Positions 1 to 64,000 of a stretch of DNA of 64,000 bases are shown here, piece by piece. The translations under genes were made by a program, and so were the position numbers. Position 1 is the first letter of the stretch, and each line of letters begins with the position of its first letter. The notes beneath the pieces were generated by a model, which was not told where the DNA came from, made no database searches, and saw only the letters and a program-made list of their open reading frames with translations. Source of the stretch: Candidatus Nanopelagicales bacterium (GTDB taxonomy: Bacteria; Actinomycetota; Actinomycetes; S36-B12; UBA5976); NCBI GenBank assembly GCA_030157865.1, contig JAOATY010000010.1, positions 1-64,000 on the forward strand, written 5' to 3'.

Positions 1-95
1 CCGATAAGACGAATCTTGCGCTGGCGCTTTTGCTCGATTGCTGCTGCTTCTTGACGCGCTGCTGCTGCGGCTGCTTTTGCGGCTTTTGCACTCAT
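1..95 (-). CDS. N-terminal fragment of a Lys/Ala-rich protein, possibly DsbA/thioredoxin-like (truncated by window edge)
   Basis: Minus-strand ATG at 95 encodes MSAKAAKAAAAAARQEAAAIEQKRQRKIRLIG...; position after trpA matches the common actinobacterial dsbA neighbourhood. Function is inferred from context only. Confidence 0.35.
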   Translation of the reverse strand, partial: MSAKAAKAAAAAARQEAAAIEQKRQRKIRLI

Positions 96-210
96 GTTGT
101 CTTGTGACACGAAAACTCCAATAAATTAGGTTTCAGTTAAGCAATTACTTACGGTGCTTCAACTATGTCACACTTTTTCAAGTATCGAGACTCGAGCAAA
201 CCAATGAGTT

Positions 211-990
211 TTAGCGGGCTAAGCCCTTGCTAAGTGCCTGGGCTAATGCCTTTGCACCAGCTGCGCCATCCTGCTTAATTGCCGTAACAAAAGCGCTACC
301 CACAATCACACCGTCGGCATACTGGGCGATTTCATGAGCTTGTTCTGGAGTTGAAACACCTAGCCCTACAGCAACTGGAAGATCGCTATGGCGACGAACC
401 TTGGCCACTAAGCCTTCAATGGCATCTGAAATCGAGGTGCGAGCACCAGTTACACCCATAACTGCGCCAGCGTATATAAAGCCAGTGGTTGCATTTGCTA
501 CTTTTGCGATTCGTTCATCAGAACTTGAAAGCGCTACAAGAAAAACTCGATCAACGTCATTTGAATCGGTAGCAGAAATCCAGTCATCAGCTTCTTCTGG
601 CGTTAGATCTGGAGTGATCACGCCAACTCCACCAACGGAATGAAAATCGGCAGCAAAGGAATCGATGCCATATCGCTCAATTGGATTCCAATAAGACATA
701 ACTAGTGCTGGAACGCCAAGTTCTGCTACGCGCTTTACGGTACTGATAACCGTCGCCGACTTTGTGCCACCTTCAAGTGAGATATTTACCGCATCTTGAA
801 TTGTTGGGCCGTCCATAACTGGATCGCTGTATGGGAATCCGATTTCAACAATGTCGACGCCGCCTTCAACCATGGCGGCAATACACTCAACGGCTCCATC
901 TTCGGACGGGTATCCAGCAGGTAAATACGCAATTAAAGCAGCGCGATTTTCTGACTTTGCGCGAGCGAATGCATCGTGCAACAAACTCAT
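211..990 (-). CDS. trpA: Tryptophan synthase alpha chain
   Basis: 259 aa; [35 protein letters not shown] motifs; adjacent to trpB. Confidence 0.97.
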
Positions 991-2195
991 ATGTTCATTC
1001 CAAAATACTTTGCGGCAGTTTCGACATCTTTATCGCCTCGGCCCGAAAGATTAATCAAAATGATTGCGCCTTCGCCAAGTTCTTTACCAATTTCAATTGC
1101 GCCAGCTAGAGCATGTGCAGTTTCAATGGCAGGAATGATGCCTTCGGTTTCGCAAAGAAGTTTGAATGCATTCATCGCTTCAACATCTGTAACCGAGCGA
1201 TATTCAGCTCGACCAATGTCTGCAAGATAAGCATGCTCTGGACCAACGCTTGGGTAATCAAGACCAGCAGAGATTGAATGGCTTTCAATTGTTTGACCGT
1301 CATCGTCTTGCATGATGTAGGAACGTGCGCCATGAAGAACGCCAACGGCTCCCCCGACGATTGTCGAAGCGTGGCGACCTGTTTCAATGCCATCGCCACC
1401 AGCTTCTAAACCAAGCAAGCGAACGTTTGTATCTGGAATAAATGCTGTGAAGATGCCGATTGCATTTGAGCCACCGCCAACACAGGCTGCAACAACATCA
1501 GGCAAGCGACCATATCGGCTCAGCATTTGTTCGCGGGATTCATCGCCAATAATTCGATGGAAGTCCCGAACCATTTCTGGAAACGGTGCCGGTCCGGCAA
1601 CAGTGCCAAGCATGTAATGCGTAGTTTCAACGTTGGCAACCCAATCGCGCATAGCTTCATTGATTGCGTCTTTTAGTGTTCGACTACCGATAGTTACTGG
1701 AACAACCGTTGCACCTAGCAATTTCATGCGCGCAACGTTTAGCGCCTGACGCTTAGTGTCTTCCTCGCCCATGTAGACGACACATTCAAGTCCAAGAAGT
1801 GCTGCCACGGTTGCAGTAGCAACACCGTGTTGTCCAGCCCCGGTCTCCGCAATGACGCGCGTCTTTCCCATGCGCTGAGTTAATAGACCCTGACCGAGCA
1901 CGTTATTGATCTTGTGTGAGCCAGTGTGGTTCAAGTCTTCGCGCTTAAGCAAGATGGTTGCGCCACCTGCATGTTCAGAAAATCTCTTTGCTTCAGTTAT
2001 CGGACTTGGGCGACCGGTGTAATTAACTTGTAAGTCACGTAGCTGCTTAAGGAAACTTGGATCTACCGAGGCCTTACGGAATGCTTCATCGAGTTCATCT
2101 AAAGCAGCCATCAAGGCTTCAGGAACAAATCTTCCACCGAATTTGCCAAAGTGACCGCGCAGATCCGGCACCGATACAACATCATTTGCTGTCAT
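987..2195 (-). CDS. trpB: Tryptophan synthase beta chain
   Basis: 402 aa; [37 protein letters not shown] motifs. Confidence 0.98.
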
Positions 2196-2204
2196 TTGCC
2201 AGTC

Positions 2205-3023
2205 CTAAGAACGATTCAATAAGAATTCTTCGCGGGCCCGAATTCCCGCCTGAGTCCATTCTCTGACAGTTTCGGCTGGAGTACCACCTGTGACAAGGGC
2301 CTCGCCAACCAATACCGCTCTGGCGCCACTTAAAACTAAGGCTTCCACTTGATCTGTGCTGGAAATGCCAGACTCGGCAATCGCCAAAATATGATCAGGA
2401 ATTTTTGGAATCAAGGCGTGACAGACATCCAAGCTGACATCCAGCGTCTTTAGATTTCGGGCATTAACACCCAATAACTTCGGGTTTATCGCCAGTGCTC
2501 TATCTAGTTCTGATTCATCGTGGATTTCAACAAGGACAGACATGCCGAGGTTAGTTGCAAGTTCATTTAGCTCTGCCATTTGGTTATCGGCTAGCCCAGC
2601 GACAATCAACAGAATCACATCAGCGCCATGTGCCCGTGCTTCCCATATTTGATACTCATCAACCATGAAGTCTTTGCGCAGAATCGGAATTGAAACTTTG
2701 CGGCGAACTGCATCAAGATCTGCCAAGCTCCCATTAAATTTTCGTTCTTCGGTTAGAACACTAATAACTTGTGCACCACCAGTTTGATATTCAAAAGCAA
2801 GTAAGGCTGGGTCTGGGATGTCGGAAAGGTGGCCCTTACTTGGACTGGCCCGTTTAACCTCGGAAATCACACTAAACGAATTCTTGTGTAATAACTCTGC
2901 AGCGGGAAGGGCTCGCGGAACTTCATCGACAAGTGCTTTAAGCGCACCTAATGAAACGGAAGACTTGCGCACCTCAAGGTCAGCTTTAACTCCCTGGATG
3001 ATTGAATCCAGAACAGAAGTCAT
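2205..3023 (-). CDS. trpC: Indole-3-glycerol phosphate synthase
   Basis: 272 aa; SEVKRASPSKG, LRKDFMVDEYQIWEARAHGADVILLIVA, IAESGI motifs. Confidence 0.97.
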   Translation of the reverse strand: MTSVLDSIIQGVKADLEVRKSSVSLGALKALVDEVPRALPAAELLHKNSFSVISEVKRASPSKGHLSDIPDPALLAFEYQTGGAQVISVLTEERKFNGSLADLDAVRRKVSIPILRKDFMVDEYQIWEARAHGADVILLIVAGLADNQMAELNELATNLGMSVLVEIHDESELDRALAINPKLLGVNARNLKTLDVSLDVCHALIPKIPDHILAIAESGISSTDQVEALVLSGARAVLVGEALVTGGTPAETVREWTQAGIRAREEFLLNRS

Positions 3024-3076
3024 CAGGTGACCCGCTTTCGTAGTGTGAAACCTTAGTTTAAGGCAGAACTACGAGA

Positions 3077-4435
3077 TCAAAAATCTATGGTGAAAGCTGC
3101 GCCGCCTTCACTCGCAGCGCCCGCACTGGCATTGGCCCCAAGACGTTGTGCCAATCGACCAACTAGCGCCAATCCAAATCCGGTACCAACCCGACGTACG
3201 CCCTTGTACTTTTCAAACAATTCCCCAGGCTGGAAAGCAACTTCAATGTCTTCAGCAACCAGGCCAGGTCCACTGTCCCTGACCTGGATAACTCCCTCGT
3301 TGCTTAACGAGATCACAATTACTTGTCCGGAAGGAGTAACACGCAATGCATTCTCAGCTAAGTTGTCGATGATTTGCCGAACTCGAATGGGATCTGTGAA
3401 TACCGAGAAGTTTTCTGGAGAAATCTCGCGGCGAAATTCGACTTGCTCGCGAAGCGCGCGATCTGCCCAAACATCACAAGCGTCAGACACCACATCAACT
3501 AAATCAACATTTTGCATATTTAATGGGAAGTCCACGGCACCTGTGCGAGCAAGATCCAATAAATCGCTCACCAATCGATCCAGGCGCTGCGCTTCCAAAC
3601 TCATTACCGAGCCAACTCGAGCCTGATCTGAATCGACCACTAACCCATCAGCCATCGCTTCTGCGTAACCACGAATTGCAGTCAAAGGTGTTCGCAATTC
3701 GTGTGAGACCGAAAGCAAGAACTCTCGCTGCCTGCCTTCACTACGAGTTAACTCTTCAGCCAAAAGATTTAGTGCCAATGCAATTTCTGAAACTTCAGTT
3801 GGGCCTTCAGGAGTTAGCCTTAGCTCTCGCTTTCCTTGAGCCAATTCGCGAGCTCCAGATGCCGCTTGTCGAAGTGGGTTTGCCAATCTACGTGCGGCGA
3901 TAAAGCCGATCAAGATTGCAACTCCAAGCCCCGCAATCAGCGCAATCGCGATTCGGCGAATGCCACCAGTGGTTACTTCAGAAACAACCTGGGTTGATTG
4001 CGTAAGTACGATGCCGGTGCCAACTCCAAGTGGCCTACCTTCAACTAAAAAGCATTCATCGCCAAAACAATTTCGGCTCGATACATCTCTTCCGTTAATA
4101 ATGGTTTCTGCTTGCTCTTTGGTGAGAATCTTTGGATCAGATGTGCCTGGAACCAGGGCTAAGACTTCAACACCTTGAGCATTTAAGTAAGCAACGATTC
4201 CCGACAAGGCTCGCGCGTCAACACCTTGACGATTTCTATTGTCATCTAGGTCGAAGTCTTCAGGTGCTACCGCAATGTCGCGAACCAAGTCGGCCTGTCC
4301 AGACAGGTTTACTCGCGCCTGCCTCTCCGCTGCTCCATTGATGAGTGGCAGCGCAACCAACCCTGCAATCAAAACCGCAATCGCGGCTACAGATCCGGTC
4401 AAAATTGCTGCTCGAGCTGAAAGTGATTTAAACAT
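3077..4435 (-). CDS. Sensor histidine kinase (HAMP + HisKA + HATPase_c)
   Basis: 452 aa; N-terminal TM segments, H-box SVSHELRTPLTAIRGYAE, N-box DNLAENALRVT, GTGFGLALV. Confidence 0.93.
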   Translation of the reverse strand: MFKSLSARAAILTGSVAAIAVLIAGLVALPLINGAAERQARVNLSGQADLVRDIAVAPEDFDLDDNRNRQGVDARALSGIVAYLNAQGVEVLALVPGTSDPKILTKEQAETIINGRDVSSRNCFGDECFLVEGRPLGVGTGIVLTQSTQVVSEVTTGGIRRIAIALIAGLGVAILIGFIAARRLANPLRQAASGARELAQGKRELRLTPEGPTEVSEIALALNLLAEELTRSEGRQREFLLSVSHELRTPLTAIRGYAEAMADGLVVDSDQARVGSVMSLEAQRLDRLVSDLLDLARTGAVDFPLNMQNVDLVDVVSDACDVWADRALREQVEFRREISPENFSVFTDPIRVRQIIDNLAENALRVTPSGQVIVISLSNEGVIQVRDSGPGLVAEDIEVAFQPGELFEKYKGVRRVGTGFGLALVGRLAQRLGANASAGAASEGGAAFTIDF

Positions 4436-4444
4436 TTTTGCCCG

Positions 4445-5128
4445 TCACGCAATTTCTACTGAGTAGCCAACGCCACGTACTGTGCGAATCGGATCATGTT
4501 TTCCAAATTTAGAACGAAGTTGCGCGATGTGAACGTCAACTGTTCGAGTTCCAACGATCGAAGAATATCCCCAGACATGACTTAACAACTGATCGCGACT
4601 GAATACTCGACCAGGTTGTGACATTAGATATTCCATCAAATCGAATTCGGTAGCTGTTAAGGAAATTTCTTCGCCAGCTAGAAGTACTCGACGCGTATCT
4701 GAATCAAGTGAGACTTCTCCGACTACAACTGGGCCAGCCCCGGTTTGAACTAGATTCGTGCGGCGCAAGACTGATTTAACTCTGGCTACAACTTCACGCG
4801 GACTAAATGGTTTGGTGATGTAGTCATCGCCACCCATTTCAAGTCCCAAAATTCGATCGACTTCATCATCTCGAGCTGTGCAAAAAAGAATTGGCGTCCA
4901 AATTCCAGAATTTCTCAAGTCTTTACAAACATCAACACCATCGATACCAGGTAAGCCAACATCCAAAATTATTGCTACTGGATGCAATGTTTTGGCCGCT
5001 GACAATCCAGCAATGCCATCTGATTCAACTTGAACGCCAAAGCCTTCTCGACTCAAGTACATCCGCAAGATGTCAGCAATTGGTTTTTCGTCTTCAACGA
5101 CTAAGACCAGGCCTTTAGATTCGCTCAT
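4445..5128 (-). CDS. OmpR/PhoB-family response regulator
   Basis: 227 aa; receiver VVEDEKPIADIL, ILDVGLPGIDG, KPFSPREV; C-terminal winged helix VWGYSSIVGTRTVDVHIAQLRSKFG. Confidence 0.95.
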   Translation of the reverse strand: MSESKGLVLVVEDEKPIADILRMYLSREGFGVQVESDGIAGLSAAKTLHPVAIILDVGLPGIDGVDVCKDLRNSGIWTPILFCTARDDEVDRILGLEMGGDDYITKPFSPREVVARVKSVLRRTNLVQTGAGPVVVGEVSLDSDTRRVLLAGEEISLTATEFDLMEYLMSQPGRVFSRDQLLSHVWGYSSIVGTRTVDVHIAQLRSKFGKHDPIRTVRGVGYSVEIA

Positions 5129-5198
5129 AACCCAAGTCTTTCAGTCAATAACCAAGCCTTGGCCAAGACTTTGTTAAGAATGTGTCAAGAAAAGTGAA

Positions 5199-5399
5199 CT
5201 ACTTTTGCTTTCCGTAACCCATTAGGGCCAAGACTTTGCCAGCAATGGCAGCGACTGGAAGTAGCGCAACGCCAATCCAGAAAACCATTGGTGATGCGAT
5301 TACGACGCCAATGCAACCAACCAAGAAGGCGACCATTGCAATACCTACTGCAGTCCAAGCTGCAACTGTGTGGCCGTGATCTTCGTGTGATTCTGACAT
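5199..5399 (-). CDS. HGxxPAAW-type small membrane protein
   Basis: 66 aa; HGHTVAAW followed by two TM helices; location between trpE and trpC is typical in actinobacteria. Confidence 0.75.
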   Translation of the reverse strand: MSESHEDHGHTVAAWTAVGIAMVAFLVGCIGVVIASPMVFWIGVALLPVAAIAGKVLALMGYGKQK

Positions 5400-5446
5400 T
5401 GCGTCTCCTTAACGTGATTCTGTACTCAGTCTAACTGCTGACTGAA

Positions 5447-5998
5447 TTAACTCGGGATTGTTGGGTCGATTCCTTGATCCAACGCCTGCCAAGGCGTTAA
5501 TTCTCTATCCTGTGACGGTTTGCGCTCATAGCGCTGTGACATCCCAGATTCAAACGACTTAAGCATGATCGCCAAGCCACAAAGTGCAACAAGAACTCCA
5601 GCAGGAATTACTAAGTATGCGTAGTTTGTGGTTTCGGCAGCCCAACCTGAAACTTCACGTCCAATTGCCTGCTCAAACTGTTCACCAACAAATTGGTCCA
5701 AGTTACGGGTCAAGTTAAATGTCGAAATCACAATCCCGATGCCAAGTGCAAGTATCACGGCGCCAACTAATCGCCGAAAGATCCCTCGGGTGGCAATTGC
5801 ACCTAATGCAGAAGCAATTGCAGCTATTGCGAGTCCATTAAGTGTGGCGTTTAACTCATTGGCACTAAGACTTAAGTTGACTGTGGGAAATCCGGTTTCC
5901 GAGTATGTAGCAACTACCCAAGGTCGACCTAGCGCAACCAAAACTGCAATTGAAGAAATCAGTTCAATCGTTATCAAATTTCGCAGTGATAACTTCAT
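5447..5998 (-). CDS. Trp biosynthesis-associated membrane protein
   Basis: 183 aa; four TM-like segments, immediately after trpE, as in the actinobacterial Trp-associated membrane protein family. Confidence 0.75.
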   Translation of the reverse strand: MKLSLRNLITIELISSIAVLVALGRPWVVATYSETGFPTVNLSLSANELNATLNGLAIAAIASALGAIATRGIFRRLVGAVILALGIGIVISTFNLTRNLDQFVGEQFEQAIGREVSGWAAETTNYAYLVIPAGVLVALCGLAIMLKSFESGMSQRYERKPSQDRELTPWQALDQGIDPTIPS

Positions 5999-7548
5999 GC
6001 GTTGTTGCTCACCAAAGAATTTGCCACTGCTACTGCATTAAGTACGGCCATAGCTTTTGCCTGACATTCGGCGTCTTCACTTTCTGGAATCGAATCCGCC
6101 ACAACGCCAGCACCGGCTTGAACAAAAGCAACTTCGTTCTTGATTACTGTTGAGCGAATCGCAATTGCAGTGTCGATGTTTCCAGCAAAATCAAAGTACC
6201 CAACACAGCCGCCGTATACGCCGCGCTTAGATTTTTCCAGCTCCTCAATAATCGTCATAGCCATTGGCTTAGGTGCGCCCGAAAGAGTTCCCGCTGGGAA
6301 AGTCGCTGCAACTAAATCAAAGGCGCTAACTTCAGGATCGATTTGTCCGATGACAGTAGAAACAATGTGCATAACGTGACTGTATTTTTCGATGCTCATG
6401 AAGTCAGTAACTTCAACAGTTCCCGGCAAGCAAACTCGACCTAGATCGTTTCTGCCCAGATCCACCAACATCAAATGTTCCGCACGCTCTTTTTGGTCAG
6501 CCATTAAATCGGCTGCATTTGCATCGTCTACTTGAGGCGTTTCACCGCGTGGTCGGGTTCCTGCAATTGGATGCAGCATTGCTTCACCATTGCGAAGAGT
6601 TACCAAAGCTTCAGGACTTGATCCAACAACATCAAAAGCTACTTTGGTGCCAAGTTCTTGACCTGGGCCGGTTAATTCTGGAATTCGGAATAAGAACATG
6701 TAAGGACTTGGATTTGTGGCACGTAAAACCCGATAAACATCTAGCGCTGATGCTTGGCATGGTGTGGCGAATCGTTGGCTCAAAACAATCTGAAAAGCAT
6801 CTCCGGCACGGATGCGCTCTTGCGCAATCTTCACGGATTCTTGATACTCCGCCGCGCTGGTTTCGCGAGTAAATTCTGCCTTGGCGCTGCGATCAAAACT
6901 TGATGCACTTGATGGTGCCTGACTTCCTAAAGCGGCCTCCATCGCATTTAATCGATTCTCGGCATCGATCCAAGCTTCATCAACGCGTTCATCGGAATTG
7001 TCATAATTAATTGCATTTGCAATTAACGTCACGGTGCCATCTTTGTGGTCAAGAACTGCAAGGTCAGTTGCAACCAACATTGCCAGCTCTGGCAACTCGA
7101 GTACATCAGCCGTTTCGTTTGGAAGCTTTTCAAGGCGACGAACTATGTCATAACCCAGGTAACCAACTACTCCACCAGTTAGCGGCGGTAAATCCTCTTC
7201 GGTAATTCCCTCGTTAACGCCTGGTGTAAAGAGAACATCTAAAGTTTCGCGCAGTGCTGCGATTGGATCGCCAGTTGCCGGCACACCTTGTGGAACTTTT
7301 CCAGACCAGAGTGCTTCACCATTGCGCTCGGAAAGCATCGCAGAACTTGCTACACCAACAAATGAGTAGCGTGACCATGATCTTCCGTGTTCAGCCGATT
7401 CAAGAAGAAAAGTTCCTGCACGTTCGTCAGCAAGTTTTCGATACAGCCCAAGAGCAGTTTCGCCATCGGCGAGCAACTTTCTAAATACTGGAATTACGCG
7501 ACGATCTTGAGCAAGCTTGCGGAAGGCTTCGAGGTTTGGAGTTGTCAT
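5995..7548 (-). CDS. trpE: Anthranilate synthase component I
   Basis: 517 aa; [58 protein letters not shown] motifs. Confidence 0.97.
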
Positions 7549-7892
7549 TGACTTACCTCGGGATGCGTTACTGAATCATCAAAACAAGTTCGGTTGCCAG
7601 TGTGGCAAGCTGCGCCGGATTGATCGACAGTTAGCAACAAAGTATCGCTGTCACAATCCTTGGCTAGCGAAATAACTCTTTGGTGATTTCCTGAAGTTTC
7701 GCCTTTAACCCAGATTTCGGAACGACTCCGACTCCAATAAGTAGCTTTGCCGGTTTCTAGAGTTTGCTTAACGGTCGCCGAGTTCATCCAAGCAACCATC
7801 AGGACTTCGCGGGTATCCACCTGCTGAACTACTACTGGGATTAAACCTTGGTCGTTGAACACTAAGGTTTCAACGAACGGCGAACTCTCCAT
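7545..7892 (-). CDS. hisI: Phosphoribosyl-AMP cyclohydrolase
   Basis: 115 aa; [42 protein letters not shown]. Confidence 0.96.
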
Positions 7893-7977
7893 ACCTCTAT
7901 TGTGCCTTGATTAAAGAAAGTAGTCGAAATCGGGATTCTTAGCGCTTGGAAATCGAATCAATGACTACTGGATCTAG

Positions 7978-8739
7978 TTAGCGAACTTCTTCCCCACTGC
8001 GGGCAAGTTCGTCCTTTACTTCTTGAATCGAAATTTCATTAAAGTGAAAAACGCTGGCCGCTAAAACCGCATTCGCGCCTGCCTTAACAGCTGGAGCGAA
8101 ATCAGAAAGCTTGCCAGCGCCACCGCTGGCAATTACAGGAATTTCAACAGCGGCTCGAACTGCCGAAATCAATTCCAGGTCGTAGCCGTTCTTAGTGCCA
8201 TCGGCATCCATGGAATTAAGCAACACTTCTCCAGCTCCACGTTCGGCAGCTTCAATAATCCATTCGATTGCATCACGACCACTACTGTTTCGACCGCCAT
8301 GAGTTGTGGCTTCGAATCCACTTACAGATTCCTTGTTGCGCCTGACATCCACTGAAATCACGACACACTGGTCGCCAAATCGTTTTGCTGAGTCCGAAAT
8401 CAATTCCGGGTTTGCAATTCCCGCCGTGTTGATTCCAACTTTGTCGGCGCCAGCTCGAAGCAGTTGATCTACATCGGAAACCGTTCGAACTCCACCACCT
8501 ACTGTTAACGGAATAAAGAGTTGGTCGGCGGTCTTGCGAATCATTTCGTAAGTTGTTTCGCGATTAGAGCTTGATGCAGTGATATCTAAAAACACAAGTT
8601 CGTCTGCGCCTGAGTTTCCATATCGTCGAGCGAGTTCAACTGGGTCACCCGCATCATTAAGGTTTTCGAAATTAACACCCTTGACAACGCGGCCCGCATC
8701 AACGTCCAGACACGGAATCACTCGAATTGCAACACTCAT
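7978..8739 (-). CDS. hisF: Imidazole glycerol phosphate synthase cyclase subunit
   Basis: 253 aa; [38 protein letters not shown]. Confidence 0.97.
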
Positions 8740-8742
8740 TGG

Positions 8743-9474
8743 CTAAGCCTGTGGTCCTGACACTTCAATCGCTTCTTCAAGTGTGAAAGCGCGGGCATAA
8801 AGTGCCTTGCCAACAATTGCGCCTTCGACGCCACTTTCCGTCAGTGTGCGAAGTTCAATCAGGTCATCAAGAGTTGCGATGCCACCGCTAGCAATTACTG
8901 GCATGTTTGTTCGTTCACACATTTGCTTCAGCAAGTCGACATTAGGTCCGCGTAATGTTCCATCTTTAGTTACGTCAGTAACGACATATCGTTGGCAACC
9001 ATCTGATTCCAAGCGTTCCAAAGTTTCCCAGATGTCGCCGCCTTCTTTGGTCCAACCGCGGGCAGCGAGCACTGTGCCACGTACATCAAGTCCAACTGCA
9101 ATTCGATCACCGAATTCACCGATAACTCTTGAAGTCCATTCTGGATCTTCCAAAGCTGCAGTTCCCAGGTTTACTCTGCGGCAACCAGTAGCCAGCGCTG
9201 CGCGAAGTGATTCATCGTCTCGGATGCCACCAGAGAGTTCGACATTTACATCTAGCTTGCCAATTACTTCAGCAAGTAAATTTCTATTTTCACCACGACC
9301 AAATGCCGCATCAAGATCTACCAAGTGGATCCACTGTGCGCCGCCGGCCTGCCAATCAAGTGCAGCCGCTAGCGGGTCACCAAAGGATGTTGCACTATCT
9401 GCTTCACCTTGAACTAGGCGTACCGCTAAACCATCTGCAACGTCTACAGCAGGTAACAGAATTAGGGATGTCAT
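8743..9474 (-). CDS. priA: Bifunctional phosphoribosyl isomerase (HisA/PriA type)
   Basis: [56 protein letters not shown]; start placed at [12 protein letters not shown]. No trpF in window. Confidence 0.9.
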
Positions 9475-9502
9475 TTGATTCTCCGATTGCATGTACTTAA
9501 GT

Positions 9503-10138
9503 TCATTTGATTGCTGATATCCAATTCGCCAATAATGTCAGACCGGCTTCGCCTGATTTCTCAGGATGAAACTGAGTTGCCCAGAGCGGTCCGTTTTCAA
9601 CGGCTGCGACGAAATCTTCACCATGATTTGCCCAACTAACTTTGGGCGCAGCTAACATTTCGTGCGGATCCAATTCCCATTTGCGAGCTGCATATGAATG
9701 GACGAAATAGAACCGTTCACTTTCAATGCCACTAAACATTTGAGTTCCTGACGCGGCAGAAACGTTATTCCATCCCATGTGCGGGAGAACTGGTGCTTCA
9801 AGTTTCTCTACGGTGCCCGGCCATTCATTTAGACCCTCAAAGAATGAATCACCAGAATGCTCGGTACTTCGTTCAAACAAAACTTGCATGCCTACGCAAA
9901 TACCAAGCACAGGTCGTCCACCAGCCAAACGTCGACCAATGATTTGTTCGCCACGAACATTTTTGATGCCTTGTACGCATGCTGCAAATGCCCCGACACC
10001 AGGAACTAGTAAGGCATCAGCCGCTAAGGCTTCATCGAAGTCGGCAGATATCGAAACTTTCGCGCCGGTAGTTTCAATAGCGCGTTGTGCCGACCTTACA
10101 TTTCCTGATCCGTAGTCAAGAATGACAACAGAAGTCAC
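9503..10138 (-). CDS. hisH: Imidazole glycerol phosphate synthase glutaminase subunit
   Basis: 211 aa; [34 protein letters not shown]. Confidence 0.97.
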
Positions 10139-10141
10139 GAG

Positions 10142-10729
10142 TTAGAGACTTCCCTTTGTTGAAGGTACGTCTAATACTCGTGGGTCGATTGCAACCGCAT
10201 CTCTTAGTGCGCGAGCGACAGCCTTGAATTGAGCTTCGCTCACGTGATGTGCATTTCGGCCACTAAGGATTCGGATGTGAATGCAAATCTGGGCTGTAGC
10301 AATAATTGATTCCCAAATGTGGCGAATCAAAGTTGTATCGAAAGTTCCGATTAACTCAACAATTTCTGGTTGTTCATGAACTAGGTATGGTCGGCCGGAA
10401 AGATCTACTGCGGCATGGCAGGCAGTTTCATCCAATGGAACATAGGCATCACCGAAACGTCGGATACCAACTTTGTCACCGAGTGCAGCGCGAATAGCCT
10501 CGCCGACTGCTAACGAAGTGTCTTCAACAGTGTGATGTGAGTCCACATCAACATCGCCCTTAGTCACAACCTTCAGATCAAAGCCACCGTGTCGACCTAG
10601 CTGGGAAAGCATGTGGTCAAAAAATGGCACGCCAGTTTCAATGTCAATCTGTCCTGTGCCATCTAAGTTCAATTCAACAAGAACTGAGCTTTCTTTGGTG
10701 GTTCGCTCGATGCGTGCGGTGCGGGCCAT
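10142..10729 (-). CDS. hisB: Imidazoleglycerol-phosphate dehydratase
   Basis: 195 aa; GVPFFDHMLSQLGRHGGFDL, DSHHTVEDTSLAVGEA, NAHHVSEAQFKA. Confidence 0.97.
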   Translation of the reverse strand: MARTARIERTTKESSVLVELNLDGTGQIDIETGVPFFDHMLSQLGRHGGFDLKVVTKGDVDVDSHHTVEDTSLAVGEAIRAALGDKVGIRRFGDAYVPLDETACHAAVDLSGRPYLVHEQPEIVELIGTFDTTLIRHIWESIIATAQICIHIRILSGRNAHHVSEAQFKAVARALRDAVAIDPRVLDVPSTKGSL

Positions 10730-10733
10730 TTGA

Positions 10734-11825
10734 TTACTTTCCGTTAGTTCGATTAGTTACTTGAGTTAGTGCCGTTTTAAATGCGAGGTTTTCATCTGGA
10801 GTTCCAATGCTGACTCGCAGCCAACCCTCGGGGCCAGTTTGGCGAATCAGAACACCTTGCTCTACCAATTGTTCCCATACAAGGTTGCGATCGCCAAATG
10901 TTCCAAATAGTAGGAAGTTTGCTCCACTAGGTGCAACTTCAAAGCCTTGCTCAGATAGCCAGGCAGCTAAGTCGTCGCGCTCTTGGCGCAGCAATGCCAC
11001 TTGACTCTGTAGTTGGTCGCTGAAGCGCAGGGCAACTCGGGCAGCAGCCTGAGTGATTGAAGATAAGTGATACGGCAATCGAACTAATTGAATTGCATCA
11101 ACGATCTCGGGGCTAGTGGCCGCGTAACCCACACGTGCACCTGCATATGAGAATGCCTTGCTCATGGTTCTAACAACAACTAAACGTGGGTTGGCTTGAA
11201 GTCGAGATACGGCAGAAGGTGTGCCAGCAGGCCTAAATTCGGCATATGCCTCATCAACAATTACTATCCCTGAGAATTTGTTTAGCAAGTAATCAATTTC
11301 AGCAACATCTATTACGGTGCCTGTTGGGTTATTAGGTGAGGTTAAAACAATGATGTTGGGATTTAGCGCCAGCGCGCTGTCAATTACTTTTTGATCAATC
11401 GAGAAATCTTCGTTGCGCGAAACACTCAAGTATTTGGTGAATGTGTTTCGGCAGTAGTCCTCGTACATCGAATAAGTGGGATCAAACGCAACCAAAGTCT
11501 TGTCTGGTCCACCAAAAAGCTGGAGCAGTTGCTGCATAACTTCATTCGAGCCATTAGCTGCCCAGATATTCTCGGCCGTTAAGTTAACTTGGCTCTCACC
11601 ATTTAGGTACTTTGCTAGATCAGCGCGAAGTACTTTAGCGTCACGATCTGGGTAACGATTCAAGTTTGAACCCAAATCAGCAACAACCTTTGCTAGTTCA
11701 GCAACTAGCTCGGCAGATGGCCCAAATGGATTTTCGTTTGTATTGAGTCGCACCGGCACATCAATTTGTGGAGCGCCGTATGGCGAGCGACCAACTAGAT
11801 CTTCACGAATTGGCAACTGGGTCAT
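10734..11825 (-). CDS. hisC: Histidinol-phosphate aminotransferase
   Basis: 363 aa; [45 protein letters not shown]. Confidence 0.96.
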
Positions 11826-13129
11826 TTTGCGCGAATTTCGATCGCTGCAGCGTGACCTGGCAAGCCTTCCGAGTTAGCAAGTGTGATTACCGTTTGGGCG
11901 ATTTCACTTAATGCAGTCTCGTTGTATTCGACATAGTGCACACCTCGTAGGAACGACTGCACAGAAAGTCCTGATGAGTGGCAAGCGCAACCGCCAGTAG
12001 GTAAAACGTGGTTGGAGCCAGCTGCGTAGTCCCCTAGCGAAACTGGAGACCAATCTCCTACGAAAATTGCTCCAGCATTGTTAACGCGCATTGCAACTTC
12101 CGAAGCATTGCGAGTGTGAATCTCTAAGTGCTCGGCAGCGTAGGCATCGACAACCTTTAACCCATGATCAAGATCGTCAACCAGAACAAAAGCGCTCTGC
12201 TGACCCGTTAGTGCAATTCGAATTCGATCCTTGTTCATATTTAGAGGTACTAAACGTTCAAGACTTGCTCGCACTTTATTGATCAAGTCTTCGCTATCTG
12301 TTACTAGAACAGATGCGGCAACTTCGTCATGCTCAGCCTGGCTAATCAAGTCGGCGGCCACAAAGTCTGGATTAGCGGAATCGTCTGCCAAGATTGCAAT
12401 TTCGGTTGGTCCTGCTTCAGAATCGATTCCGATTAAGCCCTTAAGCATTCGCTTTGCAGCAGTGACATACATATTGCCTGGACCGGTCACTAAGTAAACC
12501 GGTTCAATTTCAACATCACCAGTTGCTCCGTAGGCCATTAATGCAATTGCTTGTGAACCACCAGCTGCATAAACCTCAGTCACCCCAAGTAATGCACATG
12601 CCGCCAAAATTGTTGGGTGCGGCCAGCCACCAAATTCTTTTTGTGGTGGTGAACAAACAACTAAGGATTCAACGCCGGCGATCTGTGCGGGAACAACATT
12701 CATAATTACGCTACTTGGGTACACGTAATTGCCACCAGGAACATAAAGCCCTACGCGCTGCACCGGTAACCATCGCTCAGAAACAGTTCCACCTGGCGCC
12801 ACAGTTACTGTGGTGTCGCTTCGGCGTTGGTGTTCATGAACTTTTTGAACTCGTGCAATTGCATCGATAAGTGCTGCTTTAATCTTCGGATCAAGTTCTT
12901 GAAGTGACTGGTCAACAACTTCTTGTGGCACTCGAATCTGAGGAGCACGGACTCCATCAAATTTCTCGGACCAGTCTTGAACTGCAGCTACTCCGCGGTC
13001 TCGAACATCTTCAATAATCGGGCGAACTTGTTCAACAACGGAATCAAGGTCGAACTTGGCGCGTGGCACTAGATTTCGCAGATCTGACGCTCGTCGGGAT
13101 CCGCCTCGTAAATCTAGGGTTGATAACAT
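11822..13129 (-). CDS. hisD: Histidinol dehydrogenase
   Basis: 435 aa; [53 protein letters not shown]. Confidence 0.97.
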
Positions 13130-13173
13130 AATTCAAAGTTTAACTTGATTTTGGTGGCATAGGATTTGTTGCT

Positions 13174-13647
13174 ATGGCCACCGGTACTCCAGCGACGAAA
13201 TTACTCGCATCAGCAGGAGTTCATTACGTTGAGCACGAATACACACACGATCCAAACTCCACTTCGTTTGGGCTAGAAGCGGCCGAAAAGCTTGGTGTGG
13301 ATCCAAATCGAGTATTTAAAACCCTGATTGCCAACGTGGATGAGACTTATGCGGTTGCAATCGTCCCTGTTAGCCAACAAGTAAGTCTTAAGGCACTTTC
13401 TCGAGCACTCGGTGCAAAGCGCGCAACTATGGCAGATCCAGCCCAGGCCGCTCGAATGTCTGGATACGTAGTTGGCGGGATTAGTCCACTGGGCCAAAAG
13501 CGACTGCTCACTACTGTGATTGATCAGTCAGCCAAAGAATTTGAAACCATTTTGGTTAGTGGCGGTCGACGTGGCTTTGATATTGAACTTTCACCAATTG
13601 CGTTGGCTGATCTACTGTCTGCTGTTTTTGCTGAGATTGCTAGTTAG
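13174..13647 (+). CDS. ybaK: Cys-tRNA(Pro)/Cys-tRNA(Cys) deacylase, YbaK/EbsC family
   Basis: 157 aa; MATGTPATKLLASAGVHYVEHEYTHDP, YVVGGISPLGQK; convergent 8-bp overlap with dnaE end. Confidence 0.9.
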   Translation: MATGTPATKLLASAGVHYVEHEYTHDPNSTSFGLEAAEKLGVDPNRVFKTLIANVDETYAVAIVPVSQQVSLKALSRALGAKRATMADPAQAARMSGYVVGGISPLGQKRLLTTVIDQSAKEFETILVSGGRRGFDIELSPIALADLLSAVFAEIAS

Positions 13648-16600
13648 TTTGTAAAACTGGAGCTTCCAAACACGAAGCACCAAGTAAGGCTTTTAAGTCG
13701 GCAAACAACGAAGGTGATGGCGCTACGCGCAATTTGTCATCTGTTTTAACTGAAACGAATTTATCTGCCTGGACAACGGTTAGGTGAACTTCAGTTGTTC
13801 CTGGGTGCGCACTCAAAATTTGGCGAAGCGAATCCATTACAGCAGCGTTTACGCGAGTCTCTGGAATGTAAACATTTACTGGACCTGAATGAGCCGCACT
13901 GATATCTGGAACTGAAACTTCAAGGGCAGCAACGCGCGGTCCTTCATCATCTCGCTTGTCGATTCGAACCTTCATAAGCAAGATGGCGTCATCGTTTAGC
14001 AAAGTTGCAAACTTTGTAAAAGTGTTAGGCCAAACCATAACTTCGACAACACCTTCAAGATCTTCAAGCGCAACAATTGCCCAGCGATCACCAGATCGTT
14101 TCGTAGTCTTTAACTGAACACTGCTGACTAGCCCCCCGAGAGTTACAACTGCGCCATCAGAGGCATCTGCAACTCCAGAGATCGGCATCGATGTGCTCAT
14201 TGCCAAAACATGTTCGACGCCAAACAGTGGGTGGTCGCTGACGTAAAGACCAAGCATGTCTCGTTCTTGCGCGAGCAAAGTTTTCTTGTCCCACTCATCT
14301 GACGAGATGTTTACTTCAACGCCACCAATTGCATCATCGGAGAAATCATCCGAAGTTCCAAATAAATCAAACTGGCCAATTGCTTCAGCCTTCTTGGTAT
14401 CAAGGACTGAATCAACCGCTTCTACGTGTACTGCAAATAAACCGCGTCGAGTGTGACCAAGTGAGTCAAAGGCGCCAGCCTTAATAAGGGATTCAATTAC
14501 TCGCTTATTACAAACTTGAACATCCACTTTTGTTAGGAAGTCACCAAATGAAGTGAATCTACCTTTTTCAACCCGACTTACCTTCAAAGATTCAACGACG
14601 TTAACTCCGACGTTGCGAACTGCGGCAAGACCAAAACGAATGTCAGTTCCGATGGCAGTGAAATCTACATCTGATTCATTGACATCAGGCGGCAAAACCT
14701 TGATACCCATGCGACGGCATTCATTTAGGTAAACCGCGGACTTGTCCTTGTCGTCTTTGACGCTGGTAAGTAATGCGGCCATGTATTCAGCTGGGTAATT
14801 GGCCTTTAAGTAAGCCGTCCAATAAGACACCAGACCATAGCCCGCGCTGTGAGCCTTATTAAATGCGTAGTCAGAGAACGGAACCAGTGTTTCCCAAAGT
14901 TTATTGATTGCAACTTGGGCAAAGCCGCGTTCTTTCATGCCAGCTTCGAACGGAACATATTCCTTATCGAGAATTTCTTTCTTCTTCTTACCCATAGCTC
15001 GGCGTAAAAGGTCTGCTTGTCCAAGGGTGTAGCCGGCAACTTCTTGCGCAATAGCCATAACTTGCTCTTGATAAACAATGAGGCCGTAGGTGTCGCCCAA
15101 AATTCCGGCAAGCGGCTTTTCTAGATCTGGGTGAATTGGAACTTGAGCTTTGCGCTTGTTTTTGTAGTCCGCATAATCAGTGTGAGCGTTAACACCCATT
15201 GGACCTGGTCGATATAAAGCTAGAACCGCGGAGATGTCCTCAAAGTTGTCAGGGTTCATCGAACGCAGCAGTGATCGAATCGGACCGCTATCTAATTGGA
15301 AAACACCCAAAGTATCGCCGCGGGCCAATAGTTCATAAGTCTTCGGATCATCCAGTCCAAGCTCTTCTAGAACTACTGTTTCATCGCGGTTTGATTTGAT
15401 GTTCAACAAAGTGTCATCAAGCACAGTTAGATTTCGAAGTCCCAAGAAGTCCATCTTTAGAAGGCCTAGAGACTCACAGGCACCCATATCGAACTGCGTA
15501 ATAACTGCGCCGTCTTGATCTCGTCGCCAAACCGGCAAGACATCAATCAATTCTTCTTTACACAAAATCACCCCAGCTGCGTGCACGCCTGGCTGTCGCT
15601 TTAAGCCTTCGATGCCTCGCGCAGTATCAACAACTGCGCGAACGTCTGCGTCGTCGTCGTAGAGGTCTCGGAATTCGCCAGCCTCACCATAGCGATCATG
15701 TTCTGGATCGAAGATTCCAGAAAGTGGAATGTCCTTGCCCATAACACCTGGTGGCATTGCCTTGGTGATCTTGTCACCTAATGCATATGGGAAACCGAGT
15801 GCGCGAGTGGAGTCTTTTACGGCCGCCTTCGCTTTAATCGATGCATAAGTAATGATCTGGGCAACTCGTTCTTCACCGTACTTTTGCGTTGCATAGCGAA
15901 TCATTTCGCTGCGTCGACGTTCATCAAAATCGATGTCGATGTCGGGCATCGAGATTCGTTCTGGATTCAAAAAGCGCTCGAAAAGCAAGCCGTGCTGAAT
16001 TGGATCAAGTTCAGTGATGCCTAATGCCCAGGCAATTAATGCGCCCGCTGCAGAACCACGGCCAGGTCCTACGCGAATACCTTCTTCGCGGGCATGGCGA
16101 CAAAGGTCAGCAACCACTAAGAAGTAACCCGGGAATCCCATTTGTTCGACAACGGCAAGTTCAAACTTCGCACGCTCGAGGTGCTCTTTAGGAATTTTGT
16201 TGCCATTAAATCGGCGCTCTAATCCGATCTGAACTTCTTTAACTAGCCAAGTGTTTTCAGTTTCGCCAGCTGGAACTGGGAAGGAAGGCAGCAGGTCCTG
16301 ACCCTCAACAAAATTAATGTTGCAACGCTCGGCAATTAACAACGTGTTGTCACAAGCATCAGGAAGTTCGCGCCAAACTTCGCGCATTTCTGCAGCAGTC
16401 TTTAAGTAGAAGTCTTGAGCATCAAATTTAAATCGCTTTGGATCATCCATGGTTGCCCGAGTTCCAATGCAAAGCAGCACTTCGTGCATCCGGGCATCTT
16501 CTGGGTAAACGTAATGAAGATCGTTTGTTGCCACTAACTTCAGATTCAAAGTCTTGGCAATCTTTAGCAAATCTTCACGGTGACGGCGTTCAATGCCTAA

Positions 16601-17194
16601 GCCGTGATCCATGAGTTCAACAAAATAGTTTTCTTGTCCCAAGATTTCGCGCATAGTTGCTGCAGTGCTTAAAGCTTTATCGTAATTACCAGCCTGTAGC
16701 CAGCGATTAACTTCACCGGAAGGACAACCGGTAGTTCCGATTAGTCCTTTGCCATGTTGTTCGAGTAACTCGGCATCAAAACGCGGCTGGTAGTAATAGC
16801 CTTCAAGACTTGCCTTACTGGAAAGACGGAAGAGGTTGTGAAGTCCAACATTGTTTTCTGCCCACAGCGTCATATGGGTGTAGTTGTAGCGTCCGCGCCC
16901 AGCGCCATCAAGTGATGTGTCATCGACAGCTGGGGTTCCAAAATCAAATGGTGCGCGAAGTTTGCGACCTTGCGGTGCGTAATAGCCCTCGATGCCAATG
17001 ATTGGTTTCACATTGCTGGATTGTGACTTCTTCCAAAATTCAAACGCACCATATAGATTGCCATGATCAGTCATAGCGATAGCTGGCATTCCGAGTTCAT
17101 CGGCTTTAGAGAAAAGGTCAGTTAAGCGCGCCGCGCCATCCAGCATTGAATACTCGGTGTGCACATGAAGATGCACGAACGAGTCATTGCTCAC
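13640..17194 (-). CDS. dnaE: DNA polymerase III alpha subunit (DnaE1)
   Basis: 1184 aa; PHP start FVHLHVHTEYSMLDGAARL, RGSAAGALIAWALGIT, MPDIDIDFDERRR, C-terminal OB fold. Confidence 0.97.
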   Translation of the reverse strand: MSNDSFVHLHVHTEYSMLDGAARLTDLFSKADELGMPAIAMTDHGNLYGAFEFWKKSQSSNVKPIIGIEGYYAPQGRKLRAPFDFGTPAVDDTSLDGAGRGRYNYTHMTLWAENNVGLHNLFRLSSKASLEGYYYQPRFDAELLEQHGKGLIGTTGCPSGEVNRWLQAGNYDKALSTAATMREILGQENYFVELMDHGLGIERRHREDLLKIAKTLNLKLVATNDLHYVYPEDARMHEVLLCIGTRATMDDPKRFKFDAQDFYLKTAAEMREVWRELPDACDNTLLIAERCNINFVEGQDLLPSFPVPAGETENTWLVKEVQIGLERRFNGNKIPKEHLERAKFELAVVEQMGFPGYFLVVADLCRHAREEGIRVGPGRGSAAGALIAWALGITELDPIQHGLLFERFLNPERISMPDIDIDFDERRRSEMIRYATQKYGEERVAQIITYASIKAKAAVKDSTRALGFPYALGDKITKAMPPGVMGKDIPLSGIFDPEHDRYGEAGEFRDLYDDDADVRAVVDTARGIEGLKRQPGVHAAGVILCKEELIDVLPVWRRDQDGAVITQFDMGACESLGLLKMDFLGLRNLTVLDDTLLNIKSNRDETVVLEELGLDDPKTYELLARGDTLGVFQLDSGPIRSLLRSMNPDNFEDISAVLALYRPGPMGVNAHTDYADYKNKRKAQVPIHPDLEKPLAGILGDTYGLIVYQEQVMAIAQEVAGYTLGQADLLRRAMGKKKKEILDKEYVPFEAGMKERGFAQVAINKLWETLVPFSDYAFNKAHSAGYGLVSYWTAYLKANYPAEYMAALLTSVKDDKDKSAVYLNECRRMGIKVLPPDVNESDVDFTAIGTDIRFGLAAVRNVGVNVVESLKVSRVEKGRFTSFGDFLTKVDVQVCNKRVIESLIKAGAFDSLGHTRRGLFAVHVEAVDSVLDTKKAEAIGQFDLFGTSDDFSDDAIGGVEVNISSDEWDKKTLLAQERDMLGLYVSDHPLFGVEHVLAMSTSMPISGVADASDGAVVTLGGLVSSVQLKTTKRSGDRWAIVALEDLEGVVEVMVWPNTFTKFATLLNDDAILLMKVRIDKRDDEGPRVAALEVSVPDISAAHSGPVNVYIPETRVNAAVMDSLRQILSAHPGTTEVHLTVVQADKFVSVKTDDKLRVAPSPSLFADLKALLGASCLEAPVLQTN

Positions 17195-17340
17195 AGGATT
17201 AGTTCCTTTTATTTCAGAGGGTAAGTTCGCGGGAGGAAGGACGCTCCCCTAGGTTACCTGCGACCTGTGACAAGAAAGTGCAGTGGGTCGAAGTGACTTT
17301 TTAGTGGCTGAGTCCTTTGAGCCAAGTCTCAAGGACTCGG

Positions 17341-18252
17341 CTAAAGGTTACGGGCCAGCTCTAAGGACTTGGCTAAATCTGGGGCATATTCGGATTCGAA
17401 ACTTACCCGCTCCCCAGAAACTGGGTGCTCGAAACCTAACCGAACGGCATGTAGCCATTGGCGGTCAAGCTTTAACTTGGCAGCCAAAGTTGGGTCCGCG
17501 CCATATGTAAGGTCGCCACAGCATGGGTGGCGAAGGCCTGACATGTGAACGCGAATTTGATGAGTTCGGCCAGTTTCTAGGTGAACTTCCAAAAGTGATG
17601 CATAAGCAAACGATTCCAAGGTGTCGTAATGCGTAATGCTTGGTCGACCGCCACTCATGATTGCAAAGCGATATGAAGATGATGGGTGACGATCGATTGG
17701 TGCATCGATTGTTCCGTTGATTGGATCTAGTCGGCCCTGGATCAATGTGTGATAAATCTTGTCAACTGTGCGATCTCGGAATTGATCTTTAATGCTGACG
17801 TAAGCACGTTCGGATTTGGTAACAACCATCAGGCCGCTAGTTCCAACATCTAGACGATGCACGATACCTTTACGTTCGGTTGGACCGTAGGAAGTTAGCA
17901 CAGTTCCCATTGCTGTTAGTGAGCCGGTAACTGTTGGTCCAGACCAACCTTGGCTTGGATGAGCCGCAACACCAGCTGGCTTATCAATTACAACGAATGA
18001 GTCGTCTTCAAAAACAATTGGAAGTTCAACCGTTGGTTCTGCTTCGTATAGGTCAGGGTCTGGAAGGTCCACTTCAATAACATCACCGAAGGCTAAGCGC
18101 GCACTCTTCTGTGCAACTTTGCCATTTAAAGTAACGCGCTTTTCTTCCAGCAAAGTCACGCAAGTGGCGCGGGACTCCCCCGTAAGTCGAGACAAGGCCA
18201 CGTCACAACGTTCGCCTTCAAGTGATTCGTCAATCGGCCAAGTACGAATCAT
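17341..18252 (-). CDS. 23S rRNA pseudouridine synthase RluD-like
   Basis: 303 aa; S4 domain then VHRLDVGTSGLMVVTKS and GRTHQIRVHMSGLRHP. Confidence 0.92.
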   Translation of the reverse strand: MIRTWPIDESLEGERCDVALSRLTGESRATCVTLLEEKRVTLNGKVAQKSARLAFGDVIEVDLPDPDLYEAEPTVELPIVFEDDSFVVIDKPAGVAAHPSQGWSGPTVTGSLTAMGTVLTSYGPTERKGIVHRLDVGTSGLMVVTKSERAYVSIKDQFRDRTVDKIYHTLIQGRLDPINGTIDAPIDRHPSSSYRFAIMSGGRPSITHYDTLESFAYASLLEVHLETGRTHQIRVHMSGLRHPCCGDLTYGADPTLAAKLKLDRQWLHAVRLGFEHPVSGERVSFESEYAPDLAKSLELARNL

Positions 18253-18773
18253 TTTTGATCAGCATCCGTTTCAGTTGGAAGTGCATTTGGCGTTTGATAC
18301 TCCACGCCTCGCATCGACAGAATTACCATCGCGATTGCCGAAAGCACGACCGCGCTGTCGCTGATGTTGAACATTGGGTAATTCGGCACCGAAATAAAGT
18401 CCACAACATGGCCATGAAACATTTCAGGACTGCGGAAAATTCGATCGATTAAATTACCGACCGCTCCACCTAGTAAGCCGCCAAGTGCAATAGCCCAAGG
18501 CTTGTTAGTTACATTCTTAGAAATCAATAGAATCGCAATCGTTACCGCGATGGCAATCAAAGTGAATACCCAGGTAACGCTGGTACCGAATGAGAATGCA
18601 GCGCCCGGATTTCTTACAAACGAGAACTTTAGAAATTCGCCAATGACTTTAATGTCAGATTGGTTTTCAAGTCTGGCAACTGCCCAGGCTTTAGTCGCCA
18701 AATCGAGCAATATGACAACAAGTGCAGTTACGAGAAGTTGGCGACGATACACGACGTTAGGAACGGTCTTCAC
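18249..18773 (-). CDS. lspA: Lipoprotein signal peptidase
   Basis: FVRNPGAAFSFG, GGAVGNLIDRIFR, VVDFISVPNYPMFNISDSAV; GTG start at 18773 preferred over the longer ORF that overlaps the upstream gene. Confidence 0.93.
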   Translation of the reverse strand: MKTVPNVVYRRQLLVTALVVILLDLATKAWAVARLENQSDIKVIGEFLKFSFVRNPGAAFSFGTSVTWVFTLIAIAVTIAILLISKNVTNKPWAIALGGLLGGAVGNLIDRIFRSPEMFHGHVVDFISVPNYPMFNISDSAVVLSAIAMVILSMRGVEYQTPNALPTETDADQK

Positions 18774-19578
18774 GCTCGCGGCAAGGCATGCACATTGTTG
18801 CACGTGGATTAGCTTCTTGTAGGCGAAGCTTTCCGATTTGCTTGCCACAGTTTTCACATGCGCCGTAAGTTCCGGCTTCGATACGTTCTAATGCGCGATT
18901 GGTTTGATCCAATAGATCTTTCTTGTTTGAAAGAATCGAGATCTCGTGTTCACGCTCAAAAGTCTTGGTGCCTGCGTCAGCCTGATCATCGCCTGCGCCT
19001 TCACCACTTTCCATGATCAAGGCATGGAAGCTTTCTTCAGCCTGGGCAATTTCAATTGCTAGTTCTTCTGCTTCGGAAGTAAGCATTTTGCGAACTGCAT
19101 TTAATTCTGTCTTTGTCCAGTTTGATTCATCTTCTTGAACTACTGGATGCTTAGGCGCAGCTTTCTTGCCTGGCACTGCCTTACGAACAGAAGGAAGACC
19201 AACTGAACCAATTGGATTAATAACCTGAACCGGTGGACCAGCTAACGCGGCTGCCGCAGCAGCTTCAGCTTTTGCGATTGCAGCAAGCTGGGCTTTAGTA
19301 ACTTTTGGTTCCTTAACAACTACTGGCTTTGGTTCAGCAACTTTCTTAGCTGGCTTAACTGGCGCAACTTTCTTCGCTACCTTTGCCGGAGCTTTTTTCG
19401 CTGGGGCTTTTTTGGCTGGAGCCTTTTTCGCAGGTTCTTTCTTAGCCGCAGCCTTCTTTGCTACTGGGGCTTTTTTGGCAGGGGCAGCCTTCTTTGCTGG
19501 CGCTGACTTCTTGGCAGCTGGAGCCTTCTTGGCAGCGCTTGCCTTAGTTGGCGTCTTCTTAGCTGGTTTCGCAGCCAT
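18757..19578 (-). CDS. TraR/DksA C4 zinc-finger protein with long Lys/Ala/Pro-rich N-terminus
   Basis: C-terminus CENCGKQIGKLRLQEANPRATMCMPCRERE (two CxxC); N-terminal ~90 aa of AKKAP repeats. Confidence 0.9.
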   Translation of the reverse strand: MAAKPAKKTPTKASAAKKAPAAKKSAPAKKAAPAKKAPVAKKAAAKKEPAKKAPAKKAPAKKAPAKVAKKVAPVKPAKKVAEPKPVVVKEPKVTKAQLAAIAKAEAAAAAALAGPPVQVINPIGSVGLPSVRKAVPGKKAAPKHPVVQEDESNWTKTELNAVRKMLTSEAEELAIEIAQAEESFHALIMESGEGAGDDQADAGTKTFEREHEISILSNKKDLLDQTNRALERIEAGTYGACENCGKQIGKLRLQEANPRATMCMPCREREDRS

Positions 19579-19879
19579 GGTATTCCCCTTTAAGTAATGC
19601 CTAATTTTTATCGACTAAGTCCCTAGACTCTACCGAGTCCATTGGATAATGCTCGCTAGAAGGTACGTTAAAACACGAATTCCTGCAATTTTTGGCCAAG
19701 TTTTGGGTAGATCTGGTGGAAACCTCGATTACCGGGCTGTTTTCAATCGCAATTCGGCGCGATCACACTGTTCTTAAGCCTTCGCAAAATGGGAATAATC
19801 AACCTTTCCTACTAATCTTTACTACTAGTCGGCAAAACGATGATGAAGACACATTGCGCAGCCAACAACACCAAATCAG

Positions 19880-20149
19880 CGAATTGGGGACGGTGTAAGC
19901 CCAAAAAGGTGTTGTTCTGAGTGATATCACTTCTGAGTTGCTTCGAAGAACGGCCAATAATGGGAATAGATCCCCAACTTGGCCAAGTAGAACGAGTCAG
20001 CTGACCGAAACTTAAGTGGATTTTGCGTCGCAAGTGCAAAGTCAACAAGGGTGGTACCGCGGGAATGGCCTAAAAATCATCTCGTCCCTTGAATTCATAT
20101 TCACCAAACGGTGATCATGAAAATTGACTGCAAGCGACGAGGAAAACTG
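19880..20149 (+). promoter_or_regulatory. T-box riboswitch leader of ileS (translational type predicted)
   Basis: T-box core AGGGTGGTACCGCG at 20048-20061 upstream of ileS; candidate AUC specifier at 19926-19928; anti-SD CTCGTC (20081-20086) complementary to GACGAG (20136-20141) of the ileS ribosome-binding site. The 5' boundary is approximate. Confidence 0.88.
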
Positions 20150-23100
20150 ATGGCTTACCGCGATGTACCCGCGAAGATTGATCTTCCAGCGATGGAGCAC
20201 GATGTGCTCTCGTTTTGGAAAGACAATGACATCTTTCATAAATCATTAGCGCGAACTAGTGATGGTCCGCGCTGGGTGTTTTTCGAAGGACCGCCGACAG
20301 CTAACGGCATGCCAGGAACACACCACGTCGAGGCACGCGTATTCAAGGACATCTTCCCGCGCTATCGCACCATGAAGGGTTACAACGTTCCGCGTAAGGC
20401 TGGTTGGGACTGCCATGGCTTGCCAGTCGAATTAGCCGTTGAAAAGGAATTGGGTTTCACTGGCAAACAAGATATTGAAAAATACGGAATCGCAGAATTC
20501 AATGCTCGATGCAAAGAATCAGTATTGCGTCACGTTGATGAATTCGAAAACATGACTTCGCGCATGGGCTACTGGGTAGATATGGACCAGGCCTATTGGA
20601 CCATGGATGAAAAATACATCGACAGCGTTTGGTGGAGCTTAAAGCGAATCTTTGATAAAGGTCTCTTGGTTCAGGATCACCGCGTTTCTCCGTATTGCCC
20701 ACGTTGCGGCACTGGCTTATCCGATCACGAATTAGCTCAAGGCTACGAAGATGTAGTCGACGCCTCGGTTTATGTTCGATTCCCTGTGACAAGTGGTCCA
20801 CTTCCAGAAAAGTATTCCGGAATCTCGTTATTGATTTGGACAACCACACCTTGGACTTTAATTTCCAACACCGCTGCTGCAGTTAATGCTGAAGTTGATT
20901 ACGTTGTTGCCCAAACTGCTGATGGCGAATACCTGGTCATTGCCGAAGCGTTACGCGAAAAAGTGCTTGGCGAAGACTCAAAGGCACTCGAAACCATCAA
21001 GGGTCGTGACCTAGAAGGCACCAGTTACCAGCGTCCGTTCGATTGGGTAACTTTCCCAGAAACAGATGCTCCGGTACATACCGTGCTATTGGCTGACTTT
21101 GTTACCACCGAAGACGGTACTGGCGTAGTCCATGAAGCTCCAGCATTTGGCGCAGAGGATCTTGTACTTTGTCGTTCATATGGTTTGCCGGTTGTAAATC
21201 CAGTTTTGCCAAATGGAACTTTTGAATCTGATATTCCAGAAGTAGCTGGAGTCTTCTTTAAGACCGCTGATCCGCGTCTAGTCGAGTTGCTAGAGGAAAA
21301 GGGACTGCTGTTCCGTCATCTGCCTTATGAGCACTCCTACCCGCATTGCTGGAGATGTCACACTGCGTTGATTTATTACGCACAACCGTCTTGGTACATC
21401 AAGACCACTGAGATCAAAGACAAGTTGCTAGCTCAAAACGAAAAAACCAATTGGTTCCCAGAAACTATTAAGAACGGTCGATTCGGTGACTGGCTAAACA
21501 ACAACGTCGACTGGGCACTTTCACGTAATCGCTATTGGGGAACTCCGCTACCAATCTGGCGCTGTGAAGAAAACCACTTAACTTGCGTTGGTGGTCGCTC
21601 AGAACTTGCATCTCTTGCAGGCGATCACACCTTAACCGTTGATCCACATAGACCGTTTGTGGACGACATCATTTTTGCTTGCCCAGAGTGCGGTGGTACT
21701 GCTACTCGAGTACCGGAAGTCATCGACTGTTGGTACGACTCAGGTGCAATGCCATTCGCACAATGGGGTTACCCAGAAAACAATAAGGAAACTTTTGAAG
21801 CCAGCTACCCAGCTGATTTCATTTGTGAAGCGATTGATCAAACCCGTGGCTGGTTCTACACCTTGATGGCCATTGGAACTTTAGTGTTTGAAGAATCTTC
21901 ATACGAGAACGTGCTTTGTCTTGGTCACATCCTTGATGAAGACGGTCGAAAGATGAGTAAGCACTTAGGTAACGTGCTTGAGCCAATCGGTTTGATGGAT
22001 GAACACGGTGCTGATGCACTTCGTTGGTTCATGCTTGTAAGTGGTTCGCCATGGAGCGCACGTCGCGTTGGTCACGGCACAATTGCAGAAGTTGTTCGCA
22101 AGACACTTCTTACTTACTGGAACACTGTTGCATTCCAAAGTCTCTATGCTCGCGCAGGTAATTGGGATAGCAGCACTGCTTCGCTTGATGGACTTACTGA
22201 CCTTGATCAGTGGGCAGTATCGCAAGCCACTCGCCTAGCGCGCGATGTCGATCAGGCACTTGAACAGTTCGATACGCAACGTGCTGGTCGCTTTATTGCT
22301 GAGTACGTAGATGATTTGAGCAACTGGTACGTCCGTCGTTCTCGTCGCCGGTTCTGGGATGCAGATCACGCGGCGCTAAGTACTTTGCATTACTGCCTAA
22401 AGGTAGTGACTCAAGTAATGGCTCCGTTCACACCGTTTATTACTGAACGCGTTTGGCAAGACCTTTACACAACTTCAGACACTGAATCTGTGCACTTGAG
22501 TTCTTGGCCACAGTGGTCAGATGACCAGATCAGCGACACCTTGCGTGATCAGGTTGATCTAACTCGCCGCTTAGTTGAACTTGGTCGATCGGCGCGCGCC
22601 GCATCTGGCGTAAAGACGCGTCAGCCACTTCAGCGTGCATTGGTCGCGGCTCCAGGTTGGGACACTTTGCCAGAAGGTCTGCAGGCTCAGATTCGAGATG
22701 AAGTAAACGTATTAAGTCTGGAAAGTCTGTCAGGTACTGGCGAGCTTGTTGATGTCAGCCTGAAGGCGAACTTCAAGACACTTGGCGCAAGGTTTGGCAA
22801 GAGTACGCCAGAAATTGCTTCGGCAATCGCTTCGGCAGATGCCAATGCCTTAGTAGATGCCTTGAGATCTGGCACTACCTCTGTTCAAGTTTCTGGGGTC
22901 GACTACGAAATTGGTCCGGATGATGTTGTCGTCACCGAAGTCCCTCGTGAAGGCTGGACTGTTGCAAGTGATTCTGGTGAATCATTAGCCCTCGATCTAG
23001 CCTTGACTCCTGAGTTAATCGGTCAAGGCATTGCTCGAGACGTTACTCGCCTGATTCAAGATGCTCGCAAATCATCTGGCTTGGACATTAGCGATCGAAT

Positions 23101-23269
23101 TGTTGTTACTTGGGAGTCTGATGCGGAAGCAACAGTTGCGGCGCTAACTTCTCATGCTGACTTAGTAGCCAGTGAAGTCTTAGCAACCACTTGGTCACAA
23201 GGAACAGTAGCTGAGCCAACTGCAACTGATGAGGAATTAGGACTTAAGGTTTTAATTACTAAAGCGTAG
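20150..23269 (+). CDS. ileS: Isoleucyl-tRNA synthetase
   Basis: FFEGPPTANGMPGTHHVEARVFKD, KAGWDCHGLPVE, DEDGRKMSKHLGNV; start moved to ATG 20150, behind GACGAGGAAAA. Confidence 0.97.
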   Translation: MAYRDVPAKIDLPAMEHDVLSFWKDNDIFHKSLARTSDGPRWVFFEGPPTANGMPGTHHVEARVFKDIFPRYRTMKGYNVPRKAGWDCHGLPVELAVEKELGFTGKQDIEKYGIAEFNARCKESVLRHVDEFENMTSRMGYWVDMDQAYWTMDEKYIDSVWWSLKRIFDKGLLVQDHRVSPYCPRCGTGLSDHELAQGYEDVVDASVYVRFPVTSGPLPEKYSGISLLIWTTTPWTLISNTAAAVNAEVDYVVAQTADGEYLVIAEALREKVLGEDSKALETIKGRDLEGTSYQRPFDWVTFPETDAPVHTVLLADFVTTEDGTGVVHEAPAFGAEDLVLCRSYGLPVVNPVLPNGTFESDIPEVAGVFFKTADPRLVELLEEKGLLFRHLPYEHSYPHCWRCHTALIYYAQPSWYIKTTEIKDKLLAQNEKTNWFPETIKNGRFGDWLNNNVDWALSRNRYWGTPLPIWRCEENHLTCVGGRSELASLAGDHTLTVDPHRPFVDDIIFACPECGGTATRVPEVIDCWYDSGAMPFAQWGYPENNKETFEASYPADFICEAIDQTRGWFYTLMAIGTLVFEESSYENVLCLGHILDEDGRKMSKHLGNVLEPIGLMDEHGADALRWFMLVSGSPWSARRVGHGTIAEVVRKTLLTYWNTVAFQSLYARAGNWDSSTASLDGLTDLDQWAVSQATRLARDVDQALEQFDTQRAGRFIAEYVDDLSNWYVRRSRRRFWDADHAALSTLHYCLKVVTQVMAPFTPFITERVWQDLYTTSDTESVHLSSWPQWSDDQISDTLRDQVDLTRRLVELGRSARAASGVKTRQPLQRALVAAPGWDTLPEGLQAQIRDEVNVLSLESLSGTGELVDVSLKANFKTLGARFGKSTPEIASAIASADANALVDALRSGTTSVQVSGVDYEIGPDDVVVTEVPREGWTVASDSGESLALDLALTPELIGQGIARDVTRLIQDARKSSGLDISDRIVVTWESDAEATVAALTSHADLVASEVLATTWSQGTVAEPTATDEELGLKVLITKA

Positions 23270-23274
23270 TTACA

Positions 23275-23313
23275 TAAAAAGAAGGCCTGGGAAAATCCCA
23301 GGCCTTCTTTTTT
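23275..23313. terminator. Bidirectional intrinsic terminator between ileS and wag31
   Basis: GAAGGCCTGGGA-aaa-TCCCAGGCCTTC, 12-bp perfect stem flanked by A-run and T-run. Confidence 0.95.
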
Positions 23314-23321
23314 GTTAAGAA

Positions 23322-24128
23322 TTAATCTTCAGTTACCTGACGGTCACCACTGATGTTCTTGGATTCAAGTTCACGAAGCTGTCCTTCTAGGTAGCTGCGT
23401 AGACGACCACGGTATTCGCGTTCGTAGGCACGAAGTTCTTCAACTCGACGCTCCATTGCTACGCGCTGTGACTCAAACTCACGAGTGATGTTTGCAACGT
23501 TTGTCTTAGCTTCAGAAACAAGTTCTTCAGATGTTGACTTGGCTGCACTTAGAAGCTGCTCAGATTCGATTCGAGCTGAAGCGACTGCTTCGTCTGCGGT
23601 GCGCTGGGCAAGTTCAAGGATACGTACTGAAGCCACACCTTGTTCGGCTGGTGATGAGGATGCTGCTGCAGTTGCAGCCGCAGCCACGCCTTCAGACTGT
23701 GAAGTAGCAAGCTGCTCTTTAAGTTCGGAAATTGCATCAGAGCTTGCTGATAGTTCGCTCTGTGTTGCAGAAAGTTGTGATTCAAGTTCATTGATACGAG
23801 CTTGTGCATCCTTTAGCAATTCATCGCTAGCTGCACTGTCTTCAGAAACTACTGCGCGTGCCTGTGAATCTTCAAGTGCCTTAGCTGCCTGATCTAGTTC
23901 ACTCTTTAGACGAGCATTCTCGTCACTCAGCGAACGGATCTCTTCGCGGATTGATTCCGGTACTTCACCCTTGGCAGTTGCGCGCAGGTCTTCGGCTTCG
24001 CGAGTTACTGCAGACAGTGACTCTTCGATTTCGTCTAGGAAGTTATCAACCTCATCAAGGTCGTAACCTTCTTTGAATCGAACTGTAGTGAACTGCTTGT
24101 TACGCACGTCTTCAGGCGTCAAAGCCAT
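23322..24128 (-). CDS. wag31: DivIVA-domain protein (Wag31)
   Basis: MALTPEDVRNKQFTTVRFKEGYDLDEVDNFLDEIE N-terminus, coiled-coil body, actinobacterial dcw position. Confidence 0.93.
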   Translation of the reverse strand: MALTPEDVRNKQFTTVRFKEGYDLDEVDNFLDEIEESLSAVTREAEDLRATAKGEVPESIREEIRSLSDENARLKSELDQAAKALEDSQARAVVSEDSAASDELLKDAQARINELESQLSATQSELSASSDAISELKEQLATSQSEGVAAAATAAASSSPAEQGVASVRILELAQRTADEAVASARIESEQLLSAAKSTSEELVSEAKTNVANITREFESQRVAMERRVEELRAYEREYRGRLRSYLEGQLRELESKNISGDRQVTED

Positions 24129-24289
24129 GATGAAAACCTTCCGTCTTGAATAATGTCCGAGATTGTTGAGAAATCCTCAACCTCGTGCCTTCTAGATTAG
24201 AGATAAATCCGCAGAAAGTGAAACCCAGATCACTGTTTCTAAGGTTTTTAGGGGTTATTTCAAGTCCAGTGAATCGGACATTTACAACA

Positions 24290-24574
24290 CTAAATTCCGG
24301 CCAAAATTCCACGGGTGATTGAAATTGCAAGCAACAAAATGATGAATGACAGATCTAACGAAACGCTTCCGATGCGAACACTGGGAACCACTTTACGAAT
24401 TGCCTTTAAGGGTGGATCTGTAAGCGTGAAAACCGTTTCGGAGAGCAATAAAAGCGGACCCTTTGGTCGCCAATCTCGGGCGAAAATCGAAACGTACTCA
24501 AGAACTAATCTGGCAATCAAAATCAGAACATAAAGATTAAGAAGCGATGAGATTAACGCAGCAACAGATGACAC
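24290..24574 (-). CDS. YggT family membrane protein
   Basis: 94 aa hydrophobic, TDPPLKAIRKVVPSVRIGSVSLDLS; between sepF and wag31. Confidence 0.88.
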   Translation of the reverse strand: MSSVAALISSLLNLYVLILIARLVLEYVSIFARDWRPKGPLLLLSETVFTLTDPPLKAIRKVVPSVRIGSVSLDLSFIILLLAISITRGILAGI

Positions 24575-24586
24575 GGTGAAGGGTTA

Positions 24587-25084
24587 TTAGCTCTGGTTGA
24601 AGAATGGATCTTCGCGCAGTTGCGCACGAGCAGCTGCACCAATATCAACATTTGCTGGTGACAAAAGGAATACGCCCTTAGTTACCTTTTCAATGCTGCC
24701 GTGAAGTCCAAAAGCTAGACCTGCGGAGAAATCAACGATACGGCGAGCGTCTGCTTCGTCCATGTCGCTTAAGTTCATGATTACTGGAGTACCAGAACGG
24801 AACTCTTCGCCAATACGACGAGCATCGTTGTAAGTAATTGGGTGCAAAGTTGTGATGCGGTAAACATCAGCAAGCGGTGCCGCTGCGCGAGTTGGCGCTG
24901 CGTAGGAAGTGTGAGCCTGTTCGCTGACATGCTCGTAAGAAGATGTGGTTGTTACCGGGCGCAATGGCGCTTGCTCTTCGTATGACTGGTATTCCGCATC
25001 AGCGTAGTTACCGAATTCATCGGTGTATTCGCCGCCATCGACAAGGCCAAGATATTCAGCCATTTTTCGCATTGCGTTAGCCAT
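24587..25084 (-). CDS. sepF: Cell division protein SepF
   Basis: MANAMRKMAEYLGLV start; VIMNLSDMDEADARRIVDFSAGLAFGLHGSIEKVTKGVFLLSP. Confidence 0.95.
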   Translation of the reverse strand: MANAMRKMAEYLGLVDGGEYTDEFGNYADAEYQSYEEQAPLRPVTTTSSYEHVSEQAHTSYAAPTRAAAPLADVYRITTLHPITYNDARRIGEEFRSGTPVIMNLSDMDEADARRIVDFSAGLAFGLHGSIEKVTKGVFLLSPANVDIGAAARAQLREDPFFNQS

Positions 25085-25119
25085 GTGGTTCGCTCCTTGC
25101 AGGGGTAAGTAATACGAAC

Positions 25120-25818
25120 TTACCCCTGAAAACCCCGTTTTCCGAGGATCGATGAGCCTATTCGAAGGTGTGTCGCGCCATATTTCAAGGCAGTTGCAAA
25201 GTCCCCGCTCATGCCAGCCGAGATCCAATTTGCCTCCGGAAACTTGGCTTGGATCAGGTTGGCAAACTCTTGCAATCGGGCAAACGCCATGTCGTCATCT
25301 CCGCCGAGCGGTGCCACTCCCATTACTCCCTGAAGTTTTAATCCACTGGAGCTAGATATCAAATCGGCGAGATCCATAATTTCGTCTGGCAATGCTCCTC
25401 CCCGATTTTCAGTCGGGACGGGGTCCAGATTGGCTTGGATTAAAACCCCAAGCGGAGTTTCACGATTAGCTACCGCCTTGGTTAGCGCAGCTACTAAATC
25501 AACACGATCAACGCTATGCACTACATCAGCCCAAGCAGCAACACTTTTTGCTTTATTGGTTTGCAGTTGACCAATTGCATGCCAAATCAAATTCTTTGCC
25601 TGCACTTCGTCGTGCTTCGGCTTGGCTTCCTGATCGCGATTTTCACCAACATTGGATACGCCAAGTTCAGCCAAAAGATCAACATCACTTGCAGGCCAGG
25701 TTTTAGTCACTGCGATTAGCGTGACATCTTCGCGATTTCGATTTGCCGCAATGCAAGCCTGCGAAATGTCGCGCTCAACATCTTGCAAATTGGCTTGCAA
25801 CTCTTGCTTTCGATCCAT
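25120..25818 (-). CDS. YggS family PLP-binding protein
   Basis: VTLIAVTKTWPASDV, GENRDQEAKPK, IGQLQTNKAKSV, SAGMSGDFATALKYGATHLRIGSSILG. Confidence 0.93.
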   Translation of the reverse strand: MDRKQELQANLQDVERDISQACIAANRNREDVTLIAVTKTWPASDVDLLAELGVSNVGENRDQEAKPKHDEVQAKNLIWHAIGQLQTNKAKSVAAWADVVHSVDRVDLVAALTKAVANRETPLGVLIQANLDPVPTENRGGALPDEIMDLADLISSSSGLKLQGVMGVAPLGGDDDMAFARLQEFANLIQAKFPEANWISAGMSGDFATALKYGATHLRIGSSILGKRGFQG

Positions 25819-25843
25819 GCTGTCCACTCTATGAGTTTGAGAA

Positions 25844-26563
25844 CTAAGAAGCACCTATTGCAATAACTAATCCGCCACGACCAGTTGGATCCCCTGCAGC
25901 GCGTCGATATGAAAACAAATCTTCGTTCTCGAATGTGCACCCGTCGAATTCATGGATTTGTGTAACCTGCGATGCAAGAACTGATTTAACACCTGCCGAT
26001 AAATCCAAATGCGTGCTGGATGAAACTGCAGCTGGGCAAACTTCTCTAAACTGCTCAACTCTTTCCGCTGGTACTTCATAACACTTCGCGCAGATGGCAG
26101 GTCCGATGACGGCTTGAGTATGCGCTAATTGTGCGCCCGTTGCTACGAATTCATCAAGAAGAGTTTGCACAACATTGGCTAAGACTCCTCGCCAGCCAGC
26201 ATGACCAACTGCCACTACTCGATTTACCGGATCAATTAATCCGAAAGGAACGCAGTCAGCGGCTAAGGCCACTAATGCCAAGCCCGGTGACTTTGTTACC
26301 AAACCATCGCCGTGAGGCGCGATCCCAGATTCGTTAACTACGTGAACTCGGTTTCCATGCTCGGCATTCATTATTGAGATACCTTCTGCGGAAACCATTG
26401 CTTTAACGAGATCTAGATTTGCTGAAACGCATTTCGGATCATCACCCACATAAGACGCAAGGTTAAGTGAGTTATACGGTGACGCACTTGTGCCACCATT
26501 TCGACTCAGTGCAATTACTTGAATGCCTTCAATAGAAACGCGGCCAAAGACCTGCGAATTCAT
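25844..26563 (-). CDS. pgeF: Laccase-domain protein (YfiH/PgeF family)
   Basis: ALAADCVPFGLIDPVNRVVAVGHAGWRG, VIGPAICAKCYEVP. Confidence 0.9.
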   Translation of the reverse strand: MNSQVFGRVSIEGIQVIALSRNGGTSASPYNSLNLASYVGDDPKCVSANLDLVKAMVSAEGISIMNAEHGNRVHVVNESGIAPHGDGLVTKSPGLALVALAADCVPFGLIDPVNRVVAVGHAGWRGVLANVVQTLLDEFVATGAQLAHTQAVIGPAICAKCYEVPAERVEQFREVCPAAVSSSTHLDLSAGVKSVLASQVTQIHEFDGCTFENEDLFSYRRAAGDPTGRGGLVIAIGAS

Positions 26564-26581
26564 TGACTAGAAATGCTGTTT

Positions 26582-27814
26582 CTAGCGAAGGAAATCTGGA
26601 ACGTCGAGATCGCCATCATCTTCGCCGTCCATGTCAACGTCACCGTGACCTGAACTTGCAGGTGCATCGCCGAAGAGGTTTTCGAAGTTGTCGTCCTCGT
26701 CAGCCACGGCTGCATTGCCAAAAGCCCCATCCGAGAATGAATCTGGAGTGACTGGAATCGATGGAGCTTCGCCATCGCGGGCTAAGTCAACAGCAACTTC
26801 AGCGGCTAGTGGAGTTTCGTCAAGAACCTTCTTGGACATTGGTGAAGTTGAGCGATTTGATGGAGGTGAGCCACCATCAAAGCCAGCCGCGATAACGGTT
26901 ACCTTCACTTGGTCGCCTTGGGTGTCATCAATTACGGCACCAAAAATGATGTTGGCATCTGGATGCACTGCACTTTGAACCATGCGGGCGGCTTCATTGA
27001 TTTCGAACAAACCTAGGTCGCTGCCACCAGCGATGGACATAAGTACACCACGTGCACCTTCAATGCTGGCTTCAAGTAGCGGGCTGGAAATTGCCTGACG
27101 AGCTGCTTCGATCGCGCGGTCTGCGCCACGTGCTGAACCGATACCCATAAGCGCGCTACCAGCGTCTTTCATGACACTGCGAACGTCTGCGTAGTCAAGG
27201 TTGATAAGACCTGGAGTTGTAATCAAATCTGTAATGCCACTTACACCCTGCAATAGAACAGAGTCAGCATGACGGAATGCATCAATAACACTGATGCCGT
27301 TGTCAGCAAGTTCAAGTAAGCGATCGTTTGGAATAACGATCAAGGTGTCTACCTCGGTGCGAAGTGAATCTACGCCCTCATCAGCTTGGGATGAACGGCG
27401 CTTGCCTTCGAAGCTAAATGGTCGAGTAACCACACCAATGGTTAGTGCGCCCATGTCTCGAGCGATCTTGGCAACGATTGGTGCGCCACCAGTTCCAGTT
27501 CCGCCACCTTCACCAGCAGTTACGAAAACCATGTCAGCGCCGCGCAGAACTTCTTCGATTTCTTCGCGATGATCTTCCGCAGCTTGGCGACCAACTTCTG
27601 GATCAGCGCCAGCACCTAGACCACGAGTAAGGTCGCGGCCAATGTCTAACTTCACATCGGCATCACTCATTAATAGCGCTTGCGCGTCTGTATTAATGGC
27701 GACGAACTCAACACCCTTGAGGCCAGCTTCAATCATGCGATTGATTGCGTTAACGCCACCGCCGCCAATGCCAACAACTTTGATAACTGCTAGGTAATTC
27801 TGTGGTGCGGCCAT
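26582..27814 (-). CDS. ftsZ: Cell division protein FtsZ
   Basis: [47 protein letters not shown]-terminal DLDVPDFLR. Confidence 0.98.
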
Positions 27815-28002
27815 GGTGTTTGCCTTTCTCGACAAGCTTGGTTGTGCCCAAGTAGCAAACTCTCAACCTCTTCTAGAGCGTTAAAGATTTCCCACCTTTG
27901 AGCAGGTATAAGTTACGGCTAAACACCAATGAATAGTGTGATTGACGCTTGGCGTGTCGAGTTAAATGCTTTTGCTAGATGGGCGGAACTGACTTGAGTC
28001 GC

Positions 28003-28689
28003 CTATTTAATAGTGGGCGCATCTGGTGCGCTGACGTTGATGACTGTGTAGCCCTTTTCCATCAATGCCTGAGCAACTTCGACTTTGTCGGCAGCGCGCT
28101 CCCCGGAACCAAAAGTTACTACGACGCCATTTCCTAAGGTTGCAGTGACGCTGTCTTGAGTTGGTGCGCTCAATCCCGTGATCGCCCAATCGTCTGGGAT
28201 AGCAGCTAACGCTTGAATGGCATTGGTCATAGCCGGACTGTCTGGTTGCGCCGAGATCACTAGTAGCCCAGCTGGTGGGGCTGCCACAACTCCGGCATTA
28301 ACGCCTTCGCCGTCAATCAAGTTAAATCCAGTTGCCGTTGCAGCTACCGCAATCGGAGTTCGCTCAGTAACGGTGATCACAATGGCATGTGGCCAACCAC
28401 GTTCTACTGTTGCAGCTTTAATTTCCGGCAGCGCTTGAAGTTGTTCGGAGATGACTCCTGGATTTATCGACATCAATGAGTTACCAATGGGAACGGCGGC
28501 AACCGCTGAGATTTGTTCAGCGGTCAGCCTGGAATTTCCAGTGATCGTTACTTCTTGAGCAACAAACCATTTTGATTGATACAGGCTCCACCAAGTGACG
28601 GCTGCAAGAATTACTAACAGCCAGATAAGCCATGGGCCTTTTGATTTGCGCTTCTTTTTTGGAGCGGCAGAACGAACTGTCTGTGACAT
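28003..28689 (-). CDS. ftsQ: Cell division protein FtsQ
   Basis: Single TM then POTRA: VTITGNSRLTAEQISAVAAVPIGNSLMSIN; between murC and ftsZ. Confidence 0.9.
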   Translation of the reverse strand: MSQTVRSAAPKKKRKSKGPWLIWLLVILAAVTWWSLYQSKWFVAQEVTITGNSRLTAEQISAVAAVPIGNSLMSINPGVISEQLQALPEIKAATVERGWPHAIVITVTERTPIAVAATATGFNLIDGEGVNAGVVAAPPAGLLVISAQPDSPAMTNAIQALAAIPDDWAITGLSAPTQDSVTATLGNGVVVTFGSGERAADKVEVAQALMEKGYTVINVSAPDAPTIK

Positions 28690-30086
28690 TACTTTGCTTC
28701 TAACAGCGAAAGAATTTCTGGGCACATCATGCCGATGTCACCGGCACCTAGCGTAAGGATGATGTCTCCTGCTTGCGCATGCTCAACTAAGTGCCCTGGA
28801 ACCTTTGACCATGAAGGCTCAAACACAACTTGCTCGGCAGGCAAAGGCACGTTGTTCGCCATAGTGCTGCCAGATGCACCAGGAATTGGTTCTTCGCCCG
28901 GTGCAAATACTTCTAGAACCACAACGAAATCAGCAAGGCCTAGAGCTTGGCCAAACTCTTTCGAAAACAGAGCGGTGCGGTAATAGTGATGCGCCTGAAA
29001 TGCAGCTAGCACTCGGCCTTGGCCAACTACAGTTCTGGCAGCACGCAAGACTGCATCAATTTCGGTTGGATGATGTGCATAGTCATCGAATACTCGGACA
29101 CCGGAAACTTCACCACGAAATTCAAATCGGCGATGCGTTCCAGTAAAACTCTGCAATCCCTCAACGCATTGTTGTGGCGAACAACCTTGAGTTAGCGCTG
29201 CCACAAATGCCGCTGTTGCATTTAGTGCATTGTGAACTCCGGGAACCAACAACTTAATTGGTCCATGAGTTTCGCCTTCGTAAGTAATTGTGAATTCAGA
29301 GCCAACCGAACCCGATGGCAGCAAACTCAATACGGCATCGTTATCAGCACCTTGCCCATAAGTAATCACTTTTGCGCCAAGAGCTTTGGCCTTTTGAGTA
29401 ACAACTTTGGCACCTAAATCATCCCCACACACAACTGCGCAACCGTTACGTTCACCGGTGCCCACAATGAAGTCAACGAACGCTTGCTCAACCGCCTCGT
29501 AAGTTCCCCAATAGTTCAAGTGATCGGCTTCAACATTCGTAACAATGCCCACAGTTGTTGGCAATACCAAGAAGGTGCCATCGCTTTCATCTGCTTCAAC
29601 TACGAACAGCTCGCCCGAACCCTGATGTGCATTGCTTCCGGACTCATTCATTTCAGAGCCAATAACAAATGACGGATCCTTGCCAGCATTTTGCAAGATC
29701 ACGGTGACCATGGATGTGGTGGTGGTTTTGCCATGAGTTCCGGCAACTGAAATTGCTACTGAGTCCTCAAGTAATTCCGCTAACGCGATTGCTCGACTGA
29801 CAACTGGAATGCCCAGTTCATTTGCTTGTGCAACTTCCGGGTTGTCTTTGCTGATGGCAGTTGAAACCACAACGCATGATGGCTTGGTTCCATCAATAAT
29901 CAGATTGTTCGCATCATGCCCGACAAAAACTTTTCCACCTATTGGCTTTAAGGCTTGAAGGCGACGAGAATCTTTTGCGTCGCTGCCCGAAACTTCAGTA
30001 CCGCGAGCTAGTAAAACGCGAGCGATTCCGCTCATGCCGGCCCCGCCGATTCCGACGATATGAACGCGGCCAGTTAAGTAACTCAA
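28689..30086 (-). CDS. murC: UDP-N-acetylmuramate--L-alanine ligase
   Basis: VHIVGIGGAGMSGIARVL, VAGTHGKTTTTSM, VFDDYAHHPTEI. Confidence 0.97.
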   Translation of the reverse strand: MSYLTGRVHIVGIGGAGMSGIARVLLARGTEVSGSDAKDSRRLQALKPIGGKVFVGHDANNLIIDGTKPSCVVVSTAISKDNPEVAQANELGIPVVSRAIALAELLEDSVAISVAGTHGKTTTTSMVTVILQNAGKDPSFVIGSEMNESGSNAHQGSGELFVVEADESDGTFLVLPTTVGIVTNVEADHLNYWGTYEAVEQAFVDFIVGTGERNGCAVVCGDDLGAKVVTQKAKALGAKVITYGQGADNDAVLSLLPSGSVGSEFTITYEGETHGPIKLLVPGVHNALNATAAFVAALTQGCSPQQCVEGLQSFTGTHRRFEFRGEVSGVRVFDDYAHHPTEIDAVLRAARTVVGQGRVLAAFQAHHYYRTALFSKEFGQALGLADFVVVLEVFAPGEEPIPGASGSTMANNVPLPAEQVVFEPSWSKVPGHLVEHAQAGDIILTLGAGDIGMMCPEILSLLEAK

Positions 30087-31157
30087 GACTTGGCCTTTCC
30101 TGCAACGGACATAACCAATTTAGCAAGATCTGCCGCTGAATCCTTGTGTCCGAGCGAGGCACTTGCTTTAGACATTTCAAGGAGTCTTGATAAATCAGAA
30201 ACAATCGGCAAAATGTGGTCACGCACGTATTCGGCATTAAATTCCAGATCCGAAATCATGATTGCGCCGCCAGCTTGAACAACTGGTGCGGCATTCAAGC
30301 TTTGCTCGCCATTGCCAATTGGGAGTGGGACAAAGCATGCAGGCAATCCAACGGCGGTTAACTCTGCCACTGTCATTGCGCCAGCTCGCCCGATCACAAA
30401 GTCCGCAGCCGCATAAGCCAAATCCATGCGATCTATGTAATTTAGCGGGCGATACTTTTCGGATTCTGGCTGTGGAAATTCGTTCTTTAGGCCGACCGAA
30501 TGCAGAATCACAATGTCGCCAAATGTATTTTCGGCAAGGCAATCGCTGATTACGGAATTAAGTTTCACTGAACCTTGGGAACCACCAAAAACCAACACGC
30601 AGGTTGCATCATTGCTAATTCCGAAATGTTCTCTTGCTTGCTTGCGTGTTTCATTTCGATCTAGTTGCTCAATGGCTTTGCGCAATGGAATTCCGATTAA
30701 CTGAGCCCGAGGCAAGCTATCTGGAACCGTTTCGGCAACCGCATCCGCAAATCGTGCGCCAACGCGATTCGCAAGACCAGCACGAGCATTTGCTTCATGT
30801 ACCACAATTGGCACTTCCCCGCGTGCTGCTAAATACGCTGGAATTGAAACGTAGCCGCCAAAACCTACAACGACATCTGCTTCCAACTTATGGAGTAGAT
30901 CGCGGGTTTGTTTAATTGCTGAACGCAGTCGAGTTGGAAGTGTTACTAAGTCACCGCTGAACTTTCGTGGCAGCGGAACGGCTGGAATGAGTTCAAGTTT
31001 GTAGCCACGAGCCGGAACTAAGTCGACTTCAAGTCCACGTGATGTTCCCAGAACCGTGATGTTTATGTCTGGATCGATGGCCGTTAGCTGATCAGCCAAG
31101 TTAAGTGCAGGTTCGATATGGCCAGCTGTTCCGCCGCCAGCGAGAACTATGTTCACG
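30083..31157 (-). CDS. murG: UDP-N-acetylglucosamine--undecaprenyl pyrophosphoryl-muramoyl pentapeptide transferase
   Basis: VNIVLAGGGTAGHIEPALNLA, VFGGSQGSVKLN, IGRAGAMTVAEL; GTG start inferred. Confidence 0.95.
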
Positions 31158-31172
31158 CTAAATTCCAACTCA

Positions 31173-32342
31173 TTATCTTTGTTCCTGCATATAGGCCTCG
31201 TGCTTGGCAAATGCCATCAAGATTCCCATGGCAAGCAAAGTTGGAATCAACGAGGAGCCACCATAAGAAACCAGAGGTAACGGAACGCCTGTGATCGGCA
31301 GGATTCCTAGCACCGCTCCAATGTTTACCAAAGCCTGAGTAACAATCCAAGCCACAATGCCAAGCGAAGCAATTTGAATGAATGCTTCATTGGTGTTGCG
31401 AGCAATGCGAAGGCCAACAATGGCAATCGCTGTGAAGATCAATAGCACTGTGATGGTTCCAAGGATTCCAAGTTCTTCACCAAGTACTGCATAGATAAAG
31501 TCAGTGTGGGCTTCTGGCAAAGTTCCCCACTTTTCACGTGATCCACCAAGACCAACGCCCCACCATCCGCCGGAGCCTAATGCTTGCTGTCCGTGAATCA
31601 CTTGAAAGCCAGTACCTTGCGCATCTGCATAAGGATCTAACCAAGATGTGAATCGCGCCATTCGATAAGGAGCGGCAATTGATAATGCTGCAATGGCTGC
31701 AAGTCCAGCAGCGCCCATGATCATGAACCATTTTCTTGGCGCACCAACAAAGTAAAGAAGTGAAGCCATGATTGGCATCATTACCATTGCAGTTCCGAGG
31801 TCACCTTGAAGTACGACTAGCACCAAGACCGTTACGGAAACTGGCAGAACCGGCATTAGCAAATGGTGGCGCTGTTCAAGCAAGTGATATTTGCGATCCA
31901 AAATATCGGCGCCCCACATAATGATGGCAAGCTTGGCAAACTCTGAAGGTTGAATTCGGAACGGGCCACCAAAATCGATCCAGTTCTTTTGTCCGTGAAC
32001 TGCAGTACCAATTAATAAAACAGCGACAAGCAGAACGCCAACGACAACCATGAATAGTGGAGCCCAGCGGCGAATCGCATCGACGTGCATTTTCGACACA
32101 GCCATCATTAAGAAAACGCCGATTGCAGCAAAAATCAATTGTCGAGTTGCCAGCGCCCAAGAGTTACCGTTGTTTTGCTGATATGAAAAAACGCTCGATG
32201 CTGATGCAACCATGACAATGCCAAGTGCGAGCAAGAATCCAGTTGCGCCAAGCAAGATTTGGTAATGCAACATTGGATGCTCAAGACGAGCCGAAAGCCC
32301 TCCGTCAGGACTACTTCCCTTTACTGGTCTGGTCGTCGTCAT
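31173..32342 (-). CDS. ftsW: Lipid II polymerase / flippase-family FtsW (SEDS)
   Basis: Polytopic; FQVIHGQQALGSGGWWGVGLGGSREKWGTLPEAHTDFIYAVLGEELG, GVPLPLVSYGGSSL. Confidence 0.95.
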   Translation of the reverse strand: MTTTRPVKGSSPDGGLSARLEHPMLHYQILLGATGFLLALGIVMVASASSVFSYQQNNGNSWALATRQLIFAAIGVFLMMAVSKMHVDAIRRWAPLFMVVVGVLLVAVLLIGTAVHGQKNWIDFGGPFRIQPSEFAKLAIIMWGADILDRKYHLLEQRHHLLMPVLPVSVTVLVLVVLQGDLGTAMVMMPIMASLLYFVGAPRKWFMIMGAAGLAAIAALSIAAPYRMARFTSWLDPYADAQGTGFQVIHGQQALGSGGWWGVGLGGSREKWGTLPEAHTDFIYAVLGEELGILGTITVLLIFTAIAIVGLRIARNTNEAFIQIASLGIVAWIVTQALVNIGAVLGILPITGVPLPLVSYGGSSLIPTLLAMGILMAFAKHEAYMQEQR

Positions 32343-33778
32343 GATGTGAGCTCTTTAACTGCTTTGGCAAATGCGTCACCGCGAGCGGAGTAATCCTTGA
32401 ACATGTCCCATGAGGCGCATCCCGGAGCTAATAGAACAGTGTCTCCTGGCTGTGCCGCCTCTGCTGCCAGCGCCACAACTAACTCCATTGCATTAGTTTC
32501 CTTGGTCGTAACGCGATGGATTGGGACATTCGGAGCGTGTCGCTCTAAGGCGGCAGCAATCACATCCTGATCAACCCCCAAAAGCACCGCAGCGCGCATG
32601 CGATGGGCATTATCAAGCACCAATTCATCGAAATCTTGACCCTTAGCCATACCGCCAGCAATCCAGACGACTGATTCATAAGCAGTAAGTGAGGTCGCTG
32701 CGGCGTGTGTATTTGTCGCTTTTGAGTCATCAATGAAGTCAACGCCAGCAACCTGTCCAACATGCGCGATGCGATGTGGTGCTGGCTGCCAGGCACGTAG
32801 GCCATCGCGAATTGCGCGAGCATCAACGCCGTGAGCTCGAGCTAAAGCACTGGCTGCAAGTGCATTTGCGATGTTGTGAACAGCTGGAATTGCTAGATCT
32901 GAAATCTCGGCAAGTTCTAATGCCGCTTCTCTGCGATTGTCCAAGAACGCACGATCGACTAAGAATTCTTCGACAACACCAACCATTGATATGTCAGGTA
33001 TGCCAGTTGAAAAACCAATTGCTCGACAGCCTTCAACTACATCGGCTTGCTCCACCATGCGAATGGTTTCTTCATCAGCAACATTGAAGATAGCTGCCAC
33101 CTGGCAACGTTCATAAACTTTTGCTTTTGCATCACGATATGCTTCGTAACTTCCAAAAAGATCTATGTGATCCTGCGCAAGGTTTAAACAAACCGCAGCC
33201 TGTGGCGATATCGAATAAACAAATGGCAACTGTGGCGCGCCAACCTCAATAGCTAGTACATCCCATGGCGTTGGATCCATCATTACTTCAACTAGCGAGC
33301 GACCGATGTTTCCCGCAGCGACTGTGCGCTTACCTGCTGCTAACAAGATAGATTCCAACATCAAAGTTGTTGTGGTCTTTCCATTAGTTCCTGTTACCAG
33401 TAACCAAGGTGCTGGGTGATCAAGATCCCTTAAGCGCCAAGCCAGTTCAAGTTCTCCCCAAATTTGAACTCCAGCTGCTTGAGCAGCGGTAACAATCGGA
33501 GCTAGTGGTGAAACACCTGGTGAAAGCACGAGTAAGTCGATGTTTTCAGGAAGTTGGGTGTCATCACCCAAACGAATTTCAGCGCCAAGGATTTCTAAAA
33601 TCGTGGCTCGCTCTTTTTGGCGCTCACCGGTTGCAGCATCAATGACGACAACTTTGGCATCTAAGTTAACAAGGGCATCTGCAGCTGCAAACCCAGCAAC
33701 ACCCAGGCCTACAACACAAACGCGAACTTGCGACCAATCACTAGTGCGGTTTAACTCATCAAGATTTAGGGAAGCCAT
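32339..33778 (-). CDS. murD: UDP-N-acetylmuramoylalanine--D-glutamate ligase
   Basis: LLVTGTNGKTTTTLMLESIL, LNLAQDHIDLFGS, FIDDSKATNTHAA; start placed at MASLNLDEL. Confidence 0.96.
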   Translation of the reverse strand: MASLNLDELNRTSDWSQVRVCVVGLGVAGFAAADALVNLDAKVVVIDAATGERQKERATILEILGAEIRLGDDTQLPENIDLLVLSPGVSPLAPIVTAAQAAGVQIWGELELAWRLRDLDHPAPWLLVTGTNGKTTTTLMLESILLAAGKRTVAAGNIGRSLVEVMMDPTPWDVLAIEVGAPQLPFVYSISPQAAVCLNLAQDHIDLFGSYEAYRDAKAKVYERCQVAAIFNVADEETIRMVEQADVVEGCRAIGFSTGIPDISMVGVVEEFLVDRAFLDNRREAALELAEISDLAIPAVHNIANALAASALARAHGVDARAIRDGLRAWQPAPHRIAHVGQVAGVDFIDDSKATNTHAAATSLTAYESVVWIAGGMAKGQDFDELVLDNAHRMRAAVLLGVDQDVIAAALERHAPNVPIHRVTTKETNAMELVVALAAEAAQPGDTVLLAPGCASWDMFKDYSARGDAFAKAVKELTS

Positions 33779-33783
33779 AACTT

Positions 33784-34863
33784 TTACTGACGCACCCATT
33801 CTGCATAGAACAACGCCATACCAGCACCAACACAAAGTCCTTGAATAATCCAGAAGCGAACCACAATCAAAACTTCTGGCCAACCCTTCATTTCAAAATG
33901 ATGATGAAGCGGAGCCATTCTTAAAACTCGACGACCAGTTAACTTGTAAGACCCAACTTGGGCAATAACCGAAAGTGTGATCAATACAAATAGTCCGCCA
34001 ATTAGGCCAAGTAGTAACTCGGTGCGAGTCATTAATGCCAAGGCCGCAAGTCCGCCACCAAGCGCAAGCGAGCCGGTGTCCCCCATAAAGATTCGAGCTG
34101 GACTTGAGTTCCACCACAAGAATCCAAAGCAGGCACCTGCTGTTGCTGCCGCGAATACTGCAAGGTCAAGTGGATCTCGCACGGTGTAACAACGTGGGAT
34201 GTCTCCCCAGAAACAACTTTGACCGTATTGCCAAATCGACATCACGGTGTAGGCAACAAAGGAAAGAAGGGCTGCGCCGATTGCCAATCCATCAAGACCA
34301 TCAGTTAAATTAACGCCATTTGTAATTCCAGTAACAAGGAACCAAATCCAAAGTAGGACTAGAGCAGAAGGCAGAATCCAGTTTGTGTCTCTTACCCAAG
34401 AGATGGCATTACTTACCGGAACGTTTCCACCTTCATCAGGGAACTGCATTGCTAGGTAACCAAATGAAAGTGCGGCGACTGCCTGGCCAAGAAGTTTGGT
34501 ACGCGCGCGGATACCTGTGCTTCGCTGCTTGAAGATTTTCAAATAATCATCAGCAAGGCCTACCAAGCTCAACGCAACCATCAAATAGATCGCAAGTAAC
34601 CCAGATACGGTCGGGGTGCTCATCATCATTAAGTGCGCCAAAAAATACGCCAAGACAACAGAACCAACAATTGCAACGCCACCCATAGATGGGGTTCCGC
34701 GCTTACTTCCGTGCTCAGGGTAATTAACGTTTTCAGTAGATTCCCGAATTGCTTGGGCAATCCCGCGCTTGCGAAGCAGGTTGATTAGTAGTGGGGTGCC
34801 AATTAGAGACAGCAGTGTTGCTAACGCACCAGCTAGCACTACAAGCTTCACTGTTGGCCCCAC
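33784..34863 (-). CDS. mraY: Phospho-N-acetylmuramoyl-pentapeptide transferase
   Basis: GTPSMGGVAIV, TNGVNLTDGLDGLAIG, FMGDTGSLALGG, MAPLHHHFEMKGWPE. Confidence 0.97.
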   Translation of the reverse strand: MGPTVKLVVLAGALATLLSLIGTPLLINLLRKRGIAQAIRESTENVNYPEHGSKRGTPSMGGVAIVGSVVLAYFLAHLMMMSTPTVSGLLAIYLMVALSLVGLADDYLKIFKQRSTGIRARTKLLGQAVAALSFGYLAMQFPDEGGNVPVSNAISWVRDTNWILPSALVLLWIWFLVTGITNGVNLTDGLDGLAIGAALLSFVAYTVMSIWQYGQSCFWGDIPRCYTVRDPLDLAVFAAATAGACFGFLWWNSSPARIFMGDTGSLALGGGLAALALMTRTELLLGLIGGLFVLITLSVIAQVGSYKLTGRRVLRMAPLHHHFEMKGWPEVLIVVRFWIIQGLCVGAGMALFYAEWVRQ

Positions 34864-36269
34864 TTCGCGCGCAAAACAACTTCAATTTGATCGGCGAGCA
34901 CTTCAAATTGTTCAGCTCGCGAAGCCTTGAACAATAAAACGTCACCGGAGTTAACTTCATTAACAATGTAGTCGCAGGCGCTATCAAAATCGGGTAACCA
35001 CACCGATTTTTGAGCCTTGCCCGCAGTGGAGGTCAGGTCTGAACTCAAGCCATAAGACTTGGCAGCTTCACCCACAGCAATGACATGAGTTACGCCCAGC
35101 TTGGATGCCAAGGTGGCTATCTGAGCGTGGATGGCGTCGCTGGTTTCGCCAAGCTCGTGCATTTTGCCTAGGACTGCAAAAGTATTGCCAGTGGCTGGGA
35201 TTGCCGTAAGGGTTTCAAGTGCTGCTGTCATTGATTCCGGATTGGCGTTATACGCATCATTGATGATGGTTACATTTCCAGGAATCTGATGTACTTCCAT
35301 GCGCCACTTACTCATTTGCTTAAGAGTCGTTAAAGCCCTGGCAATGTCTTCGATTTCCATTCCGACTGCAAGCCCAACGGCTGCAGCTGCGAGCGCATTT
35401 AAGACATTGTGTTCACCGAGCATTGGAATTGAAGCCGAGATTCGATCGCCGCGATAAACCAGGTCAAAGGTGTAGCTGCCATATGCGCTTAACTGCAAGT
35501 TCTCTTCTCTAATGTCTGCCGTTTTTGAGAACCCATAGGTAAACACTGTTGCTTCAGTTAAGTTCCGCATTGCCAACACGCGTTCATCGTCAGCATTAAG
35601 AACAACTACGCCTGAAGCAGAGATGGCAGAGACCAATTCGGATTTTGCTTTGGCAATACCTTCAATACTGCCAACTTCTCCGATGTGCGCGTGACCAACA
35701 TTTGTGATGACACCTAGGGTTGGCCGGGCCAAGTTGCAAAGATGCGTGATGTGACCGAGTCCACGCATTCCCATCTCGGCTACCAAGTATTTAACGTCGA
35801 ACGGCGCAGAAAGCAGAGTTAACGGCAAACCAAGTTCGTTGTTTAACGAACCAGCAGGTGCGTGAGTTACACCAGCATGAGACAAAACCTGCCCGATCAT
35901 GTCTTTAGTCGAAGTCTTGCCTGATGAACCAGTGATACCAATTACCTCTATGCCGCGCATTAAGGACCTGACATGCGCCGAAATTTTTGCAATCGCGTGG
36001 ATCACTGGATCAAGTTCATCTGGCGAAGCGGGAACTAGGACATGTGAGCCAGTTACTTCTTTAGAAGTTAACGACGCACTCGCGCCAGCACTAATTGCCT
36101 GGGAAACAAACTCGTGACCATCAACGCGTTCGCCAACAATGGCAGCGAACAAGTCCCCTGCATTGGCAGAACGAGAATCAATCGATATTCCTGAAACTCG
36201 AATTGAAGCATCACCAATTAATTTGCCACCAACTATGTCGCAAACTTGTCCAAGAGTTAAATCAAACAT
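34848..36269 (-). CDS. murF: UDP-N-acetylmuramoyl-tripeptide--D-alanyl-D-alanine ligase
   Basis: IGITGSSGKTSTKDMIGQVL, INDAYNANPESM. Confidence 0.96.
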   Translation of the reverse strand: MFDLTLGQVCDIVGGKLIGDASIRVSGISIDSRSANAGDLFAAIVGERVDGHEFVSQAISAGASASLTSKEVTGSHVLVPASPDELDPVIHAIAKISAHVRSLMRGIEVIGITGSSGKTSTKDMIGQVLSHAGVTHAPAGSLNNELGLPLTLLSAPFDVKYLVAEMGMRGLGHITHLCNLARPTLGVITNVGHAHIGEVGSIEGIAKAKSELVSAISASGVVVLNADDERVLAMRNLTEATVFTYGFSKTADIREENLQLSAYGSYTFDLVYRGDRISASIPMLGEHNVLNALAAAAVGLAVGMEIEDIARALTTLKQMSKWRMEVHQIPGNVTIINDAYNANPESMTAALETLTAIPATGNTFAVLGKMHELGETSDAIHAQIATLASKLGVTHVIAVGEAAKSYGLSSDLTSTAGKAQKSVWLPDFDSACDYIVNEVNSGDVLLFKASRAEQFEVLADQIEVVLRAKWGQQ

Positions 36270-37749
36270 TTTCGGACTCCTGTCTGACTACAACGCGATC
36301 ATCAAACGGAAACACTTGACCAGCAACTTCTTGCCCAGTTTCATGACCCTTGCCAAGAATCGCAATCACGTCACCAGAGGTTGCAAGGCCTAAGGCTTTG
36401 GCAATTGCCAATCTGCGATCAGCAACTTCAATAACCTCGGCTGACAGACCTTGCGTTCCAGATAACATGGCACTTCTGATTAGCGCTGGGTCTTCCGATC
36501 TTGGGTTGTCATCAGTAATGATCACGATGTCGGAAAGTTGGGCAGCAACTTTGCCCATCAGCGGACGTTTTAAGGCATCTCGATCGCCACCGCAGCCAAT
36601 TACCGTGATGACCTTGGCTGGGTTGGCGTCTTTAATAACAGTTAAAACGGTTTGCACGGCATCAGGTGTGTGAGCGTAATCAACGATTGCAGTTCCGGAT
36701 GATGCAATTGAAACATTTTCAAGGCGGCCTGGAATTGGTCGCACATTCTCAAGTGAATCTAAAGTTGCAGGAACTTCAAGACCAAGCATCTGACTGGCAA
36801 TTAACGCGCAAGCTGCATTGGTCGCGTTGTATGAACCGAGCATGTTTACCGAAAGCGAAATTGGAGCATCATTATCAATCGTGATTTGCTGAGTTGTCGC
36901 ACCACTTGAATTGGAGGTGGCTTCGGATGTCTTCCAATTTCCATTTTGCCCAACCGTAGTGTTTGGAATTTTGCATTCCTCCGCTAACTTCATTCCCCAT
37001 TCATCATCCGTGCAAATAACTGCTTGCCTTGCATGTTCCGATGTGAACAGCAGAGCCTTCGCTGCAAAGTAGCTTTCCATTGAGCCATGGAAATCCAAAT
37101 GATCTTGAGTCAGATTCGTGAAGATAGCAACATCAAACTTGATTCCATCTACGCGATGCAGTGCAAGGGCATGGCTTGAGACTTCCATAAATACATGAGT
37201 AATCCCCTGTTCGACCATCAGACCCAAAGTGGCATACAGATCAGTTGATTCAGGAGTAGTTCGCGCACCTGGTAAATGTTCTTCACCTAAGTAAGTGCCA
37301 AGGGTTCCGATAACTCCAACACTCTTGCCAGCGTCAATAAAGATGGAACGCAGCATGTGGGTAGTTGTGGTCTTGCCGTTTGTTCCGGTAACTCCAGTAA
37401 TTACCAACTTGGCTTCTGGATTTCCATAAATACCGGCAGCAAGTGTTGCCATATCTTTTCTGGCATTCGAAAGTTCAATTACTGGTAAACCTTTTTGCTT
37501 TGCGATCTGTGCGCCATGGGAATCAGATGCAATTGCTACTGCGCCATTTTTAACCGCTTCATCAACAAAGTCGATTCCATGACTGTTTGCTCCGAGTAAC
37601 GCTACATAAAGATCGCCAGGTTGAACTGATCTGGAGTCATGGGTAATTCCAAAGACTTTTGCTTCGCTAGAAACTTCTCCGGAGACTAACTTTGCAAGAT
37701 GTGAAAGCTCAACACCATTGGTCTTTGGCCGAGTCACTGGACTCACCAC
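36262..37749 (-). CDS. murE: UDP-N-acetylmuramoyl-tripeptide synthetase
   Basis: GVTGTNGKTTTTHMLRSI, FMEVSSHALALHRVDG, TNLTQDHLDFHGSMESYF, TDDNPRSEDP. Confidence 0.96.
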   Translation of the reverse strand: MVSPVTRPKTNGVELSHLAKLVSGEVSSEAKVFGITHDSRSVQPGDLYVALLGANSHGIDFVDEAVKNGAVAIASDSHGAQIAKQKGLPVIELSNARKDMATLAAGIYGNPEAKLVITGVTGTNGKTTTTHMLRSIFIDAGKSVGVIGTLGTYLGEEHLPGARTTPESTDLYATLGLMVEQGITHVFMEVSSHALALHRVDGIKFDVAIFTNLTQDHLDFHGSMESYFAAKALLFTSEHARQAVICTDDEWGMKLAEECKIPNTTVGQNGNWKTSEATSNSSGATTQQITIDNDAPISLSVNMLGSYNATNAACALIASQMLGLEVPATLDSLENVRPIPGRLENVSIASSGTAIVDYAHTPDAVQTVLTVIKDANPAKVITVIGCGGDRDALKRPLMGKVAAQLSDIVIITDDNPRSEDPALIRSAMLSGTQGLSAEVIEVADRRLAIAKALGLATSGDVIAILGKGHETGQEVAGQVFPFDDRVVVRQESENV

Positions 37750-39557
37750 TCAACTGGAAGCTTGGGAGGCTTTGTTGTTGAAGGTGGAACCTTTTTATGA
37801 GCTAGCGCGTAAGTCATAACCTTTTTGAAAACTGGACCGGCAACAACGCTTCCGTAAGTGCTGGTCTTTGGATTGTGAATACTCACGCTCATAACAAGTG
37901 CTGGCTTCTCTGCTGGAGCCATTCCGATGAAGGAAGATGTGTAACCGCTGTATCCACCAGTTGCTTCGTCGTAACGGTTTGCAGTTCCAGTTTTTCCACC
38001 AACACGGTAGCCAGGAATCTGCATGTTCTTGGCTGTACCATCTTCGGAAACAACGCCTTCGAGCATTTCGCGAACTGTCTTAGCAGTCTCGGCGCTAACA
38101 ACTCGCACGCCTTCATCAACTCTGCTTGGTTCGTAGACGCCTTCAGTATTCGAGTACCCAGCAATTAGACGTGGCAGCATTCGAACGCCATCATTTGCAA
38201 TCGTTGCGAACACGCTAGTTGCCTGAACGGCATTTACCGAAAGACCTTGTCCGAAAGCAAGAGTTGGGAATGTAGTTGCTGACCATTCATTTTCGTTATT
38301 GATGTCAGGAAGCTTTCCACCGCTCTCGCCCGGAAAGTTCATTCCTGTTGACTGACCGATGCCAAATTTTTGTAAGTAGTCGTACAGCTTCTTTTCACCG
38401 ATTGACTCGGAAGCCAAAATTGTTCCGATGTTACTTGACTTAGCAAGTACACCCGCCAAAGTTAGGCGCAAAGTTGGGTGATCAACATAATCCTTGAATG
38501 AAGTGCCGCCGCGGCTTAACCGGTTCTCGATTGTGTACTGAGTACCGGCGTTGGCTCCACCTTCTTCAATCACGGAAGCCAGAGTCATAACCTTGCTAGT
38601 TGAACCAGGCTCAAAGACGTCAGTGACTGTGGTGTTTCGCTTTGCCTTGTCATCAGTTGCAAATGGATTATTTGGATCAAAGGTTGGGTAAGTCGCCATT
38701 GCCAAGATGTTTCCAGTTCCTGGCTCCATGATTACTGCAACGCCACCTTCAGCACCAGTAGCTTGCACTTGGTCGCCTAAAGACTTTTCCAGCATTGCTT
38801 GCAAGTTGGAATCAAGGGTTAAGCGAACTGAAAGTCCATTTACTGGGTCAATGCTTTGGCGTTCACTAGCTGGAATTTCTCGACCATTTACTCGTTCAAC
38901 AGTTAGCTTTCCGTCTTGACCCATTAACTGTTCATTGAGTCCATATTCAAGGCCACCAAGACCGGTACCTTCTGCGCCAACGTAGCCAATGACACTTGCG
39001 GCTAATGATCCATTTGGATAAACCCGATTTGTAGTTGGTTCACTGAAAACTCCTGGGATGCCTAAGGCAGCAACAGCTTTCCAAGTTTCAGGAGTAATTC
39101 TTTTTGCTACATATGAAAAGCGGGAGTCAACCGTTAATGACGCAACAATTGTTTCAACTGGGATTCCCAAGATCGGCGACAGTGCAGCAGCAGTACCGGC
39201 TGGGTCGGTAATCAGAGTTGGATCAACTGTGACATTTCGCGCCATAACTGTTGTCGCAATTGGCACACCATTGCTGTCGGTGAAATTTCCACGCAAGGCC
39301 GGCAAAGTCAAAGTCTGCAAACGTGAGTTTTGTGCGTTCGCAGCTAGTTCTGGGCCGCGAACAACTTGAAGTTCTACTAGTCGTGCCATGTATAGCGACA
39401 TGACTACTAGGAAAATGAAAGTTATAAATCGAATTCGCTTACGAGGACTTTCCAGGGGAACCATAACTGGTCCGGTTGGAACGTATCTTTGGTTAGAGCT
39501 CTGTGGTCGCTGTGGTCCTTGCGGATTTGGACGACGCTGCGAAGTTGGTGTGCTCAT
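37743..39557 (-). CDS. ftsI: Peptidoglycan transpeptidase FtsI/PBP3
   Basis: EPGSTSKVMTLASV (SxxK), SSN, KTGTANRYD (KTG); N-terminal TM and PBP dimer domain. Confidence 0.95.
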   Translation of the reverse strand: MSTPTSQRRPNPQGPQRPQSSNQRYVPTGPVMVPLESPRKRIRFITFIFLVVMSLYMARLVELQVVRGPELAANAQNSRLQTLTLPALRGNFTDSNGVPIATTVMARNVTVDPTLITDPAGTAAALSPILGIPVETIVASLTVDSRFSYVAKRITPETWKAVAALGIPGVFSEPTTNRVYPNGSLAASVIGYVGAEGTGLGGLEYGLNEQLMGQDGKLTVERVNGREIPASERQSIDPVNGLSVRLTLDSNLQAMLEKSLGDQVQATGAEGGVAVIMEPGTGNILAMATYPTFDPNNPFATDDKAKRNTTVTDVFEPGSTSKVMTLASVIEEGGANAGTQYTIENRLSRGGTSFKDYVDHPTLRLTLAGVLAKSSNIGTILASESIGEKKLYDYLQKFGIGQSTGMNFPGESGGKLPDINNENEWSATTFPTLAFGQGLSVNAVQATSVFATIANDGVRMLPRLIAGYSNTEGVYEPSRVDEGVRVVSAETAKTVREMLEGVVSEDGTAKNMQIPGYRVGGKTGTANRYDEATGGYSGYTSSFIGMAPAEKPALVMSVSIHNPKTSTYGSVVAGPVFKKVMTYALAHKKVPPSTTKPPKLPVEW

Positions 39558-40033
39558 TGCGCCGCCGGTGCTACTGGTACAGCTGGTGCAACTGCAACGA
39601 CTGGCTTACCTAAAATTTCACGATCTGAAAGACGAAGGAAAACTGGTGTTTGAGCTGGAACCATTCCCATGTTTGCAGCAGTGATTAACAAGTTGCCTGG
39701 AGATTCACCGGCTGCAACCACACTGGCGATGGTCTGCTCTTCAGCAGTCATCTGACTCAATTGAATCTGAAGTGCGTGCTTTTGGAATGATGCCTGCGCT
39801 GCAAGAGTGTTCACATAAAGAAGCATCATCATGCCCGAAACAATCATTCCAATAATTACAAACAGGAAGGTTCTGCTGCTGGCACGACCCTGTGGAACTC
39901 CAACTGGAATTGCTTGCGCAATCGGAGAAACGATTGGCTTTACTAGCGGCTTAACCAATGAAAGTTTGCGAAGCGTGCGTGACTTGCGAGGAATTGGAGC
40001 TAATGCAGGTGTGCGGGCCGGTACTGCGCTCAT
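39554..40033 (-). CDS. FtsL-like bitopic division protein
   Basis: 159 aa, single TM followed by a short coiled coil; position between rsmH and ftsI. Confidence 0.7.
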
Positions 40034-40983
40034 GCTGCTACCCCAATTCTTTGGGCAGCGCGAAGGCGAACTGAAGTAGCCCGAGAGTTTTCGGCTACTT
40101 CTTCTTCGCTTGCTGGTTCAGATCCACGTGTTAACAGTTGTAGCCAAGGCTTGTCTGACTCAGGAATGATCGGCATTTCAATTGGAGTCTTTGATTCAGT
40201 TCCAACGCGCAATGCATTTTTAACGATGCGATCTTCAAGTGAGTGATACGACAGAACCACGATGCGACCATCAAGAGCTAGACAATCTAGCGCTGCTGGA
40301 ATCGCTCTTTCCAAAACCGATAGTTCGTCATTAACTTCGATGCGAAGCGCCTGGAATGTGCGCTTGGCAGGATTGCCGCCAGTTCGTCGAGTTGCTGCTG
40401 GAATTGCATCACGAACAACAGTTACCAGCTGGTCGCTATTAGTAAACGGTTTAACTTCGCGCTCGCGAATGATGGCGTTGGCAACACGTGCTGCAAATCG
40501 CTCTTCACCGTATTCGCGAAGGATTCGCGCCAAGTTTGCAAAGTCATAGTTGTTAACAATGTCTGCTGCGGTTTGACCAGTGGTGCCGTCCATGCGCATA
40601 TCAAGTGGAGCGTTACGGGAGTATGTAAATCCGCGCTGGTCTTTATCAAGCTGCATTGAAGAGACGCCTAGGTCAAACAAGATGCCTTGCACATGCTCGA
40701 TGTTTAGATTTGCTAGAACTTCAGGAATCTCGTCATAAACAGCAAGTGCAAAATCAACGCGTGGTGCAAATCTTGCAAGTCGTTCTTGTGACATAGCAAG
40801 TGCTTCAGGATCGCGATCGATTCCAATTACTCGTAGGTTTGGAAATTCAGTTAGAGCTGACTCGGTATGTCCACCAAGACCAAGAGTGGCATCAACCAAG
40901 ATCGCATTGTCGGCACTTATTGCTGGAGCCAATAGATCTAGGCAGCGTTGCCGCAAAACTGGTTCGTGCGTAAATGTCGTCAT
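40030..40983 (-). CDS. rsmH: 16S rRNA (cytosine1402-N4)-methyltransferase
   Basis: [79 protein letters not shown]. Confidence 0.97.
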
Positions 40984-41001
40984 TACGCCACGTCAGATCT
41001 A

Positions 41002-41093
41002 GATGCTGCCTTTAGTCCCTGGCCGTTGGAGAGCCTGGCACCGGGGAAGGTGCGCCAGGATCGAGCCAACGGCCAGAGGCCAAAGGCAGCATC
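41002..41093 (-). ncRNA. Large hairpin RNA in the mraZ-rsmH intergenic region, probable mraW RNA motif
   Basis: Perfect arms GATGCTGCCTTT (41002-41013)/AAAGGCAGCATC (41082-41093) and CTGGCCGTTGG (41019-41029)/CCAACGGCCAG (41066-41076); apical loop on the minus strand contains CUUCCCC. Confidence 0.75.
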
Positions 41094-41134
41094 ATTTGTT
41101 GTTACTGAATTAGTTGCTATGGAACGCGTTAAAT

Positions 41135-41557
41135 TCATGGCATTACGTCTTCATCAAGTGCGGCAAAGCCTGGTTCTTGAGCTTCTAAGTACTGGTTCCA
41201 AGCCACAGTTGCCCAAACTTCAACGCGAGTATCTGCACCTACGACAACAAGTTCGCGATCTAAACCAGCCCACTCTCGAAGCGGTGCTGGAATAGTGATG
41301 CGACCTTGCTTGTCTGCTGAGTCATCAAAGGCGGATGAGAAAAACACACGAGTGTAAGCGCGAACTTTTTCATTGTTCTGGGAGCGACGGCGCAGGCTTT
41401 CGGCATATTCATCGAATTGCTCAGTTGGCCAGATAACGACACAACGCTCTTGGCCCTTTGTCATGACAAGGCCTTCAGATAATGGTTCGCGGAATTTAGC
41501 CGGCAAGATCAGGCGGCCTTTTTCATCCAGTTTTGGGGTGTGGGTACCTAAGAACAC
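41135..41557 (-). CDS. mraZ: Transcriptional regulator MraZ
   Basis: MFLGTHTPKLDEKGRLILPAKFRE, DKQGRITIPAPLREWAGL. Confidence 0.97.
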   Translation of the reverse strand: MFLGTHTPKLDEKGRLILPAKFREPLSEGLVMTKGQERCVVIWPTEQFDEYAESLRRRSQNNEKVRAYTRVFFSSAFDDSADKQGRITIPAPLREWAGLDRELVVVGADTRVEVWATVAWNQYLEAQEPGFAALDEDVMP

Positions 41558-41607
41558 CTAAATCACCACCCAAACCAATGGCAACCCTTCCCCAGGTCAC
41601 CTCGTTG

Positions 41608-41639
41608 TCCCAGATTACTCCCTTTTGCTCCACTGTCAA
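41608..41639 (-). promoter_or_regulatory. mraZ promoter overlapping MraZ-box repeats
   Basis: Minus strand TTGACA-N16-TAATCT interleaved with TGGAG-N5-GGGAG-N5-TGGGA (exact 10-bp period). Confidence 0.7.
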
Positions 41640-41794
41640 CCCAATTTAGACACCAAATTTCCCATCTTTAACAAATATTGACCATTTATCCAATGTTTTA
41701 TGGGTGGAGGAAAAGGGAGTAATTCTGGAAAAAATCCCCAAATTGCAACTAATTCAGGGCAAAACCTGGTGAAAGGCCTTGATTTTTGGGTGAT

Positions 41795-42607
41795 TTAACG
41801 CGTTGGTGCGACGAGTCCAACTGGACTGGTGCAGATGATGTTTCGATCTAGAGCTACTCCATCAACGGTGGCTACAAATTGAACCATGTCTGGGGCTTTG
41901 CCGCCAAAGGCATTTTTAGTGCACGCTTCCTTTGCCGCAACTACTCCACTTTCCACATCGGAATAGGGGCCAATGGCTAACCAAAGCGGCATTCCAATGT
42001 TGGCGTTACCGGTTATCTCAAACCAGTGCACAGGTGGCGCGTAAATTCCAACCGGATATCCAGCTGCCGTTAAATCAATTGCAAGTTCTGTTAACACTTG
42101 CACCGATCGGTCTGTGCTGGTCCAAGTGTTGTATGTTTCAACATCAAGCCACACTGGAGTACCAGGATTGATGCCATATTTATTCAACCGCTTCAAAGTA
42201 TCTTTAGCGATTTTCTTTCCATAGCGAACTGGTGACTCATCGCCCGGATCAGCAGTGTTTATATAAACAGCAACCGCATCATGGGTTAATGCCCAGTCCC
42301 ATTGCTTTTGAAAACACTTGTTCTCGGTAAATGGCTTGCCACCGTTTAATCCAATGATTGCGTAACCCACAAATTTGCTCGGCAAAGCACCTTTACATTG
42401 CGGATAACTAATGTCGTAGCCGCTGTTGTCGAGCTCAAAATTAAATGGAACTAACGCAGGCTGGGTAGCAGTAATTAATGGTCTACCGTCAACATTTTCA
42501 ATCGTTAATGGCTCAGGGTTCAACCACGAATTAACTAAGGAAAATCCAACCAACCCAGCAAGAGCAAGTGCTCCGACCGTAACTAAGAACCCAAAAAATC
42601 TACGCAA
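41795..42607 (-). CDS. Secreted/membrane-anchored DUF1906-like glycoside hydrolase-like protein
   Basis: N-terminal signal/TM; GYDISYPQCKG, VYINTADPGDESP, WLDVETYNTW, YPVGIYAPPVHW. Confidence 0.65.
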   Translation of the reverse strand: MRRFFGFLVTVGALALAGLVGFSLVNSWLNPEPLTIENVDGRPLITATQPALVPFNFELDNSGYDISYPQCKGALPSKFVGYAIIGLNGGKPFTENKCFQKQWDWALTHDAVAVYINTADPGDESPVRYGKKIAKDTLKRLNKYGINPGTPVWLDVETYNTWTSTDRSVQVLTELAIDLTAAGYPVGIYAPPVHWFEITGNANIGMPLWLAIGPYSDVESGVVAAKEACTKNAFGGKAPDMVQFVATVDGVALDRNIICTSPVGLVAPTR

Positions 42608-42610
42608 ACT

Positions 42611-43132
42611 TTATTCGATCGGACCGGTGTTGGCCTCTGGGAAATAGTTCTGACCGATTCCTGATGAACGCTTTGGAATCATGACTGAGCGAACCCAAGA
42701 CATAACTTCAACGCCATCTTGATTAATTCCACGAGTGCGCATAGTCAAGATTCCAAAATCTGGGCGTGATGACGAGCTACGCATTTCAAGAACTTTACTT
42801 TCGGCATACAAAGTGTCGCCAACATAAACCGGCGCAGTTAGTTTTATGTCGGTCCAACCTAAGTTGGCAACAGCATGCTGACTCATATCAAGTACTGACA
42901 TACCAAGCACAAGTGCAACGGTGAATCCTGAGTTAACAATGATTCGACCCTCAGCAATTGGATTCATTTGAGCGTAATGCTCGTTGAAGTGATTCTGGTT
43001 TGTGTTTACGGTTAACAAGGTGAACCAGGTTGAATCAGCTTCAGTGATTGTGCGGCCTAGCGGGTGTTGGTAAACATCTCCAACAATAAAATCTTCGGCA
43101 AAATTTCCAATGTCAGCTTTATGAATAGTCAT
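42611..43132 (-). CDS. MaoC-like hot-dog dehydratase
   Basis: GRTITEADSTWFTLLTVNTNQNHFNEHYAQ, VYVGDTLYAESKVLEMR. Confidence 0.85.
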   Translation of the reverse strand: MTIHKADIGNFAEDFIVGDVYQHPLGRTITEADSTWFTLLTVNTNQNHFNEHYAQMNPIAEGRIIVNSGFTVALVLGMSVLDMSQHAVANLGWTDIKLTAPVYVGDTLYAESKVLEMRSSSSRPDFGILTMRTRGINQDGVEVMSWVRSVMIPKRSSGIGQNYFPEANTGPIE

Positions 43133-43169
43133 ACCTAAATAATGCCCTAATCAGAACTTGGGCGCTTAC

Positions 43170-43538
43170 TTAACCGTTGTCTTGGCGACGATCCCAGCGA
43201 TCTTCAAGGCCTTGCATAAATCCACCGGAAGTTGAGGCCTTGCTTGTGGTGCTTGGCTTTCCAGTTGCTGGGCTTGATTTTGCACCCAGGTTTGCGAAGT
43301 AAAAGCCCGCAACGATTGCCAAGAAACCTAGGACGCCAAGGGCTGGAATAGATAGGGATACTGCAGCTAGCAAGATTCCGATTCCGACAACAACGCCAAG
43401 CACTGCAATTCCGATGCTCTTTGTGGCAATTCGATTGGTCATTGACCCACCGAGGGCAGAGGCAAATCTAGGATCTTCGCTAGCCAAAGCGCGCTCCATT
43501 TGTTCAAGCAGCTGCTGTTCGCGATCTGATAATGCCAT
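43170..43538 (-). CDS. DUF3040-like membrane protein
   Basis: MALSDREQQLLEQMERALASEDPRFASAL N-terminus plus two TM segments. Confidence 0.85.
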   Translation of the reverse strand: MALSDREQQLLEQMERALASEDPRFASALGGSMTNRIATKSIGIAVLGVVVGIGILLAAVSLSIPALGVLGFLAIVAGFYFANLGAKSSPATGKPSTTSKASTSGGFMQGLEDRWDRRQDNG

Positions 43539-43655
43539 TTTTGCCCCCTTCGAACTAGTGCCTATAACCAAGACTACGTCTGGTTTGAAGTTTTCGAAAC
43601 TTTAACGCCAGAAATGTCCATTCTTGGCTAAACCTTATGAAATTAGGGCAGATTC

Positions 43656-44882
43656 CTAAGATTCTGGCTTTATTAATCGGGCTGGCTTTACTGCCGAGTT
43701 CCCAAACTTTAAAGAGACCTGATCGATAGCCTCTTCTGCCTCGCGCCAACCTGAGTCCCGATCTGAGAACTCCAATTGAACCGAAGATTCACTGGTTGGC
43801 ACTAGTCCTGTGGCACGAACTCCTACCAGCCGGATGCGAGCACGCTGTAGATGCATAGCTTCAAACAAACTCTTGGCGGTCGCATAAATATCTGTTGCTA
43901 AATCAGTTGAAGCAGGTAGGGATTTACTGCGAGTCACCGAAGTAAAGTCAGCAAATCTGACTTTGATTGTGATGGTTCGGGAAAAGTAGTTCGCGGCACG
44001 AAGTCGCTTAGCAACCTTGTTACTTAGATCCAAGATTTGAGCCAAGATTTCTTCTGGGTCATCGATATCTGATTCAAAAGTTCGCTCTGCGCCAATACTT
44101 TTCTCTGCTTGATTTGGCGTTACAACTCGAGGATCTCGTCCCCATGACAATTCATATAAATGCTCTGCTGCTGCTTGACCAATAACTCTGGTCAAAGTTT
44201 TGACTGGAGTGTTTGCAATGTCGGCAACATTAACTAGTCCAAGTCGAGAAAGTTGTTCTGCAGTCTTTTCACCAACGCCCCATAACGCACCAATTGGTAA
44301 CGGATGCAAAAACTCAATTACTTTGTCCGCGGGCACAACATGTAAGCCATCAGGTTTTGCAAAGTTAGTTGCAAGCTTTGCCACAAACATGGTTGACGCT
44401 ACGCCAACTGAGCAAGTGATCCCCTGTTCATCGCTCACTCGAGCTCTAATGACTTCACCAATCTGACTTGGTGTGCCCATAAGTTTTTGAGCTCCAGAAA
44501 TATCCAAGAAGGCTTCATCAACCGAAAGTGGTTGGACTAATGGAGTTATTGATTCAAAAATTGCCATTACGTTTTCAGAAACTTCGGAATACTTTTCATG
44601 ATCTGGCTCTACAACAATTGCGTTAGGTGCCAAGCGAAGTGCTCGCGACATTGGCATTGCCGAATGCACGCCAAGTTTTCGTGCCTCATATGTTGCCGAC
44701 AAAACCACGCCACGGTTGCCGTCGTATCCAACAATTACTTGTTTACCAGCAAGACTTGGGTTTTCTCGAACTTCAACTAAGGCAAAGAAAGCGTCCATGT
44801 CGATGTGCAAAATGTTGCAGCCGGCGTCATCCCCTTGGGGATTGCGCGCCGAGTTTCCTCGGTTCAATTGCGAACGGCTCAT
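43656..44882 (-). CDS. dinB: Y-family DNA polymerase IV (DinB)
   Basis: ILHIDMDAFFALVEVRENP, GVVLSATYEARKLGVHSAMPM, PLSVDEAFLDISG, LWGVGEKTAEQL; catalytic Asp/Glu present. ATGA-type overlap with dnaE2. Confidence 0.95.
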   Translation of the reverse strand: MSRSQLNRGNSARNPQGDDAGCNILHIDMDAFFALVEVRENPSLAGKQVIVGYDGNRGVVLSATYEARKLGVHSAMPMSRALRLAPNAIVVEPDHEKYSEVSENVMAIFESITPLVQPLSVDEAFLDISGAQKLMGTPSQIGEVIRARVSDEQGITCSVGVASTMFVAKLATNFAKPDGLHVVPADKVIEFLHPLPIGALWGVGEKTAEQLSRLGLVNVADIANTPVKTLTRVIGQAAAEHLYELSWGRDPRVVTPNQAEKSIGAERTFESDIDDPEEILAQILDLSNKVAKRLRAANYFSRTITIKVRFADFTSVTRSKSLPASTDLATDIYATAKSLFEAMHLQRARIRLVGVRATGLVPTSESSVQLEFSDRDSGWREAEEAIDQVSLKFGNSAVKPARLIKPES

Positions 44883-47800
44883 GGTGCCATCTTTGCGGCT
44901 GATCGCATAGATCTTGCGATATCCGACCCTGCGGGTCGAACGTCTGCGTACGGCGATGATCTAAATCCGCTCGCATGTTCCCAAATTTGAGTTGGGGCTA
45001 CTGGATCTAGTTGATGAACTGGAACATTTTGAATTAACTCCTCGACTGCTTTAACTCCGCCACGCTTCCAATGTTGGTAAACCTCAGATAACTCCCAGCA
45101 ACCATTGGCAAGTATCGAAACTCCACGCGGACCAGTTCGACGGACTGTGCCACTAACTAAGAGCAACCAAGAGTGAAACAGTGTGGCGGCATATTGGTCT
45201 TGGGCTTCTTCAAAGAATGTCGCATCAACTGGACCAGTTGAATCTTCTAGCGTGATGAATGCAACTCGCTTTCCGGAACGAATGGGTGGAGTTTGTGTGG
45301 CGACTTTAACCCCAGCAATCAGCACGCTGGACTGTGAGCGAACTGTTAATAACTGATCAGCTGGCACTGCATTTAACTCAGTTAGCATCTGGCGATAAAA
45401 GCTCATGACGTGAGCGCTTACATCAATACCTAGTACTTCAATTTCGTACCTAACTCGATCTGCCAGTGATAGTGCTGGCAATCCAGTTAGTTCAGGGATC
45501 CAGGCAGTCTCTTGCATACCTAATGAAATTTGGTTGCCTATTCGGGATCGCGCAGTTCGCTTTAACTTAAATTCTGCGCTTAGTTCGGCTGCGTGAAACA
45601 GCAAGTCACGCCTAGAAACTAATGATTCATGAAGTGCATCAAATCCACCAGCCAGAATTATTCGCTCCACAATTGGTCGGGATGCTTTACTGCGAATTAC
45701 AAAGTCAGCTAATGATGAATACGGTTGAGCGGAAATGATGTCAGCAACTTCTTGCTCGCTAATTCCTTTTACTTCAGACAATGGAATTCGAATTCCTTGG
45801 CTACCTACCTCAGTTACTTCAACTAGATAAGTGTCCTTTGAGACATTCACATCAAGGCCAAGAATTTCAACCCCAAAACTTCGGGCATCATCAGCGATAA
45901 GTCGCTTTGGATACATGCCTGGGTCATGCGTTAGCACTCCAGCCAAGAAGGCTGCTGGGTGATGTGTCTTAAACCAGGCTGATTGATATGTGGGCAGTGC
46001 AAAAGCAGCGGCGTGCGCTTTGCAAAAGCCGAAGGAAGCAAATGCCCGCAACACGTCCCAGACTTGTTCGATTACTGAGAGTTCATAGTTACGACTTTTC
46101 AATGACCCATAAAACCATTCTCGGATTTCATCGAGTTGCTCGTAATCCCCCATACGACGGCGAATCAGATCAGCAGCTTCAAGTGAGCAACCAGTCATGA
46201 CTGAAACGATTCGCATTACTTGTTCATGGAAAACTACAACTCCACTGGTTTCAGTAAGGATGTCTTTCAAGTCCGGGTGCATATAGTCAGTCATGCCCCA
46301 GCCCTGCCGAGCTCGAAGGAATGGCGTGATCATGTCGCTTTTAACTGGACCTGGACGAAACAGTGAAATGTCAGTGATCAAGTCGCCAAATGAGATTGGG
46401 GCAAACTTTCCAATTAACTCTCGTTGTCCAGGAGATTCAATTTGGAAGCAACCCAAAGTCTTAGTGCTTTGAATTAACTCAAAAGTTTTTGGATCATCGC
46501 GTGGCACTGATTCAAGATTGATTTTTCCAGTTGAGTCTGCGCCATAAGCCTCAGGTCCTTGAACTTGGTAAACCTGATCAATTGCATAGGCCAAAGCTGA
46601 CTGCATACGAACCCCAAGGACATCGAGTTTAAGCAATCCCATATGTTCAACGTCGTCTTTATCGAACTGCGACATTGGAAATTCTTGAGCGCTCGGTTGA
46701 ACTGGCGTGCGCTGCAGCAATGAAAGGTCTGAAAGCACAATTCCGCACGGATGAAGCGCGGTATGTCTAGGTAGTCCGTCTAGTCCTTCAACTAAATCTA
46801 GGAATTGATCTAGATCGCCTCGAGCTGCTCGAACTCCAATTCCACTTCGTCGCAGTTCTGGTAATTCTGCTAAAGCACTTCGGATATGACGAGCTCGGAT
46901 GTGTGGAAATGATTTCGCAAAAGTGTTTATTTCTCCCGGCGGCATTCCCATGGCTGCGCCAACATCGCGAATCGCATGTCGGACTCGGTAAGTTTCGCGC
47001 ATCGAAACACAAGTTGTTCGTTGATCACCAAATCGATCAAAGATTGCTTGATAAATTTCAATTCGCCGATCTGACTCCACGTCGATATCTATGTCAGGCA
47101 AACCTGGGCGAAGTGTGGAGATAAAACGTTCCATTAATAGGTTGTGTTTGATTGGATCTACGCCAGAAATTCCCAACAAGTGGTTAATGAAACTTCCAGC
47201 ACCTGAACCACGAGCTGCGACTCGAACTTTCATTTCTCGAATCATGTCCACAACTTGGGCAACTGTTAATACGTATCCGGCCAAACCCATTTTCTTAATT
47301 ACGGATAATTCAGAATCTAAGCGCTCTCGAGTGGCGCGACGGTCATCATCTCGAGTGACTGAATTGTCAGTCAAGTAGTTGGAAAAACTAACCTCGCATC
47401 TTTCTTGCAGAATGCTGTCTGCGCTACGAGTTTCACCTGGCAATAACTTTGATAACTCGGGAACGTAAACCTGATTCATTCCCAGATCTGATTGCGGATC
47501 GATTACGCATTCTTGGCCGAGTGCCACAGTTTGCCTAAGTAGCGCTTGTCCAATGTCTCGAGGGTCGCCAACCAGACTGGATACTCGTTGCGCAATTGCG
47601 CTCATGTGCTGACTTGAAGCCAAGAAAGCCTGACTGGTTGTGGCTTGATTTGATAACGCAACTTGTCGACGGGAAGCATCAAGTACGTCTGCAATTCGAG
47701 AATCTTTAGGATCGCGATACCTAACAATGTTTGTTAGAACTGCTTGAGTTCTATGCACAATCGCCCACTGCAACATTCGAGCCGCAAAAGTGTCTGAAAG

Positions 47801-48370
47801 ATTTGAGCCATCTGGACTTTGATAGTGCGTAGCGATTTCTAAGTAAGTCCGAACGCCATGATCTTGCCAAGTTCGCAAATGATCTAAGGCCCGATCTGGT
47901 CTGCGATTAAGAATGTTGTAACCGATGTCAGAACGTGGTCCGAGTAATGCAATCAATCCATGCTCACCAGCAAGCTGTAACAATTCTTGGCGATTAATTT
48001 CTGGATCTTCACGAGAATCTTTATGAGCTTGGGAAATAACAGCACATAAACCAGCCCAACTAAGTTTGTCGTGCGCCAACAGAGTTACTCGTGGTCGCTC
48101 TGGTTTAACCCACTTTCCACCGTGCGCTGGAGTTGGCAAGTACGGCTGTGGAGTTTCCAGTGCAATGTCGACCCCAAGAATCGGTGAAACATCTGCGCTG
48201 GCGCAAGCGTGAATAAAACTGACTGCACCGGCTACCGTTTCTCGATCGGTTAAAGCAATTGCGGTTTGTCCGAATTCAGCTGCGCGTACCACCAAGTCTT
48301 GAGGCGTGCTTGTGCCATAACGCATCGATAGTGCTGATGCCACATGCAGATGAATAAAGTCCTGAACCAT
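44879..48370 (-). CDS. dnaE2: Error-prone DNA polymerase DnaE2
   Basis: 1163 aa second C-family polymerase; degenerate PHP start FIHLHVASALSMRYG, RGSGAGSFINHLLGIS, LPDIDIDVESDRR, RRRMGDYEQLDEIREWF. Confidence 0.92.
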   Translation of the reverse strand: MVQDFIHLHVASALSMRYGTSTPQDLVVRAAEFGQTAIALTDRETVAGAVSFIHACASADVSPILGVDIALETPQPYLPTPAHGGKWVKPERPRVTLLAHDKLSWAGLCAVISQAHKDSREDPEINRQELLQLAGEHGLIALLGPRSDIGYNILNRRPDRALDHLRTWQDHGVRTYLEIATHYQSPDGSNLSDTFAARMLQWAIVHRTQAVLTNIVRYRDPKDSRIADVLDASRRQVALSNQATTSQAFLASSQHMSAIAQRVSSLVGDPRDIGQALLRQTVALGQECVIDPQSDLGMNQVYVPELSKLLPGETRSADSILQERCEVSFSNYLTDNSVTRDDDRRATRERLDSELSVIKKMGLAGYVLTVAQVVDMIREMKVRVAARGSGAGSFINHLLGISGVDPIKHNLLMERFISTLRPGLPDIDIDVESDRRIEIYQAIFDRFGDQRTTCVSMRETYRVRHAIRDVGAAMGMPPGEINTFAKSFPHIRARHIRSALAELPELRRSGIGVRAARGDLDQFLDLVEGLDGLPRHTALHPCGIVLSDLSLLQRTPVQPSAQEFPMSQFDKDDVEHMGLLKLDVLGVRMQSALAYAIDQVYQVQGPEAYGADSTGKINLESVPRDDPKTFELIQSTKTLGCFQIESPGQRELIGKFAPISFGDLITDISLFRPGPVKSDMITPFLRARQGWGMTDYMHPDLKDILTETSGVVVFHEQVMRIVSVMTGCSLEAADLIRRRMGDYEQLDEIREWFYGSLKSRNYELSVIEQVWDVLRAFASFGFCKAHAAAFALPTYQSAWFKTHHPAAFLAGVLTHDPGMYPKRLIADDARSFGVEILGLDVNVSKDTYLVEVTEVGSQGIRIPLSEVKGISEQEVADIISAQPYSSLADFVIRSKASRPIVERIILAGGFDALHESLVSRRDLLFHAAELSAEFKLKRTARSRIGNQISLGMQETAWIPELTGLPALSLADRVRYEIEVLGIDVSAHVMSFYRQMLTELNAVPADQLLTVRSQSSVLIAGVKVATQTPPIRSGKRVAFITLEDSTGPVDATFFEEAQDQYAATLFHSWLLLVSGTVRRTGPRGVSILANGCWELSEVYQHWKRGGVKAVEELIQNVPVHQLDPVAPTQIWEHASGFRSSPYADVRPAGSDIARSMRSAAKMAP

Positions 48371-48385
48371 AACTTGCTTTACGAC

Positions 48386-48871
48386 CTACTTGGCAGTCGC
48401 TGTAGTACGGCGCTTTAGTGGAATTACATTATTTGGAATCACAGCTTGCGCAGCGACATTAGTTGGCAAAGTTAACTGCCTTGAGACACCAAGTTTTTCC
48501 GAAACTAAATCAATGAATTCATGTGCATCTCGAACTAAGTCATCTGCTTCACGTGGTGTGACTGCGCCACCAAGACCAACTTCAGCAGCAGCGCGCTTAC
48601 CTGCACCGGCTGCAAAGTATTGTGCCCACTCGGTGAACTCGGGAGCGACCTTAGTTACTAAAGTCCAAACGCTCGTCGGTCTGCGGCTATTTGGTCTTGC
48701 GTAAGCTGCCAGCAAAGCTGCGGCCGCGCGTAATGCAGCAAGGTGTGCCGCAACGTATTTCTCGCCTGCGCGTGATGATGTGATTGCCGCATCTAGGCTG
48801 CGCAATGCGCCACCAAGTAAATCAATGCTGGCTACAGTTACCTGCACTTCTTCTGTTGTTTGAGCAGTCAT
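48386..48871 (-). CDS. SAV_6107-like HEPN-domain protein
   Basis: 161 aa helical; LDAAITSSRAGEKYVAAHLAALRAAAALLAAYARP; neighbours dnaE2 as in other actinobacteria. Confidence 0.7.
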   Translation of the reverse strand: MTAQTTEEVQVTVASIDLLGGALRSLDAAITSSRAGEKYVAAHLAALRAAAALLAAYARPNSRRPTSVWTLVTKVAPEFTEWAQYFAAGAGKRAAAEVGLGGAVTPREADDLVRDAHEFIDLVSEKLGVSRQLTLPTNVAAQAVIPNNVIPLKRRTTATAK

Positions 48872-48914
48872 GTTTCCTCCAATAGCTCTGTTAATAAAAT
48901 CTGTTAGTTAAAAA

Positions 48915-49253
48915 TCAATCCATTACGCGACGGATGAACCATCGCTGATCGCTGTTTGCTATGTCATACACGCCGGAATTAGGCGTGTCAGTGTCACAGG
49001 CGCCGGAGTTAGGCGTGCCCATGTCGCTGGCGCCGGAATTATTTTGCGTAGCCTGATCGGCTGCTTCAATGCGCCAGACTTGCCACTCTCGGGTTTGGCG
49101 AGTGCGCCACCAAGGAGCGGCCTCAAGCCAGCTGAACAAAATTGCCAGTACGACATACCTGCGGCCACGCCAACTAAACCAATTCGGCGCACCGTCGGTA
49201 TCGGTGTTCACATAAGCCAGGGATTTAGAGCTGGCGCCGTAGTTGCGGGACAT
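48915..49253 (-). CDS. DUF6504-like protein with internal 10-aa tandem repeats
   Basis: FSWRGRRYVVLAILFSWLEAAPWW, WQVWRIEA, SGVYDIANSDQRWFIRRVMD; start at ATG 49253 behind GAAAGG and downstream of the LexA box. Confidence 0.7.
   Translation of the reverse strand: MSRNYGASSKSLAYVNTDTDGAPNWFSWRGRRYVVLAILFSWLEAAPWWRTRQTREWQVWRIEAADQATQNNSGASDMGTPNSGACDTDTPNSGVYDIANSDQRWFIRRVMD
48971..49040. repeat. Three-unit 30-bp in-frame tandem repeat
   Basis: CGCCGGARTT at 48971, 49001 and 49031 (exact period 30); encodes SGxxDxxxPN units. Confidence 0.9.
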
Positions 49254-49262
49254 ATCAAGCCT

Positions 49263-49280
49263 TTCGAACATTTGTTCGAA
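49263..49280. promoter_or_regulatory. LexA/SOS box
   Basis: TTCGAACATTTGTTCGAA, exact match to the actinobacterial TCGAAC-N4-GTTCGA palindrome, just upstream of the cassette start codon. Confidence 0.88.
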
Positions 49281-49351
49281 CAGCATAAGGCTAGCGGCAG
49301 ACAAGTTTCCAGTCTTTAGAAAAACCCACTTAAATCAGGGATTAAGCCTTG

Positions 49352-50452
49352 TTATAGCCCGTGGATCTGTGCAGCCTGCGCAATTCGGCCGGCCTGAACT
49401 TCAGTTAAAGCTTGATCTGGCAGGCGTTCATAGCCTGGACCAAATGGGTCATCGATCTCAGTCTTGACGCCAGACATGGCTTCCAAAACTGCCAATCCGC
49501 AATACGGAACGTAAGTCGGCGAGTAACCACCTTCGTGCGTCATCATTACTCGGCCTTCACAAACCTCATCGGCAACTGCAAGCAGCATTTCCGTTAACTG
49601 GCGATAGCCAGATGCCGTAACCAACATGCGACCAAGCGGATCAGAAGCACTGGCATCGAATCCGGATGCCACAACAATCACATCAGGATTAAATCTGCGA
49701 ATTGCTGGCAGTACTACTTTGTCTAAAGTTTCAACGTAGGCACCATTGCCAGAACCGGCTGGTAACGGAATGTTAATTACTGTTCCAGTTGCAGACTTGT
49801 CACCGACATCATCGATGAATCCGCTATCCGTTGGATACAGGTTGTCTTGATGAACAGATATGCAAAGCACGTTTGGATCTGAGTAGTAAATCTCTTGGGT
49901 GCCATTGCCGTGATGAACATCCCAGTCCACAACAACTACTCGCTGAACACCCATGGTTGCGCGAACATTTTCAATTGCAACGGCAGCGTTACCGAAAATG
50001 CAAAATCCCATGCCGGTGGATGGTCGAGCGTGGTGTCCAGGTGGGCGAACTAATGCATAGGCGTTATTCACTGTGCCATTCATTACTGCGCGCAAAGCTT
50101 CAATGGCTCCCCCGGCAGCAAGTAACGCAATGTCATATCCGCCATAACCAAATGGTGACTCGGTATCGCCAGCGTCGCCGCCCCTTGGGTTCAGGCTTTC
50201 GGCTTTAATGCGAGCTACGTGTTCAGGTGTATGAACTCGCAAGATGTCTTCTTCAGTTGCTGGGACTGCGGGAATTCGAACTAAGTCTTTAGTAAGTCCG
50301 GAGACTTCCAATAACGAAGCAAGTCGAACTTTAGTTTCGGCGCTTTCAAAGTGCTGGTACGGCTGAACTGTCGTGCTTGGGAATACGTGCCCAGCAAAAG
50401 TGCCAGTGTCGTGCCAGCCATAAAGTTCATTCCATACATACCCAGTTGTCAT
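49352..50452 (-). CDS. Class II HDAC-fold amidohydrolase (histone deacetylase/acetylpolyamine amidohydrolase family)
   Basis: LVRPPGHHARPSTGMGFCIFGNAAVA, VDWDVHHGNGTQEIYY, VVASGFDASASDPLG. Confidence 0.92.
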   Translation of the reverse strand: MTTGYVWNELYGWHDTGTFAGHVFPSTTVQPYQHFESAETKVRLASLLEVSGLTKDLVRIPAVPATEEDILRVHTPEHVARIKAESLNPRGGDAGDTESPFGYGGYDIALLAAGGAIEALRAVMNGTVNNAYALVRPPGHHARPSTGMGFCIFGNAAVAIENVRATMGVQRVVVVDWDVHHGNGTQEIYYSDPNVLCISVHQDNLYPTDSGFIDDVGDKSATGTVINIPLPAGSGNGAYVETLDKVVLPAIRRFNPDVIVVASGFDASASDPLGRMLVTASGYRQLTEMLLAVADEVCEGRVMMTHEGGYSPTYVPYCGLAVLEAMSGVKTEIDDPFGPGYERLPDQALTEVQAGRIAQAAQIHGL

Positions 50453-50495
50453 GCCTCTGACTTTACAACTCGGGCCAGAATTTAACTGTCGAATC

Positions 50496-51050
50496 CTATG
50501 CAAATCTTTCAAGCACATATTTAGTATCAACGACTGTGGCAAATTCACCATTTAAATTGGCGCCTGTCATGCGCATCACTTCATCAGCGGAAATAACTTT
50601 GCCATTTACATCCGTCATGTCATATGCCCGAGTTGCATCCAAAACAAAGGTGACTTCATAGCCAAGATTTCCTGCCATGCGCGCCGTTGTCTCGCAGCAA
50701 TGATTAGTTGTAATTCCACAGATCACCACATCGCGGTAATCATTCGCCTTTAACCATTCATGTAGGTCTGGTGTTCCATAAAAAGCAGAATTAACTGATT
50801 TAGAAATCAAGAGATCATGCTTACCTAGAACTCCCGATTGAAGCGCATTGCCAGGGCTATTTGGAGAAAGTTTTGAGTTTGGACTGACTGAATCATGGCG
50901 AACCAAAACAATAGGCGCTTCTTTTGTTCGCCATAAGTCAAGAAGTGACTTTATGTTTTCTTCACACTTTGGGTTCGCGCTATTTCCCCACGCAGGATCT
51001 AGGAATCCATCTTGGACATCGATCACAATTAGTACTGGCAACTGCTTCAT
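50496..51050 (-). CDS. Isochorismatase-family cysteine hydrolase
   Basis: VLIVIDVQDGFLDP, VICGITTNHCCETTARMAGNLGYEV; start at ATG 51050. Confidence 0.9.
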   Translation of the reverse strand: MKQLPVLIVIDVQDGFLDPAWGNSANPKCEENIKSLLDLWRTKEAPIVLVRHDSVSPNSKLSPNSPGNALQSGVLGKHDLLISKSVNSAFYGTPDLHEWLKANDYRDVVICGITTNHCCETTARMAGNLGYEVTFVLDATRAYDMTDVNGKVISADEVMRMTGANLNGEFATVVDTKYVLERFA

Positions 51051-51060
51051 GCCATTAACT

Positions 51061-52482
51061 TTAACTGTCGAATCCCATACCGAATCGATCAAGCGTGCGA
51101 AGCCAGATGTTTCGCTTACCTTGATTGCGATCGGCCTTATCGAGCGACCAGCGCGTGAAGTTAATTCCAGCTGACTTGAATGGCTCAGGCGGGAATGGGA
51201 TTGGCAAAGTGTTAACCATCTCAAGATTACGGCGATCAGTATCGCGATCTAGCAACTTATCGATGGACACTTGGGCACCGAACCGTGATGCCCCAACACC
51301 AAGTCCGGTGTAGCCAGCAACGTAAACAACTTTGTCATCCATCGCAGTTCCCCAGAAAGCGCTAAAGCGAGTGCAAGTATCGATCGCACCGCTCCAGGCA
51401 TACTCAAAGCGCAAACCTTCAAGCTGCGGGAACGTTGAGAAGAAGTGATCGGCTAATTTTGGCCAAGACTTTGTTGAATGTTCATGCTGCACACCAAAAC
51501 CACTGCGGAAATGATAAGTCGCGTCGTATCCACCCCAAAGAATTCGACCGTCTGCAGTTGGACGGTAGTAATGGAATTGATTACCGGTGTCGCTGACACC
51601 TTCATTGCCTGCCCAGCCAATGTCACGACGCTGTTGTTCGCTTAATGGTTCGGTAACGAGAACTGAATCGTAAACCGGAACGATCAAATACTTAAGGCGA
51701 CGAAGTAACGGTGGGAAGGCATTAGTTGCAAGTAAAACCTTTGGCGCCGTAACGCTTCCGAATTCTGTTTTTGCAGTGACTCGATCGCCGCGTTCGTCTA
51801 AGTCAACTACTTTGCTGTGTTCGTAAATGCGAACACCAAGTGAAAGCGCCACATCGCGAAGCCCCCAGGCCAAGCGAGCCGGATCACAAATCGCCACACT
51901 GTCAGGATCAAACAATGCGCCAAGGTAAGTCGGTGAATTCAAACGACGACGAGTTTCCGCTTGATCTAACCAAACCAGTTCTTCGCCATATGGTTTTGCC
52001 ACATCAACAAACTCTTGAAGTTCAGCGACTTGGTATTCCTCGGTAGCAACATCCATTTCGCCGACGCGCATCCAGTCACAATCAATCTTTCGATCGATTA
52101 CGAACTGTTCCATTTCATTTAAATTTTGTTGACCAAGTTGAGTCAGCTTCGCGATGTCATTTGGCCAGCGATCTAATCCATTGGAAAAACCATGAGTGAG
52201 TGATGCCGCTACGAAGCCGCCGTTTTGGCCGGAGGCCCCTCGCGCTACGGCATTGCCTTCAACTAAAACCACATCAAGATTTGGGTTGTGTTCTTTAGCT
52301 TCGATGGCCGCCCATAACCCGGTGAATCCTCCACCCACGATTAATAAGTCGGCGGTTAAGTTGCCAACAACACGTGAGGCATCATGTTCTGGCTCAACTT
52401 CGTCATCAAGCCAATAGGAGCCTTCCCAAACATCGGCCAGGGATGGCAAAACCTGCGGTGAAGGTGTGTGTGAAAAAACCAT
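51061..52482 (-). CDS. FAD-dependent amine oxidoreductase (DAO/PuuB-like)
   Basis: ADLLIVGGGFTGLWAAIEAKEHNP Rossmann motif, GNAVARGASGQNGGFV, VYVAGYTGLGVGAS. Confidence 0.9.
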   Translation of the reverse strand: MVFSHTPSPQVLPSLADVWEGSYWLDDEVEPEHDASRVVGNLTADLLIVGGGFTGLWAAIEAKEHNPNLDVVLVEGNAVARGASGQNGGFVAASLTHGFSNGLDRWPNDIAKLTQLGQQNLNEMEQFVIDRKIDCDWMRVGEMDVATEEYQVAELQEFVDVAKPYGEELVWLDQAETRRRLNSPTYLGALFDPDSVAICDPARLAWGLRDVALSLGVRIYEHSKVVDLDERGDRVTAKTEFGSVTAPKVLLATNAFPPLLRRLKYLIVPVYDSVLVTEPLSEQQRRDIGWAGNEGVSDTGNQFHYYRPTADGRILWGGYDATYHFRSGFGVQHEHSTKSWPKLADHFFSTFPQLEGLRFEYAWSGAIDTCTRFSAFWGTAMDDKVVYVAGYTGLGVGASRFGAQVSIDKLLDRDTDRRNLEMVNTLPIPFPPEPFKSAGINFTRWSLDKADRNQGKRNIWLRTLDRFGMGFDS

Positions 52483-52503
52483 TGCAAAAGTCCAAACGAT
52501 TGG

Positions 52504-52663
52504 GTGAGCGAGGGCTCACTGGTGATCAGATGTGTCTGGCAAAACTCGCCAGCATTGTTTTCTGTCGGTATTCGCATTTTTGCGAATCCGGATCCCACCA
52601 GTCCCTCTCTATATGCGCTCTAGGCCTTAAGTTCCTAGTGCCAATCGGCCACCTCTACAGGTG
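52504..52663 (-). ncRNA. Candidate structured 5' leader RNA (three-way junction)
   Basis: Hand-fold: P1 52591-52602/52518-52527, P2 52566-52590, P3 52536-52552, adjacent hairpin 52504-52519, upstream hairpins 52650-52663 and 52620-52638. Confidence 0.5.
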
Positions 52664-52679
52664 ATCCCCTTGCCCTTTC

Positions 52680-52708
52680 ATTCTAAGCGCAAGTGAATTT
52701 GATATCAG
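52680..52708 (-). promoter_or_regulatory. Putative promoter of the leader/FAD oxidoreductase operon
   Basis: Minus strand CTGATA-N17-TAGAAT. Confidence 0.5.
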
Positions 52709-52723
52709 GTAACTCGGAAAATA

Positions 52724-52756
52724 AAAATGGGCACCTCGTCAAGAGATGCCCATTTT
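52724..52756. terminator. Terminator after aldehyde dehydrogenase
   Basis: AAAATGGGCA...TGCCCATTTT, 10-bp stem with flanking A/T runs. Confidence 0.85.
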
Positions 52757-52766
52757 CAATAATTGA

Positions 52767-54107
52767 TTAACCGTTAATGCGGATTAGCTTCTTGTTTAGG
52801 AATTCTTCGATACCTAAAGGACCAAGTTCGCGGCCAAAGCCGGAACGCTTAGTACCGCCGAATGGAAGTTCCGGAGCATCCATACCGACACCGTTGACGT
52901 AAACCATTCCGGTGTCTAGAGCATCAGCAACACGAAGCGCTTGCTTGTCGTCTGTTGTGAATAGGTATGAACCCAAACCAAACGGTGAATCGTTAGCGAT
53001 ACGAATTGCATCAGCTTCATCCTTAGCGCGATGAATCTGGGCAACTGGACCGAATAGTTCCTCGCGGAAGATTTCGTTATCAGTAGATACGTCGGTTAGA
53101 ACGCCGGCTGGGAAGAACGCACCGTTACGATCGCCAGCGCTAACCAACTTCGCACCCTGCTTAACTGCGCGATTAACTTGCTCTTCAAGGATTTCGGCAG
53201 CGCGAACTGAGCTAAGTGGGCTGGAGATTTCAGCATCCATCATTGCAGTGGTGAACTTATCCAAGAATTCGTCATAAAGACTGTCTATGACGACCATGCG
53301 CTTTGCAGCGTTGCATGCCTGACCAGTGTTATCGATACGTGCAAAGACTGCTGATTCAACAACAGCATCCATGTCGTTTGTGCTCAACAGAATAAATGCA
53401 TCGGAACCACCAAGTTCGAGTACGCACTTCTTTAGGTGACGTCCTGCAATTTCTGCAACAGCAGCGCCAGCGCGTTCGGAGCCAGTTAGAGAAACACCAC
53501 GAACCGCAGGATGCGGGATCATGTCTGCAATTTGTTCATTCGATGCAAAGAGATTTACATAAACACCTTCAGGTGCGCCAGCGTCTGCAAAAATCTTGGC
53601 AATTGCAAGTGCAGACTCAGGGCACTGTGGAGCGTGCTTCAAAATTACGGTGTTACCAGCAACTAAGTTTGGTCCGGCAAAACGAGCGACCTGGTAAGCC
53701 GGGAAGTTCCACGGCATGATGCCAAGCAATGCGCCAACAGATGACTTGCGGATTACTGCAGAGCCTTCGCCGCCTGAAAGTTCAATTGGCATGTCAGCAA
53801 GCAGCGCAGCTGCGTTGTCTGCGTAGTACTGGTAGATGAATCCGGAGAATTCAACTTCGCCTGCAGCATCGGCTAATGGCTTTCCCATTTCGCGATTGAT
53901 GATCGCAGCTAGTTCATCCTGGCGATCAATATGAAGTTGGCCAATGCGGTGAACAATTGCAGCTCGCTCGGCAACTGGAACTTTGCTCCAAGCCTTATGG
54001 GCGTTGTCTGCGGCGACAATTGCTTCGTTGCACTGGGCATCGGTAGCGGTAGCGAATTCTTGTTCAACTACGCCGGTTGCCGGGTTAAGAACTTGGTATT
54101 GGCTCAT
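52767..54107 (-). CDS. NAD(P)-dependent aldehyde dehydrogenase, succinate-semialdehyde dehydrogenase-like
   Basis: PWNFPAYQVARFAGPNLVAGN, LELGGSDAFI, NTGQACNAAKR, EELFGPVAQI. Confidence 0.93.
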   Translation of the reverse strand: MSQYQVLNPATGVVEQEFATATDAQCNEAIVAADNAHKAWSKVPVAERAAIVHRIGQLHIDRQDELAAIINREMGKPLADAAGEVEFSGFIYQYYADNAAALLADMPIELSGGEGSAVIRKSSVGALLGIMPWNFPAYQVARFAGPNLVAGNTVILKHAPQCPESALAIAKIFADAGAPEGVYVNLFASNEQIADMIPHPAVRGVSLTGSERAGAAVAEIAGRHLKKCVLELGGSDAFILLSTNDMDAVVESAVFARIDNTGQACNAAKRMVVIDSLYDEFLDKFTTAMMDAEISSPLSSVRAAEILEEQVNRAVKQGAKLVSAGDRNGAFFPAGVLTDVSTDNEIFREELFGPVAQIHRAKDEADAIRIANDSPFGLGSYLFTTDDKQALRVADALDTGMVYVNGVGMDAPELPFGGTKRSGFGRELGPLGIEEFLNKKLIRING

Positions 54108-54201
54108 GGGATCTTCCTTTTTAAAGACTGCCCTGGTTAGTGACAGTTTGGTTTAACGACTGTTGGGTCTGGATGATTCATTAAACAATACCCAAGGAAT
54201 A

Positions 54202-54224
54202 CCCCTGCTGTCAGGGGCTTTTTT
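54202..54224 (+). terminator. Intrinsic terminator upstream of the Lrp gene
   Basis: CCCCTG-ctgt-CAGGGG-C-TTTTTT on the plus strand. Confidence 0.8.
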
Positions 54225-54331
54225 GCGATTTCTTGACCAAAATCTCTCAAAACCTGCGAAATTCGCATCAATTTTCGGGAAATCCTGCGAAATCGCTTGT
54301 TTTTCCTACGAAAACCCTTGAAACTAGATAC

Positions 54332-54790
54332 ATGTCTAAAGTTGCCGTGCTCGACGATGTTTCAAAAGCAATCATTGAGCAACTTCAGCAAGACGGTCGA
54401 CGTCCTTACGCCACTATCGGTAAGGCAGTTGGGCTATCTGAAGCTGCAGTACGTCAGCGGGTTAGCAAACTTCTGGAAACCGGAGTTATGCAGATCGTTG
54501 CCGTTACGGATCCACTTCAAGTTGGTTTTAATCGCGAAGCGATGATCGGCATCGAAGTAGATGGAGACATGGAAGCCGTCGCCGACGTGCTTTCTCAAAT
54601 GGATGAGATCAGCTACATCATCCTGACAGCAGGCAGCTTCGACATCATCCTTGAAGTTGTTTGTGAAGACGACGAAGCACTTCTTGAAGTGATCAATCGT
54701 AAGATCCGTGCGATTCCCGGGGTCCGCCGCACGGAAACATTCATGTATTTGAAACTGCGCAAGCAGAGTTATACATGGGGAACCCGCTAA
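54332..54790 (+). CDS. Lrp/AsnC-family transcriptional regulator
   Basis: LDDVSKAIIEQLQQDGRRPYATIGKAVGLSEAAVRQRVSKLLETGVMQIVAV; start MSKVAVLDDV at ATG 54332. Confidence 0.93.
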   Translation: MSKVAVLDDVSKAIIEQLQQDGRRPYATIGKAVGLSEAAVRQRVSKLLETGVMQIVAVTDPLQVGFNREAMIGIEVDGDMEAVADVLSQMDEISYIILTAGSFDIILEVVCEDDEALLEVINRKIRAIPGVRRTETFMYLKLRKQSYTWGTR

Positions 54791-54809
54791 CTAAAACATT
54801 GGATACGTA

Positions 54810-56198
54810 ATGACAGCACTAGAAGATAGAACAACAAACTCTGCAACATCAGACATGGCGCGCGATCGGCTATGGATGCACTTCACTCGTCACTCCACAT
54901 ACGAAAACGGTGGCGAAGTTCCGATCATCACTCGTGGTGAAGGTGCATACATCTACGACGAACAAGGTCGTAAGTACCTTGACGGTCTAGCCGGTTTATT
55001 CACAGTTCAGATTGGCCACGGCCGTCGCGAACTTGCTGAAGCCGCAGCCAAGCAGATGCAGGAACTCTCCTTCTTCCCACTTTGGTCCTATGCCCATCCA
55101 AAGGCAGTTGAACTTGCTGAGCGCCTAATCAGTTACGCGCCGTCTTCGTTGAACCGCGTCTTCTTCACTACAGGTGGTGGCGAAGCCGTTGAGTCAGCTT
55201 GGAAAGCAGCAAAGATGTATTACAAGCTAACTGGCCGCCCGATGAAGCATAAAGTCATCAGCCGTGCAGTTGCTTATCACGGCACACCTCAAGGTGCTTT
55301 GGCTATCACTGGTATTCCAGATGCCAAGAAGTACTTCGAACCATTAACTCCAGGTGGTTTCCGCGTACCGAACACAAACTTCTACCGCGCTGAATATCAC
55401 CAAGACGACATCAAGGCATTCGGTCGCTGGGCTGCAGATCGCATCGAAGAGGCAATTCTTTTCGAAGGCGCTGACACAGTTGCTGCGGTATTCCTTGAGC
55501 CAGTTCAAAACTCGGGTGGATGTTTCCCACCACCACCGGGATACCTAGAGCGCGTGCGCGAAATTTGCGATCAGTACGACGTATTGATGGTTGCAGATGA
55601 AACTATCTGTGCTTTCGGTCGTATTGGTGACATGTTTGCAATGAAGCGTTTCGGTGTTGATCCAGACATCATTACAACAGCAAAGGGTATGACTTCGGGC
55701 TACTCCCCAATCGGCGCAATGCTTGTTGGCGACAAGGTGTTCGAACCATTCAAGAAGGGCAACACATACTTCGCACATGGTTACACCTTTGGTGGTCACC
55801 CAGTTTCAGCTGCTGTTGCTTTGGCAAACCTTGATATCTTCGACAAAGAAGGCATCAACCAGCACGTACGTGACAACGAAAACCAATTCCGTCAGACTCT
55901 TGAAAAACTTAAGAATCTTGACATTGTTGGTGACGTTCGTGGCGAAGGCTTCTTCTATGGCATTGAACTTGTTAAGGACAAGGCCACTAAGGAATCCTTC
56001 AACGATGATGAGTGCGAGCGTTTGCTTCGTGGCTACCTATCTAAGGCGTTGTTCGAGAATGGCTTGTATTGCCGCGCCGACGATCGTGGCGACCCGGTAA
56101 TCCAGCTTGCTCCGCCACTAATTTGTGGTCAAGAGCAGTTCGATGAGATGGAGCAAATCTTGCGTCACGTTCTTACTGAAGGACAAAAGATTCTCTAA
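54810..56198 (+). CDS. Class III PLP aminotransferase (putrescine/omega-amino-acid:pyruvate type)
   Basis: GLFTVQIGHGRRELAEAAAKQ, FFTTGGGEAVESAWKAAKMYYKLTGRP, ADETICAFGRIGDMFAMKRFGVDPDIITTAKGMTSGYSPIGAML. Confidence 0.92.
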   Translation: MTALEDRTTNSATSDMARDRLWMHFTRHSTYENGGEVPIITRGEGAYIYDEQGRKYLDGLAGLFTVQIGHGRRELAEAAAKQMQELSFFPLWSYAHPKAVELAERLISYAPSSLNRVFFTTGGGEAVESAWKAAKMYYKLTGRPMKHKVISRAVAYHGTPQGALAITGIPDAKKYFEPLTPGGFRVPNTNFYRAEYHQDDIKAFGRWAADRIEEAILFEGADTVAAVFLEPVQNSGGCFPPPPGYLERVREICDQYDVLMVADETICAFGRIGDMFAMKRFGVDPDIITTAKGMTSGYSPIGAMLVGDKVFEPFKKGNTYFAHGYTFGGHPVSAAVALANLDIFDKEGINQHVRDNENQFRQTLEKLKNLDIVGDVRGEGFFYGIELVKDKATKESFNDDECERLLRGYLSKALFENGLYCRADDRGDPVIQLAPPLICGQEQFDEMEQILRHVLTEGQKIL

Positions 56199-56216
56199 TG
56201 ACCGGCATCTCTAAAA

Positions 56217-56882
56217 ATGACTAGCCCAGTAGGAGCGACGGACCGAACTTCGGTCCGTCGCTTTCCTGAAAAAGCGGTTAAAGATCGCTCTGAAGTAAAT
56301 GCAATTCTTGATGCCGGCTTAGTCGCTCACGTTTCTTGCGTAGTAGATGGCCAACCATTCGTAATGCCAGTTGGCTACGCCCGTGATGGCGACCGAGTGC
56401 TATTTCATGGTTCAACAGCATCAAGGCTCTTTAAGAATCTGGCCGCAGGTCAAGCATGCTGTTTCACCGTCACATTGCTAGATGGCATGGTGTTAGCTCG
56501 AAGCGCATTTGAATCCAGCATGCACTACCGCTGTGTGATCGCTCTAGGTTCTTGTGTAGTTCTAGAAGGCGATGAAAAAGAAGCTGCGCTTATCCGAATT
56601 ACAGATCACTTGCTTCCAGGCCGAACTGACGAAGCGCGTAAGGCTGCGCCAAAAGAATCTAAGGCAACACTTATGCTCGCGCTTAATCTCGATGAGGTTT
56701 CCTGCAAGGTAAGTGAAGGCGATCCAGATGATGTGCCAAGTGATTTAACAGATCCGATTTACTCAAACATTTGGGCCGGTTACGTTCCAATGAAGGAAGT
56801 TTTTGGCGAACCTGTGGCTGACCCAATGACTACTGAAAAGAACATTCCAACTCCCGACTACATCAAAAAGTGGAAGCGCTAA
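56217..56882 (+). CDS. Pyridoxamine 5'-phosphate oxidase-family FMN-binding protein
   Basis: VRRFPEKAVKDRSEVNAILDAGLVAHVSCVVDGQPFVMPVGYARDGDRVLFHGSTASRLFKNL. Confidence 0.85.
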   Translation: MTSPVGATDRTSVRRFPEKAVKDRSEVNAILDAGLVAHVSCVVDGQPFVMPVGYARDGDRVLFHGSTASRLFKNLAAGQACCFTVTLLDGMVLARSAFESSMHYRCVIALGSCVVLEGDEKEAALIRITDHLLPGRTDEARKAAPKESKATLMLALNLDEVSCKVSEGDPDDVPSDLTDPIYSNIWAGYVPMKEVFGEPVADPMTTEKNIPTPDYIKKWKR

Positions 56883-56897
56883 CAAGAAAGCAAAACA

Positions 56898-58280
56898 ATG
56901 ACTGACTATCGATCAAAGTCTTTATGGTGGAATACCTTGCCAGAAGAGTTGGCTACTTCCTCTCGCTATGCACTGCATTCTGACATCGATGTTGACGTAG
57001 CAATTGTTGGCGCTGGTTACACCGGACTTTGGACGGCTTACTACTTACAACAGCGCGACCCAAATCTAAACATTGCAATCATTGATGCAGAAGTTGCAGG
57101 TTATGGAGCTTCTGGTCGTAACGGTGGTTGGTGTTCGGCTTACTTCCCTACCGAGATCGACAAACTAGGTCGCATCCATGGCCGCGAATCAGCTCGCGCT
57201 ATGCAAGATGCCATGCATGACACCGTGACTGAAATTGAAAATGTTGTAAAGGCTGAAGGCATTGATTGCGAATGGCAGCGCGGTGGAACAATTTCATTTG
57301 CTCGCACACCTTTGCAATGGCAACGAGCCCAGGATTACATTCACCATTGGGAGCAATGGGGATACGGCGCTGAGCATTACGCATTGTTAAGTGCAGGCGA
57401 AGCCAAAGAGCGCGCCCAAGCAACAAATCTCTTCGGCGCAACTTACACACCGCACGTCGCTGCAATCAATCCAGCAAAGTTAGTTCGCTCACTTGCAAAC
57501 GTAGTTGAAAAACGTGGCGCAACAATTTATGAACACACAGCGGCAACCAAGATTGAACCTGGCAAGGTAACGACTGATGGTGGCGTTATCAATGCTCGCT
57601 ATGTAGTTCGAGCAACTGAGGGTTACACCAAGTCACTTGAAGGCCAAAAGCGAAAGATTGTTCCGATCTATTCCTTGATGATGGCAACTGAACCATTGAG
57701 TGCAGAAGTTTGGGATCAGATTGGTTTGGCGCAGCGCGAAACTTTTGGTGACTTTAGAAATCTAATCATTTACGGTCAGCGCACAGCAGATAATCGTTTT
57801 GCATTTGGTGGACGTGGTGCTCCGTATCACTTTGGCTCATCGATTAAAGATGAGTACGACCAACACAGCGAAGTTCATCCTGCGCTACTAGGCGTACTTG
57901 CTGAACTCTTCCCTGTTGTTGCTGGCGCAAAGGTGACACACACATGGGGTGGTCCACTTGGTGTGGCCCGTGACTGGATGGCATCAGCTGGTATCGATCG
58001 CAAAACGGGTCTTGCTTGGGCTGGAGGCTACGTTGGCGATGGCGTTGGAACCACAAACCTTTCTGGGCGAACCCTTGCCGACTTGATCACAAACCAAGAG
58101 ACAGCGTTGACCAAACTTCCTTGGGTCAATCACAAGTCCCCTAACTGGGAAGTTGAACCACTTCGGTGGATTGGTGCCAACGCTGGACTTCAAATCATGT
58201 CTCGGGCCGATCACGCAGAAGACAAAACTGGTAAACCCTCAAAACTTGCGGGCGTAGTTTCAAAACTCTTAGGACAGTAA
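56898..58280 (+). CDS. FAD-dependent amine oxidoreductase (PuuB-like)
   Basis: VDVAIVGAGYTGLWTAYYLQQRDPNLNIAIIDAEVAGYGASGRNGGWCSAYFP, AGGYVGDGVGTTNLSGRTLADL. Confidence 0.92.
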   Translation: MTDYRSKSLWWNTLPEELATSSRYALHSDIDVDVAIVGAGYTGLWTAYYLQQRDPNLNIAIIDAEVAGYGASGRNGGWCSAYFPTEIDKLGRIHGRESARAMQDAMHDTVTEIENVVKAEGIDCEWQRGGTISFARTPLQWQRAQDYIHHWEQWGYGAEHYALLSAGEAKERAQATNLFGATYTPHVAAINPAKLVRSLANVVEKRGATIYEHTAATKIEPGKVTTDGGVINARYVVRATEGYTKSLEGQKRKIVPIYSLMMATEPLSAEVWDQIGLAQRETFGDFRNLIIYGQRTADNRFAFGGRGAPYHFGSSIKDEYDQHSEVHPALLGVLAELFPVVAGAKVTHTWGGPLGVARDWMASAGIDRKTGLAWAGGYVGDGVGTTNLSGRTLADLITNQETALTKLPWVNHKSPNWEVEPLRWIGANAGLQIMSRADHAEDKTGKPSKLAGVVSKLLGQ

Positions 58281-58283
58281 TTC

Positions 58284-59120
58284 ATGACCGCGATTGTGTT
58301 GGCACTAATCTGCGCCGTTAGTTATGGTGTTGCCGATTTTTGGGGCGGCCTGGCAACTCGTCGTGGATCGATTTGGAAAGTATTGCCAGTAATCGTTGCT
58401 ACTGGAATCGTCACACTTGGACTCGCAGTTCCATTCTTTGGCGCAACTTTCAGTCAAGGCGCTATCTTGGCCGGTGTTGCAGCCGGACTTTCCGGAACCA
58501 TCGGATACATCTTCATCATGTACGGCTTAGCACTTGGGCCTATGAGTGTGGTTGCACCTATCTCTGCAGTAATCGGTGCGATCATTCCATTCGCTGTTGG
58601 CTTTCTGCGTGGCGAAACACTTTCAACTGTCGGATTCATTGGCGCTGGCTTAGCTTTTGTATCCATTGTTTTAGTTAGTCGTTCAACGGCTGATGCCACT
58701 CACCCAGTAACCGCTAAAGCAGTGATCGTCGCAATCATCGCGGGCCTTGGTATCGCAGGTTACTTACTCGGCATTAGCGGTGGACCAGATGACAGCGGAC
58801 TTGCTCCAGTAATTATTGGCCGATTAGTTACTGGCGGAATCTTTGTGATGATCGCCATCGCTAAGTGGAAGACAATCCGCGAAGGTGCCATTGATTACAA
58901 GCTTGCTATCGCATCTGGTGCGCTAGATGTTGTAGGTGGCGCAACCTTCATGATGGCCACCCGTGCCGGTGACTTGGTTTTAGTAGCAGTCGTCGCAGCT
59001 TTGTATCCAGCATTCACCGTTTTGCTTGCTCGTTTTGTATTGCACGAGCGCATGGAACGCCATCAATTGATTGGCTTGTTTAGCGCTGGTGCTGCTGTCG
59101 TCTTACTTGCAACTAGCTAA
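58284..59120 (+). CDS. EamA/DMT-family transporter (copy 1)
   Basis: 278 aa, about ten TM segments; GLALGPMSVVAPISAVIGAIIPFAVGFLRGE, HERMERHQLIGLFSAGAAVVLLA. Confidence 0.88.
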   Translation: MTAIVLALICAVSYGVADFWGGLATRRGSIWKVLPVIVATGIVTLGLAVPFFGATFSQGAILAGVAAGLSGTIGYIFIMYGLALGPMSVVAPISAVIGAIIPFAVGFLRGETLSTVGFIGAGLAFVSIVLVSRSTADATHPVTAKAVIVAIIAGLGIAGYLLGISGGPDDSGLAPVIIGRLVTGGIFVMIAIAKWKTIREGAIDYKLAIASGALDVVGGATFMMATRAGDLVLVAVVAALYPAFTVLLARFVLHERMERHQLIGLFSAGAAVVLLATS

Positions 59121-59139
59121 GCCATAGACTCGAAGTCTT

Positions 59140-59976
59140 ATGTCAGCCATCCTGCTCGCCTTTGCTTGCGCTCTTGCGTATGGCTTCGGTGATTACTTTG
59201 GCGGACTTGCAACACGGACTAGTCCGCTCTTCAAAGTTCTGCCAATCACAGTTGGTACAGGCCTAGCATCACTTTTGATTGCTGCACCGCTCTTAGGCGC
59301 AGACTTTAATCGAGAAGCAGTCATTGCCGGTTTGTTTGCCGGCACATCCGGCATCGTTGGTTACATCTTTGTTCTTAAGTCTCTTGGACTTGGTCCAATG
59401 GGCGCAGTTGCTCCAATCACAGCTTTGGTTGCTGTGATCATTCCATTTAGCGTTGGATTATTTCGTGGCGAACGATTGACTGTAACTGGGTCAATCGGTG
59501 CCTTGTTAGCTATGGCATCGATTGTGCTTGTGAGTCGATCAACCGTTGATGCCACTCACCCACTAACTAAAACGGCAGCCAGCTATGCCGTCCTTGGTGG
59601 ATTTGGTTTCGCCGGATTCTTGTTAAGTGTTGGTAGCGCTCCAGTTGGTTCTGGGTTATCTCCAGTGATTACAGCTCGATCCTTAACTATGGTGATTTTC
59701 TGCATCACGGCTTTGGTGCTTTGGAAGTCAATGGCAGGCAAGCCAGTCGACACTAAACGAGCCATGGCCTCTGGCGCTTTAGATGTTTGGGGTGGCACCA
59801 CCTTCATGCTGGCGGCTCAGCGCGGACAGCTTGTGATCATCTCGGTAATCGCTGCGCTTTATCCAGCAATCACGGTTCTGTTGGCTCGAATCTTCCTCAA
59901 GGAACGCTTAGAGCGCCACCAGGTTGTTGGGCTTTACGGAGCGGGTATCGCCATCGTCTTATTGACGATTTCCTAG
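59140..59976 (+). CDS. EamA/DMT-family transporter (copy 2)
   Basis: 278 aa paralogue; SLGLGPMGAVAPITALVAVIIPFSVGLFRGE, KERLERHQVVGLYGAGIAIVLL. Confidence 0.88.
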   Translation: MSAILLAFACALAYGFGDYFGGLATRTSPLFKVLPITVGTGLASLLIAAPLLGADFNREAVIAGLFAGTSGIVGYIFVLKSLGLGPMGAVAPITALVAVIIPFSVGLFRGERLTVTGSIGALLAMASIVLVSRSTVDATHPLTKTAASYAVLGGFGFAGFLLSVGSAPVGSGLSPVITARSLTMVIFCITALVLWKSMAGKPVDTKRAMASGALDVWGGTTFMLAAQRGQLVIISVIAALYPAITVLLARIFLKERLERHQVVGLYGAGIAIVLLTIS

Positions 59977-60008
59977 TAAATTAGGGACCAATCGCCTACT
60001 GAGGGTGA

Positions 60009-60048
60009 TTGAAGATTGGATCCAATCTGTGATAAATTGGATCCAATT
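60009..60048 (+). promoter_or_regulatory. Promoter with two palindromic operators
   Basis: GATTGGATCCAATC (60014-60027) and AATTGGATCCAATT (60035-60048), centres 21 bp apart; TTGAAG-N16-GATAAA with TG extension. Confidence 0.8.
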
Positions 60049-60067
60049 CCAAGGATAGGAAAACCCA

Positions 60068-61252
60068 ATGGCAACTCCACAGCATCCATTCGACCTGTAC
60101 GCAATCGACAGCCTGTTCAATGACGAACAGCTTGCAATGCGCGATGCAGTCCGTAAATTCGTCGATGACCGCATTAAGCCACACGTAGGCCAGTGGTTCG
60201 AAGATGGCGAGTTCCCTGCCCGTGAGCTGGCAAAGGAAATCGGCCAAATGGGTATGTTCGGTATGCACCTAGAGGGTTATGGCTGTGCTGGCACAGACGC
60301 TACTTCTTATGGTCTTGCTTGCCTTGAACTTGAAGCCGGAGACTCCGGTCTTCGTTCATTCGTATCTGTCCAGGGATCGCTTGCAATGTTTGCAATTCAC
60401 AAGTTTGGTTCCGAAGAGCAGAAGCAAGAATGGTTGCCACGTATGGCAGCTGGCGAAGCAATTGGTTGCTTTGGTCTAACTGAATCTGATGCTGGCTCAA
60501 ACCCTAGTGAAATGCGCACCAACGCTAAGCGTGATGGTGATGACTGGATTCTTAACGGCTCAAAGATGTGGATCACAAACGGAAACATTGCAGATGTTGC
60601 AATCGTTTGGGCTCACACCGACAACGGCATCGAAGGCTTCGTAGTTCCAACCAATACCCCAGGCTTCAAGGCCAACTTGGTTAAGCACAAGATGTCACTT
60701 CGCGCTTCCATCACCAGCGAATTGGTATTCGACAACGTTCGCCTACCTGCCTCTGCTGTACTTCCTGAAGTACAAACACTTCGTGGCCCACTTTCCTGCT
60801 TGTCCGAAGCTCGCTTTGGAATCTTGTTCGGAGTTGTTGGCGCAGCTCGCGATTGCTTGGAAACTGCAATCGATTACCAGTTGAACCGCAATCAGTTCAA
60901 CCGTCCACTTGCCGCCTTCCAGCTGTCACAGCAAAAGATTGCTGACATGGCAATTGCAACCGGTAACGGAATGTTGCTTGCTGCTCACCTTGGAAAGCAA
61001 AAGGATCAGCACTTGCTTCGTCCTGAGCAGGTCAGCGTTGGCAAGAAGAACAACGTTCGCATGGCTCTTGAAGTTGCCCGCGAATCCCGCTCAATGCTTG
61101 GTGGATCCGGCATCACACTGGAATACCCAATCATTCGCCACATGAATAACTTGGAAAGCGTTTACACCTACGAAGGCACAAACGAAATCCACACCTTGGT
61201 TGTTGGTCAAGCGCTAACCGGAATTGCTGCTTACGCCGACTACAAGGCCTAA
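60068..61252 (+). CDS. Acyl-CoA dehydrogenase, glutaryl-CoA dehydrogenase-like
   Basis: CFGLTESDAGSNPSEMRTNAKR, NGSKMWITNGNIADVAIVWA, ARFGILFGVVGAARDCLETAIDYQLNRNQFNRPLAAFQLSQQKIADM, YEGTNEIHTLVVGQALTG. Confidence 0.9.
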   Translation: MATPQHPFDLYAIDSLFNDEQLAMRDAVRKFVDDRIKPHVGQWFEDGEFPARELAKEIGQMGMFGMHLEGYGCAGTDATSYGLACLELEAGDSGLRSFVSVQGSLAMFAIHKFGSEEQKQEWLPRMAAGEAIGCFGLTESDAGSNPSEMRTNAKRDGDDWILNGSKMWITNGNIADVAIVWAHTDNGIEGFVVPTNTPGFKANLVKHKMSLRASITSELVFDNVRLPASAVLPEVQTLRGPLSCLSEARFGILFGVVGAARDCLETAIDYQLNRNQFNRPLAAFQLSQQKIADMAIATGNGMLLAAHLGKQKDQHLLRPEQVSVGKKNNVRMALEVARESRSMLGGSGITLEYPIIRHMNNLESVYTYEGTNEIHTLVVGQALTGIAAYADYKA

Positions 61253-61260
61253 CTGTCCAA

Positions 61261-61296
61261 ATAGAAAAGCCCCCGAGCAATCGGGGGCTTTTCTAT
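61261..61296. terminator. Bidirectional intrinsic terminator
   Basis: ATAGAAAAGCCCCCGA-gcaa-TCGGGGGCTTTTCTAT, perfect 16-bp stem between convergent genes. Confidence 0.96.
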
Positions 61297-61301
61297 TGAA
61301 C

Positions 61302-61586
61302 TTAAATCCAGCGCGTGATCTTGCGTCCCTTTTTATCGGTGAAGTTGCCAGTAATCGAAATGATTACATCGTAAATCCACCAAATTCCAAGGCCACCGAT
61401 TGTGAAAAAGAACAGTAAGCCGGTTCCGATTTTGCCTACATAGAAGCGATGAACTGTTGGAAGCAGAATCAAGAATAAAACGATCGGCAAAATTGTTTTA
61501 TCGCTGACACTTTGGTCCATGCCTGTTGATCCGTAGACCACTGGGGGCGCGGGTGGAGGCGTAAAGCCTGCGTTGTTGTCTGACAT
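61302..61586 (-). CDS. TM2 domain-containing protein
   Basis: Pro-rich N-terminus then two TM helices with HRFYVGKIGTGLLFFFTIGGLGIWWIYDVI. Confidence 0.88.
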   Translation of the reverse strand: MSDNNAGFTPPPAPPVVYGSTGMDQSVSDKTILPIVLFLILLPTVHRFYVGKIGTGLLFFFTIGGLGIWWIYDVIISITGNFTDKKGRKITRWI

Positions 61587-61594
61587 GTTGCTCC

Positions 61595-62302
61595 TTAAGC
61601 GGTTTTTGGTTTACGGGTTAAAGCTTTATCGATACCCCAATAGATGCCAGCGACAATTATTGAGGCAAACAGAATGCCCATCACGAAGGTCAATACATAG
61701 GCATAGCCAAATGAAACAACGTCAAAGAAGTCATATGGGTACTTGCCGATGATTGCGCCACGGAACAAGGTGTAGAAAACGTAAATGATTGGTACGACTA
61801 AAGCGGCGGCCACATTCTTCAAGGTGAACCAACCACGAGGTCCGGCAATAACAAACACCAGCACAGTGATCAATGGCGTGATGGTGTGCTGAATTGGGCT
61901 TGAGATTTGGTTCAGTCCCTGCGGTGGGTAGTTCGGGCCAAGTAGCAGGTTGTAAACCACGCCGGTAACCGTGATCATCAAGATACTGTCGATTCGGAAT
62001 ACTCGGAAAAGCTTGCCATCGCGTGCTGGATTTAAGTAAAGCAGCGTCATTACAACGCCAACCATGATCTGGCTCCAGATTGTGAAGTAGCTGAACAAAT
62101 CAATTAAACGCTCGGGGGCTCCTGCAAGCCCAGATTGATAATCGCCAACATGACCAAACAAAGAGGTCACTGGTTCCTTGCCGGTATCCAATGGTTCAAC
62201 GAGCCCAAAGAGTTCGATAAAGGTAGACATACCTAGACCGATCCAGGCACTAAGTGCGTTGATTCCGAATAAGGACTTACGAGTTGTGGTTGAAAGAGCC
62301 AT
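61595..62302 (-). CDS. Pr6Pr/FAR-17a-like six-TM membrane protein
   Basis: 235 aa polytopic; FSYFTIWSQIMVGVVMTLLYLNP, YDFFDVVSFGYAYVL. Confidence 0.7.
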   Translation of the reverse strand: MALSTTTRKSLFGINALSAWIGLGMSTFIELFGLVEPLDTGKEPVTSLFGHVGDYQSGLAGAPERLIDLFSYFTIWSQIMVGVVMTLLYLNPARDGKLFRVFRIDSILMITVTGVVYNLLLGPNYPPQGLNQISSPIQHTITPLITVLVFVIAGPRGWFTLKNVAAALVVPIIYVFYTLFRGAIIGKYPYDFFDVVSFGYAYVLTFVMGILFASIIVAGIYWGIDKALTRKPKTA

Positions 62303-62358
62303 GGCTTAACCCTATGACTTAGGCCCTGCCAATCAACGGCTATTTGATTGGATTTCGG

Positions 62359-64000
62359 CTATTCGGCCCGAAGAAGTGGTCGCAAAATGTCCAAAATTGA
62401 AGCGTCCTCGATAGTGCTTGGGATATCCACGTGTTTTCCGTCGGCGATTCCACGCATGGTCTTGCGAAGTACCTTGCCAGACCGAGTCTTTGGAAGCCCT
62501 GGAACAATCACTACTTCGTTTAAGGCAGCTACCGGCCCAACTTCTTTTCGAACCAATGCCACGATTTGTTTACGTAATTCTTCGGCATCAACTTGAGCGC
62601 CGGCCTTAAGTACTACGAACGCTTTTGGAATCTGACCCTTGATTGCATCTGCGACACCGATCACCGCACACTCCGCTACCAACTCATGTGTTGCGACAAC
62701 TGCTTCGAGTGAACCTGTGCTCAGGCGATGTCCAGCAACGTTGATTACATCGTCTGTGCGTCCCATGATGTAGACGTATCCGTCTTCATCAATGTAGCCA
62801 CCGTCACCACTGGCATACATACCTGGGAAAACAGTTAGATAGGAATCGATGTACCGCTGGTCATCTCCCCAAAGCGTGGGCAAAGTTCCAGGCGGCAACG
62901 GCAACGTGATCGCAATGTTGCCTTCCGTTCCAGGTGGCAATTCCTTGCCTGATTCATCAAGCACCTTTATGTCGTAGCCAGGAATCGCAACTGTTGGTGA
63001 GCCTGGTTTGATTGGCATTGGTTCAAGTCCGCGCAAGTTAGAAGCAATTGGCCAGCCCGTTTCGGTTTGCCACCAGTTATCGATTACTGGCACACCTAGA
63101 TTTTCAGTTGCCCAATGGTAAGTGTCAGGATCCAGACGCTCGCCAGCAAGAAACAGGTTTTCAAACTTTGAAAGATCGGTCTTCTTAATGAAATCTCCGT
63201 TGTAATCTTCTTTTCGGATTGCGCGGATTGCAGTTGGCGCTGTGAACAATCCTTTAACGCCATACTTTTCAATAACTCGCCAAAAAGTTCCAGCATCTGG
63301 TGTGCCAACTGGCTTGCCTTCAAAAACAATGGTTGTTGCGCCAGCAAACAAAGGTGCATAAACAATGTAGGAATGACCAACTACCCAGCCAACATCTGAA
63401 GCGGACCACCACATGTCGCCAGCTTCGATGTTGTAAACATTCTTCATAGACCAAGTAAGTGCAACGGCATGTCCACCGTTATCGCGAACAATACCTTTAG
63501 GTTTTCCAGTTGTGCCAGATGTGTACAAAATGTAAAGCGGATCCGTTGCTGCAACTGACACACATTCAGCAGGCTCAGCCATGGCCATTGCGTCTTTCCA
63601 GTCCATATCAAGTGGACCAAGTTCGACTGGATGCTGTTCGCGCTGCAAAATGATGCAGCGACTTGGCTTATGTGTTGCAAGGGCAATCGATTCATCGAGC
63701 ATGGGTTTATATTCAACAATTCGAGTGGGTTCTAAACCGCACGATGCCGAGACAATTACTTTTGGTTTCGCATCATCAATTCTTGCTGCTAGTTCTGCCG
63801 GAGCAAATCCACCAAAGACAACGGAATGAACTGCGCCCAATCTGGCACAAGCCAGCATGGCGATTAAGGCTTCAGGAACCATCGGCATATAGATAACTAC
63901 CCGGTCCCCTTTTACAACTCCTGCCATTCGCAGAGCACCAGCAAATCGCGCAGTCTTTTCAAGCATTTGGGCATAGGTCAGGATTGAAGATTTACCAGTG
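62359..64000 (-). CDS. Acetyl/propionyl-CoA synthetase-like AMP-forming ligase (N-terminus beyond window)
   Basis: YILYTSGTTGKPKGIVRDNGGHAVAL, WWSASDVGWVVGHSYIVYAPLFAG, WWQTETGWPI, GRTDDVINVAGHRLSTG, PKTRSGKVLRKTMR; PrpE-like RDNGGHA. Confidence 0.93.
   Translation of the reverse strand, partial: TGKSSILTYAQMLEKTARFAGALRMAGVVKGDRVVIYMPMVPEALIAMLACARLGAVHSVVFGGFAPAELAARIDDAKPKVIVSASCGLEPTRIVEYKPMLDESIALATHKPSRCIILQREQHPVELGPLDMDWKDAMAMAEPAECVSVAATDPLYILYTSGTTGKPKGIVRDNGGHAVALTWSMKNVYNIEAGDMWWSASDVGWVVGHSYIVYAPLFAGATTIVFEGKPVGTPDAGTFWRVIEKYGVKGLFTAPTAIRAIRKEDYNGDFIKKTDLSKFENLFLAGERLDPDTYHWATENLGVPVIDNWWQTETGWPIASNLRGLEPMPIKPGSPTVAIPGYDIKVLDESGKELPPGTEGNIAITLPLPPGTLPTLWGDDQRYIDSYLTVFPGMYASGDGGYIDEDGYVYIMGRTDDVINVAGHRLSTGSLEAVVATHELVAECAVIGVADAIKGQIPKAFVVLKAGAQVDAEELRKQIVALVRKEVGPVAALNEVVIVPGLPKTRSGKVLRKTMRGIADGKHVDIPSTIEDASILDILRPLLRAE

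Follow-up and report, generated by a model that had tools for sequence, protein, structure and literature searches.

A structured leader RNA conserved upstream of a putative polyamine-breakdown operon in acI-type freshwater actinobacteria and their order

Polyamines are long-expected ligands of riboswitches, of which one convincing class is known so far and more have been predicted (PMC10853860). The spermidine riboswitch is a variant of the SAM-I aptamer and acts as a transcription-terminating OFF switch of biosynthetic genes (PMC10853860). The potE motif is restricted to Veillonella, shows weak covariation, and lies about 200 nt from its gene, while the odc1 motif acts in combination with a pseudoknot and a short ORF (PMC8632094). 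The leader RNA analysed here was found in a 64,000-nt stretch of DNA (hereafter the window) from a Candidatus Nanopelagicales bacterium. At the gathering thresholds of Rfam 15, neither this leader nor its relatives in the genus or the order gave a match, and the SAM family was not matched by the leader or by the order-wide relatives even at permissive thresholds. An earlier note on this DNA, made from the letters alone, had assigned the leader to no known riboswitch class, and the Rfam scan agrees with it. As a positive control, the scan recovered mraW RNA (RF01746) at 40993–41098 on the minus strand with 73.3 bits, the only gathering-level match in the window. A search of the open-access literature, with subscription journals and preprints outside its scope, retrieved neither a report of a riboswitch in Nanopelagicales nor a paper that fits the gene association of the motif described below.

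The leader occupies the gap between an aldehyde-dehydrogenase gene (52767–54107) and the ATG at 52482 on the minus strand, the start codon downstream of the leader (Table 1). The elements listed in the earlier note, namely the promoter, P1, P2, P3, the hairpin GUGAGC-ccuc-GCUCAC, the pairing CCAA-ucgu-UUGG, and the ATG, were all present where it had placed them, and the two more hairpins it had seen nearer the 5′-end (52672–52642 and 52641–52617) proved to be integral, being the covariation-supported parts of the genus leader. It had missed the conserved outer GGG/CCC stem and the core proper, in which a near-invariant strand of 16 nt is combined with P2; this core is common to much of the order and is represented in the window by the strand GGGACUGGUGGGA and hairpin P2. 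The fold check it had suggested gave −70.4 kcal/mol for the 198-nt leader compared with −55.7 (SD 4.5) for dinucleotide shuffles (z = −3.3), and one of the 200 shuffles folded as well. The structured leader RNA that had been proposed is supported, and no upstream reading frame is conserved. The upstream aldehyde-dehydrogenase gene ends in a hairpin followed by TTTTT (52751–52722), whereas no U-tract follows the terminal hairpin of the leader, which argues against attenuation at this site.

Table 1. Positions of the leader elements and operon genes in the window
Feature	Position	Strand	Description or evidence
Predicted promoter	52680–52708	minus	CTGATA (52708–52703), 17 nt, TAGAAT (52685–52680); RNA start expected at ~52674
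Whole leader RNA, ~190 nt, genus-specific form	52483–52674	minus	Covariance model R1, folding z-score
Hairpin A	52642–52672	minus	CAA-GG-GG / CC-GA-UUG; invariant 2×2 internal loop, variable apical stem
Hairpin B	52617–52641	minus	Pair changes on both sides and tree-aware test
Conserved strand	52593–52608	minus	GGGACTGGTGGGA at 52605–52593 plus bases just before
P2 hairpin, directly 3′ of conserved strand	52566–52590	minus	Covaries; common to order
P3	52527–52564	minus	Basal stem CAGA/UCUG, internal loop, apical hairpin GCUGGC/GCCAG
P1 3′ strand CACCAGU	52518–52524	minus	Partner 52602–52596
Terminal hairpin GUGAGC/GCUCAC, without U-tract	52504–52519	minus	Stem conserved, loop variable
Outer stem GGG (52605–52603) / CCC (52504–52502)	52502–52605	minus	RNAalifold: paired in 15–17 of 17 sequences
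FAD-dependent oxidoreductase (DAO family), 473 aa, first operon gene	51061–52482	minus	Pfam PF01266, E = 1.5e-60
Isochorismatase-family hydrolase	50496–51134	minus	Pfam PF00857
Histone-deacetylase-family protein	49352–50473	minus	Pfam PF00850

The Pfam assignments of the three operon genes agree with the content given in the earlier note (FAD oxidoreductase, isochorismatase, and HDAC), and the operon shows polyamine-pathway features; the histone-deacetylase-family protein is possibly an acetylpolyamine deacetylase. The operon is flanked in the window by genes for an aldehyde dehydrogenase, an AsnC/Lrp-type regulator (54308–54790), a class III aminotransferase, and a second FAD oxidoreductase. 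This second enzyme of the same family (56898–58280, plus strand) is about 30% identical, lies in the divergent cluster, and has no motif copy. In L035, the one relative in which the polyamine-transporter context was read, the gene order is solute-binding protein, PotA-, PotB-, and PotC-like genes, motif, oxidoreductase, agmatinase, and a carboxynorspermidine-synthase-like gene, where the agmatinase assignment exceeds its curated cut-off. The operon likely serves polyamine breakdown.

The genus of the window is acI-type, and its public relatives are freshwater actinobacterial MAGs; many of the genomes compared are incomplete MAGs. A covariance model (R1) built from 17 relatives found exactly one copy per genome in 20 of the 23 genus genomes, always before the same FAD-oxidoreductase gene, and in the other three the assembled start of the gene, or the gene itself, is missing. 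All 20 members with an assembled gene start carry the leader upstream of it, and a single fold plan with five hairpins accommodates all 20 leaders in the order hairpin A, hairpin B, GGG, P1, P2, P3, P1′, terminal hairpin, and CCC. Hairpin A is missing in G005 and G009, which have a different hairpin in its place. P3 folds in every leader, with a basal stem whose position differs by clade, and the core of the conserved strand, GGGACTGGTGGGA, is invariant in the genus. The promoter proposed earlier was upheld in part: most genus members have a −10-like TANNAT in one shared column range of the alignment, but the −35 element is not conserved across it. The 2×2 internal loop of hairpin A (GG/GA), located between CAA/UUG and GG/CC, is invariant in every genus member having this hairpin and may by itself serve for recognition.

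Standard pairs were formed in 89.5% of the cells of the genus alignment, as opposed to at most 42% when the partners were slid, and 18 of the 49 pairs changed on both sides, including four in hairpin A and six of the seven in hairpin B. The counts for P2 and P3 are lowered because this alignment does not keep the two hairpins in register from clade to clade. The tree-aware test, a G-test with APC in which a FastTree tree served to replay the substitutions (a self-written substitute for R-scape), gave three significant pairs in the genus, one in hairpin A and two in hairpin B, and no significant pair outside the structure. In 36 order-wide sequences, five of the six P2 pairs changed on both sides, the P2 covariation score was 0.53 (0.28 when shuffled, at most 0.16 when slid), and two pairs were significant in the tree-aware test. 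The covariation in homologues by which the earlier note wished its fold to be checked, and which is expected of a structured cis-regulatory RNA, was thus detected for P2 across the order and for hairpins A and B in the genus, but for P1 neither the genus alignment nor the tree-aware test provided it. The 3′ strand of P1 is invariant in 17 of the 19 distinct genus sequences and broken in two species; since the P1 sequence does not vary apart from these breaks, covariation is uninformative on P1 and on the three-way junction. The proposed junction folds in most genus members, but its P1 is without covariation and the strand has other partners outside the genus; likewise, P1 holds for 52602–52596 with 52524–52518, but its GAUC/GAUC extension is not conserved and is partly used by the basal stem of P3. 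Taken together, the alignments indicate that the leader is conserved as an RNA and is not merely stable.

The order-wide consensus of the conserved strand is GAAGGGAYTGGTGGGA, and the ancestral core can be written as the near-invariant 16-nt GAAGGGAYUGGUGGGA with a hairpin after it. A search for AAGGGAYTGGTGGGA matched 57 of 166 order genomes, once per genome where found, compared with two for the reversed control. Among the 43 exact matches outside the genus, 41 lie directly upstream of the orthologous oxidoreductase (~40–58% protein identity); one of the other two is at a contig end, and one (L154), with the exact motif but no orthologue at the locus, was counted as chance. By their upstream regions, 40 further order orthologues or paralogues fall into two distinct groups: five have the motif with a single mismatch, while the rest have at least five differences, like shuffled sequence. 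Several motif-less orthologues closely follow a transporter permease gene. In total, 66 leaders were collected from three families and 14 genera including that of the window, 46 of them outside this genus. The motif precedes the start codon by mostly 62–72 nt (median 68 nt), and its position before one gene is conserved. As the core motif is found order-wide and the full leader in the window's genus alone, the latter is a genus-specific elaboration of the order-wide motif.

Scans of 395 and 163 class genomes and of 397 phylum genomes revealed no further motif before an orthologue, and among 52 non-genus loci with upstream sequence the motif was present only in L035 and L082, both of which were also in the order scan. 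R1 matches in two distant class members (L139 and L140) were treated as chance as they lack the conserved strand; at 1501–1659 in both, close to a gene for a serine/threonine kinase, the match is weak, is limited to hairpin A, and is probably fortuitous. The R2 matches elsewhere in the phylum resemble coding DNA and none lies upstream of an orthologue, and the pattern without its AA prefix was too unspecific class-wide, the reversed control also matching often. Second, more distant oxidoreductase copies (L264, L265, and L266; 45–49% identity to the window protein) have no motif. Since such copies lack it in several order genomes, the motif marks one orthologue group. In a sister genus of the same family (L251, L252, and L253), a different shared block, TTAGTTAGGGGTGAGA.CCGGACGCA...GGCCTAGTTGCCGTTGGCGGTCCG, precedes the orthologous gene; it has neither an Rfam match nor the motif and is possibly a second leader RNA.

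In one genus, the partner of the conserved strand is UUUCCGAUGGUC, immediately 3′ of P2; in another, the GUGGG of the strand pairs with a CCC-rich sequence beside the start codon, enclosing two hairpins; and the window's genus uses the strand for P1. Because the partner changes between clades while the strand sequence stays, the strand itself appears to be what is recognised. Candidate pairings that would mask the Shine–Dalgarno-to-start stretch are clade-specific, GCAAGGG with CUUUUGC or CCCUUG in part of the window's genus and GUGGGA with UCCCAU in some other genera, and no universal one is among them. The match of the 5′-end GCAAGGG to the stretch just before the start codon had p ≤ 0.01 in G000, G015, G016, and G020, but not in the remaining genus members. 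As a general device, masking of the ribosome-binding region through pairing with the conserved strand came out weak (p < 0.05 at five of 39 loci, median p 0.34). Of the two switching devices suggested earlier, CCAA/UUGG, which was proposed to mask the Shine–Dalgarno sequence, is absent in several relatives, and the expression platform of P1 and the terminal hairpin is not supported, the competing GGUGGG/CUCACC state being about 5–13 kcal/mol worse. A helix between the P2 loop and the GAYU segment of the conserved strand was discarded, since the third position does not covary (alignment inspected by eye), and the predicted folds contain no G-quadruplex.

We consider it very probable that the leader is a structured cis-regulatory RNA with a previously unreported motif, and control at translation is favoured to a lesser degree; direct sensing of a metabolite falls a little short of an even prospect. 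The ancestral core consists of the conserved strand and the covarying hairpin, with an almost constant spacing from the start codon, and the window's genus has added two 5′ hairpins, P3, P1, and the terminal hairpin to it. In the mechanism proposed, the invariant strand would be the recognition element, a small molecule of polyamine breakdown would bind to it, and binding would change the access to the ribosome-binding region. The chances seem balanced that the leader controls the FAD amine oxidase and its operon, most likely at translation, through such binding by the invariant strand. The universal core, one strand and one hairpin, is small for a metabolite aptamer.

The main rival, to which we assign about a quarter of the weight, is that no metabolite binds directly and that the invariant strand, presented by P2, is instead bound by a trans-acting small RNA or a regulatory protein. 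A near-invariant short single strand beside a hairpin of free sequence is typical of such sites, its partner within the RNA differs between clades, and there is a single site per genome; however, the genus leader has a large extra conserved structure, and the pattern scan of both strands gave one exact match per motif genome, namely the leader, which means that these genomes encode no perfect complement at another site. It is unlikely that the 16-nt block is a DNA operator of a transcription factor just downstream of the promoter, with the hairpin being incidental. The extreme sequence conservation at one gene and the nearby AsnC/Lrp-type regulator gene (54308–54790) would fit an operator, but the block is not palindromic, the adjoining hairpin shows compensatory changes, the distance to the start codon is tightly kept (62–72 nt at most loci) while the spacing between the block and −10-like sites is scattered, and the block is embedded in about 190 nt of covarying structure in the window's genus. 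We rate just as low the reading of the leader as a constitutive structured 5′ UTR, one that determines how stable the mRNA is or how much basal translation occurs and senses nothing. In its favour, no universal switch helix could be demonstrated, but the near-invariance of an unpaired strand over three families exceeds what stability requires, and the motif is absent from orthologues closely following a transporter gene.

T-box riboswitches carry a UGGN bulge, of which the invariant UGGU beside GGG and a hairpin is reminiscent. It is nevertheless very improbable that this UGGU pairs with the tRNA 3′-end (ACCA) in a T-box-like element, as Rfam gave no T-box match, the gene is neither an aminoacyl-tRNA synthetase nor an amino-acid transporter, and outside the genus only about 10–20 nt seem to precede the motif on the RNA, judging from the −10-like positions, which is too short for a Stem I with specifier. 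Control by a leader peptide, through attenuation or translation, is the least credible reading, for the short frame from ATGCTG in the P3 region of some genus members loses its start codon in G004, G012, and G019 and is shifted in G006 and G007, reading frames across the conserved strand have neither start nor end in common among the order-wide loci, and the sequence comparison, showing no conserved upstream ORF, refutes it.

The most specific form of the metabolite-sensing proposal, which we put forward tentatively and hold to be possible rather than probable, is a new riboswitch class within the order to which the acI-type freshwater actinobacteria belong, in which GAAGGGAYUGGUGGGA and its hairpin would sense a polyamine or a breakdown product and switch on the amine-oxidase operon, the window's genus having an elaborated version with a junction. 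A cis-regulatory RNA tied to an amine-oxidase gene would show how abundant, streamlined freshwater actinobacteria with few protein regulators control the use of dissolved amines. The order-wide core is a compact construct (~70 nt) with natural variants, suited to a direct binding test.

Among the known systems, the T-box riboswitch (RF00230) shares with the window leader a GGG...UGG strand beside a hairpin, but the leader has no Stem I or specifier and no Rfam match, and its gene class is unrelated. The mraW RNA (RF01746) is likewise an actinobacterial cis-regulatory leader, although of unrelated sequence and gene. The potE and odc1 motifs (PMC8632094) are also candidate RNAs before polyamine genes and come from comparative genomics, but they have other gene partners, a distinction drawn from their descriptions. 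Like the spermidine riboswitch (PMC10853860), the window leader is a leader RNA linked to polyamine-pathway genes; unlike it, the leader has no SAM-I match and no terminator at its terminal hairpin, and the gene downstream is catabolic.
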